Positions 1 to 64,000 of a stretch of DNA of 64,000 bases are shown in pieces (the stretch's first letter is position 1; the number at the start of each line of letters is the position of its first letter). The notes beneath the pieces are model-generated. The model was not told the origin of the DNA. It ran no database searches and saw only the letters and a program-made list of their open reading frames with translations. Source of the stretch: Aradus depressus (Eukaryota; Arthropoda; Insecta; Hemiptera; Aradidae); NCBI GenBank assembly GCA_963662175.1, contig OY759214.1:103564115-103628114 (forward strand), written 5' to 3'. Made by a program: the position numbers and the translations under genes.

Positions 1-978
1 TTTCATGGTAATTATGTGGTAAAGTGCTGCAGAGAGGGCGCACAGCTCTGCAGTGTATCTGCTGGTCCAAGGTGTTAGTCTGCATTTTATTGTGGTGTCC
101 ATAGCAACTAGAGCAAAGCCAGCGCTCTCAGAGCTCTGGAAGCCATCAGTGTACAAAAAATTATTTTTGTAGCGTATGCTTTTAATTTTATTAAATTCTG
201 CTCTAAATGTGCAATCACTAGTTGTAGACTTCTTCAGTCGATGCAGATCCAGATGGAGCAATGTGTGGAGTCTCATGTGTCTATGGTGGTTCTTCCGGAG
301 GGTCACTTCGTGGTTGCTCGTCCATGAGGTCTACTATGAATTGCCTTGCTCTTATTGCCAGGGGAGCGGACGTATTCGGTATCCCTTCATTTAATCGGCG
401 GTATTTGGGTTTGAAGATATAGTTGTAGGCAGAGTTATTTTCATTTAATGACAGAGCAGCAATATAGCTGGAGGTTAACCAATGTCGGCGGAACAGAAGA
501 GGGGGAATCCCAGTTTCGGCACAAAGGCTGACAACGGGACTTGACCTGAAGGCTCCGGTAGCAAGTCGAAGGCCAGCGTGGTGCACAGGATCTAATTTGC
601 TCAGGTAGCTCTTTGGAGCCGAAGCATAAATAAAACTTCCATAGTCCAATTTCGATCTCACAACACTCTGATATACTCTTAGAAGAGATGTCCTGTCGGC
701 TCCCTATTGCGTATTGGCCAACATTTTCAATAAACTAAGTCTTCTGGAGCTTTCTTTCTTCAAGTATTTGATATGGCTGGACCAGTTTAGTTTCTTGTCC
801 ACGATCATACCAAGAAATGTTGCTTCATCTTTGAAGACGACGGGTTCTCCGTCTAGTACGAGTGCAGGGTCGGGGCTAGGCCGCCTTTTGCGAGAGAAGT
901 GCACACAGCAAGTTTTCTCCTTTGAAAACTTTAATCCTGTTTTACTAGACAATTCTTTGAGGTTGTTGAGGAGTCTCT
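1..978 (-). pseudogene. LINE reverse transcriptase C-terminus and RNase H (I-like clade)
   Basis: On the minus strand, 952-704 and 661-281 translate to the palm/thumb region of a non-LTR reverse transcriptase (FLGMIVDKKLNWSSHI; RSKLDYGSFIYASA; LRLATGAFRSSPV). From about 165 to 1 an RNase H domain begins: FLYTDGFQSSESAGFALV, then TAELCALSAALYHI, showing the first aspartate and the glutamate of the catalytic set. It runs off the left edge. Frames are broken by shifts and stops, so it is not functional. It continues the fragment at 1280-1664; the two are separated by the Penelope-type insertion 979-1269. Confidence 0.85.
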
Positions 979-1269
979 GTAATAAATGATTAAAACAAAC
1001 TTATTTTTAATATATTATGAAATATTAATATATATGAAATATTGTCTATTCCACTAAAGATATAAATATATATAACTACCGGTTTCGGTCTTGCACCATC
1101 GTCAGGTCTAGTTATAACCTCAGTTCATAACTAGACCTGACGATGGTGTAAGGCCGAAACCGGTAGTTATATATATTTATATCTTTAGTGGAATACACAA
1201 TATTTCAAAAATAAGTTTGTTTTATTTATTTATTACAAGTTTCCACAATATGTCCGCGTTCCTCTACTT
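979..1269. mobile_element. Penelope-like terminal hairpin insertion with 10-bp target duplication
   Basis: AGGAGTCTCT occurs at 969-978 and 1270-1279, flanking 291 bp inserted in the LINE RT. The insert is largely one inverted repeat (about 992-1224) with a short loop near 1115. Both arms contain ACCGGTTTCGG and a CTGACGATGG box, the signature also seen at the 3' end of the Penelope-like element at 58.6-59.9 kb. It has no coding sequence. Confidence 0.7.
1137..1160 (+). ncRNA. Possible hammerhead-ribozyme-like core
   Basis: CTGACGA, then a GGT/GCC stem with a five-base loop, then GAAAC. The opposite arm on the minus strand (1107-1083) has GGT/ACC, a compensating change (U-A versus U-G). One extra U sits between CTGANGA and the stem compared with the canonical motif. 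Stem III and the cleavage site were not resolved. Confidence 0.3.
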
Positions 1270-1279
1270 AGGAGTCTCT

Positions 1280-1664
1280 ATAAGTCATCTTGGACCTTAT
1301 GGGTGTCACGATACCTGCACAGAACGGCGAGATCATCTACAAAAAGAAAAGCCTTCATCATTTTAGGGATAGCAGCCGCAACACTGTCCATCGCAATTGC
1401 GAAGATTGTGCAACTAAGAACGCTTCCCTGTGGGATACCATTGTTCACCTGCCTTCTTGCTGATAAACTGCTTCCTATTCTTACTCTAACCCACCTATTA
1501 GTTAGAAAATTGCTTATGAATATGGGTCAGTTTCCACGTAGTCCCCAATCGTAAATTTGATGTAGGATTGCGGTGTCTCTAACAGTGTCATAGGCCTTGT
1601 CTATGTCGAAAAATATCCTTATACTCTCTTCTTTATTGATGAAGATGTTCACCAGTTCAGCCTC
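1280..1664 (-). pseudogene. LINE reverse transcriptase core, fragment
   Basis: The minus-strand translation contains the RT motifs FFDIDKAYDTV (about 1610-1578), GIPQGSVLS (about 1440-1412) and the active-site box FVDD (about 1342-1331, the YxDD position). It lies directly left of the Harbinger insertion and resumes the protein interrupted at 10950: the GRSTLDHLVA end on the far side is followed here by EAELVNIF. One stop lies near the 1290 side. Confidence 0.85.
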
Positions 1665-1976
1665 TTAAGCTACGCGCGCACTAAGGGGGCACGGTACGGA
1701 CGGGCGGCCGTCACGGCAATTTAAAAAAAATAATATCATTGAATCAAATGTGTATGCGCTCACTTGGTCGGTACGGCCGGCCGGACTGGGTTTCCGCACC
1801 TTCCGCCGTTTTAAAAAGTCAGCGAGGAAGAACTTCAGGACATTTCCGAAAGGCCCTGACTCATCGGCATTTCTGGGGTAGTGAGCGCGCCTCTCCGGCG
1901 GGCGCCTTGGAATTGTTGTCACGTCATCCTCATAACAGATTGACAGTCAGTTGAGTCTACCCTTCTACAAAAAGAG

Positions 1977-2109
1977 ATGGATGTGTCCAAATTGATTATA
2001 TTAGTGCAAAACTATCCAGAAATATTTAACATGCGCCACCCTGAATATTTCAACAGTAGCAGACGGGAAAATATATGGGAAGAGATCGGTGGATTGATGA
2101 AACAGAATG
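1977..2109 (+). CDS. Harbinger MADF-domain protein, exon 1
   Basis: The ATG at 1977 opens MDVSKLIILVQNYPEIFN and continues HPEYFNSSRRENIWEEIGGL, the N-terminal half of a MADF (Myb/SANT-like) DNA-binding domain. The donor is G|gtaagt at 2110, phase 1. In Harbinger elements a second, Myb/SANT-like protein works with the transposase in DNA binding and nuclear import; that role is inferred here from the family. Its intron (2110-3744) contains transposase exon 2 on the opposite strand. Confidence 0.82.
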
Positions 2110-2664
2110 GTAAGTGACTTGAAGTATATAAGTAATAATAATTTTTAGTATTAGTAATAATTAATATTATGTATAATAATTTTTAGTTGTGTACATTGAT
2201 GGATTGTCACTCTCACACTTATAACTTTCCTTATCCTGCACTGCAGGTAAAGAAAGTATTTTGATCCGTCAAAAAATTAAGTATGCCGTTTTCTATGGAT
2301 TTACACGTTTTAGGATCCCCTGAGTCTTTGATTTCGACGAAATCGTCTATTCCAGTGGTTACAATTATAATCATTTTTAATTGAAAATGTGAACATAACA
2401 CTGTTCAATAATTCTACATTTGTGCCAGGTACCATTTTTCTTAAAAACATATGTATATTTTATATAAAAAACCACACAAAAATATTTTCTAAATATAACC
2501 ATTACTGATGCAACTAGATTGAGTATGTAGCAGTCGCACATGTTCAAGCAATTTCGAATTCATTTACTTATGTTCATTTATTATAAGTTGTATAATTAAA
2601 TATTTTTGAAGTAGCCTACACAGTTTTGTGACAAAAAAAAATTATAACTAAGTTTTATAGTAAT

Positions 2665-3585
2665 TTAAACATATTGTTTTCCAGCTTGAGATCGTTTCTG
2701 TTGCCACTTTACTGATCCCAACTCAGAGTTGAAGTAATCTTTAAATATGTTTCGGACCTCTATAGCTTCGCAACCAGACAAACCACCTGTGTCTTTTAAT
2801 GGAGCAAGTGACTTAGCATCTGAAACTGTAGTTTCTAAGTCTTTTTCAGTCCAGTAACATGAGTCCGTCTTTAAATAATTATGCAAACAACAGGCTGTTA
2901 AAACCACAGAGATCAGGTGCTCCTGAGAAAGGGACAGTTTCTTTTCAAAAATATGAAACCTTCTCACCAAAATTCCAAATGCATTTTCAACTACATTTCT
3001 TACACGACTTATGCGGTAGTTGCAAATTTTTTCTTCTATCTTGCCATGTACATCTTCTTTTGAGTATGGGCGCATGATATTTGTACGAAGAGGAAAAGCT
3101 TCGTCACCAATAATCACATGAGGAAGATAAATATTAGTACCAGTTAATACCTTTGAAGGCGGAAGGTTTAGTGAACCATTTTCCAGCCTTTTTCCCAATT
3201 CAGAAGAATTGAAAATACTTGAATCAGAGTTTTTTCCATAACCACCAACATCTACAAAAATGAACTTTTTATCTGCGTCCACCAATGCTAATAATACGAT
3301 GCTAAAGCACTTTTTATAGCAGAAGTAATCAGCTCCACTGTTATGAGGGGCTTCTATGATGACATGTTTCCGTCCAAAGCACCAACAGCGTTCGGGAAGT
3401 TCCATTTCGTACAAAACCCTCTTTCAATATCTTTCCACATCTCCTCTGTAGGTTGGGGCATCGCGGATGGTTGTAAGCACTTCCATATTGCCTTGCAAGT
3501 TGAATGAACAATTTCTCTTACTGTTGTTAGACCCATTCTGAAAGAGAAAGCCATGGAGCGGTAAGACATTCCAGTTGCAAGAAAC
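2665..3585 (-). pseudogene. Harbinger transposase, exon 2 (DDE_Tnp_4 catalytic part)
   Basis: The acceptor on the minus strand is ttttttttag before 3585. The first codons read FLATGMSYRSMAFSFRMG, then NFPNAVGALDG, the first catalytic aspartate region. A single missing base near 3361 shifts the frame; the other frame continues KHVIIEAPHNSG and carries the second aspartate region (VIIGDEAFPLRTNIMRPYS) and the glutamate region (RNVVENAFGILVRRF). It ends at 2665. HARBI1-type relatives are about 350 residues and the two exons together fit that. One frameshift inactivates it. Confidence 0.88.
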
Positions 3586-3744
3586 CTAAAAAAAAAATTT
3601 TTTAATTAATTAATTCTATTATGAAACGGTATTATTAAACACATTGTAGGCCCTATTTATTTATAAGCACGAGATAACTTTAACTTTTGTTTGTTTTGAA
3701 GATTGTGTTAATTCAGTAGACAATGTAAACGTATCGTGTTTCAG

Positions 3745-4468
3745 GTACTGAATGCAAGGATCGTTGGGCAAAAGTTCGAGACAATCATCGAAAAGCACTC
3801 CAACGCCGGAGAACCAAAAGTGGCCATGCTGCGAAAAAAATTATGAAGAGGAAGATAATAATTCCGAAATGCCAGAGTCGCCTAATATTTCCTGGCCAGT
3901 TCCAAGCCATCTAACGATAACTTCGCAGGATTCGCTCTCCACCTATCCTCCGTCATCCATGGCATCGTCGCGTAGTTCGTCGAAGAAAGAGCTTATTTCC
4001 AACCCGAAAAAAAGGAGTAGGGCTGGAAATGCCCCTGCAAAAACTGCAGCAACTGTGTTGGAGGTCTATTTGGCAAGAAAAAGACAGCAACCTACCGAAG
4101 AAGACTCTTTAGCAGCCTTCTTTACAACAATGGTAAAAACTGTCAAAAATGTTCCTCTTCGTGACCAGATTGACATAAAAAGAAAAATTTTTAAACTGGT
4201 TTCAGACAAAGAAATGGACATTGCACTTAGAGTGGGGGAACCACCATCGTCTGTATTACGCAACATGGATACAGTTTCAAGACAGTCATTTTTTCTTCGC
4301 AAGCTCCACCTCAACCAGAAAACACTGGCCTTGTTTTACCAAAATACAATGAAACTCCTCAACGACCTACACCACGACCAAATGCTGACGAGGCAACACT
4401 TAGCAGCTACAGCGCTTGGGGATGGAGGGACGAAACTGATGCATGAGATTTCAATTTTTAAAAAATAA
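3745..4468 (+). pseudogene. Harbinger MADF-domain protein, exon 2 (one frameshift)
   Basis: The acceptor is gtgtttcag. The phase-1 entry restores GTECKDRWAKVRDNHRKALQ, the second half of the MADF domain. A shift in the A-run near 3835 moves the continuation to another frame (YEEEDNNSEMPESPNIS), which stays open to the stop at 4468. The middle is serine/proline-rich with a basic patch (KKRSRAG). The C-terminal part (FFTTMVKTVKNVPLRDQIDI) resembles the short helical BESS-like tail seen in MADF proteins. The frameshift makes this copy probably non-functional. Confidence 0.75.
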
Positions 4469-4762
4469 AAAATTGATATTGACACTATGTTTTTTTTTGT
4501 TTTCTAAATATAAATTTTATAACATTGAAGCTGCGCCGTTATTTATTCATTTATTTTATACATTCCCCTATAGTAAAGTCAAATTAGCAAAATATCATTT
4601 AGTGAATTGGAACATAAATTGGTGTTAGCCTATATGTTTGGTACTATTTCATTATGTGTACAGGTTTTAAAATTGTGCTAAACCTGGAAAACTTTATACA
4701 TTGTTTGGCATATAAAACCCGTCTGGTCTTCAAAATGTTTATACAGAATACATAGTAAGTTT

Positions 4763-5922
4763 TGTAATGTAATCAATTTGCGACTGCATCTAAATATATT
4801 GTAAAATATAAAGTTTGTAAGGTTAATAGTATTTGTGGACAGAAATGGTGAAATAAACCCTTAATTCTATAGGCGGGCTAGGGAGACCCGGATCAGGTAG
4901 AAGGAGCTTATCCCATTTTGCCTCCGTCAAGAAAGAAGCTGACAGGATGCAATAAAAGAAGGCACCAACAGTCACCTGGAGGAATATTTATATAGCTTTT
5001 ACAACCAGGATTTTACAATCTGGCTACAGTCAGGTACCAGATTGGAGCTCCAAGCCCGTTGTTAGTGGCCCATAAAGCAATCTGGAATGTCCAAATTAAA
5101 GTGGATAGAGGTCAAATGGATTGCCTCCCAGGCAAACAATTTGCTTTCCGAAATGGCCGAGGAGAAGAAAGAAGGAGAAGTAGTGGGGGAAGATGGCAGT
5201 CCGAGTTCGAAGTGAGGGCTCAAGTTCATTCAGTTCCAGTCGAGACCCACCAGAGTGTCAGTTACAGTCTGGATCCAAGAGTCAGAGGGTTCACTTCCTG
5301 GAGTCCTAGTTGAGAGAGGGAAGTGGCCAGACTCTGATCCACCAGTTGATGTCTGAGTCCTGATCCAGTAGCCCTCGAGAGAAGATCCAGCCATCATCCA
5401 ACCCCAGGAGTTCAGGAGGAACTCAGCCAGCCGACAGCCCTCTTTCTACCCTCTGGCCATCGCAGACCTCCCTGGCATCCAATCATCAGTTATCGTCTCC
5501 AGCCCCTGTCTCTACAGCGTACATAGCAATAAGGTTTATATTATATATTATAATTTTTATTTTTATTTTAAGTATTAATTTTTGTTTTAGCATAAATATA
5601 ATTTTTTTTAAATGAATTTCTAAATTTTAGTTGTTTGTTCCTATGCTATATCCCAGGTCAGTTATGATTTAACAATTTGGTTTTTCAAAACTCTTTTCGC
5701 TGACGAATCCTTTCGCCTTTGGTTATAGAAATTCAATTTATATATTAAAATCAGTAAATGTAAATGATCGTCTAGTACATAAGCGATCTGGCATCCTATG
5801 GACATTTTTTTTAGTAAAGACAAAGCAATTTTATAGAAAATCTCCGCAGCTTATATAAAAAGTAAAGTCAAATACCATTTTTTATTATTAAAAACCGCGA
5901 CGCGCAACTCATAAATATTACA
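4763..5922 (+). repeat. Left LTR
   Basis: 1160 bp, same length as the right LTR, starting TG and ending CA. Its 3' third carries an AT-rich stretch. The small ORF at 5059-5313 is an LTR passenger present identically in the right LTR and has no known domain. Confidence 0.93.
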
Positions 5923-6124
5923 AATTTGGCAACCCCTTGTGGAGATTTTGGTAAAATCATTATTATTCAGCAAGAGAGGAAAGGCGAAATTTTTAAACCA
6001 AAATTGACTTGGAAAGCGGGGAACAAACTTAATTTTGATATTTTATATTAATTAAATTTTGAAATTTTATTTACATTTTTTTTTAGTTGGTTAATTGTTA
6101 GTAATTTTTTAAATTCTTTTTAAT

Positions 6125-7045
6125 ATGGATAATCAGATAGTTGTCGAGAATATTGAGCAATTCGAGGAAGCGAGTGTTGATAGTGAGATAGAAAATGTAG
6201 ATATTCCAGTCTCGGCAGGGACAAGGTCACGCGAAACGAATGTCATTAATGAGAAAGAGGGGACCCAAGTTTTTACGGGAGATATGTTTAAGGAATTATT
6301 GAAGGCAATGGGAAATTTAGAAAGTAAAATGGATTCACACTATGCTAATTTAGGAAGTATAATAAGAAATTTCGGCGAGCGAATGGATAATAGAAGTAGG
6401 GAATTAGTTGATATGGGAAAAAATATATTTAGAAGTGACAATGGGATAGAGCAGATAGAGGTCCTAAGTAATGTAGAAACTGTTGAAAATAATAATAAAA
6501 AGGAACAGGTTCAAATTTTAAAATTAGAAACAGAAACAACCTTGGAAATCTTAGTTGAGGAAGTTAAAGTAATCAGGGATTTAGATATAGACGTGAAGGA
6601 GAATAAAGTTGTTTCTGAAATAGATTCTAGAATTAATTTAGAAGGTCATAAGGCCGATTTAGAAATAGGAAAGAAAGTTCCGAATCAAACGAAAATGGTG
6701 AGGAAATTGTTATCAATGGAGGAAATAATTATGAATAAGCAGTTAAGAAAAGTTAATTTAGAAATAAGTGAATGTGCTTGTGTAAATGTTTTAATGAATG
6801 TTTGGAAAAATGACAATACTGATATGTTACAAAAGACAATTTATAATTTAGAGGAAATATTGATAGTAACAAACAGACAAACGGGACAGAAAAGTTTTAA
6901 GATAAAAGGGAATGTAGAAACAATGACAGACAGACGACACCGAATTATAGTAAATAAGGGGGAGGGGATTTTCAAAGACATTATACGTCGGGGTATCCGC
7001 AAAAAGGAAATAATTAATTTTAGACTTTGCAACCAGAAGTTGTAG
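6125..7045 (+). CDS. Gag-like or unknown ORF of the pol-less LTR element (306 aa)
   Basis: This is the only substantial ORF of the element. It begins MDNQIVVENIEQFEEASVDS. The N-terminal half contains a likely coiled coil (FKELLKAMGNLESKMDSHY), and the rest is rich in E, K, N and I. There is no zinc knuckle, major homology region, protease or RT motif. By position right after the left LTR and leader it would be a gag remnant, but I cannot assign it to a gag family. Downstream, 7046-9286 is T- and A-rich with no coding signal. It contains a short duplicated segment with GAGATGGCCTACCCA near 8404 and 8461. Confidence 0.5.
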   Translation: MDNQIVVENIEQFEEASVDSEIENVDIPVSAGTRSRETNVINEKEGTQVFTGDMFKELLKAMGNLESKMDSHYANLGSIIRNFGERMDNRSRELVDMGKNIFRSDNGIEQIEVLSNVETVENNNKKEQVQILKLETETTLEILVEEVKVIRDLDIDVKENKVVSEIDSRINLEGHKADLEIGKKVPNQTKMVRKLLSMEEIIMNKQLRKVNLEISECACVNVLMNVWKNDNTDMLQKTIYNLEEILIVTNRQTGQKSFKIKGNVETMTDRRHRIIVNKGEGIFKDIIRRGIRKKEIINFRLCNQKL

Positions 7046-9286
7046 TAGCCAAATTTTATAGTAAATATCCTTTTATGAAACTCGAATGAGTTATAAACAC
7101 GACAGACAGACTTACAAAACAAAATTTAAAAAGAGAATTAAGAGACAAAGATTTAGACAGAAAACAACAGAAGACTTTGAATAAATGAATATGTGGAGTA
7201 AATAGTTGAATGAAAGTGAGAATTATTTTTGGTAAGAGTGAAATTTATAAATGTTATTTTTGAAAACTGGATTTATTTGAAATTTATATATAATTTTTTT
7301 TATTGGAGTTAGTTTGAATTTTATAAGTTGCATGGAAGTTTGTGTTGATTGAGACTTTGGAAGTGAGTTAATTTTTTTTTAGTAAGTTTAGAAATATAAA
7401 CGTGATTCATTTTAGATTTGGGAAGTTTTTCTTTTTGTTGGGTTGATTTTTTTTTGATGATGAATTTTTATGCGTTAGATTTATTGATAATATTTTTGAA
7501 CAATTGGAGTTATTTGAAATTTTATATATTGCATTTATTTATAGATCGATTGAGGCTTTGGAAGAGAACTAAATAGCAAGTTAATTTTTTTTAGTATTTT
7601 TTTTGATATAGGATTAATTTATTTCGGTAAATTTTTTTGGGAGAAGATATTTTTATAAATAAGATTTAGTGATAATAGTTCGAATTTATATATAATAATT
7701 TTGCGTTTTTTTTTATTTAATTATATGGTGGTGGTTCTTTGATTAGTTAGTATTATTAAGAGTTTGAAAAGAAATATTTATGAAGTTCGTTTAATTTTGT
7801 TTATGGACCAGTTTGAATTATTTATACAGATTTTGAAGAAGTAAGAAAGTTTTTTTTTAGTAAGTGATTGATATATTTGATTTTTTATATGGGTAAATTT
7901 TTAAATAAAAAGTAATTGAGAAAAGTGGTTGAAATAAGAATTTTTTTTTTTAATTGATAAAAGGAGAGATGAATTAAGAAGTATTATTGGTCAAGACACA
8001 ATATTGTTTTTAAGAATTTAATGGGAAGAAAGGAATTTAAGATTTTAAAATACGAAATTATATTTGGAAATTTTTTAACTAGAAGTTTTTGTTTTATTGA
8101 TAGGGAGATGCTTGTGGTCGTTTTTTTTTTGTGAAGCCATTTAAGATAGAAAATGACAGTTTTAAAAAGGGTAAGGTAGGAAAGAAAGGAATAACATGCG
8201 CGGTATAAAAGGTTTTATAAATAATTTTATCCAAGATTGATTCATAAAAGAGCAAAGAATAATTAAAAAGGTATATAGGGATGTTTTTTTTTTGTTTTGT
8301 ATGTGACGTTAGTAAAACTTCGCGGAGAATTAATATGGAGAAAAGTTAATATGTGAAAATGAGCTATTTGTTTAAGAGTATATAGATGAGAATTTTATTT
8401 ATTATGAGATTGCCTACCCAGAGAAGGGAGGAATCTATCTGTACTACGACGATATAATTATGAGATGGCCTACCCAAGGAAGGGAGGATCCATGAAATCT
8501 ACGACGATATAAAGTAATAATATGTGTTAGAAACATATGAGATATTTTTTTGAGTATATGAGATTATTTTTTGATGTTAAGAGAAATAAAGAATAGGTAG
8601 GGAATGGGTGAAGACCTGAGTAGCGTCACATATAAATAATAAGAAAAATATATACTTATAAAAGGGGGGATATATTGAATAAATAAGAAAATAAGATGGA
8701 TTTTGATTGCTCAAATGTAGATAATAGGGTAAAATATTTATAAAATGAGACCATAGAATGAAAGTTTTTGAATTTAGAAGGCAACCCGTTTTCTTTTTGT
8801 CATTTATTAAGGTCGACCCAGATTTTTTGAGAAATTTAAGTATTAAAGTGTTATTAAGTGAATTGGTTATCCATATTGTAGAGAAGATTAGTTATGTTTT
8901 TTTTTTTGGCATAGGATAATTTAATTACTGTAAAAATAAGAAGAAAGGACGAAAATTATGTAAAATAAATATTGAAGTTTTTGTACCCATAGTAAAATTT
9001 AATAATTTGTTTTCTTTTATATTAATTATAAATTTCTTGTAAATATATATTATTCAAACCCTAGTTAGTAAGTTCTGTTATTTGTTTTTGAAATTCGTGT
9101 ACAGTTTAAGAATAAAGGAGATGATTTTTTTTGTTAATTATAGATTTAATATAAAGATAAGTTGTTTAAACATTAGTTTTTTTTTTGTATAACTTTTTTT
9201 TTTGTTTCGTTTTTTTTAATGGAAATTATTGTAAGTAGAAATAAAATTGTCCTACGTACAATTTTAGTAAACTAAGGGGAGGGTAA

Positions 9287-10446
9287 TGTAATGTAATCAA
9301 TTTGCGACTGCATCTAAATATATTGTAAAATATAAAGTTTGTAAGGTTAATAGTATTTGTGGACAGAAATGGTGAAATAAACCCTTAATTCTATAGGCGG
9401 GCTAGGGAGACCCGGATCAGGTAGAAGGAGCTTATCCCATTTTGCCTCCGTCAAGAAAGAAGCTGACAGGATGCAATAAAAGAAGGCACCAACAGTCACC
9501 TGGAGGAATATTTATATAGCTTTTACAACCAGGATTTTACAATCTGGCTACAGTCAGGTACCAGATTGGAGCTCCAAGCCCGTTGTTAGTGGCCCATAAA
9601 GCAATCTGGAATGTCCAAATTAAAGTGGATAGAGGTCAAATGGATTGCCTCCCAGGCAAACAATTTGCTTTCCGAAATGGCCGAGGAGAAGAAAGAAGGA
9701 GAAGTAGTGGGGGAAGATGGCAGTCCGAGTTCGAAGTGAGGGCTCAAGTTCATTCAGTTCCAGTCGAGACCCACCAGAGTGTCAGTTACAGTCTGGATCC
9801 AAGAGTCAGAGGGTTCACTTCCTGGAGTCCTAGTTGAGAGAGGGAAGTGGCCAGACTCTGATCCACCAGTTGATGTCTGAGTCCTGATCCAGTAGCCCTC
9901 GAGAGAAGATCCAGCCATCATCCAACCCCAGGAGTTCAGGAGGAACTCAGCCAGCCGACAGCCCTCTTTCTACCCTCTGGCCATCGCAGACCTCCCTGGC
10001 ATCCAATCATCAGTTATCGTCTCCAGCCCCTGTCTCTACAGCGTACATAGCAATAAGGTTTATATTATATATTATAATTTTTATTTTTATTTTAAGTATT
10101 AATTTTTGTTTTAGCATAAATATAATTTTTTTTAAATGAATTTCTAAATTTTAGTTGTTTGTTCCTATGCTATATCCCAGGTCAGTTATGATTTAACAAT
10201 TTGGTTTTTCAAAACTCTTTTCGCTGACGAATCCTTTCGCCTTTGGTTATAGAAATTCAATTTATATATTAAAATCAGTAAATGTAAATGATCGTCTAGT
10301 ACATAAGCGATCTGGCATCCTATGGACATTTTTTTTAGTAAAGACAAAGCAATTTTATAGAAAATCTCCGCAGCTTATATAAAAAGTAAAGTCAAATACC
10401 ATTTTTTATTATTAAAAACCGCGACGCGCAACTCTTAAATATTACA
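9287..10446 (+). repeat. Right LTR
   Basis: Near-identical copy of 4763-5922 at an offset of 4524 bp, preceded by the purine-rich tract at about 9268-9286. Confidence 0.93.
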
Positions 10447-10511
10447 GTTTAGAGTATTACAAAAAATAATATTAATAAAACGACCAATGAAATAATGACG
10501 TAGGAACTTAC

Positions 10512-10834
10512 CGCAAACAAATCGCTAGCCTTTCCTTTGGTTCAACAGGACTTCGAAACTTAGTTTGTTTCCTGAAGATTTCATCTTTAATAAGGTCATA
10601 AAGAGATTCGAACTTCTCCTGAGTCATTCGGAAGTATTGAAAGAATTTAGCATCATCTTCTATAAGGTCCGGAAACAAGGTATGAAATTCACCAAAAGTC
10701 AGTCTTTTTCTATTAATTTGATGAATCCAAAAAATTATATTTTTTTTGGTTAGCATCTCTTCCTCTTCTTCTACCAAAATTGCACTAACAACCAAACACT
10801 CGTCATCACTATCCATTTTGACCTTGTTCACCAC
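10512..10834 (-). CDS. Harbinger transposase, exon 1
   Basis: The ATG at 10834 opens MVNKVKMDSDDECLVVSAIL, an acidic start, then FGEFHTLFPDLIEDDAKFFQ and FRMTQEKFESLYDLI, the usual N-terminal region of PIF/Harbinger transposases, and PKERLAICLR. The minus-strand donor CG|gtaagt leaves in phase 2 and joins exon 2 at 3585 to give CLR-FLATG, the expected family sequence. The intron is about 6.9 kb, of which 5.7 kb is the LTR element. Confidence 0.85.
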
Positions 10835-10949
10835 ACGGTAGCTCAGTATACACTGCCATGTGCGGATGGCGGGAGTTCCCGTCTAGTACGCGCTCCCACC
10901 TTTAAAAATGCCGTCCATGCCGTGCCGCCCTAGTGCGCGCTTAGCTTTA

Positions 10950-12185
10950 GGCTACCAAATGATCAAGCGTCGATCTACCTTTTCGGGAACCGCATTGGAT
11001 GTTCTTTAAGTGGCCGCTAGTTTCGAGTGTCCAGAGTAGTCGTCGATTGACCATCTTTTCGGACAGTTTGCAAAGACAACTCGTTAATGAGACCGGCCTA
11101 TAACTGGCCAGTAGTAGTTTGTCTTTTCCTGGTTTTAGTAATGGGAGAATGATTGATTCCCTCCAAGCATCAGGGAAGGACCCTTCTGTCCATATTTTGT
11201 TGAAGAAGGCCAAAAGTGCTCTTCTGTTTGCCGGGTTCAAATTTTTGAGCATGGCATTATGAATTTCATCTGGGCCGCTTGCTGTATTTTTGACTTCTCT
11301 AATGGCAGAGTCCAACTCCCACTCTGTAACTTCCATGTTGTATGCCTGGTTGTTGTTTCCATCTTTGAATCTGGTGCGATAGATTGTGTCCAGACTGGTC
11401 TCTGCGCTAGGGTTCTGGGATGCGTAGTATTCTACAAAGAGGTTACTAACCTCTGATTGTTCATATATTATGTTGTTGTTCACTTTGATTGCAGGCTGGA
11501 CGTGGTGGTTATTTCCAGAAATACTTCTTATTTTCCGCCATACCGCCTTTGAAGGAGTGTTATGATTGATTGTAGAAACATAGTGTTGCCATGTTTGTTT
11601 ACGTTTTCCTTTGAACGTCCTCCGACAGGAAGCTCGCATTTTTTATAGTGGATAAGATTTTGTGTGTTTGGATTGTTTCTAAATATCCTGAGCGCTTGCC
11701 TTCTTTCTTTCCTGGCCTGCCGACATTCACTGTCGAACCAAGGTGTAGAGTTTTTACTATAGTATGACTTGGTTTTTGGAATGGTCTCCTCAGCAGGTTT
11801 GACGATGCAGTTGGTAATGTATTCGTTCGTTTCATTGACATTGTCAGTTAACATCTTTTCGTCGATGTGTACCAAGGTCCTGAACATCTCCCAGTTTGCT
11901 CTGTCAATGATCCAGCTGGGGTTCCTCTCAAACCTATTTTCTGTTCCCCGGAGTACTATTCTAATTGGATAGTGGTCGCTGTTGTGTGACTCGTCCAGCA
12001 CGTCCCAGTCAAGCTGGAGGGAAAGATTAGGCTAGGAAAAAGCCAGATCAAGTACTGAGAAGCTGGGCTGACATATGTGCCTGCTCCTGTGTTTAGTAGA
12101 ATCAAGTCTGAGCCATCAGATATCCGTTTGATGGTGTTCCCACGGCTGTCTCACCTGGAGGAGCCCCACATCGTTGTACATGTCA
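10950..12185 (-). pseudogene. LINE endonuclease and RT N-terminus, 5'-truncated
   Basis: On the minus strand, about 12185-12070 reads as the end of an AP-type endonuclease (RGNTIKRISDGSDLILLNTG, then NSDHYP at about 11980, the SDH box). The linker and RT N-terminus follow (KNTASGPDEIHNAMLKNL, KPGKDKLLLASYRPVSLTS, GSRKGRSTLDHLVA). A frameshift lies near 11640 and a stop near 12150. The element stops at about 12185 without an ORF1, as in 5'-truncated target-primed insertions. Together with 1280-1664 and 1-978 it is one LINE copy cut into three. Confidence 0.85.
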
Positions 12186-12495
12186 TTGGTTAAAATATAC
12201 AAATAATTGAAGATGAGATAACATGTACATATTGGTTTGAAATTTTTAAACGTTAGTATAGACATGCAATGCCTTGTGTTATATGTTAGTAAAATTTGCA
12301 TATTATCACTAGGTACAGTAAATGAAGAAATGCCGCAGTATTTAAGAGAAAAGTTAAAAAGGCTTTTATATAAGCGAAATCTGTAAACTACAGACTGAAA
12401 GCTGATAAGAACCATATATTTATGAGTTTTTATTTATCAGTCTCCATCTTTTGGGGTACGTCCTTTTTTGATGCTTTAGTTACTACTGTGTATTG
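12186..12495. other. Unassigned AT-rich spacer
   Basis: Lies between the truncated LINE 5' end and a solo LTR. The minus-strand ORF at 12116-12415 overlaps the LINE end and has no recognisable domain. Confidence 0.5.
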
Positions 12496-13993
12496 TGTAG
12501 TGAAATGGATTTGCGACTGGGTCCAAATGTATTCTTTAAAATAATAAATAACAATATATAAGATAAATAATGTATGGAGTAAGTAAATAACCAAAGGGGC
12601 TGAGGGGATCAGGTATCAAGGTATAGGAAAAGGGGTCCTTTTAACCTTCGTCAAATACCTACCGGAATATGAGTATAACAGAAGTGACAGTTAGAAATAG
12701 CGATACCTGACTTTGTCGAAGACAAAGATCCTTTGTCGAAGACATATAAAGCCTGAGTGTCCATCTGAAAAATGTACAAGGAAGTACCTGCGCTGTTGGG
12801 AAATGAGAACTTTTCCCCTTGAAGTCTGCCCCCGGATCTCCCCCAGGCAGTATCGCAAAGTGGTGGGGGGAGAATCGAGATCTTCAGGTGGAAGGGAGCT
12901 TGAGACAGTTCAAGTTGAGTCAGTCACAGAACAGTTCAGTTGAGAGAAGCTCCATAGTCAGTCTTCAGTCAGAGTTCAGGAGTCTTTGGAGGAGTTTCCA
13001 GTGGGAGTTCAGTTGAGAGAAGCTCCATAGTCAGTCTTCAGTCAGAGTTCAGGAGTCTTTGGAGGAGTTTCCAGTGGGAGTTCAGTTGAGAGAAGCTCCA
13101 TAGTCATTCTTCAGTCAGAGTTCAGGAGTCTTTGGAGGAGTCTCCAGTGGGAGTTCTGTTGAGAGAAGCCCCGCAGTCAGTCTTCAGTCAGAGTTCAGGA
13201 GTCTTTGGAGGAGTCTCCAGTGGGAGTTCAGTTGAGAGAAGCTTCATAGTCAGTCTTCAGTCAGAGTTCAGGAGTCTTTGGAGGAGTTTCCAGTGGGAGT
13301 TCAGTTGAGAGAAGCTCCATAGTCAGTCTTCAGTCAGAGTTCAGGAGTCTTTGGAGGAGTTTCCAGTGGGAGTTCAGTTAGGAGTCTTTGGAGGAGTCTC
13401 CAGTGAGAGTTCAGTCAGAGTCGAGCTCCAATCTTCAGTCAGTCCCTAGTGAGTCTTAAGTGTCCCCATTCCCGTTCACTATTCGTCTTCCCACTCGTTC
13501 AGCCCCACTGTCTCCGCCCACCACCCATTCAACTCATCGCAGACTGAGGAACCATCGTGAAGTATTCGAAAGAAGCTTGGAAAACATCGTCAGTTCCCTC
13601 CATACAGCATTATCCATATAAGGTTTAATTTTATATTATGTTTTTTAATTTTAAGTTATTTATTTTATTTGTAAATATATTCTTTTTAAATATGAGTTTC
13701 TAGATTTTTGTAGTTTGCTTCCTATGCTCAAACCTAGTCAGTAATGATTTAACAATTTGGTTATTCAAAACTTTCTTCGCTGGACCTACTTTCGCCTTTG
13801 GTTTATAGAAATCCAATTTATATATTCAAATCAGTAATTTAAGTATCGTTCTATTAAATAGGCGATCTGGAATCCCACAAATATTTTCATTTAGTAAAAT
13901 TTTGAGAAAATCTCCGTGTCTTTGATTTAAAGTAAAGTAAAGATAATTAGAATATTTTATTAAAAACGCGAATAACAAGCTCCTATTATTACA
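12496..13993 (+). mobile_element. Solo LTR, relative of the 4763-10446 family
   Basis: It starts TGTAGTGAAATGG and ends ATTATTACA. It shares with the 4763 LTR the segments around GATTTGCGACTG, the region after GGTTTAATTTTATATTATG, and the CGCTGGACC...CTTTCGCCTTTGG block. It is 1498 bp because of an internal tandem expansion. No internal region or second LTR adjoins it, and I could not confirm a target duplication. Confidence 0.8.
12945..13395 (+). repeat. 73-bp tandem repeat inside the solo LTR
   Basis: About six copies of a unit containing AGCTCCATAGTCAGTCTTCA and GGAGTCTTTGGAGGAGT. It is absent from the 1160-bp LTRs, so it is an expansion specific to this copy or subfamily. Confidence 0.85.
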
Positions 13994-14039
13994 ATGGTTT
14001 GTCGTTTTCGTTTTTTCTTATAACAATCTGGGGGGTGTC

Positions 14040-14495
14040 AGTGGCAGGAATTTCTTCACTGCCACTTGGGATGGGGAAAGGAGGGGATGTAGCGTTAGCA
14101 GTAGCAGGTACTGCTGGAGACTGTGATGGAGGGGTGGAAGGAGTAGAAGTGGCAGGTACTGCAGGATTCTGTGATGGCGAGGAGGTGGGAGTAGCAGTAA
14201 CAGGTACTGCAGGAGACTTTGGTGGAGGGGTGGTAGTATAGACAGGTACTGAAGGATTCTGTGATGGCGAGGAGGTGGGAGTAGCAGTAACCGGTACTGC
14301 AGGAGACTGTGATGGAGGGGTGGTAGGAGTAGAAGTGACAGGTACTGCAGGATTCTGTGATGGCGAGGAGGTGGGAGTAGCAGTAACCGGTACTGCAGGA
14401 GACTGTGATGGAGGGGTGGTAGGAGTAGAAGTGACAGGTACTGCTGGATTCTGTGATGGCGAGGAGGTGGGAGTAGCAGGTATTGCAGGAGACTG
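14040..14495 (+). repeat. About 100-bp tandem repeat
   Basis: Alternating blocks GGTACTGCAGGAGACTGTG and GGTACTGCAGGATTCTGTG with GATGGCGAGGAGGTGGGAG, about four to five double units. Several frames are open on both strands only because the unit lacks stops. It directly abuts the 5' truncation of the LINE fragment at about 14500. Confidence 0.85.
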
Positions 14496-15535
14496 ATGGA
14501 GGAGTGGACAATCAAAACCTCCAAAAACAACTTAGACCCCACAATCCTAAAAGCCAACACAATAGAAATGATTAACACTCTTTACGATAAATGTCACAAA
14601 CTCTTCACAGATGCTTCAAAAACACCAGAGGGGACGGGGATAGGTATCTTCGATCCCCAAACAGACACTAACCTAACAGAAAAAATCTCACCACATCATA
14701 ACGTCTGTACCTCTGAACTGATTGCTATCCAAAAGGCCATAGAATACTCTAAAAGTATTACATTTTCAGAAGAGATAGTTATATTGACCGACTCTAAATC
14801 CGCCTGCCAACTACTACGCAACTTTCACCTCAAAACTCGCAGCAACTACATACTCTCCACAATAGCTACATCCATTTACCAGTCAGATAAGAACTATTAC
14901 ATTCAATGGATTCCTGGACACATCAATTTGACTGACAACGACAGAGCTGACCACCTAGCCAAGCGAGGAACGGCAAAGGACACAGTGACACTCAGAATCG
15001 ACTTGACCTTAGAAGACACCCTTTCCATCCTACAACACCAGACACTCACGGAATGGCAAACCAACTATACTGACATATCCCAAACCAAAGAACAATTCCA
15101 CTACAGAGTACAGAAGACAATAACGACAAAGCCATGGTTCCACCCACACAGTAAGACACTGACGACTAAACAAATCATATACTTGACACGACTGAGGACC
15201 GGACATGCCAGAAACAAACAAATACTTACATCTAATCAAAATAAAACCATCCCCCAACTGTGAACACTGCAATGAGACTGAGGACGTAATCCACATTTTC
15301 ACTAACTGCAAAAAATACGACAACCAGAGACAACATGAGACACTACTATCCAACGAAAACACATTTCTTCAAACAATAGCTAACATTAATACCATAGAAA
15401 ACATTAACAGACTCATTAAATTTATTACCAAATCAAAAATAGAATTATAGGATCAATGGACTCCTACATACTCGCTCCGGCTTTATAGGACTACAATTAG
15501 TCTTACGGCATAATAATAAAAAAAAAAAAAAAAAA
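14496..15535 (+). pseudogene. LINE 3' end: RNase H, zinc-finger tail and poly(A)
   Basis: The ORF begins at 14496 and contains a full RNase H domain: LFTDASKTPEGTGIGIFDP, SELIAIQKAIEYS, ILTDSKSACQLL and WIPGHINLTDNDRADHLAKR, giving D, E, D and D residues. A frameshift near 15220 leads into CEHCNETEDVIHIFTNC, a CCHC-type cysteine/histidine tail common in such elements, ending at 15450. A run of A at about 15517-15535 marks the 3' end. The 5' part is missing. It is a different LINE family from the one at 1-12185. Confidence 0.85.
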
Positions 15536-15636
15536 CTTTATCAATATCGATTTAACAAAGCGATCTAACATACCTTTTCCTCTGTTAGATCGAAGTGTGT
15601 TAAAGTCATATATTTAGCAGACTACTGTCAAAATTT

Positions 15637-16608
15637 TTATCGAACTAACACAGTTAACAGATTTAACATAGTTAACACACACATCATGAATACACCAATT
15701 GTTTCAAATTCAGATGGGTCTACTTGAATACTAATTTCTTTCGTATTAACACTAACTTTAGTTTCTTTTATTATATTTGCAAAGGATTTCTGAAAGGTGG
15801 TACCACTTTGCCGGTCTAACAATTTTTTCCTAGCCGAACCGTAAGGAATTTTTTCACTATCCTGTATCTTTTTAATTTCTTTTTCGTTAATGAACGTTGG
15901 GCATTTTTTATAAAAAGCATTATGAGTTCCCTTACAGTTTACACACTTAACTGGCTTATTGCATTCGACTTCCTCGTGTTTCTTCTCTCCACATTTGGCA
16001 CAAAGTGCATCTTTTTTACATGAGAAGGATGGGTGCCCAAAAGACAAGCAAGTGTAACATCTCAAGGGATTCGAAAAAAATTGTCGAACTGAAACATTAT
16101 AATAACCTACTCGTAGATGAGATGGGATTGTTGGGGTACAAAAGATAACAATGTAATTATCTGTTTTTGTCTCGTTTCACTAAACCTAAACCTCTTTATG
16201 TCAATTACATTTTCACTTTTTAATTCGAATAAAATTTCCTCGGGTTCTAGAAAATCAAAATCTCGGCATCTTATTACCCCTTTACTATGATTAAGTTTTT
16301 TGTGGGGTTCAACTTTAACTTTTATTTTGTTGAATAATTCTTCAACTTGCAGTAACTTTTTTGATTGGTTACTATTTAAGGTTTCAACCAAAACCGTACC
16401 GTCTCTAAGTTTTTTTTATATTTTTCACATCCCCCGCGACTCCTACTATTGATGTATTCCCCACAAATGGTGATATATTACTCAAACTCCCTTCGCCTTT
16501 ACGGGAAATTATCAAAAATTTCGGTAAAAGCTGGATGTTGGAGGTTAGTGGCTCTAAAGGGGACTTGATTCTTCAACGCTTGTGCCGTTTATCCGGCGGT
16601 ATGCTCAT
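15637..16608 (-). pseudogene. LINE ORF1 (gag-like, three CCHC zinc knuckles), frameshifted
   Basis: On the minus strand an ATG near 16608 opens MSIPPDKRHKR, then a stop and shifts. The body reads VETLNSNQSKKLLQVEELF and RCRDFDFLEPEEILFELKSE, then in another frame PSHLRVGYYNVSVRQFF and the knuckles CYTCLSFGHPSFSC, CAKCGEKKHEEVEC and CVNCKGTHNAFYKKC. Three knuckles after an RRM-like region are typical of ORF1 in Jockey/I-type elements. At least two frameshifts (near 16570 and 16150). No ORF2 follows to the left. Confidence 0.8.
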
Positions 16609-16689
16609 TTTGTTTTTGTTTTTTCCACTTAATTACTATAAAATATATTAGGTTGTACTCACCAAACCGAAGGTCACTAAGAATAAGAA

Positions 16690-16930
16690 ATAATATGATA
16701 TTTAACATTTTTGCAGAGATATTGTGAAACAGTTGATAAAAATAAAGAAAACGTATGTTTTTTTTAAAAATATTGTCTATTTCACAAATAATATATAATA
16801 TGGGAGTACTTTCGGTATTGCTATCATCTTCAGCTACGACTTAACAAATACTAAATTGAAGTTCAACTAGGTAGTTTACAATCCAAGCGGTAGGTAGGTA
16901 TCCCTTTTCAATGAAAACTGACATTATTGC
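16690..16930 (-). mobile_element. Penelope-like element 3' end fragment
   Basis: Reverse complement matches the 3' end at 59690-59930: the ATATTTAACATTTTTGCAGAG terminus, the ATATTGTCTATTTCAC segment, ACTTTCGGTATTG and GAAGTTCAACTA. The tail CGGTAGGTAGGTATCC corresponds to 59725-59745. No coding part. Confidence 0.75.
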
Positions 16931-16957
16931 AGAGATATTGTGAAATAATTCAAATGG

Positions 16958-17204
16958 ACTTGAAAAATAAAATAAAACTTGTTTATTTAATATATTGTCC
17001 AATTTCACTAACTATATATACATGGGAGTACTTTCGGTATTTCTACCATCCTCAGCCAAAAGCATAAGAGATAAGACTAAGTTAGTCTTATCTCTTATGC
17101 TTTTGGCTGAGGATGGTAGAAATACCGAAAGTACTCCCATGTATATATAGTTAGTGAAATTAGACAATATATTAAATAAACAAGTTTTATTTTATTTTTC
17201 AAGT
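16958..17204. mobile_element. Penelope-type inverted-repeat hairpin
   Basis: A nearly perfect palindrome with arms from ACTTGAAAAATAAAATAAAA to its complement at 17204, centred near 17080. Both arms contain GGGAGTACTTTCGGTATT and the CTGAGGATGGTAGAAATACC box. It sits next to the 16690-16930 fragment, head to tail. Confidence 0.8.
17107..17130 (+). ncRNA. Possible hammerhead-ribozyme-like core
   Basis: CTGAGGA, U, then GGTA-GAAA-TACC (four pairs with a GAAA tetraloop), then GAAA. The same layout is present on the minus strand at 17055-17031. Stems I and III were not established. Confidence 0.35.
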
Positions 17205-17747
17205 CTATCCCTTTTCAGCCCCTACGGGGTTTTCCTATCCCTTCTGTACAGTTAATATTTGAAATATGGAAAAACATAAAAAATGACAGTGGGTGAGTAT
17301 TTCAGATTGGTCTGATTGTTCATACAATTTCCTTTTTGCAGCATTTATATACCTATTATTTTTTAAGAAATAATAGGTATATAAATGTGAAAATAAAATA
17401 AATAAAGTGTGGATAGCAATAAAATAATTATTAAATTGTAGAAATCTAAAAAAAAGAATACGTTAATCCTCACGAGATCTGCACTCAACCACGTCTGGAC
17501 ACGAACTCCTAAAAGGAAATGATATGCTAAATTTGAATGTGAAAATGATATAAAACCCTAGCTGATATTGCTAAACTATTCAATATTTGAAATAATTTCA
17601 AGATCCCATTTGCAAAATACTTGAAAAAAATGTTGATGGTAAATTAAGATACCTTAGCAAAAATAAAGCAGACGTTACACACATTATTTGAACTCGAATA
17701 TTTTCAAAGAAACACCGCTGATTCTATAAGAATGCGACACTCTGTAT
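17205..17747. other. AT-rich spacer
   Basis: Contains a short inverted repeat near 17347-17387 (ATTTATATACCTATTATTTT and complement). No coding signal. Confidence 0.5.
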
Positions 17748-19284
17748 ATGAGCCGGTGAGAATGATAGTGGTGTAAGTCAAGTTTCCTTTATTTAGAGAA
17801 AATGAATGTTTCTTAAATTTGATTTTAAAAATTACCTAAGGAAGATAAAAAGGGATATGGTTCAATTCTAGCCACCAATGCTTCAAAGCTTAAAACGATA
17901 AGTTGTGCAAGTTTTAATGTTTTTTTATTAACTGGTTTCAACGGACTTAAATCCACTACGCCACTTTCATTCTAAACCAAGATAAAAAAGCAGGTGAGAA
18001 TGATAGTGGTGTAAGTCTAGTTTCGTAATCTTGAGAAAATTAATATTTTGCAAATTTTATTTTTAAGCATTACCAAGTGAGATAAAATGGAATATGTCTC
18101 AATTCCAGCCATTAAAGCTTTAAAGTGTAATAAAATCAGTTGTCCCAGTTTTTAGAATTTATTATTAACTAGTTTCGGTGCGCTCAAAACACTTACACTA
18201 CTCTCATTATTAACCAAGATGTCATAAAAAAGAAAATGAACTAATTTCAAAATCTTTATTCCAAATGAAATTTCATAAAACATTAACGATAATATCAATA
18301 CTAATTATTAACGTAATTATTACCAAAAAATCAAATTTCAAACGCAAAATTTATTAGCATAAGGCTTAAGCTGATAATCTTCAGCCTTTAGGTTAATGAT
18401 GTTGAGTCTTTTTGTTCTTCGTAATAGATTAAGGGTCCAATATCCTCTCCAGCTACATTAGTAGTCGTGACAAGGTTTTGGAAAAAACAATGGTATATTG
18501 GTGGAATATATAGAAGCAGATCAATCATATCCCTTTTTTTAAAATCTCCAACCGATCTCACATTCTTACATAACAACACCCTTGGTATTTTATGTAATTG
18601 CAGTGGCCCGCCCACTTTCGCCGGTTTCAAATTTAAAATCTGAAAATTCGCAGATTCGTCTAATGATTCTTTGTAAAGAATTTGATATGGTCGGCATTTT
18701 TCATAACGTATCCACTGCATTTTCAACCAGTTTACTTTACAATTTTCTTGGTCATATTTCCTTCTGGTACATTTTTATTCCAATGAAGCAGTAGAAAAAA
18801 ACTCATCGTAATTCATTTCACGTTCAGTGAACTTCTTCTGTCGCCTAGCTGATTCCATAATGCTATACCACTGGTAACAGCAAAAGTGTTATTTTAATTA
18901 TCGCAAACCTTTTTTGTTTATCATTTATAAAAATTTAAATTTAATGTTTGTAAATGAACGTCTTGAGTCTATTAGAGGAAGATTGGAACTGAATCAGAAA
19001 TGAACGTATTTACCTGCAATAAACAGATAAGAGTATAGTATAGTACCAATAATGTAAAGAAACGTTTATTTTTAATACCTATTGACTTACACCACTTTCT
19101 TTCTCAACAGGAATCTGGTTTTGTTCAAATTGATAATGATATTGTGTTTTTGCTGGCGATAGGTAAAACTTTTAACTGAATTCACAATGTTAATTATTAG
19201 AGTAGTGATAAAAGAGCAAAAATTTTGTATAAACCCAATTTCGAAATTTTTTGACTTACACCACTTTCATCCTCACCGGCTCAT
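17748..19284. mobile_element. DNA transposon with TIRs and repeated subterminal motifs, unknown superfamily
   Basis: Left end GAGCCGGTGAGAATGATAGT at 17750 and right end complementary at 19282, about 31 bp with two mismatches, both running into GTGGTGTAAGTCA. The same core recurs inside at about 17994 (direct) and 17945, 18190 and 19082 (inverted, degenerate), like arrays of transposase binding sites. The flank is AT-rich, so the target duplication is ambiguous. One minus-strand ORF lies inside. Confidence 0.7.
18388..18726 (-). CDS. Unknown ORF inside the TIR element (112 aa), possibly transposase C-terminus
   Basis: It begins MKMQWIRYEKCRPYQILYKE, contains KKRDMIDLLLYIPPIYHCFF and ends EDIGPLIYYEEQKDSTSLT. 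I do not recognise the family. Similar reading continues upstream of the methionine toward 18850, so it may be the 3' exon of a longer gene. Inferred to belong to the element because it lies between the TIRs. Confidence 0.4.
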   Translation of the reverse strand: MKMQWIRYEKCRPYQILYKESLDESANFQILNLKPAKVGGPLQLHKIPRVLLCKNVRSVGDFKKRDMIDLLLYIPPIYHCFFQNLVTTTNVAGEDIGPLIYYEEQKDSTSLT

Positions 19285-19298
19285 ATGTACATAGCATA

Positions 19299-19321
19299 TA
19301 TATATATATATATATATATAT
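19299..19321. repeat. (TA)n microsatellite
   Basis: Uninterrupted TA dinucleotides just right of the TIR element. Confidence 0.95.
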
Positions 19322-19404
19322 ACAGCATGTTTACGGCAGTTTTTTTTGCTTAATTGTTGATGTCTCACTAACATTTATATTTTTCTACCCGAAAGTGCAG
19401 AAGT

Positions 19405-20480
19405 GTTGCATGCGGAACGCCTGGCAGTTCTGTCCCCTGTGCACGTCCTCACTTGACCGCAGTCCACATCACTCTCCGCCAGGCAGCTTTGTCTCCTTTG
19501 CGCGTCCCAACGTGATCTCAGTCCACATCACTCTCCGCCTGGCAGTTCTGTCCAATATGCGCATCCTCACTTGACCTCAGTCCACATCACTCTCCGCCAG
19601 GCAGCTTTGTCTCCTTTGCGCGTCCCAACGTGATCTCAGTCACATCACTCTCCGCCAGGCAGTTCTGTCCAATATGCGCATCCTCACTTGACCTCAGTCC
19701 ACATCGCTCTCCGCCAGGCAGCTTTGTCTCCTTTGCGCGTCCCAACGTGATCTCAGTCCACATCACTCTCCGCCAGGCAGCTTTGTCTCCTTTGCGCGTC
19801 CCAACGTGATCTCAGTCCACATCACTCTCCGCCAGGCAGCTTTGTCTCCTTTGCGCGTCCCAACGTGATCTCAGTCCACATCACTCTCCGCCAGGCAGTT
19901 CTGTCCAATATGCGCATCCTCACTTGACCGCAGTCCACATCACTCTCCGCCAGGCAGCTTTGTCTCCTTTGCGCGTCCCAACGTGATCTCAGTCCACATC
20001 ACTCTCCGCCAGGCAGTTCTGTCCAATATGCGCATCCTCACTTGACCTCAGTCCACATCACTCTCCGCCAGGCAGCTTTGTCTCCTTTGCGCGTCCCAAC
20101 GTGATCTCAGTCCACATCACTCTCCGCCAGGCAGTTCTGTCCAATATGCGCATCCTCACTTGACCTCAGTCCACATCACTCTCCGCCAGGCAGCTTTGTC
20201 TCCTTTGCGCGTCCCAACGTGATCTCAGTCCACATCACTCTCCGCCAGGCAGTTCTGTCCAATATGCGCATCCTCACTTGACCTCAGTCCACATCACTCT
20301 CTGCCAGGCAGCTCTGCCTCTTCATGCGTCCCAACGTCAGCTCAGTTCACATCACTTTCCGCCAAGCAGTTCTGTAGTTGTGCGCGTCCTCACTTGACCT
20401 TAGTCCACATCACTCTCTGCCAAACAGTTCTGTCCGCTGTGCGCGTCCTCACTTTAGTCCACATCACTCACCGCCAGGCT
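19405..20480 (+). repeat. 59-bp satellite, two alternating monomer types
   Basis: About 18 monomers ending CACATCACTCTCCGCCAG. Type 1 has GCTTTGTCTCCTTTGCGCGT and AACGTGATCTCAG; type 2 has TTCTGTCCAATATGCGCAT and ACTTGACCTCAG. They often alternate 1-2, so a 118-bp higher-order unit exists, broken by a run of type 1 near 19730-19880. It ends about 140 nt before exon A. Confidence 0.92.
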
Positions 20481-20619
20481 TCCTCTGGTATTATCTTATA
20501 GAATTAGGACCACTGCCCAAACTTTCCAAAGACCATTGAAAGCCTTATTTGACATTTTATATGCTCTTTGAATTTTTAACTGTGTTAAATCAAGATTTAT
20601 TATAACTTTTTTGTTTTAG

Positions 20620-20648
20620 CTCTACATAAGAATACATTCGGTGATTTG
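20620..20648 (+). CDS. Host gene exon A (29 nt)
   Basis: The acceptor follows a T-rich tract (cttttttgttttag). The frame enters with one carried base and reads LHKNTFGDL, then donor gtaggc. A stronger in-phase donor, gtatgt after CCGCTG near 20700, would extend the exon by about 17 codons in the same frame, so the 3' boundary is ambiguous. It lies about 140 nt after the 59-bp satellite. It is the weakest exon of the chain because it is short, but its outgoing phase 0 fits exon B. Confidence 0.5.
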
Positions 20649-21107
20649 GTAGGCCAAGCAAAGAAGATCTACTGGTGTTTGAAATTGTTCCTATTTCCGC
20701 TGGTATGTTGACTGAAATTTTACTTGTGTTTCGATCCCGATGCAAAAACCATGCTACCATGAAGGAAGTATATTTGCAAAAAAAAAATGGTCAGTGTTTT
20801 TCCCACAGACGTTTTTTTTTTTTTGATTTTATGAATTATAATTTTTTTTGCTCAGAATTCCGATCTCTGTAAGATCCCAAATGCGGCTCAATAAGATGGG
20901 ATCTAAGTGTACGTGTATATAGATACTGTTTTTATGAATTGTATGTATTTCGTTACAGCAAACACTCCAGAGAATGCCCCCACTCCGTTGTTCCCTCTCC
21001 GACCATCTTATTCTTGCTTACCTCTTTCTTGATCGCACAGCTTCGGAGTGGAACTCGGGAAAGTTAGAAGAAACGGACTATAACGTATTTTTGAATCTGT
21101 TTTGTAG

Positions 21108-21198
21108 GATCGTATTATTGACACACCTGAAAAATACAACAAAAGGCGGACCGAGGCTCTGAAAAAAATTAACGAAATATACATCGAAATAAATAAAG
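21108..21198 (+). CDS. Host gene exon B (91 nt)
   Basis: The acceptor is ctgttttgtag and the donor G|gtaaat. Only one of the three frames is open: it begins DRIIDTPEKYNKRR and ends EIYIEINK plus one base (phase 1). The composition suggests a charged alpha helix. It lies about 130 nt before the 150-bp tandem array, whose exon-like units enter in the same phase 1. Confidence 0.75.
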
Positions 21199-21329
21199 GT
21201 AAATTAAAAATTTTCATTTTGATTTTTGACTATTGTATACAAAAATCTGTTTCCGGAGAGGGGGGAGAGAAAAATGAGACTTATTCGTTGACTTTAGAAA
21301 AGGGTAGAGAAGGTGAAAAAAAACTCACT

Positions 21330-24300
21330 CAAGGCCTAGTGTTCATTTGAAAATACATGGTAAGAGGGACTATCTAGAGAAGTCTCAGAGTATTGTCCAG
21401 AGCATACCTAACAACTATCACTCCGCAGAACGCTCTCAGGTGGACAAACAACTGAACGGGGAGGGGTGGGGAGCATCACGAAGGCTTGATGTCCATTTGA
21501 GAATACCTGGTAAGAGGGACTATCGAGAGAAGTCTCAGGGTATTGTCCAGAGCATGCCTAACAACTATCACTCCGCAGAAAGCTCTCGGGTGGACAAACA
21601 ACTGAACAGGGAGGGGTGGGGAGCCTGAAGAAGGCTTAGTGTTCATTTGAAAATACCTGGTAAGAGGGACTATCTAGAGAAGTCTCAGGGTATTGTCCAG
21701 AGCATACCTAACAACTATCACTCCGCAGAAAGCTCTCGGGCGGACAAACAACTGAACAGGGAGGGGTGGGGAGCCTGAAGAAGGCTTAGTGTTCATTTGA
21801 AAATACCTGGTAAGAGGGACTATCTAGACATACCTAACAACTATCACTCCGCAGAAAGCTCTCAAGGTGCACAAACAACTGAACAGGGAGGGGTGGGGAG
21901 CCTGAAGAAGGCTTAGTGTTCATTTGAAAATACCTGGTAAGAGGGACTATCTAGAGAAGTCTCAAGGTATTGTCCAGAGCATGCCTAACAACTATCACTC
22001 CGCAGAAAGCTCTCGGGTGGACAAACAACTGAACAGGGAGGGGTGGGGAGCCTCAAGAAGGCTTAGTGTTCATTTGAAAATACCTGGTAAGAGGGACTAT
22101 CTAGAGAAGTCTCAGGGTATTGTCCAGAGCATGCCTAACAACTATCACTCCGCAGAAAGCTCTTGGGTGGACACACGACTGAAAGAGGAGGGGTGGGGAG
22201 CCTCAGAAGGCTTAGTGTTCATTTGAAAATACCTGGTAAGAGGGACTATCTAGAGAAGTCTCAGGGTATTGTCCAGAGCATACCTAACAACTATCACTCC
22301 GCAGAAAGCTCTCGGGTGGACAAACAACTGAACAGGGAGGGGTGGGGAGCCTCAAGAAGGCTTAGTGTTCATTTGAAAATACCTGGTAAGAGGGACTATC
22401 TAGAGAAGTCTCAGGGTATTGTCCAGAGCATACCTAACAACTATCACTCCGCAGAAAGCTCTCGGGTGGACACACGACTGAAAGGGGAGGGGTGGGGAGC
22501 CTCAAGAAGGCTTAGTGTTTATTTGAAAATACCTGGTAAGAGGGACTATCTAGAGAAGTCTCAGGGTATTGTCCAGAGCATGCCTAACAACTATCACTCC
22601 GCAGAAAGCTCTCGGGTGGACAAACAACTGAACAGGGAGGGGTGGGGAGCCTCAAGAAGGCTTAGTGTTCATTTGAAAATACCTGGTAAGAGGGACTATC
22701 TAGAGAAGTCTCAGGGTATTGTCCAGAGCATGCCTAACAACTATCACTCCGCAGAAAGCTCTCGGGTGGACAAACAACTGAACAGGGAGGGGTGGGGAGC
22801 TCGAAGAAGGCTTAGTGTTCATTTGAAAATACCTGGTAAGAGGGACTATCTAGAGAAGTCTCAGGGTATTGTCCAGAGCATGCCTAACAACTATCACTCC
22901 GCAGAAAGCTCTCGGGTGGACACACGACTGAAAGGGGAGGGGTGGGGAGCCTCAAGAAGGCTTAGTGTTCATTTGAAAATACCTGGTAAGAGGGACTATC
23001 TAGAGAAGCCTCAGGGTATTGTCCAGAGCATGCCTAACAACTATCACTCCGCAGAAAGCTCTCGGGTGGACAAACAACTGAACAGGGAGGGGTGGGGAGC
23101 TCGAAGAAGGCTTAGTGTTCATTTGAAAATACCTGGTAAGAGGGACTATCTAGAGAAGTCTCAGGGTATTGTCCAGAGCATGCCTAACAACTATCACTCC
23201 GCAGAAAGCTCTCGGGTGGACAAACAACTGAACAGGGAGGGGTGGGGAGCCTCAAGAAGGCTTAGTGTTCATTTGAAAATACCTGGTAAGAGGGACTATC
23301 TAGAGAAGTCTCAGGGTATTGTCCAGAGCATACCTAACAACTATCACTCCGCAGAAAGCTCTCGGGTGGACAAACAACTGAACAGGGAGGGGTGGGGAGC
23401 CTCAAGAAGGCTTAGTGTTCATTTGAAAATACCTGGTAAGAGGGACTATCTAGAGAAGTCTCAGGGTATTGTCCAGAGCATGCCTAACAACTATCACTCC
23501 GCAGAAAGCTCTCGGGTGGACAAACAACTGAACAGGGAGGGGTGGGGAGCTCGAAGAAGGCTTAGTGTTCATTTGAAAATACCTGGTAAGAGGGACTATC
23601 TAGAGAAGTCTCAGGGTATTGTCCAGAGCATGCCTAACAACTATCACTCCGCAGAAAGCTCTCGGGTGGACACACGACTGAAAGGGGAGGGGTGGGGAGC
23701 TCGAAGAAGGCTTAGTGTTCATTTGAAAATACCTGGTAAGAGGGACTATCTAGAGAAGTCTCAGGGTATTGTCCAGAGCATGCCTAACAACTATCACTCC
23801 GCAGAAAGCTCTCGGGTGGACAAACAACTGAACAGGGAGGGGTGGGGAGCTCGAAGAAGGCTTAGTGTTCATTTGAAAATACCTGGTAAGAGGGACTATC
23901 TAGAGAAGTCTCAGGGTATTGTCCAGAGCATGCCTAACAACTATCACTCCGCAGAAAGCTCTCGGGTGGACAAACAACTGAACAGGGAGGGGTGGGGAGC
24001 TCGAAGAAGGCTTAGTGTTCATTTGAAAATACCTGGTAAGAGGGACTATCTAGAGAAGTCTCAGGGTATTGTCCAGAGCATGCCTAACAACTATCACTCC
24101 GCAGAAAGCTCTCGGGTGGACACACGACTGAAAGGGGAGGGGTGGGGAGCCTCAAGAAGGCTTAGTGTTCATTTGAAAATACCTGGTAAGAGGGACTATC
24201 TAGAGAAGTCTCAGGGTATTGTCCAGAGTATACCTAACAACTATCACTCCGCAGAAAGCTCTCGGGTGGACAAACAACTGAACAGGGAGGGGTGGGGAGC

Positions 24301-27300
24301 CTCAAGAAGGCTTAGTGTTCATTTGAAAATACCTGGTAAGAGGGACTATCTAGAGAAGTCTCAGGGTATTGTCCAGAGCATACCTAACAACTATCACTCC
24401 GCAGAAAGCTCTCGGGTGGACAAACAACTGAACAGGGAGGGGTGGGGAGCCTCAAGAAGGCTTAGTGTTTATTTGAAAATACCTGGTAAGAGGGACTATC
24501 TAGAGAAGTCTCAGGGTATTGTCCAGAGCATGCCTAACAACTATCACTCCGCAGAAAGCTCTCGGGTGGACAAACAACTGAACAGGGAGGGGTGGGGAGC
24601 CTCAAGAAGGCTTAGTGTTCATTTGAAAATACCTGGTAAGAGGGACTATCTAGAGAAGTCTCAGGGTATTGTCCAGAGCATGCCTAACAACTATCACTCC
24701 GCAGAAAGCTCTCGGGTGGACAAACAACTGAACAGGGAGGGGTGGGGAGCCTCAAGAAGGCTTAGTGTTCATTTGAAAATACCTGGTAAGAGGGACTATC
24801 TAGAGAAGTCTCAGGGTATTGTCCAGAGCATGCCTAACAACTATCACTCCGCAGAAAGCTCTCGGGTGGACAAACAACTGAACAGGGAGGGGTGGGGAGC
24901 TCGAAGAAGGCTTAGTGTTCATTTGAAAATACCTGGTAAGAGGGACTATCTAGAGAAGTCTCAGGGTATTGTCCAGAGCATGCCTAACAACTATCACTCC
25001 GCAGAAAGCTCTCGGGTGGACAAACAACTGAACAGGGAGGGGTGGGGAGCTCGAAGAAGGCTTAGTGTTCATTTGAAAATACCTGGTAAGAGGGACTATC
25101 TAGAGAAGTCTCAGGGTATTGTCCAGAGCATGCCTAACAACTATCACTCCGCAGAAAGCTCTCGGGTGGACACACGACTGAAAGGGGAGGGGTGGGGAGC
25201 CTCAAGAAGGCTTAGTGTTCATTTGAAAATACCTGGTAAGAGGGACTATCTAGAGAAGTCTCAGGGTATTGTCCAGAGTATACCTAACAACTATCACTCC
25301 GCAGAAAGCTCTCGGGTGGACAAACAACTGAACAGGGAGGGGTGGGGAGCCTCAAGAAGGCTTAGTGTTCATTTGAAAATACCTGGTAAGAGGGACTATC
25401 TAGAGAAGTCTCAGGGTATTGTCCAGAGCATACCTAACAACTATCACTCCGCAGAAAGCTCTCGGGTGGACAAACAACTGAACAGGGAGGGGTGGGGAGC
25501 CTCAAGAAGGCTTAGTGTTTATTTGAAAATACCTGGTAAGAGGGACTATCTAGAGAAGTCTCAGGGTATTGTCCAGAGCATGCCTAACAACTATCACTCC
25601 GCAGAAAGCTCTCGGGTGGACAAACAACTGAACAGGGAGGGGTGGGGAGCCTCAAGAAGGCTTAGTGTTCATTTGAAAATACCCGGTAAGAGGGACTATC
25701 TAGAGAAGTCTCAGGGTATTGTCCAGAGCATGCCTAACAACTATCACTCCGCAGAAAGCTCTCGGGTGGACAAACAACTGAACAGGGAGGGGTGGGGAGC
25801 TCGAAGAAGGCTTAGTGTTCATTTGAAAATACCTGGTAAGAGGGACTATCTAGAGAAGTCTCAGGGTATTGTCCAGAGCATGCCTAACAACTATCACTCC
25901 GCAGAAAGCTCTCGGGTGGACACACGACTGAAAGGGGAGGGGTGGGGAGCCTCAAGAAGGCTTAGTGTTCATTTGAAAATACCTGGTAAGAGGGACTATC
26001 TAGAGAAGCCTCAGGGTATTGTCCAGAGCATGCCTAACAACTATCACTCCGCAGAAAGCTCTCGGGTGGACAAACAACTGAACAGGGAGGGGTGGGGAGC
26101 TCGAAGAAGGCTTAGTGTTCATTTGAAAATACCTGGTAAGAAGGACTATCTAGAGAAGTCTCAGGGTATTGTCCAGAGCATGCCTAACAACTATCACTCC
26201 GCAGAAAGCTCTCGGGTGGACACACGACTGAAAGGGGAGGGGTGGGGAGCCTCAAGAAGGCTTAGTGTTCATTTGAAAATACCTGGTAAGAGGGACTATC
26301 TAGAGAAGTCTCAGGGTATTGTCCAGAGCATACCTAACAACTATCACTCCGCAGAAAGCTCTCGGGTGGACAAACAACTGAACAGGGAGGGGTGGGGAGC
26401 CTCAAGAAGGCTTAGTGTTCATTTGAAAATACCTGGTAAGAGGGACTATCTAGAGAAGTCTCAGGGTATTGTCCAGAGCATACCTAACAACTATCACTCC
26501 GCAGAAAGCTCTCGGGTGGACAAACAACTGAACAGGGAGGGGTGGGGAGCCTCAAGAAGGCTTAGTGTTCATTTGAAAATACCTGGTAAGAGGGACTATC
26601 TAGAGAAGTCTCAGGGTATTGTCCAGAGCATGCCTAACAACTATCACTCCGCAGAAAGCTCTCGGGTGGACAAACAACTGAACAGGGAGGGGTGGGGAGC
26701 TCGAAGAAGGCTTAGTGTTCATTTGAAAATACCTGGTAAGAGGGACTATCTAGAGAAGTCTCAGGGTATTGTCCAGAGCATGCCTAACAACTATCACTCC
26801 GCAGAAAGCTCTCGGGTGGACACACGACTGAAAGGGGAGGGGTGGGGAGCTCGAAGAAGGCTTAGTGTTCATTTGAAAATACCTGGTAAGAGGGACTATC
26901 TAGAGAAGTCTCAGGGTATTGTCCAGAGCATGCCTAACAACTATCACTCCGCAGAAAGCTCTCGGGTGGACACACGACTGAAAGGGGAGGGGTGGGGAGC
27001 CTCAAGAAGGCTTAGTGTTCATTTGAAAATACCTGGTAAGAGGGACTATCTAGAGAAGTCTCAGGGTATTGTCCAGAGCATGCCTAACAACTATCACTCC
27101 GCAGAAAGCTCTCGGGTGGACAAACAACTGAACAGGGAGGGGTGGGGAGCCTCAAGAAGGCTTAGTGTTCATTTGAAAATACCTGGTAAGAGGGACTATC
27201 TAGAGAAGTCTCAGGGTATTGTCCAGAGCATGCCTAACAACTATCACTCCGCAGAAAGCTCTCGGGTGGACAAACAACTGAACAGGGAGGGGTGGGGAGC

Positions 27301-28255
27301 TCGAAGAAGGCTTAGTGTTCATTTGAAAATACCTGGTAAGAGGGACTATCTAGAGAAGTCTCAGGGTATTGTCCAGAGCATGCCTAACAACTATCACTCC
27401 GCAGAAAGCTCTCGGGTGGACAAACAACTGAACAGGGAGGGGTGGGGAGCTCGAAGAAGGCTTAGTGTTCATTTGAAAATACCTGGTAAGAGGGACTATC
27501 TAGAGAAGTCTCAGGGTATTGTCCAGAGCATGCCTAACAACTATCACTCCGCAGAAAGCTCTCGGGTGGACACACGACTGAAAGGGGAGGGGTGGGGAGC
27601 CTCAAGAAGGCTTAGTGTTCATTTGAAAATACCTGGTAAGAGGGACTATCTAGAGAAGTCTCAGGGTATTGTCCAGAGTATACCTAACAACTATCACTCC
27701 GCAGAAAGCTCTCGGGTGGACAAACAGCTGAACAGGGAGGGGTGGGGAGCCTCAAGAAGGCTTAGTGTTCATTTGAAAATACCTGGTAAGAGGGACTATC
27801 TAGAGAAGTCTCAGGTTATTGTCCAGAGCATGCCTAACAACTATCACTCCGCAGAAAGCTCTCGGGTGGACAAACAACTGATGAGGGAGGGGTGGGGAGC
27901 ATCACGAAGGCTTAGTGTTCATTTGAAAATACCTGGTAAGAGGGACTATCTAGAGAAGTCTCAGGGTATTGTCCAGAGCATGCCTAACAACTATCACTCC
28001 GCAGAAAGCTCTCGGGTGGACAAACAACTGAACAGGGAGGGGTGGGGAGCCTGAAGAAGGCTTAGTGTTCATTTGAAAATACCTGGTAAGAGGGACTATC
28101 TAGACATACCTAACAACTATCACTCCGCAGAAAGCTCTGAAGGTGGACAAACAACTGAACAGGGAGGGGTGGGGAGCCTGAAGAAGGCTTAGTGTTCATT
28201 TGAAAATACCTGGTAAGAGGGACTATCTAGAGAAGTCTCAGGGTATTGTCCAGAG
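21330..28255 (+). repeat. 150-bp tandem array (about 46 units) with exon/intron-like units
   Basis: Period is 150 bp, unbroken, between exons B and C of the host gene. Units near both edges are degenerate (TGA in gcctgaag, short deletions, single-base shifts). From about 22300 to 27880 the units are nearly identical. Each unit has G|GTAAGA, a CTAAC 16-17 nt before CAG, and so a 69-nt intron-like part and an 81-nt part. Read straight through, the array is open for 1963 codons (50-residue repeat); with the 69-nt part removed it is also open (27-residue repeat containing VDKQLNREGWGASRR). Two main variants alternate: KQLNREG and TRLKGEG. The long ORF follows automatically from homogenised stop-free units, so coding status is unproven. 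Confidence 0.9.
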
Positions 28256-28608
28256 CATACTGAACCGGTTGACCAGATTGAGGATGGGGTCGGCAGGCTC
28301 AGTAGTATACTACTTCGAGCTGCCGATGAGACCATCCCCAAGAAGGTAAACCGGATCAGGAAGGTACCCTGGTGGGGTGAGGACCTTATCCTCGCCAAGA
28401 AGGCTGTATCGTGCCAGGAGAAGGTGTCAGCTGTGCCAAAACCAAAACCCACTCCAGAGGGTAATACGGAGGGAGGAGTACCGGCAGCTTAGCAAGGCTT
28501 ATGGTAGCTGACATTTCTATAATTTGTAAATAAAATCGTTAGGCCTCCCTTTTTCCCCGACGATTCGGCGATGGTGTCGTGGCCGGAGGTCGGCCACCCA
28601 AAAAAAAA
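28256..28608 (+). pseudogene. LINE-like fragment with poly(A) tail
   Basis: Directly after the 150-bp array one frame reads VDQIEDGVGRLSSILLRAAD, ETIPKKVNRIRKVPWWGEDL and ILAKKAV, similar to the linker between endonuclease and RT in R1/I-type LINEs (the PWW motif). It then passes to a non-coding GC-rich tail and a run of A ending at about 28620. The RT itself is absent, so it is internally deleted or rearranged. Confidence 0.5.
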
Positions 28609-28620
28609 AAAAAAAAAAAA

Positions 28621-31530
28621 AGTAGTCCTATCAACCGAGAGGGGTATAAAACTGTTACAGTCCTATCTACAGAAAAGGGTATAAAGCTATTACAGCCCTA
28701 TCTACAGACAGGGGCATGAAGCTATTACAGTCCTATCTACAGAGAGAGGTATAAAGCTATTACAGTCCTATCTACAGACATCCAGATATAACTATCCTTG
28801 TATTCCCTTCCCCCAAATATAATTATTTATGGATGGCACTTGAGATTTTCATGAAATCTGCACGTTGGCAATTTAGATCCCACAAAAATGAATGAATGTA
28901 AAGTTTTGAAGCTATTACAGGTATAAAGCTATTACAGTCCTATCTACAGAGCGAGGTATAAAGCTATTACAGTCCTATCTACAGAGAGGGGTGAAAAGCT
29001 ATTACGGTCCTAACTACAAAGAGGGGTATAAAGCTATTACTGTCCTATCTACAGAGAGGGGCATAAAGCTAATACTGTCCTACCTACAGAGGGGTATAAA
29101 GCTATTACAGTCCTAGCTACAGAGAGGCATAATGCTATTACAGTCCTATCTACAGAGAGGGGTATAAAGCTATTAAAGTCCTATCTACAGAGAGGGGTAT
29201 AAAGCTATTACTGTCCTATCTACAGAGAGGGGTATAAAGCTATTACAGTCCTATCTACAGAGAGGGGTATAAAGCTATTACAGTCCGATCTACAGAGAGG
29301 GGGAAGAGGCTATTACAGCCCTATCTACAGAGAGGGGTATAAAGTTATTAGAGTCCTATCTACACAGAGGGGTATAAAGCTATTACAGTCCTATCTACAG
29401 AGAGGGGTATAAAACAATTCCAGTCCTATCTACAGAGAAGGGTATGTAGCTATTACAGTCCTATCAACAGAGAGGGGTATAAAGCTATTATAGTCCTATC
29501 TAAAGAGAGGGGCATAAAACTATTACAGTCCTATATACAGAGAGGCATAAAGCTTTTACAGTCCTATCTACAGGGAGGCATAAAGCTATTACAGTCCTAT
29601 CTACAGAGAGGGGCATAAAGCTATTATAGTCCTATCTAAAGAGAGGGGTATAAAGCTATTACTGTCCTGTCTACAGAGAGAAGCATAGAGCTATTATAGT
29701 CCTATCTAAAGAGAGGGGCACAGAGCTATTACAGTCCTATCTACAGAGAGGGGCATAAAGCTATTACTGTCCTATCTACAGAGAGGGGCATAAAGCTATT
29801 ACTGTTCTATCTACAGAGAGTGGTATAAAGCTATTTCAGTCCTATCTACAGAGAGGGGTATAAAGCTATTACTGTCCTGTCTACAGAGAGGGGCATAAAG
29901 CTATTATAGTCCTATCTAAAGAGAGAGGCACAGAGCTATTACAGTCCTATCTACAGAGAGGGGTATAAAGCTATTACTGTCCTATCTACAGAAAGGGGTA
30001 TAAAGCTATTACAGTCCTATATACAGAGAGGGGTATAAAGGTATTACAGTCCGATCTACAGAGAGGGGGAAGAGGCTATTACAGCCCTATCTACAGAGAG
30101 GGGTATAAAGTTATTAGTCCTATCTACACTGAGGGGTATAAAGCTATTACAGTCCTAGCTACAGAGAGGCATAATGCTATTACAGTCCTATCTACAGAGA
30201 GGGGTATAAAGCTATTAAAGTCCTATCTATAGAGAGGGGTATAAAGCTATTACTGTCCCATCTACAGAATGGGGTATAAAGCTATTACAGTCCTATATAC
30301 AGAGAGTGGTATAAAGCTATTTCAGTCCTATATAGAGAGAGGGGTATAAAGCTATTACAGTCCTTGAAATGCTCCAAGGGAAGAATGAATGAATGGGTTC
30401 TTTTCCATTGAACAGCCTACAGACTGTCTGATGCTGCACGGAAGGACAGGGCTTGCAAATATTGAGTTATACTCTATATAACTACCCCTATACCTGGGAA
30501 AGTAAACATTAATGAGTATTGTTGGTTAGGGACCTTTTTTCTTATATTTATTACTTTTATAAGAACTGTTTTCGTCTGTTTTTGGAACTTGTCGGCTCTT
30601 TTTAAAATGAATAAATAAAGAAGTATAAGTAAAGTTATGTATATTTCAAATACATTATAATATATTTCAATCATTACAACAAATTTTGATCATCATAATA
30701 TATTTTCAGCGTAAATTACATTTGTATATTATACTAATAATATATTTTTTTTCTTTTAGAATCGTTAGAGCCAATCTTCCAGAGGATGTCAGGGAATATA
30801 CAACGTTCATATACCAATTATGAACCAACCGAAAGTACGTCACTGACATCCAGATATAACTATCCTTGTATTCCCTTCCCCCAAATATAATTATTTATGG
30901 ATGGCACTTTGAGATTTTCATGAAATCTGCACGTTGGCAATTTAGATCCCACAAAAATGAATGAATGTAAAGTTTTGAAGCTATTACAGGTATAAAGCTA
31001 TTACAGTCCTATCTACAGAGCGAGGTATAAAGCTATTACAGTCCTATCTACAGAGAGGGGTGAAAAGCTATTACGGTCCTAACTACAAAGAGGGGTATAA
31101 AGCTATTACTGTCCTATCTACAGAGAGGGGCATAAAGCTAATACTGTCCTACCTACAGAGGGGTATAAAGCTATTACAGTCCTAGCTACAGAGAGGCATA
31201 ATGCTATTACAGTCCTATCTACAGAGAGGGGTATAAAGCTATTAAAGTCCTATCTACAGAGAGGGGTATAAAGCTATTACTGTCCTATCTACAGAGAGGG
31301 GTATAAAGCTATTACAGTCCTATCTACAGAGAGGGGTATAAAGCTATTACAGTCCGATCTACAGAGAGGGGGAAGAGGCTATTACAGCCCTATCTACAGA
31401 GAGGGGTATAAAGTTATTAGAGTCCTATCTACACAGAGGGGTATAAAGCTATTACAGTCCTATATACAGAGAGTGGTATAAAGCTATTTCAGTCCTATAT
31501 AGAGAGAGGGGTATAAAGCTATTACAGTCC
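28621..31530 (+). repeat. 35-bp minisatellite in three blocks with segmental duplication
   Basis: The unit GGGGTATAAAGCTATTACAG plus TCCTATCTACAGAGA occurs at 28621-28775, 28905-30365 and 30985-31530. The blocks are separated by a duplicated non-repeat segment (CATCCAGATATAACTATCC at 28778 and about 30847). The right-hand flank (TCCTTGAAATGCTCCAAGGG, 30362) recurs at 31528. So a segment including exon C was duplicated in tandem, and the second minisatellite block is shorter. Confidence 0.9.
30760..30834 (+). CDS. Host gene exon C (75 nt)
   Basis: The acceptor is preceded by a strong pyrimidine tract (tttttttcttttag) and the donor is A|gtacgt. With the G carried from exon B, the frame reads E, then SLEPIFQRMSGNIQRS, and ends EPTE plus one base. 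A diverged second copy of this exon lies at about 31909-31960, within a local segmental duplication. Confidence 0.75.
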
Positions 31531-31898
31531 TTGAAATGCTCCAAGGGAAGAATGAATGAATGGGTTCTTTTCCATTGAACAGCCTACAGACTGTCTGATG
31601 CTGCACGGAAGGACAGGGCGGGCAAATATTGAGTTATACTCTATATAACTACCCCTATACCTGGGAAAGTAAACATTAATGAGAATTGTCGGTGAGGGAC
31701 CTTTTTTCTTATATTTATTACTTTTATAAGAACTGTTTTCGTCTGTTTTTGGAACTTGTCGGCTCTTATTAAAATGAATAAATAAAGAAATATTAGTAAA
31801 GTTATGTATATTTCAAATACATTATAATATATTTCAATCATTATAATATATTTTCAAGGTAAATTACATTTGTATATTATAATAACAATTATTATTTT

Positions 31899-31962
31899 TT
31901 CTTTTGGGAAGTATAAAATCAGGTTTCAAAAGGCTGTCAGGAAATAAACCACGTAAATAGCC
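31899..31962 (+). pseudogene. Decayed second copy of exon C
   Basis: Upstream intron sequence matches that of exon C, but the acceptor AG has become GG. Aligned codon by codon without gaps, exon C SLEPIFQRMSGNIQRS corresponds to SIKSGFKRLSGNKPRK followed by TAG. The F-x-R-x-SGN-x-x-R core is kept. The rest of the exon and its donor are deleted. Confidence 0.7.
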
Positions 31963-33314
31963 TTGTAATCCCTTCACCCAAACAACATTATTTATGGATG
32001 GCACTTTGACATTTTTATGAAATCTGCACATTGGGAATTTAGCCCCAAAAAAATTAATGATGATATCCCTTCTCTGAATGTATTACAACAGAAATTTCAA
32101 ATTTCTGATATGACTATAACATGACATTTACCTACCAAGTTTGTACGGATCACTATCCCTCCCATCTCAAACCGGCATTACTCGATATAAAAAGGAATAA
32201 GAAAGTAATAAAGGACATCAATGGGTTTCTTTTCACCGTTGTGGTCACAATGTAATTCTGAAAGTAATGGGGGGGAATGGTATGTAAAACGTGGAGGGTA
32301 GGTATAAGAAAGTTCAGAAAATTTTCAGATAAAAATCGAAGGAAATCAGTCAGCTTCACACAATCAACTAATACTTTTATTTTAGTTTACAATATAATAT
32401 TATATTTCAATTTTATGTTTCCCATAATTTCCCTCAATAGAAGAACAATATATATAATATATATAACTTTCATAAATATAATAAATAACTTTCAAACTAT
32501 CAAAAATAAATTATTAAAAAAATTTCCAACTTTTATATTCTGATTACAACTTTTAAATTTTTGCAGTTGGGCAACTGAAGAAGGCAACTGAACTTTGTGA
32601 TTTATTGCTTGAATCCATTACAATTAGCTCATCATCTCTGGAGTTTAAATAGATTTCTAAGCTCCCCAGAGAAAATTGTCAATTGTGTAGTCAAAATACA
32701 ACTTTTTTGAAGCTTTTCACATAAATTATAGGTCAAGGGTTTTTAAAAATCTATTTATATATATATTTACTAATTTTATTTTTTAGTTAAAGTTGAATTT
32801 TAGGAGACTGTAAATTATTTTAAAGATCTACCACCTTGTCGGGACTAAAAAATGTTTAATATTAAAATAACAATGTTTAAAATTGTTTGCATCCATAGTG
32901 ACTTCGGTATCACATAACGGACAGATCGGGTTTTTTTGACACCAATTCTTTTTACGTGTCCTTGGAGGCCCGGAAGCGAAAAGTTAATTTATTCGTGAAT
33001 CACCGACGATTTTTAATTTATTGTCTCCGCAGGATACAAACAGTTAAATACTTTTAAAATAGTTTTCTTTTTTTCTTCTGATGACTAATTTCATTCTAAT
33101 TGCTTCTTCATTGCCATACTCAACAAATAAATTAGTTTTTAAGAAAGCAACAGATACATACACAGTTGAAATTTGGATTTCATATAAATTAGATTCACTG
33201 TATACCGTGCATACTACATCTGAATACGAACAAACAAGAACGCCCGTTTTGAAACTCCAGAAATTAATAACAAAACTCCTTGTACATTTAACTCAACAGT
33301 ATTTTCTTTTCTAG
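31963..33314. other. Intron C-D, unique AT-rich DNA
   Basis: Starts with a third partial copy of the duplicated flank (CCTTGTAATCCCTTCACCC). The rest shows no convincing gene; short ORFs at 32153-32543 and 33081-33314 lack domains. Confidence 0.5.
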
Positions 33315-33352
33315 GTAAAGTATTGGTGCACCCCAGTACCGATAATATGGAG
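33315..33352 (+). CDS. Host gene exon D (38 nt)
   Basis: The acceptor is tattttcttttctag and the donor a consensus GAG|gtaagc. With the A carried from exon C the frame reads S KVLVHPSTDNME and leaves in phase 0, as exon E requires. The strong splice sites on both sides support so short an exon. Confidence 0.7.
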
Positions 33353-34427
33353 GTAAGCTAAATAAATCTTTACCTCCTACTTCAGAGAACATGTATTTCA
33401 ATGTCCTCCTTATTATTTCTTCAATCGTTAGATGTAAATAGTCCATTGTACAAAATATGGCACATTTCTGGGAGGCCGGGGGGAGGGGGGACTAAAACAT
33501 GATAAACTTTTAGTAATGCAATCTTATAACTTTTTCTGTATTGTATTAGTAAAATATAATATACTAGGCAAGATCAGAAGGCCTAAATATAGTGAAGAGT
33601 CAGGTGGACCTTAGAAATTATCTACGATGAGAGCACCTGCGGCCCACCTTTTCCATTGCGCAAAGCTCCATATCTCAGTACCTTAGAACCGAACTATCGT
33701 ATGTCCATTTTCTTGTTTTTTGGAAAAACGCAAAATACACTTTTTATAAATAGTTTCAAATGAATTGAACTGAATTATTGTATTCCTGCCTTCAATATTT
33801 TTTTGGTTAACACCTTATGTAATGTATTTACTATATCAATAATTAAATTGATATTATTGAGGAATAAAAAAAAATTTGTTTTACTTTTAATTGGACTTTG
33901 TGATCAAGTCTGGACATACGATAGTTTCTGTCATTAATCTAAGTTCAACACTACATGTCACAGGGACATACATTGCATGAGAGGAGGTTGTAATGTGGTT
34001 ACAATGTGACATAGGCTCGGTGAACCCATTTTTTCTGAGAGCCAAACCATCTTAACTGGACATAGGATGTATCCAAATTTAATTTAAACGATCGTATGAG
34101 CAATTCTTGTCTGTAAGATAGTTTGGATCTAAGCAATTGTGGACATAACATTTTCTCAATTTTAAAATAAAGACTTTTGATTGGTTTAGAGACATATGAT
34201 TGCCACTATCGGAAAGAGCGCCCTAGAATTAGTAAATATCGATTTTTACCTACTTATCACCAAAAATGAACATACGATAGATGGTTCTAAAGTACTGATC
34301 TTTGCTCATCAGGCAATCACACTGAGCTTCCATTTTGACATTAGAAGGGTAATCACAAAACCTAACAAGCTGGTTTTCGGATGTGTGTGTTTCGCCTCTT
34401 TGCACCCTAAATCAGAGGAATTTACTT
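33353..34427. other. Intron D-E, first part
   Basis: No gene or clear element. The last 60 bp (GTGTTTCGCCTCTTTG...AATCAGAGGAA) recurs at about 41690-41730, so it is part of an interspersed repeat. Confidence 0.5.
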
Positions 34428-35378
34428 TCCCTGGCGCTACGGTCCTTGTAGAACCTGGGCCTCCGCAACGATCTTCCGTCATTCTTCTCTATCCTCGGCC
34501 TCCCGTCTCCGTCTTCTCCCACCCATCGTTCTAAGGTCGTCCTCCAGGCAACGTAAGCAGGGTCTACCTCTTCTTCTTTGTCCTCCCGGGTGTCCCTCCA
34601 GTATCCTCCTCGGCAATCTGTCTGGTCCATCTCAGCCGCCCCTGCTTCATGAAGGCCACCAGTTCCGGGCTCTTGTACAGGTCCCTCAGCTTCCTATTGG
34701 TCCGTATCGTCCATCGATCCCCCTCTGGAGTAGGATCGTATATCTTCCTCAATAACTTCTTCCCCCACGTATTAAGTAAGACTTCGTCCCTCCTAGTCAG
34801 GACCCAGATTTCACTCGCATATATGACGACCGGTCTCAGGACTGTTTTATAAATTGCTATTTTGGCACCTCGGGATACAGTCCTCGATCCGCGCATCTTT
34901 TGCAGTGACCGGTAGAATCTATTCCTGGCCGTTATCCTCGCTTTGATGTCTATTTATCATCATTCCTTTCCGTGATAACGGGCCCCAGGTATTTGATATT
35001 ATCCACCCGATCAAACCTGCAACCTCCAAGTACGAGTTCCTTGTCTCTTACTTCCTTCCTGGTGGTTCTCATGTACTTGGTTTTGTCCTCGTTGACAAGA
35101 AGACCCAGCTTCCTGGACTCCTCGTCACATTCTTGGAACGCCCCCGCTAGTGCAGCATTCGAGCGTCCGGTTATGACCACATCGTTTGCATATGCGAGAT
35201 GCTGACTGAACCTGTTATAGATCGTGCCATTAGGGTTCGTGCGGATGCCCCTAATAGCTTTCTCCAGAGTTATATTGAAGAGTAAGGGGGATAATGGGTC
35301 GCCCTGTCTCAGACCCCGCCTGACCTCAAAGCTTTTAGAGATCGCATTCTGGACCTTGACATTTCCACAAGTGTGCGT
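34428..35378 (-). pseudogene. LINE reverse transcriptase, 3' half (same family as 39399-40811)
   Basis: The minus strand reads FEVRRGLRQGDPLSPLLFN, NPNGTIYNRFSQHLAYANDV (YAND where active RTs have YADD), then LAGAFQECDEESRKLGLLV. After a shift it reads VLRPVVIYASEIWVLTRRDE and RWTIRTNRKLRDLYKSPELV. It ends at the GTAGCGCC terminus shared with the copy at 39399. The right side is cut off by the LTR at 35379. RTE-like by general appearance; clade not certain. Confidence 0.82.
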
Positions 35379-36462
35379 TGTAATAAAGGTGAGTTGCGCG
35401 TCGCGGTTTTAATAAAAAAAATGGTATTTTTGAATTTACATTTAATCTAAACTGCGGAGATTTACTCAAAAATGCTTTGTCTTTACTAATTTAAAATGTC
35501 CAAAGGATGCCAGCTCTATTATGTAATAGAACGATAATTTAAATTTACTGATTTTAATATATAAATTGAATTTCTATAGTCCAAAGGCGAAGGATTCGTC
35601 AGCGAAAAGAGTTTTGAAAAACCAAATTCTTAAATCAATATTGACTAGGATAAGTAAGGGAAGCAAACAAAAAAATCTAGCAAGTCATATTGAAATTAAT
35701 ATATTTACAACAAAATAAATAACTTAAAATTAAAAACATAATAACCTTATTGATAATGGTGTATGGATGCTGGGGCTGGAGGCTAATCGGATGATGATGA
35801 TTGGACGGCTCTGCGAGGGTTTGAGAGTGGAAGAACAGACTAGCAGCTGAGTTCCTCCTGAACTTCTGTGGTTGGATGATGGGAGCTGGAGCTTCCCTCG
35901 AGGGCTACTGGATCAGGACTCCTACTTCAACTGGTGTCTTCCTCTCCTCACTTGGAACTGTAGGAAGTGAACCTCTCCTCTCCTAGATCTCAACTGTAAC
36001 TGCAAGATGAACCCCCGACTTCCTCCTGGCTCCTGAACTGGCATCTTCCCCCACTACTTCTCCTTCTTTCCTCTCTTCGGCCATTTCGGAATTTTGCCTG
36101 GGAGGCAATCAATTTGACCTTTGTCCACTTTAATTTGGACATTCCAGATTGTTTTATGGGCTACTAACAACAGGCTTGGAGTTCTAATCCTTCATAGTTC
36201 TGTCAACTGGGTTAAGCTTGGTTGTAAAAGGTTATATGAATACTCCATACAGGTAACTGGTGGTGCCTTTTTTTTATTGCATCCTGTCAGCTTACTTTAG
36301 GCAAGTGCTTGACGAAGGCCAAATGGGATAAGCTCCTAATACCTGATCCTTTTCAGCCCCTTGAGATACCTACTCCCAATATAATACATATATATATATT
36401 TCCTATATATTGTTATTAATCTTAAAAAATATATTCAGATCGCGCAAATCCATTACACTACA
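35379..36462 (-). repeat. LTR of the pol-less family, minus orientation
   Basis: TGTAATAAAGG at 35379 to CATTACACTACA at 36462; the reverse complement aligns with 4763-5922 along most of its length but is clearly diverged. It is followed by the complement of the same polypurine tract. Confidence 0.85.
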
Positions 36463-37753
36463 TTACCCTCTTCTTGTTTTACTAAAATTGTACATAGGGC
36501 AATTTTATTATTATTATTTACAACAATTCCAATATAAATTAATTACATAAAAAAACTAAAACTAGTATTTGAACAACTTATATTTATATTAAATCTATAA
36601 TTAACATAAAAAATCCAATTATTATTTTCAAACTACAATATATACACAAATTTCATAAAAAAAACAACAACTTACTAACTAGGATATGAATACCATATAT
36701 TTACATGTAATCTTATAATTAATATAAAAGAAATCAAATTATTAATTTTTACTTTGGGTACCAAAGCTTCAATATTTATTTTACATAATTTTCGTCCTTT
36801 CTCCATCTTTCACAGTAATCAACGTATTTTACACAAAAAATAACAGAAACATAACATCAACTAATTTTTTCTAACCAATTCAATTAATTTCACTTTAATA
36901 TTTAAAATTTCTCAAATAAAATCTGGGCCGACTTGAAAATTTTTCTTTTCTTATTATCAATGACAAAAAGAAACGGGTTTTCTTCTAAATTCAAAACTTT
37001 CATTCTATGGTCTCATTTTATAAATATTTCATCCTATCATCTACATTCGAGCAATCAAAAAAAATCATCTTATTTTCTTATTTATTCAATATATCCCCCC
37101 TTTATAAGTATATATATTTCTTATTTATGGGACGTTAATCAGGTCTTCACCTATTTCCTACCTATCCTTTATTTCTCCTAAACATCAAAAAAAATAATCT
37201 CATATACTCAAAAAATATCTCACATGTTTCAACACATATTATTACTTTATATCGTCGTAGATTTCATGGATCCTCCCTTCCTTGGGTAGGCCATCTCAAA
37301 AAATATCTAGCTACCTGTTCCTTGATAGCTCTCTTCTCATAAACAAAACTATTCTCCATAATTAATGCTCCACTAAGTTTCACTAACGTCCCTACAAATT
37401 ATTTAAAAAAACATCCCTATATCTCTTTCTAATTATTATTTATTACTTTTTTTTTTTGCTCTTTTATGAATCGATCTTAGATAAAATTATTTATAAAACC
37501 TTTTATTCTGCGCATCTTCACTCTTTTCTTTCACTCTTTACCCTATTTAAAATTGTCATTTTCCTATCCTAAATGACTTCACAACTAAAAAAAATGACCA
37601 CAAACTTCTTCCTATCAAAAAAATATAGTTATCCAAAAAAATTTCAATTATAATTTCCTATCTTAAAATTTTAAATTCCTTTCTTCCCATTAAATTCTTA
37701 AAAACAATATTGTGTCTCGACCAATAACACTTCTCAATTATTTTCTCCTTTTA
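36463..37753 (-). mobile_element. Internal region fragment of the pol-less LTR family
   Basis: Reverse complement corresponds to about 7975-9286 of the intact copy, including the segment around CATTCGAGCAATCAAA and the AATATTGTGTCTCGACCAAT block. It stops abruptly at 37753, where a TCTATATAATAAAAATGAG segment starts. The gag-like ORF and second LTR are missing. Confidence 0.8.
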
Positions 37754-39383
37754 TCTATATAATAAAAATGAGTGCTAAATTTTGCTAAGCGCAAAACTCG
37801 AGAACGGCTGGACCAATTCGGCTAATTTTTTTTTTCAAATATTCGTTGAAGTCCGAGGAAGGTTCTTATGAAGAGTTTTTAGCTGTTAATTCTAGGGATG
37901 GCGATCTGAGATAGATTAATCGAAGAATCGATGTTTGGGGTCGTAATAATCGATGTGAACAATGAATCGATCAAGTGAATCGATCTCAGTCACCCTAAAA
38001 TCATTTACTTATCGTTTCGTTTTATTCAGTTTTTAGTGCATGTTACTTTCTTGGCTGAATAAAACGTAATTACAACTCTTACTGTTTCGTTTTATTCAGT
38101 TTTTAGTGCGTGTTATCAGTTTTTAGTGCGTGTTATCAGTTTTTAGTGCGTGTTATCAGTTTTTAGTGCGTTTTATTTTCTTGATTGTTTTTAAATCTTT
38201 GCTTCTGGCAAGTTCCTCGATTTATCTTTGGTTGTCATCTTTGTCATTTACTTAATGTTTCGTTTTATTCAGTTTTTACATATCTACATCTATATAATAA
38301 AAATGATTGGCTAAATGTTCACGGGAGGGGGGGTTGTGGAGGTAGGCCTTAATATAAAGATACCGGTAACTCATTAACTAATAGTCGGATTGTCATGGAA
38401 TTTCACATGTAGTATTCTAAAAAGCCAAATTTAAAAAAAGGATGTGTGAAGTCTCAAAATTTGAAGGGGGGGGGGGGGGGCTAGGCCTAATATAAAGATA
38501 GTGATAGGTCTTTAACGGATGATCCGATTGTCATGGAATTTCACATGTAGTATTCTTAAAGGCCAAATTGAAAAATACGGTACGTGACATCTCAAAATTT
38601 TGAACGGGAGGGGGGTTGTGGGGGTAGGCCTACATATAAAGATAGTGATAGGTCTTTAACGGATGTTCGGAATGTCATGGCATTTGACATGTAGTATGCT
38701 TAAAGGCCAAATTGAAAAATAGGCTACGTGACATTTCAAAATTTCGAACAGGAGGGGGGGTTATGGGGGGGGGGGGGGCTAAGTATAAATATAGTCCTAG
38801 CTCATTAACGGTTGTTCGGATTGTCACGAAATTTGACATGTAGTATTCTTAAAGGCCAAATTGAAAAATACGGTATGTGACATCTCAAAATTTTGAACGG
38901 GAGGGGGGGTTGTGGGGGTAGGCCTACATATAAAGATAGTGATAGGTCTTTAACGGATGATCGGTATGTCATGGAATTTCACATGTCGAATTCTTGAAAG
39001 TCAAATTGTTTACATAACAACATATGTCACATGATTTTGCTTTTAAAACTACTACATGTAAAACTTCATGACAATCCGATAATCCGTTAATGAGGTTGAA
39101 TTTATTTTATGCTCAACTTCCACTCACAGTCCCTCCTCCCGACAGAATTTTGTGTCGCCAGATAGTGTATATCTCAATTGGCTCTTAAGAATACTACATG
39201 TGAAAATTCATTACGATCCGACTTTCGTTCATGAGCTAGCACTATATGTATGCATAGAACCCCCCCCCCCCCCCCCCCCCCCCCCACAACACCCCTCTCC
39301 TTAAGAATTTTGTGACGCTAGATAGTCTATATCTCAATTGGCTCTTCAGAATACTACATGTGAAATTTCATAACGATCCAACC
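37754..39383 (+). repeat. Non-coding repeats with G-rich 155-bp units, possibly Helitron-derived
   Basis: TCTATATAATAAAAATGA occurs at 37754 and 38289, each preceded by A, as expected for Helitron 5' ends (TC after A), but no CTRR 3' end was found. From about 38330 to 39000 a degenerate unit recurs with CACATGTAGTATTCTTAAAG, GACATCTCAAAATTTTGAAC and a G-run. After about 39060 the same sequence continues in reverse complement. Short direct repeats of GTTATCAGTTTTTAGTGCGT lie at 38100-38170. Confidence 0.6.
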
Positions 39384-39398
39384 ATTCGTTTATGAGCT

Positions 39399-40811
39399 TC
39401 TTCTTCTTCCTGCGGCGCTACGGTCCTGAAAGAACCCGAGCCTCCGTCACAATCCTCCTCCATTCGTCTCGATCTAAAACCTTCTCCCTCCATCCTCTGA
39501 TGCCCAACACTCGGAGGTCTGCCTTGACGTCGTCCAGCCAACGGAGTCTCGGCCTTCCTCTTCTCCTTGCACCACCTGGCGTACCGTAGAGGGCCTGTTT
39601 AGGGAGTCTTCCTCCTTCCATTCTCTCTACGTGGCCCAACCAACGTAATCTCGCCTGCTTGATCACGGATACCAGGTCGGAATCCCCGTAGAGGTCTCTC
39701 AATTCTCTGTTCTTCCGGATACGCCATCTGCCGTTCTCGGAAACTGGTCCATTAATCTTGCTAAGTACTTTCCGTTCCCACAGTAGCAGAGTCTCTTCAT
39801 TTTCTTTTGTCAATGCCCAAGTTTCACCAGTGTAAGTTACAATTGGACGGACAATGGTTTTATAGTCAATTAGCTTGGTCCTCCATGTTAATGTGCGGAG
39901 CTTGAGAATTCTTTGGATAGAAAATAGATATCTGTTCCCTGCAGCAATGCGTGCTCTTATTTCGTGGCTAACGCCATTATCTTCTGTGATGAGAGCCCCG
40001 AGATATTTGAATTCCCTGACTACTGGAAATTAGTGCTCATTGATAGAAATTATTTCAGGAGCGTCTTGCACAGGTTTCCGTGAGGTCTTCATGTACACGG
40101 CCTTATCTACAATCAAATGAAGATCTAGTTTCTCTGCTTCTCCTCCGAATTCCTGTAGAGCCCCGGCCAATGCTGCTATTGTGCGTGCTGTGACCACCAT
40201 GTCATCAGCATACCCCATACGCTGCGTCAGGCGGTTATAGATAGTTCCTCCCGGATTTGTCCGGATGGCCCTAACAGCTCTTTCTTGAGTCAGGTTGAAC
40301 AGAACAGGTGAGATTGGGTCTCCCTGTCTCAGTCCATTGCTCACCTCAAACTGTTCATACGTCTTATTTTGCAGCTTCACCCGACACTTTGAGCCCCCCA
40401 GAGTCATTCTTACCAGTCTAACTAACTTCCCTGGAATTCCCAGCCTTATCAGGTCATTCAGCAGCTCATCTCTCTTTACCCGGTCATAGGCCTGTTTAAA
40501 ATCAATGAATAAGTGGTGAAGACGGACGTTATATTCATTGCTTTTCTCGAGCATCTGCCTTAAGAAAAACACGTTGTCCACCGTTGATCTGCCAGCCCTA
40601 AAGCCACACTGGTACTCCCCAAGGAGTCTTTCTGCATGTCGCTTCATTCTGTCATTTATTGCTGTCGAAAGAACTTTATACGCTGTACATAACAAGGCAA
40701 TGCCTCTGTGGTTATCACAGTTGAGGACGTCACCCTTCTTGTGGATGGGGCAAACTGCAGCCACTGACCACACTTCCGGCATTCTTTCTTCCATCCAAAC
40801 GTCATATTCTC
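39399..40811 (-). mobile_element. 5'-truncated LINE with 15-bp target duplication
   Basis: ATTCGTTTATGAGCT occurs at 39384-39398 and 40812-40826. The 3' end is at the left and ends in a GAA-rich tail, not poly(A). The length is 1413 bp. It is inserted in the C-rich interspersed repeat whose two halves continue on either side. Confidence 0.92.
39418..40794 (-). pseudogene. LINE reverse transcriptase, C-terminal two thirds
   Basis: From 40794 leftward: VWSVAAVCPIHKKGDVLNCD, NHRGIALLCTAYKVLS, GEYQCGFRAGRSTVDNVFFL, FIDFKQAYDRVKRDEL, NGLRQGDPISPVLFN and GYADDM (the catalytic box). The frame ends at 40030 by a shift, and the C-terminal region resumes at 39813-39418 (WERKVLSKINGPVSENGRW, IRKNRELRDLYGDSDLVSVI). 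No endonuclease: the copy is 5'-truncated. A shift between the two parts makes it inactive. Confidence 0.88.
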
Positions 40812-40826
40812 ATTCGTTTATGAGCT

Positions 40827-42605
40827 AGCACTATATTTATGCATAGGGCCCCCCACAACCCCCCTCCCCTTTACAATTTTGAGACCCCACACACGCTATT
40901 TTTCAATTGGCTACTAAGAATATTACATGTGAAATTTCATGACAATCCGACTATCCGTTTATGGGTTACAACAATTTTTATGCTTAGCCTCTCTCATAAC
41001 CCACTCTCCCGTTCAAAATATTCAGACTCCATGTAGCGGAGTCGATATCATTTTTCATTCGCGAGATATCGTGCAGGAAGAATTGACCACACACATACTT
41101 CTTTCCAAAAATAGTGTAAAAATACCGTAATGACCTTGAAACATAAAAATATTATGAAAATTTTGATTTCTATTTTCGGACCCATTACAATAACTTCCCT
41201 ATAAGTTAATAAATAGGAATGTTTTCGGCTGTGGTCTTTAAGGATAGAATGTGCGTGTAAACAATTGGGGCGCCGTTAGCTCAAAGGTATTGTGCTTGCT
41301 TACTGCTGACTGGCTTACTTACGGCTGAGGCCATTAGGTTTTTTTGTTGTTATCTGGAAGATAAAAGAACTTTGTCCACGCCGTCCTTTGGATGAGACAT
41401 TAAGCGATGGTCCGAGCCCGAACGATGTCAGGTACTCGTTAAATACCGTATAGTCGGGCTCATGTCCACCAGAGCGACCAAAGAGTGCTTCTCGTATTTG
41501 AAGCCCGGCCTTGAGTCACAATAACTAACTAACTATTATTTACTAATAACAAACTTTTTTTCCTATAGTTGAATCTCTTCATTAATTTAATACAGGAATA
41601 TAATTATGTGAGTATAAACAATTTGTGTACCTCTTTTATACTTATGTCTTTACAGTAGTATTTATATAAACAAACAAATAGGTCCTCGGATGTGTGTTTC
41701 GCCTCTTTGTACCCTAAATCAGAGGAAATTACGGGGCCATGCATTATGACAAAGGTGGCATTTGTAACTAAGTGCGGCCCTTGAGGTAGGAAACTTCCCA
41801 GCATGATATAAATATCAACAGTAATAATATCAAAAAAGTAGGCATATTATTCAGTAGGTACATAATTATTTATTCATTTAATTGAATTTAATCTAAACAT
41901 AGATTTTTAATTGTGATTCAAATACACATTTGTCACACAACATATTTTTTCAGTTTAGCTTTTACAACAAAATTTCAAGACAATCCGATTATCCGTTGAT
42001 GAGCTAGACCTACTTTTATTCTTAGCCCCCTCACAACCCCCGTTTCCCTTAAGAATTTTGAGACGTCACACAACCTATTTTTCAATTGGCTTGTAAGAAT
42101 ACTACATGTGAAATTTCATGATAATCCGACTATCCGTTAATGAGCTAGAACCATTTTTATGCTTAGCCCCCCCCCACCCCACAACCCCCATCCCATTAAA
42201 AAAATTTATTCGCCATATAGCCTATTTTTCAATCTGACTCATAAGGATGCTACATTGCCACCAGAACAAAAAATTAGGTCGGATACATTTTTTTCATGAA
42301 TTCCTAAAATCCACTTTTTTAGCAGTCTTTTTGTTCAAACAAAAAAACGGATGGATCAAGTTTAATAAAATTTCTTTCAGATCATATTTACGTTGTTACG
42401 CTTTGATAGGCACCAAAGCAGAGTCGATACCTTTTTGCATTTGCTAGATATCGTGCAGGATAAATTGACCACGCACGTACGTACACACACATACACATAC
42501 TTCTTTCCAAAAATAATGTAAAAATACTGTAATGACTTTGAAACATAGAAATATGATAAAAATTTGATTCAGATTTTCGGACCCATTACAATAACTTCTC
42601 CATAT
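40827..42605 (-). repeat. C-rich interspersed repeats, two copies
   Basis: Reverse-oriented copies of the unit seen at 38330-39000, ending twice in the same tail (GATATCGTGCAGGA...GGACCCATTACAATAACTTC) at about 41200 and 42600. A SINE (41267-41528) lies between them. Long C runs occur near 42168 and, on the other side of the LINE, at 39260-39293. Confidence 0.7.
41267..41528 (+). mobile_element. tRNA-derived SINE, copy 1
   Basis: GCGCCGTTAGCTCAAAGGTA matches a pol III A box. The body shares CACGCCGTCCTT, GATGAGACATTAAGCGATGG, GATGTCAGGTACTCGTTAAA and the end GAGTCACAATAAC with the other copies in the window. Confidence 0.75.
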
Positions 42606-42849
42606 CCTGGGAAGTAAAAAATTTCTATTGGCTCAGCACTTACAGTGCTATACTCGAAAAGTTAAAGACATCCACATGAAAGACCTTAAGAACGATGCAC
42701 AACTCAATACTTTACGCACTTTCCCCCTCCTGTAGATCCCCCACAACAACCTTCTCGTTCAAAAGTTTGACATGCGATATTGTTTGAAACAGGCTTATGA
42801 GGATTACTGGTTAAATTTTCTGAAATTTCCATCAGCTGTTAAAGAGCTT

Positions 42850-44030
42850 GCACTCCTTTTCTGTGTTGAGCCCCCACAACCCTTCAGATCAGCTGTTAAA
42901 GAGTTTGCCCTCCTTTCTTGTGTTGGGCCCTCACAACCCTTCTGATCAGCTGTTTAAGAGCTTGCACTCATTTCCTGTTTTGGGCCCCACAACCCTTCAG
43001 ATCAGCTGTTAAAGAGCTTGCACTCCTTTCCTGTGTTGAGCCACACAACCCTTCTGATCAGCTGTTTAAGAGCTTGCCCTCTTTTCCTGTTTTGGGCCCC
43101 CACAACCCTTCTGATCAGCTGTTTAAGAGCTTGCCCTCCTTTCCTGTGTTGGGCCCACAACCCTCCTGATCAGCTGTTTAAGAGCTTGCCCTCCTTTCCT
43201 GTGTTGTGCCCCACAACCCTCCTGATCAGCTGTTAAAGAGCTTACACTCCTTTCCTGTGTTGAGCCACACAACCCTTCTGATCAGCTGTTTAAGAGCTTG
43301 CCCTCTTTTCCTGTTTTGGGCCCCCACAACCCTTCTGATCAGCTGTTTAAGAGCTTGCCCTCCTTTCCTGTGTTGGGCCCACAACCCTCCTGATTAGCTG
43401 TTTAAGAGCTTGCCCTCCTTTCCTGTGTTGTGCCCCACAACCCTCCTGATCAGCTGTTAAAGAGCTTACACTCCTTTCCTGTGTTGGGCCCTCACAATGT
43501 TTGAGATCAGCTGTTAAAGAGCTTGCACTCCTTTCCTGTGTTGGGCCCCACAACCCATCTGATCAGATGTTAAAGAGCTTACACTCCTTTCCTGTGTTTA
43601 GCCACACAACCCTTATGATCAGCTGTTTAAGAGCTTGCCCTCCTTTCCTGTGTTGGGCCCTCACAATGCTTCAGATCAGCTGTTAAAGAGCTTGCACTCC
43701 TTTCCTGTGTTGGGCCCTCACAACCCTTCTGATCAGCTGTTTAAGAGCTTGCACTCATTTCCTGTGTTGGGCCCCACAACCCTTCTGATCAGCTGTTAAG
43801 GAGCTTGCCCTCCTTTCCTGTGTTGGGCCCTCACAATGCTTCAGATCAGCTGTTAAAGAGCTTGCACTCCTTTCCTGTGTTGGGCCCTCACAACCCTTCT
43901 GATCAGCTGTTTAAGAGCTTGCACTCATTTCCTGTGTTGGGCCCCACAACCCTTCTGATCAGCTGTTAAAGAGCTTGCCCTCCTTTCCTGTGTTGGGCCA
44001 CACAACCCTCCTGATCAGCTGTTTAGGCGT
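42850..44030 (+). repeat. 56-bp minisatellite
   Basis: About 20 copies of GATCAGCTGTTTAAGAGCTT followed by GCCCTCCTTTCCTGTGTTGG and a GCCCCACAACCCTTCT end, with 55- to 57-bp length variants. Small ORFs on both strands are repeat artefacts. It ends about 40-45 nt before exon E. Confidence 0.92.
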
Positions 44031-44069
44031 CATCTTGGAACATATACATATATTTCATTGTTTGTTTAG

Positions 44070-44178
44070 TTACAAGCTTTCCGCAGAGGCCCTCCTGAGC
44101 TGTACATGAGATTGTTCATGAATGACGCCAGAACATTACGCCCGACGGACGCCTACAAGAACATCAATCTTAAAGAAG
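44070..44178 (+). CDS. Host gene exon E (109 nt)
   Basis: The acceptor tttgtttag gives phase 0 and reads LQAFRRGPPELYMRLF, continuing to NINLKE plus one base; the donor is G|gtatta. An inner AG at 44086 would break phase with exon D. The 56-bp minisatellite ends roughly 45 nt upstream of the exon. This is one of the clearest exons, long and open with no repeat character. Confidence 0.82.
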
Positions 44179-44995
44179 GTATTATACTAAGATTGTCACA
44201 CATTGAAATAACGAATAAAACTTTAAATTTTGCAAGACTATACCTGGCGCAGCCGGTCTCAGATTTTCACAGAATGTTTACATGACTGTAGGTACATTAG
44301 GCCTCCATATGGAAGCCCTACAGTTCTCGGTAATGATCCAACGAGGGCAAGTTATCACCATAACAATTTTTCCTCCACTTCTCTTTCGCTCTCCATGATG
44401 AACTAGGTTGGGTTTTAGAAATGAGTTGATGTCCCTTATCGATATTTGAAAAACAGAAACACACATTTTGTGTTATTCCACGAACTATTTGTTTCAAAAT
44501 AAACGTATATTAAATTTTTCTTTGAATACTATTGATGTTGTGTAATATTGGTGAAATAAATCCCAATGAACTGTTACCTGTAATCGGTTAAGTTGGAGAA
44601 ATCATCAATTAGGGGGAATTAATCATTCTCTGACATTGAGAATGACAAAAACTGGTCATGAGCGAGTCGGTCCTCGTGCGCTAAAGTTTCTGTAGCTCTC
44701 ACAATTTTTGTTAGAACAGCGAAACTAATTTTTGAGAAACCTTCCGATTGTCCTCAATATCTCATTCATTTTTTCAGAACTTTGTTATGAGTACATTCGA
44801 AAATAAGAGGATGGGCACTCATGCAAACGCGATTATTCCAGTATAAAACTATTAAGGCGCATATCGTTGTTCAGATATTTAATAAAATAATAATTGACGA
44901 TTTGGTTGGAATAATCCTCAAATGACATAAGCCATTTTGTAATAATTATTAGGGTTTGTGTTTTATTAATCAGTACTAACTTACTTTCATCATAG
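44179..44995. other. Intron E-F, first part
   Basis: AT-rich, no gene or element recognised. Confidence 0.5.
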
Positions 44996-45322
44996 TAAGT
45001 TATTGTGACTCATGTCCGGGCTTTAACTACGAAGACATATCGCCTATCGCCAAAGCGCTCTCTCTTCGCTTTGGTGGGCATGAGCCCGACACTACTATGG
45101 GAGTTCCAAATTTTGCCTATTTAAGTTTATTCAGCTAGGATAGGGACCTTTAACGAATACCTAACATAGCACAAGCTCGGAACCATCGCTTAACGAACCA
45201 TTCTGAAGAACGGCGTCCTCAAGTTTTTTTCACCTGCCAAATAAAAAATCGAAGGACCTCTGCCGGGTTTTGAACCCACTATCTTGAGCTTAGTTACGCT
45301 ACTTCTGAGCTACCGGCCCTCT
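44996..45322 (-). mobile_element. tRNA-derived SINE, copy 2 (best preserved)
   Basis: Reverse complement begins GGCCGGTAGCTCAGAAGTAG (A box) and has GGGTTCAAAACCC (B box) about 40 nt on, a clear tRNA-like head. The body and the GACATGAGTCACAATAAC end match copy 1. Confidence 0.85.
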
Positions 45323-45586
45323 CAGCTTACTTTCATCATCTTTTCTTTACACCTATTTTTCGGTAGGGGTACTTATCACCCTTTAATATTGTACTGACGG
45401 ACAGACGTTTTAATAACAGTCGTTAATACGGTTCCGTGTATGGTCTTCGACCTATGGAACCCTAGAAGCTAATCTCACATCTGAAGTCTGTAGACCTAAA
45501 AAAATTGCAATTTCTTGTAAGAACGTTGCCCGCATCAACCTGACAGATACCTGCTTTGTGGAGTCACCTCTTTGTTTTAGTTGCAG

Positions 45587-45690
45587 GTTTTCTCGAACGA
45601 CTTGTCGATCCTAGTAGACACGACAGTTCAACGAAGGAATTTGCTCTAAGTGATTCTGAGGAGAAATTTATCAACCTGCTGGTACCTGAG
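45587..45690 (+). CDS. Host gene exon F (104 nt)
   Basis: The acceptor is tgttttagttgcag. The two leading bases GT complete the G carried from exon E to glycine. The frame reads FLERLVDPSRHDSSTKEF, continues to FINLLVPE and ends in phase 0 at donor gtgggt. It is acidic in its second half. Exons E and F are about 1.4 kb apart, with a minus-strand SINE between them. Confidence 0.82.
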
Positions 45691-47117
45691 GTGGGTATCG
45701 GTCAACTAATTGTAACGTCACAATTTACTTTAGGTATCATACTCAGAATAAGTATATCAAATATAAATTTTTATATATAATATTATTATATTGTAACAAT
45801 TCGTCCTGCGTGGGAGTGCAAATTACTTAATTAGTAAAAATATAAAATTAATGTCGAAAAACATTAAAATCGAGACTTTAAATAAAAAATGCATTGGATA
45901 GCTGAGTACACTCCTCACGGGAAGAACGGTTACAAGTTCCTAATGTGTAGTTGTCACCAGTAATTAATAATAATTAATTACTGTTGTCAACTAGAAGAAG
46001 CATGAGTGGGGGGAAATGGAATGAATCAAAATTAGAACTGTAACATATTTATTTTTAAGAAAACTTATCATATTTACAAAAAAAATAATTTAATATATAA
46101 TTGGCCGTATGTCTGAAGGATTTAATTATAATTTAAATACGAGGTACCTCGATAATGATATCCCAGGCGATGACGGTGTGATCATCTTTATCTGGACATC
46201 CCGCAGAAATCATCCAATCACATATTTCAAAGTCATTGAAGATCTGTCTGGTTTCGAGGCCACACTAGAAGTTACATTTTTCACTGACTTTACACCGTCC
46301 GAAATACACTATATCTCACTGACTAGTTGATTTACTCACATATTTAAAACTCAACTGTAAAATCTAAAAGAAAGATATAATTGACGTGGTCTTTCTGGCC
46401 CCAACTCTCAACGTTGACTGAAGCTCTTCCCGGGCACAACTCTTCTTTTTCGTGGGGTAGGGGATGGATCCCGACATCTTATTGGCTGTTGGTTCCCGCC
46501 AAATTTACCTCCAGCCAATCACCGATCACCGGTTGCATCAGCTTCTTCTAAGAACGACAGGTGTGGTAGCCCGCCTTGCTGTTCATGCAACACCGGATGT
46601 AAACAATTATCTGTTTCCTTCCTTTCCTTTATATCCTTTGTTCCTTGTTTTCGCTCCTAGCGATCGCGATTCTCTCGCAGGAATCGCTAGTTCCGAGCAT
46701 ATTCTTCTAAATGAAATTCTCTTCAAATTCAAATCCAAATGACCCATAATTCGCTCTTGTTTCGCTCCTAGCGATCGCGATTCACTCGCAGGCATCGCTA
46801 GTTCCGAGCATTAATCTTCTTAATAAAATCCTCTTTAATCAGCTCCAAGTGGCCTCGATTCGCTCGTAGTGTCACTGGTCCTTGCTGTATAATAATAATA
46901 ATAATTGTCCATGGGGTAGACATGCTACAATATAGGTGGAACGAGAAACCATATTGTATTCGTTCATGTGACAATGGGTTAAAGTGTGATAAGTGGTATA
47001 ATATAAAATCTAGACACTAACAGAAATATGTGGCAAAATATCTGAAAATGCCCGGGCCGCTGGTTACCAACATCCATCTATCAAAACCGAGAAAAGTAAA
47101 ACAATTGTGAAGTTTGT
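45691..47117. other. Intron F-G, first part
   Basis: No gene recognised. It contains a roughly 115-bp direct repeat at about 46652-46835 with GCTCCTAGCGATCGCGATTC and ACTCGCAGGCATCGCTAGTT, and an (AAT)n stretch near 46888. Short ORFs at 46109-46330 and 46464-46742 have no domain. Confidence 0.5.
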
Positions 47118-47357
47118 GATGTAACTCATGCCCGGGCTTTAACTTCAAGACCATATCGACTACTACCATGAGTCCGACACTACTATGGGAGTATTATTTT
47201 GATCCCCTAAATTTTTATTCGCATAGGGTAGGGGTCATTAGGGAGTACCTGACATAGTACAGCCTCGTGACCATCACTTCACGTCCCATCCGGCGTGCTT
47301 AAGTTTATTTTACCTTCCCAATAAAACCTCGGCCAGGTTTCAGACGCGCGATCTTGA
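47118..47357 (-). mobile_element. tRNA-derived SINE, copy 3
   Basis: Starts with the complement of the SINE 3' end (GTAACTCATGCCCGGGCTTT) and extends to a decayed B box near 47335; the tRNA-like 5' end is truncated. Confidence 0.7.
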
Positions 47358-47374
47358 TATAATTTTTTTATCTA

Positions 47375-48480
47375 TATGGAAAGGAGAGGAAGCTTTCCAT
47401 CCTTAACTCGAGAATGGCTGAAAACTCTTAAATTAGAACCCTTCAATGGGTGATATAATCATAATATTTTTATCTATCTCTTGCTCTTCTTTCCACCCTA
47501 ACTCGAGGATGGCTGAAAACTGTTAAATTAGAACCCTTCAATGGGTGATATAATCATAATATTTTTATCTATCTCTTGCTCTTCTTTCCACCCTAACTCG
47601 AGGATGGCTGAAAACTGTTAAGTTAGAACCCTTCAATGGGTGATATAATCATAATATTTTTATCTATCTCTTGCTCTTCTTTCCACCCTAACTCGAGGAT
47701 GGCTGAAAACTGTTAAATTAGAACCCTTCAATGGGTGATATAATCATAATATTTTTATCTATCTCTTCCTCTCCTTTCCACCCTAACTCGAGGATGGCTG
47801 AAAACTGTTAAATTAGAACCCTTCAATGGGTGATATAATCATAATATTTTTATCTATCTCTTCCTCTCCTTTTCACCCTAACTCGAGGATGGCTGAAAAC
47901 TGTTAAATTAGAACCCTTCAATGGGTGATATAATCATAATATTTTTATCTATCTCTTCCTCTCCTTTTCACTCTAACTCGAGGATGGCTGAAAACTGTTA
48001 AATTAGAACCCTTCAATGGGTGATATAATCATAATATTTTTATCTATCTCTTCCTCTCCTTTTCACCCTAACTCGAGGATGGCTGAAAACTGTTAAATTA
48101 GAACCTTTCAATGGGTGATATAATCATAATATTTTTATCTATCTCTTCCTCTCCTTTCCACCCTAACTCGAGGATGGCTGAAAACTGTTAAGTTAGAACC
48201 CTTCAATGGGTGATATAATCATAATATTTTTATTTATCTCTTCCTCTCCTTTTCACCCTAACTCGAGGATGGCTGAAAACTGTTAAATTAGAACCCTTCA
48301 ATGGGTGATATAATCATAATATTTTTATCTATCTCTTCCTCTCCTTTTCACCCTAACTCGAGGATGGCTGAAAACTGTTAAATTAGAACCCTTCAATGGG
48401 TGATATAATCATAATATTTTTATCTATTTCTTCCTCTCCTTTCCATCCTTAACTCGAGAATGGCTGAAAACTGTTAACTG
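47375..48480 (+). repeat. 95-bp minisatellite
   Basis: About 11.5 copies, period 95 bp, containing CCCTAACTCGAGGATGGCTG, GAACCCTTCAATGGGTGATA and ATTTTTATCTATCTCTTCC. Left copies share CTTGCTCTTC, right copies CTTCCTCTCC. It ends about 107 nt before exon G. Confidence 0.93.
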
Positions 48481-48587
48481 GTTCTTTCTGTTATATGTCA
48501 TAATTTTCTTAGTGATGCAATTTTAAAATTATTGCAAAAAAAACAAAATGCCATAGTTAATAATATTTTTAAAAATGATTTTTTCAG

Positions 48588-48666
48588 AAGGTAGACGTGA
48601 AGAAAGCTCTTCAAAGAAGGTTCTCACATGCACATGACACATGCAACAAAAGAAAATTAATCTTGA
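48588..48666 (+). CDS. Host gene exon G (79 nt)
   Basis: The acceptor is gattttttcag and the donor A|gtaaga (consensus). The frame enters in phase 0, reads KVDVKKALQRRFSHAHDTC and ends KRKLIL plus one base. This is the first exon carrying a cysteine and looks like a basic amphipathic helix. The 95-bp minisatellite ends about 107 nt upstream. Confidence 0.8.
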
Positions 48667-48975
48667 GTAAGAAGTTTTTTGGTATTTTTCAATATTTACG
48701 TTTTTTTTCTAATGTTCAAGTATTCAGTGGGGATGTTGATGAAGTAATTCGAAATGACGTTAGAATAAGAAAATATTCTTATAAATCGTAAAAATACAGT
48801 TTTTTTTTTTTTACTCCCCAGCTCTAAGAAGTATAGAAGAAGTTATGTAATTGGTCAACATTTATTGTTGAGTTTGCACCGGAATTTCATATTTTCTATT
48901 ACTTTAATTTTTAATAGAAAGTACTGTCTTTCTGTGAACATAATAACTCCCGATACACATGAAATTTTATTTTGA

Positions 48976-49190
48976 GAGTGCCGGTAGTTCAAATGTAGCG
49001 TGCTAGCTTACTGAGCTCAATGATCGATGGTTTGAAAGACGTCCGGGGCCCTTAGGTTTTTTTTATCGGAGAAGTGAAAAACCTTGAGCACGCCGTCCTT
49101 CCGATGGAAGGTTATGCGATGGTGCTGATCCTGTGTGATGTCAGGTAAAGATCCATACCCTAGGTGGGTAAGGAGGCTACTAAATATATT
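48976..49190 (+). mobile_element. tRNA-derived SINE, copy 4
   Basis: GTGCCGGTAGTTCAAATGTA head with degenerate A box, a decayed B box, then CACGCCGTCCTTCCGATGG and GATGTCAGGTAAAGATCC. The 3' end merges into the left arm of a large inverted repeat. Confidence 0.7.
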
Positions 49191-49770
49191 CCAAACAGAA
49201 GTATATGCTGGATGGAAATTTATTTGTTACTTTTATTTTCTAAAATTCAATTTATTGTGCTTCCTTCTCAAATTATTCAAAATGTCCTTTCCTTATTTTA
49301 GATGAAGAAGTGTGCAAACAATTATATTATATTATAATTCTTTCCACACTTTTTTTTTTTTTTTTTTTTTTTTTTTTGGCCTTATGTACAATGCATATTA
49401 GCCATGTCACTGTGTAATTTAATAGTTATTTACGACATCCATGGCCCCGGGAGGGAGTTCTATCTATGAAATAAAACTCACTCCCGGACGGGATTCGAAC
49501 CCGCAAACCATGGTGAGACCATGCGACCAGAGCCCTACGCTCTAGCCCGCACTGCCACCATGGCTCCCTACTTTGCACACTTCCTCACCTGAAATAAGGA
49601 AAGGAAATTTTGAATTAAATGCGAATGAGGCACATTAAGAAATAAAATATCAATAAATTGAATTTTAGAAAACAAAAGTAACAAATAAATTTCCATCCAG
49701 CATATACTTCTGTTTGGAATATACTTAGTAGGCTCCTTACCCACCTATTGTATGGATCTTTACCTGACAA
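49137..49770. repeat. Large inverted repeat, arms about 180-200 bp
   Basis: The left arm about 49137-49318 (TGTCAGGTAAAGATCCATAC to GAAGTGTGCAAAC) is complementary to the right arm about 49570-49770 with small gaps. The 250-bp loop is mostly a second type of tRNA-derived SINE. Confidence 0.85.
49349..49567 (-). mobile_element. tRNA-derived SINE of a second family
   Basis: Reverse complement: GGAGCCATGGTGGCAGTGCG head, an A-box-like segment, and GCGGGTTCGAATCCCGTCC with a perfect B box (GGTTCGAATCC). The tail ends in a run of 29-30 A (T at 49349-49378). Because of the tail and body it is not a functional tRNA gene. Confidence 0.8.
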
Positions 49771-49820
49771 TATTATTTTCATTGAGTGCTTTCTATATCA
49801 TTTTATTTCTTCAGGTCCAC

Positions 49821-49822
<2 letters not shown>

Positions 49823-49890
<68 letters not shown>
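49823..49890. repeat. 68-nt poly(T) tract
   Basis: Uninterrupted T, i.e. poly(A) on the minus strand. It is followed by two direct copies of a roughly 55-bp segment (AATTCAACCAGACAGGTATT) at about 49905 and 49968. The exact length may be affected by assembly. Confidence 0.9.
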
Positions 49891-49893
<3 letters not shown>

Positions 49894-50056
49894 AAGAACT
49901 TTTATAATTAAATTCAACCAGACAGGTATTCCATTGATAACTCCGGATATTGGTATTTATGGAGGACATTAATAATTAAATTCAACCAGACAGGTATTCT
50001 ATTGATAACTCCGGATATTCGTAGTTCCAGATCCATATTGTGACCTTATGTGGCCT

Positions 50057-51619
50057 TTACCTTCTGACAGACCTCGCAAGTACGCACGTAACTCCTTTTT
50101 TTTCCTCCTTAGGGACAAGGGTGAGTGAAGAGACTTCCGGTATGCGAGATAATGCATCAGCTACCACATTAAGTTTCCCCTTCCGGTATTCGATACCGAA
50201 GTCATATTGTTGCAACTGAAGAGCCCATCGTGCGAGCCTACCAGTGGGATCTTTCAGATTAAACAACCACCGTAAACTACTGAGATCGGTTATCACTTTA
50301 AATTTGAATCCTTCCAAATATTGGCGGTGCTTTGCTATGCTCCAGACCACTGCCAAGCATTCTCTTTCGCACACTGAGTAATTCCTTTCACTAGCTGATA
50401 AGGATCTTGAGCTGTAGGCAATTACTCGTTCCACTCCTTCTTGCACCTGGGCGAGGACTGCGCCAAGTCCACATTGGCTGGCATCTGTGATGAGAGTGAA
50501 TGGGACACTAAAGTCTGGTCTCGCTAAAATGGGGGCTGTGGTAAGTACTTCCTTCAGTTTGGAGAATGACTTGTCCTGATCGTCGGTCCATTTCCAGCGA
50601 GCACTCTTGCGAAGCAAAGAGGTTAGAGGAGCAGTAATAGTAGAGTAATCACAAACGAACCTCCGATACCATCCAGCTATGCCCAGAAATCTCCTAAGGG
50701 CTTTTACGTTATGTGGCTGTGAAAATTCAGTTACTGAAGAAATCTTCTCCGGGTCAGGGACAATTCCCTGGGGTGTGACTACATACCCGAGATACTTCAG
50801 TTCCTTACAAACGAATGCACACTTCTCGCTGTTGACTTTCAGTCCGGCCTCGTAAAGTCTTTGGAAGACCTCCTTCAGGATACGGCAATGAGTCTCGAAA
50901 TCCGGTGTGCAAATGAGGATATCATCCAGGTAAACCATGACGAAGGGTAATAGGTCGGGACCGAAAACCTTGTCTACCAGCCGTTGGAAGGTGGCTGGGC
51001 TGCCTGTAAGTCCGAAGGGCATTACAGTAAAGCGAAAGAGTCCCCTCCCTGGAACTATAAAAGAGGTTAAATCTTTGCTCCGTTCATCCGCCAACGGTAC
51101 CTGCAAGAAAGCATTTTTCAAATCTAGTTTAGACATATACTTGGCGTTATGTAGATTGTCTAAGAGCTGAGATAGGTTTGGCATGGGGTAAGAATCCTTC
51201 TTTGAAACGGAATTCAATTTGCGGTAGTCTACGCAGAAGCGATAAGTACCGTTAGGCTTCCTTACCATTACTACGGGTGATGCCCATTCCGAATGACTGG
51301 GTTCGACCAAGCCCTTTTCTGAAAGCTCGTCGAGTTCAGCATGCATCGCCTCCAGAACTTTAGGTGAGTAGCAGTATGCTCTCAGTTTGATAGGTTTAGC
51401 GTCACCTATTTCAATATGATGAGTAATCTTACTCGTCTTGCCAGTGAGTCCTTCCACTTTCTTCATTCCTTCGGTGACAATTTGGTTCATGATCCTGTTC
51501 TCCCCAGCGCTAAGAGTATAGGTCTTCAGCTTATCTTCCTGGCAAACCTCTGATACCTTGAGTTTTGACGTATCTGCGCCAAATTTATGGAAAGCAGAGG
51601 GGTCATCCGCAATCACCAC
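50057..51619 (-). CDS. Gypsy reverse transcriptase and RNase H (520 aa)
   Basis: Uninterrupted. The RT has LSEKGLVEPSHSEWASPVVM, YRFCVDYRKLNSVSKKDSYP, LDLKNAFLQVPLAD, PFGLTGSPATFQRLVD and the catalytic FVMVYLDDILI at about residues 225-236. RNase H follows: FTLITDASQCGLGAVLAQ, ERNYSVCERECLAVVWSI and ITDLSSLRWLF, where TDL replaces the usual TDH. The end (KLNVVADALSRIPEVSSL) is the RT-integrase junction. No integrase follows, so the copy cannot be autonomous. Confidence 0.9.
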   Translation of the reverse strand: MVIADDPSAFHKFGADTSKLKVSEVCQEDKLKTYTLSAGENRIMNQIVTEGMKKVEGLTGKTSKITHHIEIGDAKPIKLRAYCYSPKVLEAMHAELDELSEKGLVEPSHSEWASPVVMVRKPNGTYRFCVDYRKLNSVSKKDSYPMPNLSQLLDNLHNAKYMSKLDLKNAFLQVPLADERSKDLTSFIVPGRGLFRFTVMPFGLTGSPATFQRLVDKVFGPDLLPFVMVYLDDILICTPDFETHCRILKEVFQRLYEAGLKVNSEKCAFVCKELKYLGYVVTPQGIVPDPEKISSVTEFSQPHNVKALRRFLGIAGWYRRFVCDYSTITAPLTSLLRKSARWKWTDDQDKSFSKLKEVLTTAPILARPDFSVPFTLITDASQCGLGAVLAQVQEGVERVIAYSSRSLSASERNYSVCERECLAVVWSIAKHRQYLEGFKFKVITDLSSLRWLFNLKDPTGRLARWALQLQQYDFGIEYRKGKLNVVADALSRIPEVSSLTLVPKEEKKGVTCVLARSVRR

Positions 51620-51653
51620 TGGCCCACGGAGTTAAAAACCACTCCTAGGGTGC

Positions 51654-52094
51654 TTAATAAGCACTGCTTATACAATCTAAGTCGAGTAAGAGTGCGTTGC
51701 TCAATTGAGGCATAAAGTGAAACATCAGATCAAACTGTCTCTGCCCTAGTGAAACCTTGACTGAATGCGCTTTGTCAACACGTACAGAGTCTCCATTGGC
51801 TACAATGACAGTAAAGGGTTGAATCTTAATTTCAGTTGGTTCCCAATTAGCTATATTCTTTAAGCCTTTGGCACTCACATAAGAATTACATGATCCAGTG
51901 TCGACCAAAGCAAGCTGGGATGCAGATTCACAAACGGGATGTGTCAAAGGTAAGAACCATCTGCCATGGCTAGGCTGTTGAGACCCGGGGTGGTCGTCCT
52001 GAGCGGAAAATGCTACATATTGTTGGTCCGATTTCGTTCCGACAGCTGCTATGGGATTCATGGTTGGAGGGTTTGAAAGATCCTCGGAAGTCAA
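51654..52094 (-). pseudogene. Gypsy aspartic protease region
   Basis: The ORF carries LALVDTGSCNSYVSAKGL, the DTG(S) catalytic motif of retropepsins, then IQPFTVIVANGDSVRV and FDLMFHFMP, and ends LLLDLDCISSAY. It ends in a stop before the RT ORF, so the usual protease-RT continuity is broken by a few codons. Confidence 0.8.
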
Positions 52095-53362
52095 TGAGAC
52101 CCTCTCCTCTGACGTCCAGTCGCGTTTCCCTGACTACACCTTGGACACGACTTGGCTTTAGAATAACAGAATATAGCCCTGAGTAGAGGACATTTAGAGA
52201 ATGCATGGGGACCCTTGCAGTTCCAACACTGTAGAGGGTCTCTTTTTTCCTTCTTTTGTTTATTGGGGTTCGATATTGCGCAGACGTTACAGCATGCGTC
52301 CCTCTGGACATGATCTCCATCTTTGCTGGTCTCTTCCTCTAACTCCTTCAACCCCTCTTCTAGGCTATACAAGTTTTGCTCAGGTTTATTCTTCAAGGAC
52401 TGGAATTTTAATTTTTCGGGTTCCTCACATGGCCTCGAGTCATCGACCATTAGTTCCGCGGAACGACTTCTGTTGGTAACAAACATGAATAAGTCCTGGT
52501 AGGTAGGGAATGGAGTAGAAGAAAACTTATCTTCGAATGCTCGGCGGCTACTTGGGTCTAGGTTACTTAGTGATAAGTGCAATTTGATGAAGTCCAACTG
52601 ATTAGGAATTCCTACCTTTTCTAGTGCACTAAAGCTATTGCAGTGGGCCGTGAGGAATCTCTGTAGTTCCCTGTGTAGCCATTGTTTAACGGTGAGAAAT
52701 TAGTAATTTTACGCAGATAAATGGTGGCCAATCTTCTTTTGTTCTCATAACGATTCTTCAGTGCTTCTATGGCGAGCTGGTAGTTCTCTGGGACAAAATC
52801 GAAACCGGATATTATAGCTAACTCGTCTCCTCTCAACGATGACCTTAGATATTGAAACTTGGCAATGTCGGATATATATTTATTATTGTGAACGACGGAT
52901 TCGAATAATGAAAAATACTCAACGAAGGCTTCGACTTCTCCGTAGAATGTAGGTACCTATCTATATCCTTGGCAAAAGGTTCTCTGGCAATGGACTAACT
53001 TGTCCTGTCAACTTAGTTTTTTCTATAGAAGTAGGAACTACCGGTAATAATGTCAAATATCTGTTCCTTGATGTATCGACCAATTCGATAAAAGATAATT
53101 CTTCCGAAATTGTTGACAAAGCGAGATTTTCCTCCGTCCTCGAAGCATTAAAAAGTTCAATTTTTTCTTGGATTTCTCGCCAGTCATCTTCTAAGACCTT
53201 GAGTCTCTCAAACTGGGATTTGAACGATGACACCTTGAACATCTCAGCAGTCAACGTCTCTGATTTTACATAAATTTGGTTGACCCTAGAGAAAACTGAC
53301 TCTCTTTTCGATTTCAAGAAGTTATACTTCTGAGTCTCGGACGGCCTATCAAAGGTGGCCAT
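52091..53362 (-). pseudogene. Gypsy gag, frameshifted
   Basis: The start at 53362 opens MATFDRPSETQKYNFLKSKR, followed by a helical N-terminal region to about 52961. The middle continues in another frame (AIISGFDFVPENYQLAIEAL, 52836-52621). The nucleocapsid part (52597-52091) has one zinc knuckle CWNCKGPHAFSKC and basic flanks. At least two frame changes and a gap near 52950 show decay. Gag proteins of this group bind and package the RNA. Confidence 0.75.
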
Positions 53363-53433
53363 TCTTTAACTGATAAAATGAAAATAAAGAAAGGAAGAGA
53401 AATTTTACGATATAATGAAAATAGGACCCTTTA

Positions 53434-53451
53434 GTCCCTGTTCGGGCGCCA
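53434..53451 (-). promoter_or_regulatory. Primer-binding site, tRNA-Lys type
   Basis: Reverse complement TGGCGCCCGAACAGGGAC is the standard 18-nt complement of the 3' end of a lysine tRNA. It lies four bases inside the LTR end (..GGCACA). Confidence 0.9.
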
Positions 53452-53455
53452 AAAT

Positions 53456-54060
53456 TGTGCCGTTACTGGACTTACCTCCACCCCGGGAAAGCACAATTTG
53501 GCTGGATCTACTCAGCGGGACCCAGAGTTCTCCTCACTAGTCCTGTTCGTCCGTGCCGGGAATGATTTCCTTGGGGTGTATGTTTAAAAATAAAAGAGAA
53601 AAAGAAGAAAAGAAAAACCAAATAACAGTCCACTCTTATATTGACTAATCATAATTTTTTTTTTTTTTTATTTACAAAGAGATATTTACAACTGTATAAA
53701 AATATATACAACAAGCAAATATGCTAATACAGAGATAATGGCAGTGTCAAAATGTCATGAGGGGAGAAATCACCCAGTGGTGACACTCCCTAGTCACTGA
53801 TTTTCTCGCATTTGTAACTAATCACTGTCACTGTCACTGCTTCTGCTCAGGAGGTCTCTAGGCCATTGACGCTTAAGCCGTCGTTGGGGAAGTATGGCAG
53901 AATGGAGGGCACGGGCTAGAGGATTATTGTGGGAACTAAGAAGGGAAAATAATTGTTTATATTTGGATTTAGCGACTTCAGTAATGAAAGGTACATTAAG
54001 GTCAGTGTGATGAATATATATCTCAAATTAACACACTCAAATTCTTACTAGCTTTTTTCT
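53456..54060 (-). repeat. Gypsy 5' LTR (outer border uncertain)
   Basis: Forward strand starts TGTGCCGTTACTGG. It contains poly(T) at 53649-53671 and a small inverted repeat (TTGTATAAAAATATATACAA) near 53695 that could serve as a TATA region. The far end could not be defined since the other LTR is absent. Confidence 0.5.
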
Positions 54061-54164
54061 ATCTTCAAGGTTGTCTCACCTCGATTATCGATTGACAATC
54101 GATAATCGATTTTTTTTTTACGAACTTCAAATAAAGGGGGGAGATTTTCATCTCTATACAAAAC

Positions 54165-54315
54165 GGTACAACCCCCATAGAACTGAGCTACCGGCGCCCT
54201 CCATTGTGAACAGTTCGTTAGTTATTGTGACTCATGCCCGGGCTTTAACTTTGAGGCCATTTCGCATTTACCCCCATAGCACTGAGCTACCGGCGCCCTC
54301 CATTGTGAAGAACTG
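54165..54315 (-). mobile_element. SINE fragments, copy 5 (tandem)
   Basis: GAGCTACCGGCGCCCTCCAT occurs twice, at about 54186 and 54284, around the 3' end segment TTATTGTGACTCATGCCCGG. Two truncated copies of the SINE seen at 44996. Confidence 0.65.
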
Positions 54316-54439
54316 ATCACTTTAAAAAGGCAATTGAACTTTCCCATTAATGTACGCCACAAAACTATTATGTTTCCCATTGGGAAGAGTTAAGTAAAAT
54401 ATTTCGCTGTGATATCTGACAAGTTGTGTCTAATTTCAG

Positions 54440-54471
54440 TGTCGCCAATTGATGCTGAGAAACATAGTCTA
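54440..54471 (+). CDS. Host gene exon H (32 nt)
   Basis: The acceptor is gtctaatttcag and the donor CTA|gtaagt, both near consensus. The A carried from exon G plus TG makes methionine, followed by SPIDAEKHSL in phase 0 out. The intron before it (about 5.8 kb) contains the inverted-repeat SINE region and a truncated Gypsy element. Confidence 0.72.
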
Positions 54472-54956
54472 GTAAGTTTTTTCCTTTAATATTAGTCAAA
54501 TTGATTTCTGTATAAATACCATTGCCGCCCATTTGTGCCAACAGCTGATTATTATTTCACTAGCGCCATGTATAGCATTATTTTTGTTGATGGGGTGAAG
54601 TAATTATGAATGTAAGGAAATAAATATACGAAAAAAACAGGTGTGTTGTCTTGTGAAAGATGCGGAATGAAGTGTTTATCCCTAAATGCCATGTGGCTAC
54701 ATTTTCGTATTTTAAAATATCGGCTAATAGCTTCTGGGCAAGATTGTAATCATCCTGATTATTGAGTTTGATGAGGGGTGGGTGGGTTGGACCAGGTTTC
54801 TTGAGACTGGCGTTTATCCACTGAAATAGTATGCGGAATTTTTCCTCCGTTGCGAATAAATTAACGAATAATGATTTTAAGTCATCTTTGAAAACAACAT
54901 ACTAAACATTGGTTATACAAACTGTCTAATCTAGTAAACTACCTAATCTAGTTAAC

Positions 54957-55890
54957 TAGTGATACATCTCATTATTGGAACACAACCACTGTGTCATTAT
55001 TGGAACAGCTCACTCTTTCCGTCTCATTATTCGAATACGACCATCCTGTTATTATTGGAACACAACCACTGTGTCATTATTGGAACAGCTCACTCCTTCC
55101 GTCTCATTATTCGAATACGACCATCCTGTTATTATTGGAACACAACCACTGTGTCATTATTGGAACAGCTCACTCCTTCCGTCTCATTATTCGAATACGA
55201 CCATCCTGTTATTATTGGAACACAACCACTGTGTCATTATTGGAACAGCTCACTCCTTCCGTCTCATTATTCGAATACGACCATCCTGTTATTATTGGAA
55301 CACAACCACTGTGTCATTATTGGAACAGCTCACTCCTTCCGTCTCATTATTCGAATACGACCATCCTGTTATTATTGGAACACAACCACTGTGTCATTAT
55401 TGGAACAGCTCACTCCTTCCGCCTCATTATTCGAATACGACCATCGTGTTATTATTGGAACACAACCACTGTGTCATTATTGGAACAGCTCACTCCTTCC
55501 GTCTCATTATTCGAATACGACCATCGTGTTATTATTGGAACACAACCACTGTGTCATTATTGGAACAGCTCACTCCTTCCGTCTCATTATTCGAATACGA
55601 CCATCCTGTTATTATTGGAACACAACCACTGTGTCATTATTGGAACAGCTCACTCCTTCCGTCTCATTATTCGAATACGACCATCGTGTTATTATTGGAA
55701 CACAACCACTGTGTCATTATTGGAACAGCTCACTCCTTCCACCTCATTATTCGAATACGACCATCGTGTTATTATTGGAACACAACCACTGTGTCATTAT
55801 TGGAACAGCTCACTCCTTCCGTCTCATTATTCGAATACGACCATCGTGTTATTATTTGAACACCACCACTGTATCATTATTGGAATATCA
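54957..55890 (+). repeat. 80-bp minisatellite
   Basis: About 11.5 units with TCATTATTGGAACAGCTCAC, TCCTTCCGTCTCATTATTCG, AATACGACCATCCTGTTATT and ATTGGAACACAACCACTGTG. All three plus-strand frames are open for about 300 codons because the unit has no stop in any frame and 80 is not a multiple of 3. It ends about 45 nt before exon I. Confidence 0.95.
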
Positions 55891-55933
55891 TCATGACGAG
55901 CCTGCTTAACGTCCCATTTCTTATTTGTTTCAG

Positions 55934-55969
55934 TGTTACTTCAGATGTGTTCTCCAGGTCTTGGAATAT
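55934..55969 (+). CDS. Host gene exon I (36 nt)
   Basis: The acceptor is cttatttgtttcag and the donor TAT|gtgagt. It has 12 codons in phase 0-0 reading CYFRCVLQVLEY. The C-x3-C spacing matches the second and third cysteines of insect odorant-binding proteins. The 80-bp minisatellite ends about 45 nt upstream. Confidence 0.75.
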
Positions 55970-56299
55970 GTGAGTACTCCCTTCCTTTTACTTATTATCT
56001 ATATATACCTACCTACAGAAATAACCATTTAGGGCAGAGATGAGGCGTGGCTTCACAATAATGAAACTGAGACTACCCTCTCCCTGAATATCGGGTAAAT
56101 ATTATATCCTCCATAAGTGATTAAAACATTTCTTTCGATTAATTTATTCTTGTTACCGTTATATGGTCATTATATTAATTACATATTGAATTAAAATACT
56201 AACTGAGCTATAAGCATGCGTTGGGTGTATGTACTTTACTATAGATGTACCAAGATGACAAGTAATGTAGAATTAATGGGTTTATGTACTGTACTATAG

Positions 56300-56429
56300 A
56301 TGAACCATGATGAGTTATACAACATGGAGTTGTACCGGACTGACTTTGAGAATATCTATGCCGTTGATAATATCCCTCCCGAGCAGCTGAATAAAAGAGT
56401 TAACTGGGTGGAATTGGCACTGGCTGCAG
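56300..56429 (+). CDS. Host gene exon J (130 nt)
   Basis: The acceptor is gtactgtactatag and the donor G|gtaggt. The frame enters in phase 0, begins MNHDELYNMELYRTDFENIY and ends WVELALAA plus one base. It is the longest exon and has no repeats. If the OBP reading is right it would cover the region after the third cysteine. Confidence 0.82.
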
Positions 56430-57633
56430 GTAGGTAACGTATGATTAGCATGTTCATGAATCTGGAGTTTTCACCTTGATCTCGTGACCACGCCACAACT
56501 CCCTGGTTAAGGGTCGGTTACTGATACTACTGCCTGTTTCAAAAACATTGATTCATAACCTCTACCGACCTTTTCAAGTGTTCCCGTTTATATGACAATG
56601 TATTTCTGATTCATTGTCAGTGGTCATTTTTAGATTCTATAGTTTGCAGTTTTATAAAAACACTTATTTTTGACCTAGTGTACAATTGTTTTTCAACATT
56701 AAGTCCTTCAATTCCTATCTGTACATAAAACCAAATGTTACTCTCTGTCACTAACACAATGATAACTATTGATTTCCATCCAAATCAGTCAAAGGGATAA
56801 CCCAATAACTGCCAATGTAATGAATATATCGACATGAAATTTTATGTTTAAATTCAAATCCCATGAGGATGGCACCTATTAATTTTCCATAAAATCGATA
56901 GAAGGGAAGTTTGAGACCAGAGAAGGGGCTCGACTCAAATATCCTAATTATTGCCGATGTAAGGAATACATCGACACAAAATTTAGTATGAAGATTCAAA
57001 AGTTACTATATAAGTCAAATTGACTTTTCGCCCAAACGGTCGACTGGCATTGGAGAGAGAGCGACAACGTAATTGATTATTTCACCCTTGACTTAAAGAT
57101 TAGGGACAAAATTATCTGTCCTTTCTAATGGGGAAAAAATCGCTGGTGAATCATCGGCATAGTACTTCCCCAGAACGAATTAATCAATTAACTGTTCGAT
57201 CCCTATCCGAAACCAGTCGAATGTTTACGGTAGTATTCAACAGTTCATTTACATAGGGGCTCCTAAATGTTCGTACTAAACGTTGTGTCGATGAATTCTT
57301 TACATGGGTGGTTATTGGACTTTTTGAAATGCCCCCTCCCTTGAACCCCCTTCCCTCCAGCCAATAAGTGTTGTCCCCATGGGGTTTTGAATTCACATAT
57401 AAAATTTGGTGTCGATCCATTTATTCTATCGGGAGTTATCGTGTTCACAGATACACAGAAATTTCTTTTTTCATATCTGGAATCTAGAGGTCGGAAAACA
57501 TGAAATTTCGTTGAAAACTCCGCATCGAATTTTTGAGCGATTACATAACTACATTTTATACTTTTTTCGTATTTATACAAAGAAAATTGTCAACTTTTAC
57601 TATGGCACCAATAGTACATATTAATAATGAAAC
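56430..57633. other. Intron J-K, interspersed repeat
   Basis: Contains sequences also present at 62040-62330 in the opposite orientation (GAACGAATTAATCAATTA, GGTGAATCATCGGCATAGTA) and at 60410-60520 (CGTGTTCACAGA). A repeat family without coding capacity. Confidence 0.5.
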
Positions 57634-58565
57634 TTTACGTTTTATCTTGTCAATAGTGTGTCTAGTGTATCCGTGCTATGCTAATAATTACTACGTTTTC
57701 ATGGACGTTCAAATCGATTTGAATCCCAAATAGCGTGTTCGAATCGATTTGAGTTCCATGAAAACCCCTGTTTCAAACCGATTTCAAATCGTGTTATCCC
57801 AAGGTCAATTCGCTAATTTCTGGGATCGTATCGAAAGTGATTCGTATTGAAGTACATGAAAACCCTCAACACTAGTATTGAGTATTGAGGCATGCGCAGT
57901 TGTGGCGCACGACTCTCCTGGCGGATTTTTCGTGTACTGAATAAGGAAGGGTATTTTTTGCAAGTTATTGAGGTTAGGTTTTTAATGGTTTTTATTTGTA
58001 AAAAAACGTGACTATTTATTTAAAGAGACCGTTTTTATTTATTTTGTGACTACATAGTGAACAATTTCATTTAAAGCTAAAACTATCCCCTGCCCCAAAA
58101 ATGAAAAAAACGACTCCCCATTTCTTGCGGAATCCTTCATGCAGTATACAAAACAATTAAACACCGTAATTATTAATATTTATGTTAACAAATAAAACAC
58201 TTTTAAAATAAAAATAACAAACAATCTAGCTTATCAGCGCATATCACTTGTTTATAACCTGCTCACACAAAACCTAGGTGAGGTTACTTTTGACAGTTAA
58301 AATCCTCTTTTCAATCCGATTTGGAATCGATCTGAACCCACTCCATGAAAACCCTTGTCAATTTTCAAACCTTGTTCAATATTCAAATCGATTTGAAATG
58401 CATGAAAACGTAGTAAATGATACCTAACTCTATGTTTCTGTTGTCTTCGTTTAATGGTATTGTGTAGGCTCTATGAAGTAGTGAATAAAATGCTGCATGT
58501 TTGTGTGTTGTGGGAGCGTTTGATGTATTGTGTATGAAGGAATCTGTGGTTGTTGGTTTTCTGTA
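57634..58565 (-). mobile_element. Inverted copy of Penelope-like RT sequence (arm 1), split by a MITE
   Basis: AACTTTACGTTTTATCTTGT to ATTTACAGAAAACC complement: the sequence is the reverse complement of 58596-58826 of the adjacent Penelope-like element, apart from the MITE 57689-58415. The two arms are separated by about 30 bp near 58570-58595. Confidence 0.85.
57689..58415. mobile_element. MITE with 3-bp target duplication
   Basis: Ends TACTACGTTTTCATG and its complement. AAT lies at 57686-57688 and 58416-58418. Subterminal CAAATCGATTTGAA motifs recur at both ends. The empty site is preserved in the other Penelope arm at about 58750, where the sequence is continuous. No coding capacity. 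Confidence 0.85.
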
Positions 58566-58619
58566 AATTTAAATCCAAATCCAAGAATACAACATTTACA
58601 GAAAACCAACAACCACAGA

Positions 58620-59420
58620 TTCCGTCATACACAATACATCAAACGCTCCCACAACACACAAACATGCAGCATTTTATTCACTACCTACTTCATAGAGCCT
58701 ACACAATACCATTAAACGAAGACAACAGAAACATAGAGTTAGGTATCATTATTAGCATAGCGAAAGAAAACGGATACACTAGACACACTATTGACAAGAT
58801 AAAACGTAAAGTCATTAACAAAATACATTTAAAAGAACTTTCAAAATTAGACACAACAAATAATACAAGGACTAAGGAATGGGTGAGTTTACCATATTTT
58901 GGAAAAATGTCTGAACAAATAGGCAATATATTCAAAAAAGAGGATTTTCGGGTTTCAGAACAAACAATACAATATACAAATATCTGAACAACACTAAAGA
59001 CCAAACTAAAAGTGAAGAAAAAAGTGGAATTTACCAACTAGAATGTAATTCTTGCAATCTAGTTTATGTTGGTCAAACTGGAAGATCATTTAAGAACAAG
59101 GTAAAAGAACACATATCAGAAATAGGGTTACACACTGACACAACATACAACTCAGTAAAATCAACTTTCGCCCAAGATATCAACGAAAACAAACACCATT
59201 TTGACATAAACACAGGCATACAATATCTACATTTTTGTGACAAAGGTACATTACTCAACTCACTGGAACAACTAGAAATAAACAGAGCGCTACAAAAAGG
59301 CAAGTGTATGAACGATCAGACCAATCTCACATATTCATTCACCCCTTTTATCGCCAATATTATCTCAGTCTCTGTGTATCCGTACTTACTTTCAAGAGCC
59401 TATGTATTTTATTCTATATT
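58620..59420 (+). pseudogene. Penelope-like RT end and GIY-YIG endonuclease, frameshifted
   Basis: First frame: HFIHYLLHRAYTIPLNEDNR, IAKENGYTRHTIDKIKRKVI and WVSLPYFGKMSEQIGNIFKK, the RT thumb/linker typical of Penelope-like elements. A shift near 58950 leads to NNTIYKYLNNTKDQTKS, then the endonuclease GIYQLECNSCNLVYVGQTGR (GIY and YVG motifs, with CxxC before), KVKEHISE, and DKGTLLNSLEQLEINRALQK, whose EINR holds the conserved glutamate. It ends LLSRAYVFYSIF. The RT palm is missing. Confidence 0.85.
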
Positions 59421-59786
59421 TTGATTTTCATTTGTATATTTATTAGTCTTTGATCTATTTCATGTATGCATACATAATATGTATTCTTCAAATGTGTGGA
59501 GCGTTGGAGATCAGATTTCGTCTCGGGGTGGGGTCTTAATGGTGGAGGCTTTGGGATGGTGTGGGTTGATTAAAATACACATATGATGTATACCATACTG
59601 CTTCGGAGTTTTTGTTATAGGGATTTCGATTTGGGACGGAGTTTCGTTTTTGATGTTTCACATATTTGAAGAATTAACGGTACAGGAGGGATAGGAAACC
59701 CCCATGGGGGGCTGAGTAAGGGTACCTACCTACCGGTTAGATTGTAAAAATAGTTGAACTTCCATTTAGTATTTGTTAAGTCGTGG

Positions 59787-59810
59787 CTGAAGATGGTAAC
59801 AATACCGAAA
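59787..59810 (+). ncRNA. Possible hammerhead-ribozyme-like core in Penelope 3' end
   Basis: CTGAAGA, U, GGTA-ACAA-TACC, GAAA: same spacing as at 17107 with a changed loop and an intact stem. Hammerhead ribozymes are known from Penelope-like elements. The flanking stems were not resolved here. Confidence 0.4.
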
Positions 59811-60241
59811 GTACTTCCATATATTTTATATATCTTATGAAATAGACAATATTTAAAAAACATTCGTGTTTTCTTTATAATTTATTAAGTGTTTCACAAT
59901 CTCTCTGCAAAAATGTTAAATATCATAATGTAAATAATAATAATACTAATAATGTGTAATTATAAAGAAAAACAGAAGTCCGAGACAAAAAAAAAATTTA
60001 TATATCTACGGAAGATTTTTAGCCAGATTCACCCAAGATAATGGGAGTTTGTAGATTGTCTTTCAGCTAAATGAGGGAAAGTAGGGGGAACCAGGTAACT
60101 TAGTTGGTTGTAAATAGTTCGGGCTGGCAAGGTACACTACCGGTCATCCACCCCATTTTTTGTAACTATATTTATATTATAATTTAAAGTAAGCAAATTA
60201 TCGGTAACAAAAGATCTATTGTAATAATTTACTTATTTCAG

Positions 60242-60307
60242 CGGAACAACCTCCCAAACGTGCCAAGAAGACAAGTTCTTCGGACCCTCTTTCCTACGCA
60301 GAAACAG
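60242..60307 (+). CDS. Host gene exon K (66 nt)
   Basis: The acceptor is tttacttatttcag and the donor G|gtacag. G carried from exon J plus CG makes alanine, then EQPPKRAKKTSSSDPLSYAE and T plus one base. The basic, serine-rich stretch PPKRAKKTSSS looks like a flexible linker or nuclear-localisation-like motif. That would be odd in a secreted odorant-binding protein. Confidence 0.76.
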
Positions 60308-60737
60308 GTACAGCTCGCCTCATGAATTTGAAAGTTGAAATAAAACTAAAAATAACCTTTATTCTGGGACATACGTCCCTCATAAATAATAACATATGAA
60401 ATAAACAAAAACCGTGTTCACAGACACAGAAATATTAAACATCCAAACAAGTCACTGGGTATAAATTGTAAAATAATGTAAATTGTCACCTTTTACCATG
60501 GCATCAATAGAACATACTTTAATATGTTACTGGACCCAGTAACTTTAATATGTTACTGGACACAGTAACTTTAATATGTTACTGGACCCAATATGCATTG
60601 TAAAATAATGAAAATTTCCACCTTTCACTGTGTCACCAATATAACATACTTTAATATGTTACTGAGTATGAATTGTAAAGTAATGAAAATGTTCACCATT
60701 CACTGTGGCACCAATAGTATATATTCAAATAAGTCAC
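60308..60737. repeat. Short tandem repeats in intron K-L
   Basis: AACTTTAATATGTTACTGGA is repeated three to four times at 60510-60665. The flanks relate to the interspersed repeat at 57420-57620. Confidence 0.6.
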
Positions 60738-60885
60738 GCGATGGTCCCGTGCCTGTACGATGTCAGGTACTCGTTAAAGACCCCTACCCCAGGTGAATAA
60801 AAATTAAAGGTAGGCAAAATTTAGGACTCCCATAGTAGGCGATATGACCTCGATGTTAAAGCCAAGGCATGAGTCATAACTAAAT
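60738..60885 (+). mobile_element. SINE, copy 6 (5' truncated)
   Basis: From CGCGATGGTCCCGTGCCTGT through GATGTCAGGTACTCGTTAAA to GGCATGAGTCATAAC, the 3' part of the SINE family. Confidence 0.75.
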
Positions 60886-61577
60886 CTATAGAAAATTAAC
60901 ATTCAGCACTTGTGTAAGAAGTTTTATTAGGTAATTAACAATTATATAATAAAAAAAGAACTTCTTAAAGTTTGGAATTCACTTGCATCTAAAATTCTAT
61001 TCCGTAATTTAAAGAATTGAATCGAAAATCTGCTTAAAAAATTGTGGAATAATATTATTCACAAAACTTTTCTAATCTTTAAGTTTATTATCGGTAGGTG
61101 GAATCCTTTCAACGCTGGCAGGTCTTAAGAATACTTTTTAGTAAGAAGTAACTCGATACAATCTCACTTCATATGTTCCATACATCTTTTATAACGCTAT
61201 GACCCGGACTGGAAATTTAGAAATTTGATTTCGAAACATTCAACTAGATGCAAATAGATATCAAAGATAAATCTGCAATAGAATTAGGAATTATTATTAA
61301 TAATTGTGTTATTAAGATTAGTGTTCACTATTAGTTCTTATTAATGAGTCAAATGGAGGGAGAGCGTTGACAACTTTCTTCATTTCAGAATTAAATGCTG
61401 AGGCGCTTATAATGAAAATTATTGTAATCGTAATTCGATAGCCTAAAAAAAGGATAAAAAAAAAATTGCCGGAGAGGATGGGCACAAAATTGTGACGTTT
61501 AAATAATTTTCTTTGTGAAAATCTTGGGAAATTTAATATTTGGTTTTATCGAGAATTATAGAATCTCATAGAAATAT

Positions 61578-61760
61578 AAGACGTTGTCTTCACACTGTTT
61601 TATTTTTGACCAGAACCGGTTTTCAACACAACAGCGTCATCAGTGGTAGATACATCCCACTCAGACAGCGTAGCGGTTAAAGAAGAACTGGCCAGTTCTA
61701 CGCTATTGCGTTGAAAACCGGTTCTGGTCAAAAATAAAATAGTGGGAAGACAACGTCTTT
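61578..61760. mobile_element. Penelope-type hairpin, third family
   Basis: AAGACGTTGTCTTCACACTG at 61578 is complementary to the end at 61760. Both arms have CCAGAACCGGTTTTCAACAC. The left arm, minus strand, carries CTGATGA and GAAAA 12 bases apart. The loop is about 60 bp and unpaired. Confidence 0.7.
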
Positions 61761-61771
61761 TATTTATATGA

Positions 61772-61918
61772 AAAATGTCTCACATAATGCCTATTGGAAT
61801 GTCTCAGATTATGCCTATTGAAATGTCTCAGATTATGCCTATTGGAATGTCTCAGATTATGCCTATTGAAATGTCTCAGATTATGCCTATTGAAATGTCT
61901 CAGATTATGCCTATTCTC
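61772..61918 (+). repeat. 24-bp tandem repeat
   Basis: About six copies of ATGTCTCAGATTATGCCTAT plus TGAA/TGGA; it reads as an eight-residue repeat on both strands, a repeat artefact. Confidence 0.9.
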
Positions 61919-62289
61919 ATCGCTATTTTTTTTTTTTTTTTTCAAACTTTAGGTATTTTTTCTTTCTTTAGGCTACCGAAATACGATTATAATTTCTAAA
62001 CTTTCTCTTATCATTGTTCCGGAAGAGCAGTACTAAGTGAAAAAAATTAGTTGGTGAATCACCGGCTATGTACTTCCCCAGCACGAATTAATCAATTACG
62101 TTTTCGCTCTCCCTCCAAAGCCAACCGACCGTTTGGGCTGAAACTCAATATTTGACTTACATAGAGGGCTTCTGAATCCCATACTTAATTTTGGGTCGAG
62201 ACCCCCTTCTCTGATCATCTCCTTCCCTTCGACCGATTGAAATAAACATAAAATTTAATTACATCGGCCGTTATTCGGATTTTTGAATT

Positions 62290-62600
62290 GAGCCCCCCAG
62301 ATCCCCCCCCCCCCCCCCCCTACGACTGATTTCCTATCAGTAGATTGATTACAATGGCAGTTACTAGAGTCTTTGTATTAAGGCTTCCCCCTAATTCCTC
62401 CTTCCTTCAGGCTGATTTCCTATCAGTACATTGATTACAATGGCAGTTACTAGAGTGTTTGTATTAAGGCTTCCCCCTAATTCCTCCTTCCTTCGGCTGA
62501 TTTCCTATCAGTACATTGATTACAATGGCAGTTACTAGAGTCTTTGTATTAAGGCTCCCCCCTAATCCCTTCTTCCTTCAGACTGATTACGCTGAAAATC
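62290..62600 (+). repeat. About 84-bp repeat, three copies, after a C run
   Basis: CTATCAGTACATTGATTACA and ATGGCAGTTACTAGAGT recur at about 62335, 62419 and 62503. A run of 18 C precedes them near 62303. It ends about 290 nt before exon L. Confidence 0.85.
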
Positions 62601-62882
62601 GGTAGGTGTCGTCCTTAGAGAGTGTGAAGGGCGACCATGCAGCCGGCAGTCTGAAGGACGAGAGGGGGTCAGGCTATTTCTTCAACCATGGTTGCATTCA
62701 CTCACAGATTTGTGCCATCCATACCCAATATGGATGTGATATCTTCTGTAAGGATAATGGAAAAGTAGTGTATCCTATTTGGCGACCTGCTTTTTTTATT
62801 AAGATTTTTTTCTTCAAAACAAACAACATATACAATTAACTAAATTTTTTTTTTTTTAATGTTGAATTTTTGTGTTGAATAG

Positions 62883-63001
62883 TTGAGAAGACTGTGGATG
62901 AGGCATCAGGCAAATATCGCTGTGAAACGGCCAAAAATATCTACAATATATTAGACGTGGGCTTTTTGTTGTCCCTGACCAATTCGTGGACCTTTCCATA
63001 A
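62883..63001 (+). CDS. Host gene terminal exon L with stop
   Basis: The acceptor is gtgttgaatag. The carried G plus TT makes valine, then EKTVDEASGKYRCETAKNIY, ending in a hydrophobic tail FLLSLTNSWTFP and TAA. The polyadenylation signal may be ATTAAA at about 63053. RCETAKNIY resembles the region after the fifth cysteine of odorant-binding proteins, but the sixth cysteine position, nine residues on, is isoleucine. Confidence 0.78.
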
Positions 63002-63475
63002 ACTACAAAGCTACGTCAGTCTGCATCCAGTGTGTTGTTTTATTGAATTATTATTAAATTTATTGTGCTGACTGATTTTTTTTGTTTGTTTTTTTCGTTT
63101 TTCCCAATGCCCCCCAATCAACCCGCATCTGCTATGGTCCTCTTGTGCGACCCATGAGATCGCACTGTGAGTACTGGCCGACACAAGATGCTGGATATGA
63201 CCTTAAGGATACTGTATATAAAATTTCAAAGCGATCAAATTTAATCCGTTTTTTCGCGAGGGCCCCAAAAGTTGTACAATTCAGGAGACTGCCCCCTGCA
63301 CCGGGTCTGGGGGCCGTAGGGAGGAACTCGTTTGGGAAGTATCACGCCTGATTGGCTCTTCACATAGCTTGTTGCTCCGGAAGGATCGTATTGTATCTGC
63401 TCGACGTTCTTTTCTGGTAATTTTTTCATTTACTCTATAAAAATAAAAATTCTATCAATAGTTTCAAAATAACAT

Positions 63476-64000
63476 TTATACGAAAGAATTTGACCCTCTC
63501 GTCGGCAAAGTTGTGCAAGTTCTCCGATCATAGCCGAGTGTTCCCGAAACGAGCTCTTTCTTCCCCCGCAGTCCCACTACCACCTCCTCATCAATAAACA
63601 TGTAAAGTTGTGCAAGTTCTCCGATCGTAGACGAGTGTTCCCGAAACGAGCTCTTTCTTCCCCCGCAGTCCCACTTCCGCCTCCTCATCAATAAACATAT
63701 AAAGTTGTGCAAGTTCTCCGATCATAGCCGAGTGATCCCGAAACGAGCTCTTTCTTCCCCCGCAGTCCCACTACCGCCTCCTCATCAATAAACATGTAAA
63801 GTTGTGCAAGTTCTCCGATCGTAGCCGAGTGTTCCCGAAACGAGCTCTTTCTTCCCCCGCAGTCCCACTACCGCCTCCTCATCAATAAACATATTAAGTT
63901 GTGCAAGTTCTCCGATCATAGCCGAGTGTTCCCGAGACGAGCTATTTCTTCCCCCGCAGTCCCACTACCACCTCCTCATCAATAAACATGTAAAGTTGTG
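63476..64000 (+). repeat. 97-bp minisatellite running off the window
   Basis: Units start AAAGTTGTGCAAGTTCTCCG at 63507, 63604, 63701, 63798, 63895 and 63992. They contain GTTCCCGAAACGAGCTCTTT and CCACCTCCTCATCAATAAAC. The array continues beyond the right edge. Confidence 0.95.

Follow-up and report, generated by a model that had tools for sequence, protein, structure and literature searches.

Tandem arrays within single introns are known from ABCA7 (an intronic VNTR; PMC5954066) and from intron 6 of TERT (VNTR6-1; PMC11830802), and according to the available excerpts of these papers both may affect splicing. Whole exon-intron units, repeated and homogenised, are described for Argiope MaSp2 in the accessible part of PMC9779670, where the flagelliform spidroins are also cited. 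The bicycle effector genes of aphids, phylloxerids, and coccids have internal exons that are almost all of phase 2, according to the available text of PMC9168663.

The satellite described here, from the hemipteran Aradus depressus, resembles the ABCA7 and TERT VNTRs in being a tandem array of variable copy number in one intron, but copy number varies between people in those genes and between gene copies here. Unlike those VNTRs, as far as the excerpts describe them (PMC5954066, PMC11830802), the 150-bp unit itself carries a donor, a branch-like site, and an acceptor in frame, and its effect on splicing is putative only. As in the spider silk genes (PMC9779670), an exon-like and an intron-like part together form a tandem unit that is near-identical within a gene, and conversion between genes is proposed in both cases. 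Silk exons are expressed, whereas the present units are at most putative exons, and their within-array changes look neutral. Silk introns, in the same text, diverge rapidly between genes, while the intron-like part of the present unit is well shared between genes. The bicycle genes (PMC9168663) bear a partial likeness to the host gene rather than to the satellite, in that they evolve fast and their numerous small internal exons share one phase. In the host gene, of which only three exons are known, exon B runs from phase 0 to 1 and exon C from phase 1 to 1, and bicycle membership was ruled out because the exon phases differ (B starts in phase 0, C in phase 1). No paper combining an intronic VNTR with a cryptic exon was found in the literature collection searched.

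In the present study we analyse a window, that is, the whole stretch of 64,000 nucleotides at C1:103564115-103628114. A first-pass annotation had noted that the units look like amplified exon-intron pairs in the right phase of the host gene, which would encode a variable protein domain, and had named a satellite with accidental decoy splice sites as the alternative. The anatomy and phase arithmetic of that interpretation stand, whereas selection for a protein does not emerge from the data. We give roughly two chances in three to the reading of the array as satellite DNA that sits in an intron of a gene from a clustered, fast-evolving family and is removed with that intron. With forty phase-matched, splice-like units in one intron, the locus offers a clean natural test of how long runs of decoy exons are treated by the spliceosome, which may ignore or use them. 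Use of the units would mean that satellite DNA can give rise directly to a variable protein domain; otherwise the locus stands as a caution that an open frame of 1971 codons and matching phases can occur without coding.

The exons of the host gene were defined as short segments bounded by AG and GT, by comparing the window with three paralogous loci on C1, L009, L010, and L011 (Table 1). Judged from this comparison, the predicted host gene is a member of a clustered, fast-evolving family with microexons of 66–91 nt. Exon B is read as GAT CGT ATT..., with one nucleotide left over at its 3' end; its copies are 76–93% identical, and the pooled pN/pS is 0.36 over the first 60 nt and 0.62 over the whole exon. 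Exon A gave a pN/pS of 1.01 on five changes in a single pair (window and L009), with no sign of constraint in that pair. Exon C is hypervariable, the window copy and those at 7104-7169 of L009 and 7613-7678 of L011 being 39–47% identical, whereas the stretches on both sides reach 67–88%. The copy in L011 measures 66 nt and agrees in phase; exon C was not recognised in the 9 kb of L010 examined. Strong diversifying selection or exon replacement are possible causes of this hypervariability. As far as the comparison with the paralogues shows, the phase is 1 both at the end of exon B and at the start of exon C, as the first-pass annotation had predicted. The joined peptide of exons A, B, and C had no relative within the limits of the search tool. 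The exon C region recurs at ~31900-31990, in a duplicated segment with 35-bp arrays, where its acceptor AG is altered (TTTTGGG vs TTTTAG).

Table 1. Positions of the predicted exons, the satellite array, and the adjoining element in the window.
Feature	Position	Strand	Description
Exon A, predicted host gene	20620..20702	+	83 nt, ending in phase 0; L009 has the AG/GT-bounded segment too
Exon B, predicted host gene	21108..21198	+	91 nt, phase 0 to 1; copies in L009, L010, and L011
Satellite array	21331..28254	+	Partial head, 46 whole units, partial tail; head-to-tail, near-identical units
Example of 69-nt intron-like part of one unit	22686..22754	+	GTAAGA ... CTAAC ... CCGCAG
Example of 81-nt exon-like part	22755..22835	+	Open in phase 1-1; G-rich stretch mid-part
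5'-truncated LINE-like tail with poly(A)	28255..28622	+	Adjoins the array; belongs to a dispersed family distinct from the unit
Exon C, predicted host gene	30760..30834	+	75 nt, phase 1-1; splice sites and flanking introns common to L009 and L011

The predicted intron between exons B and C (21199-30759, 9561 nt) contains the array, the LINE-like tail, and 35-bp arrays, and the paralogues back the placement of the array within this single intron. Further upstream, positions 20480-20639 are identical to L009 (3072 onwards) at 160 of 160 bases, after which identity falls to 94% and then to 79–87%. This tract is shared by gene copies about 240 kb apart, reaches into exon A, and is likely the product of gene conversion.

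Units were cut at the donor anchor. A recount of the window gave 47 donor anchors, which delimit 46 whole units; 43 of these measure 150 bp, two measure 127 bp, and one 149 bp. CTAAC and CTCCGCAG occur in 46 of 46 units. The donor is present in every unit by construction, because the units were cut there, and their regular spacing leaves no room for a donor-less unit. The annotated presence of a donor, CTAAC, and CCGCAG in every unit is thereby borne out, with the same reservation for the donor. So is the proposed split into 69 and 81 nt, both multiples of three: the intron-like part has its 69 nt in 44 units and is shortened to 45 nt in two, and the exon-like part measures 81 nt in 43 units, 82 nt in two, and 80 nt in one. 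Of the 46 window units, 40 have an exon-like part that is open in phase 1-1, which matches the earlier estimate of about 40 copies, and stops or frame breaks are found in the other six. An in-frame-type TGA variant occurs in five window units and an odd length in three. The GC content of the unit is 0.48–0.49, against 0.29–0.40 in the host exons.

The 46 units fall into 21 types. Blocks of units recur, with units 17-21 reappearing as 24-28 and units 23-26 as 39-42, and the identity of units plotted against lag peaks at lag 7 (0.21). Units with GCATCACG, units with TGA, and a 127-bp unit are found near both array ends. Unequal exchange with homogenisation in the middle of an array is a standard model for such repeats, and the recurring blocks and the odd variants at both ends fit it. 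The two 127-bp units are placed as if the array had expanded between copies of an old block. These units, at 21810-21936 and 28086-28212, are very similar and share a 24-nt deletion and a 1-nt insertion. Predicted RNA folding of the unit was unremarkable (z 0.73, 0.91, and 0.27), and Rfam gave zero matches inside the array up to E 5. On these two grounds a structured RNA or ribozyme was ruled out.

The genome (697.7 Mb) was searched twice, with a 601-base query from the array and with a 181-base query around the L010 unit. Among the best candidates scored, the satellite is present in at least four gene copies, those of the window, L009, L010, and L011, within 1.3 Mb of one contig; this list is a lower bound because the searches score best candidates only and skip very common words. 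All four gene copies lie on the plus strand, and the first stretch of unit sequence is located just 3' of exon B in each. The first-pass annotation had named many unrelated loci in either orientation as evidence against its own interpretation, and the genome-wide search showed none of these among the best candidates scored. The copy number of the unit differs among the four gene copies, with 46 in the window, about 6 in L009, about 1.7 in L010, and about 1.35 in L011, where an extra 95-bp fragment of the unit follows 3.6 kb further on. The exon-like part is open in 3/6 units of L009, 0/1 of L010, and 1/1 of L011, giving 4/8 paralogous units in total. Stops or frame breaks affect 3/6 units of L009, 1/1 of L010, and 0/1 of L011. 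In the last four units of L009 a compensated pair of indels restores the length of 81 nt, and three of the four are open, while the single open copy of L011 is exactly 81 nt long.

Five representative units from the four loci were compared. The intron-like core is 91–99% identical and gapless, whereas the exon-like part is 81–93% identical with up to 15 gap columns. In a four-unit comparison the core is 94–99% identical, where exon B is 76–93% identical. The most extreme of the ten unit pairs has substitutions at 1/69 core positions against 13/74 in the exon-like part (p 0.0012), and within the window the contrast in variable sites is weak (8/69 vs 19/81, p 0.087). The intron 3' of exon B is 52–72% identical in a crude 60-nt comparison that runs into the unit in L011, and about 87% identical between the window and L009 (21200-21279). 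An argument that the better conserved part is intron-like, and that the exon-like part is hence not an exon, was dropped because exon C likewise shows more variation than its introns; exon B lacks this pattern. Between gene copies the core of the units at 21360-28254 is more alike than exon B or the rest of the unit, through either conversion or constraint. Conversion can explain this high identity of the core, and the G-rich stretch of the exon-like part may be hypermutable.

Differences in the exon-like part were counted with the three units of odd length set aside, which leaves 43 window units of 150 bp, and each variable site was classed alone against the consensus. There were 6 silent changes, 14 changing the amino acid, and 1 stop, for expected fractions of 0.25, 0.70, and 0.04 (p 0.80). 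At position 118, the change scored as a 'stop' is carried by 17 of the 150-bp units, where it produces a genuine TGA in 3 and arginine in 14. The differences within the array are a neutral mix of changing and silent substitutions, as expected without selection, and show no selection for a protein. With this mix and the stops and indels in paralogous units, the variable domain of 27-residue repeats suggested in the first-pass annotation is not supported. Between loci, the pooled pN/pS of the exon-like part is 0.58 on few changes, near the value for the whole of exon B and below that of exon A. This set comprised the window consensus, the first window unit, L010 (which has a stop), and L011, L009 being left out because of its indels. 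The ratio speaks mildly against the intronic-satellite reading. When the intron-like part was translated through, 0 silent changes were found among the between-locus differences counted.

In the centre of the array one frame (22139-28054) runs for 1971 codons without a stop. Among 3000 dinucleotide shuffles of the unit, 830 were open all round in one or more of the six frames. The frame read through from exon B stops at 21348, upstream of the first donor, and also stops before or at the start of the array in L009 and L010; in L011 it is open through the unit to 3764. Coding by read-through is ruled out in the window on account of the stop at 21348 and of the frequency of open frames in the shuffles. 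The suggestion that units could be retained unspliced without a frame break fails in the window, as read-through from exon B, at the same stop. No protein relative of the repeat frame appeared among 7988 candidates scored, under a length limit that excludes short proteins. A Pfam search with the first 500 residues returned SidC_C, UvrA_DNA-bind, DUF4611, and NCU-G1, which are taken as repeat artefacts since no single stretch was significant.

Donors were scored with a home-made table of untrained weights. On this scale the unit donor equals that of exon B (5.27), while 4/6 donors of L009 read GTAACA and score 1.53. The unit acceptor has pyrimidines at 10/16 positions and T at only 4/16; the four host acceptors compared have 12–13 pyrimidines and 11–12 T in 15–16 bases. 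At the unit's own donor score, the splice pattern together with an open 3n exon arose in 3/2000 shuffled units with an exact CTAAC and in 21/2000 with a degenerate branch site. A laxer donor gave 72/2000, and 14/2000 when a pyrimidine minimum was added. We also chose 19 arrays, 14 in the window and 5 in L009 and L010, and screened one unit of each on both strands. Only the 150-bp array has the splice pattern, on the sense strand of the gene; it is absent from the 18 others at this donor score and is thus ruled out as a generic property of arrays. The comparison favours the unit because the donor cut-off, in the array test as in the first two shuffle settings, was the unit's own score and was set post hoc.

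The intronic satellite is favoured because of the neutral mix of changes, the stops and frame breaks in units, and the T-poor acceptor, and further because of the weak donors of L009, the GC content unlike that of host exons, the stop at 21348, and the recurring blocks. The likely conversion tract nearby, the ordinary folding, and the empty Rfam result in the array also count in its favour. The founder would have been one intron segment in which a good donor was combined with a branch-like CTAAC and a CAG, presumably multiplied through unequal crossing-over and local duplication and homogenised by conversion within and between loci. The 9.56-kb intron would normally be excised by splicing exon B to exon C, with the splice sites of the units rarely or never used. 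Several observations go against this satellite reading. The splice pattern is alone among the 19 arrays and lies on the sense strand, the 81-nt phase 1-1 form fits the host microexons of 66–91 nt, and the unit donor matches that of exon B in score. The between-locus pN/pS of 0.58, the compensated indels of L009, the open read-through of L011, and the greater variability of the exon-like than of the intron-like part, as in exon C, point the same way. Alternatively, the founder may go back to a genuine phase-1 microexon which, freed from coding constraint, multiplied together with its short intron as a trapped exon-intron pair, some units perhaps being included today as splicing noise. The presence at all four loci of an 81-nt phase 1-1 segment bounded by splice-like ends agrees with such a history, as do the exact, open copy in L011 and the local duplication of the exon C region itself, one copy of which lacks the acceptor AG. 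The DNA search, however, showed no free-standing single copy elsewhere in the genome among its best candidates, and we regard a decayed founder as unlikely. The confidence figures given to the four readings weighed here overlap slightly.

A working exon-intron array, in which a variable number of 81-nt phase 1-1 exons with 69-nt introns is spliced between B and C to give a domain of 27-residue repeats, is rather improbable. It would account for the 40 open units of 46 and the matching phases, with B leaving and C entering in phase 1, for the restriction of the unit to this type of intron and to one strand, for a pattern absent from the other tested arrays in a host with similar microexons, and for a pN/pS like that of the whole of exon B. 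By analogy, the MaSp2 silk genes indicate that repeated, homogenised exon-intron units do exist (available part of PMC9779670). Against it stand the neutral mix among units, the stops and indels of paralogous units, the T-poor acceptor, the composition unlike host exons, and a repeat frame with neither a relative among the scored candidates nor a significant Pfam stretch. It is at best a speculative thought that a hypervariable microexon family turned a phase-1 microexon and a short intron into a 46-copy satellite with 40 open, phase-matched units, so that transcripts could include any number of 27-residue units; if true, a length-variable domain would be made by satellite turnover and not by ordinary gene evolution. 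We consider it very unlikely that the 69-nt core and its flanks are conserved as a splicing or chromatin element, the splice-like motifs being a by-product. The core of 94–99% against 76–93% for exon B in four units and the extreme pair of 1/69 against 13/74 would suit such an element, but the range of the core widens to 91–99% with the fifth unit, and the within-window contrast is weak. Moreover, the likely conversion tract in the same gene can explain the identity, the G-rich stretch is perhaps hypermutable, and the unit has neither a stable fold nor an Rfam match in the array.

The LINE-like tail gave 1334 first-look candidates, of which the best 40 were scored; they are found on many contigs and both strands, and most of the matches listed cover the first 250 query bases. 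A LINE origin of the unit is ruled out because the tail belongs to a dispersed family, while the copies of the unit among the best candidates scored all occur 3' of exon B. A 59-bp satellite is present in the window (19418-20479), L009 (2793-3071), and L011 (1165-2405), upstream of exon A or of its expected place, so that more than one part of the gene has shared tandem arrays. Two copies of a ~1-kb repeat in the window (4763-5783 and 9280-10307) are each about 94% identical to L009 7979-9001 and share an identical open stretch of 315 bases. Open frames of DDE_Tnp_4 transposase-like and GIY-YIG-containing type are also found in the window (2665-3420, minus strand; 58915-59421, plus strand).
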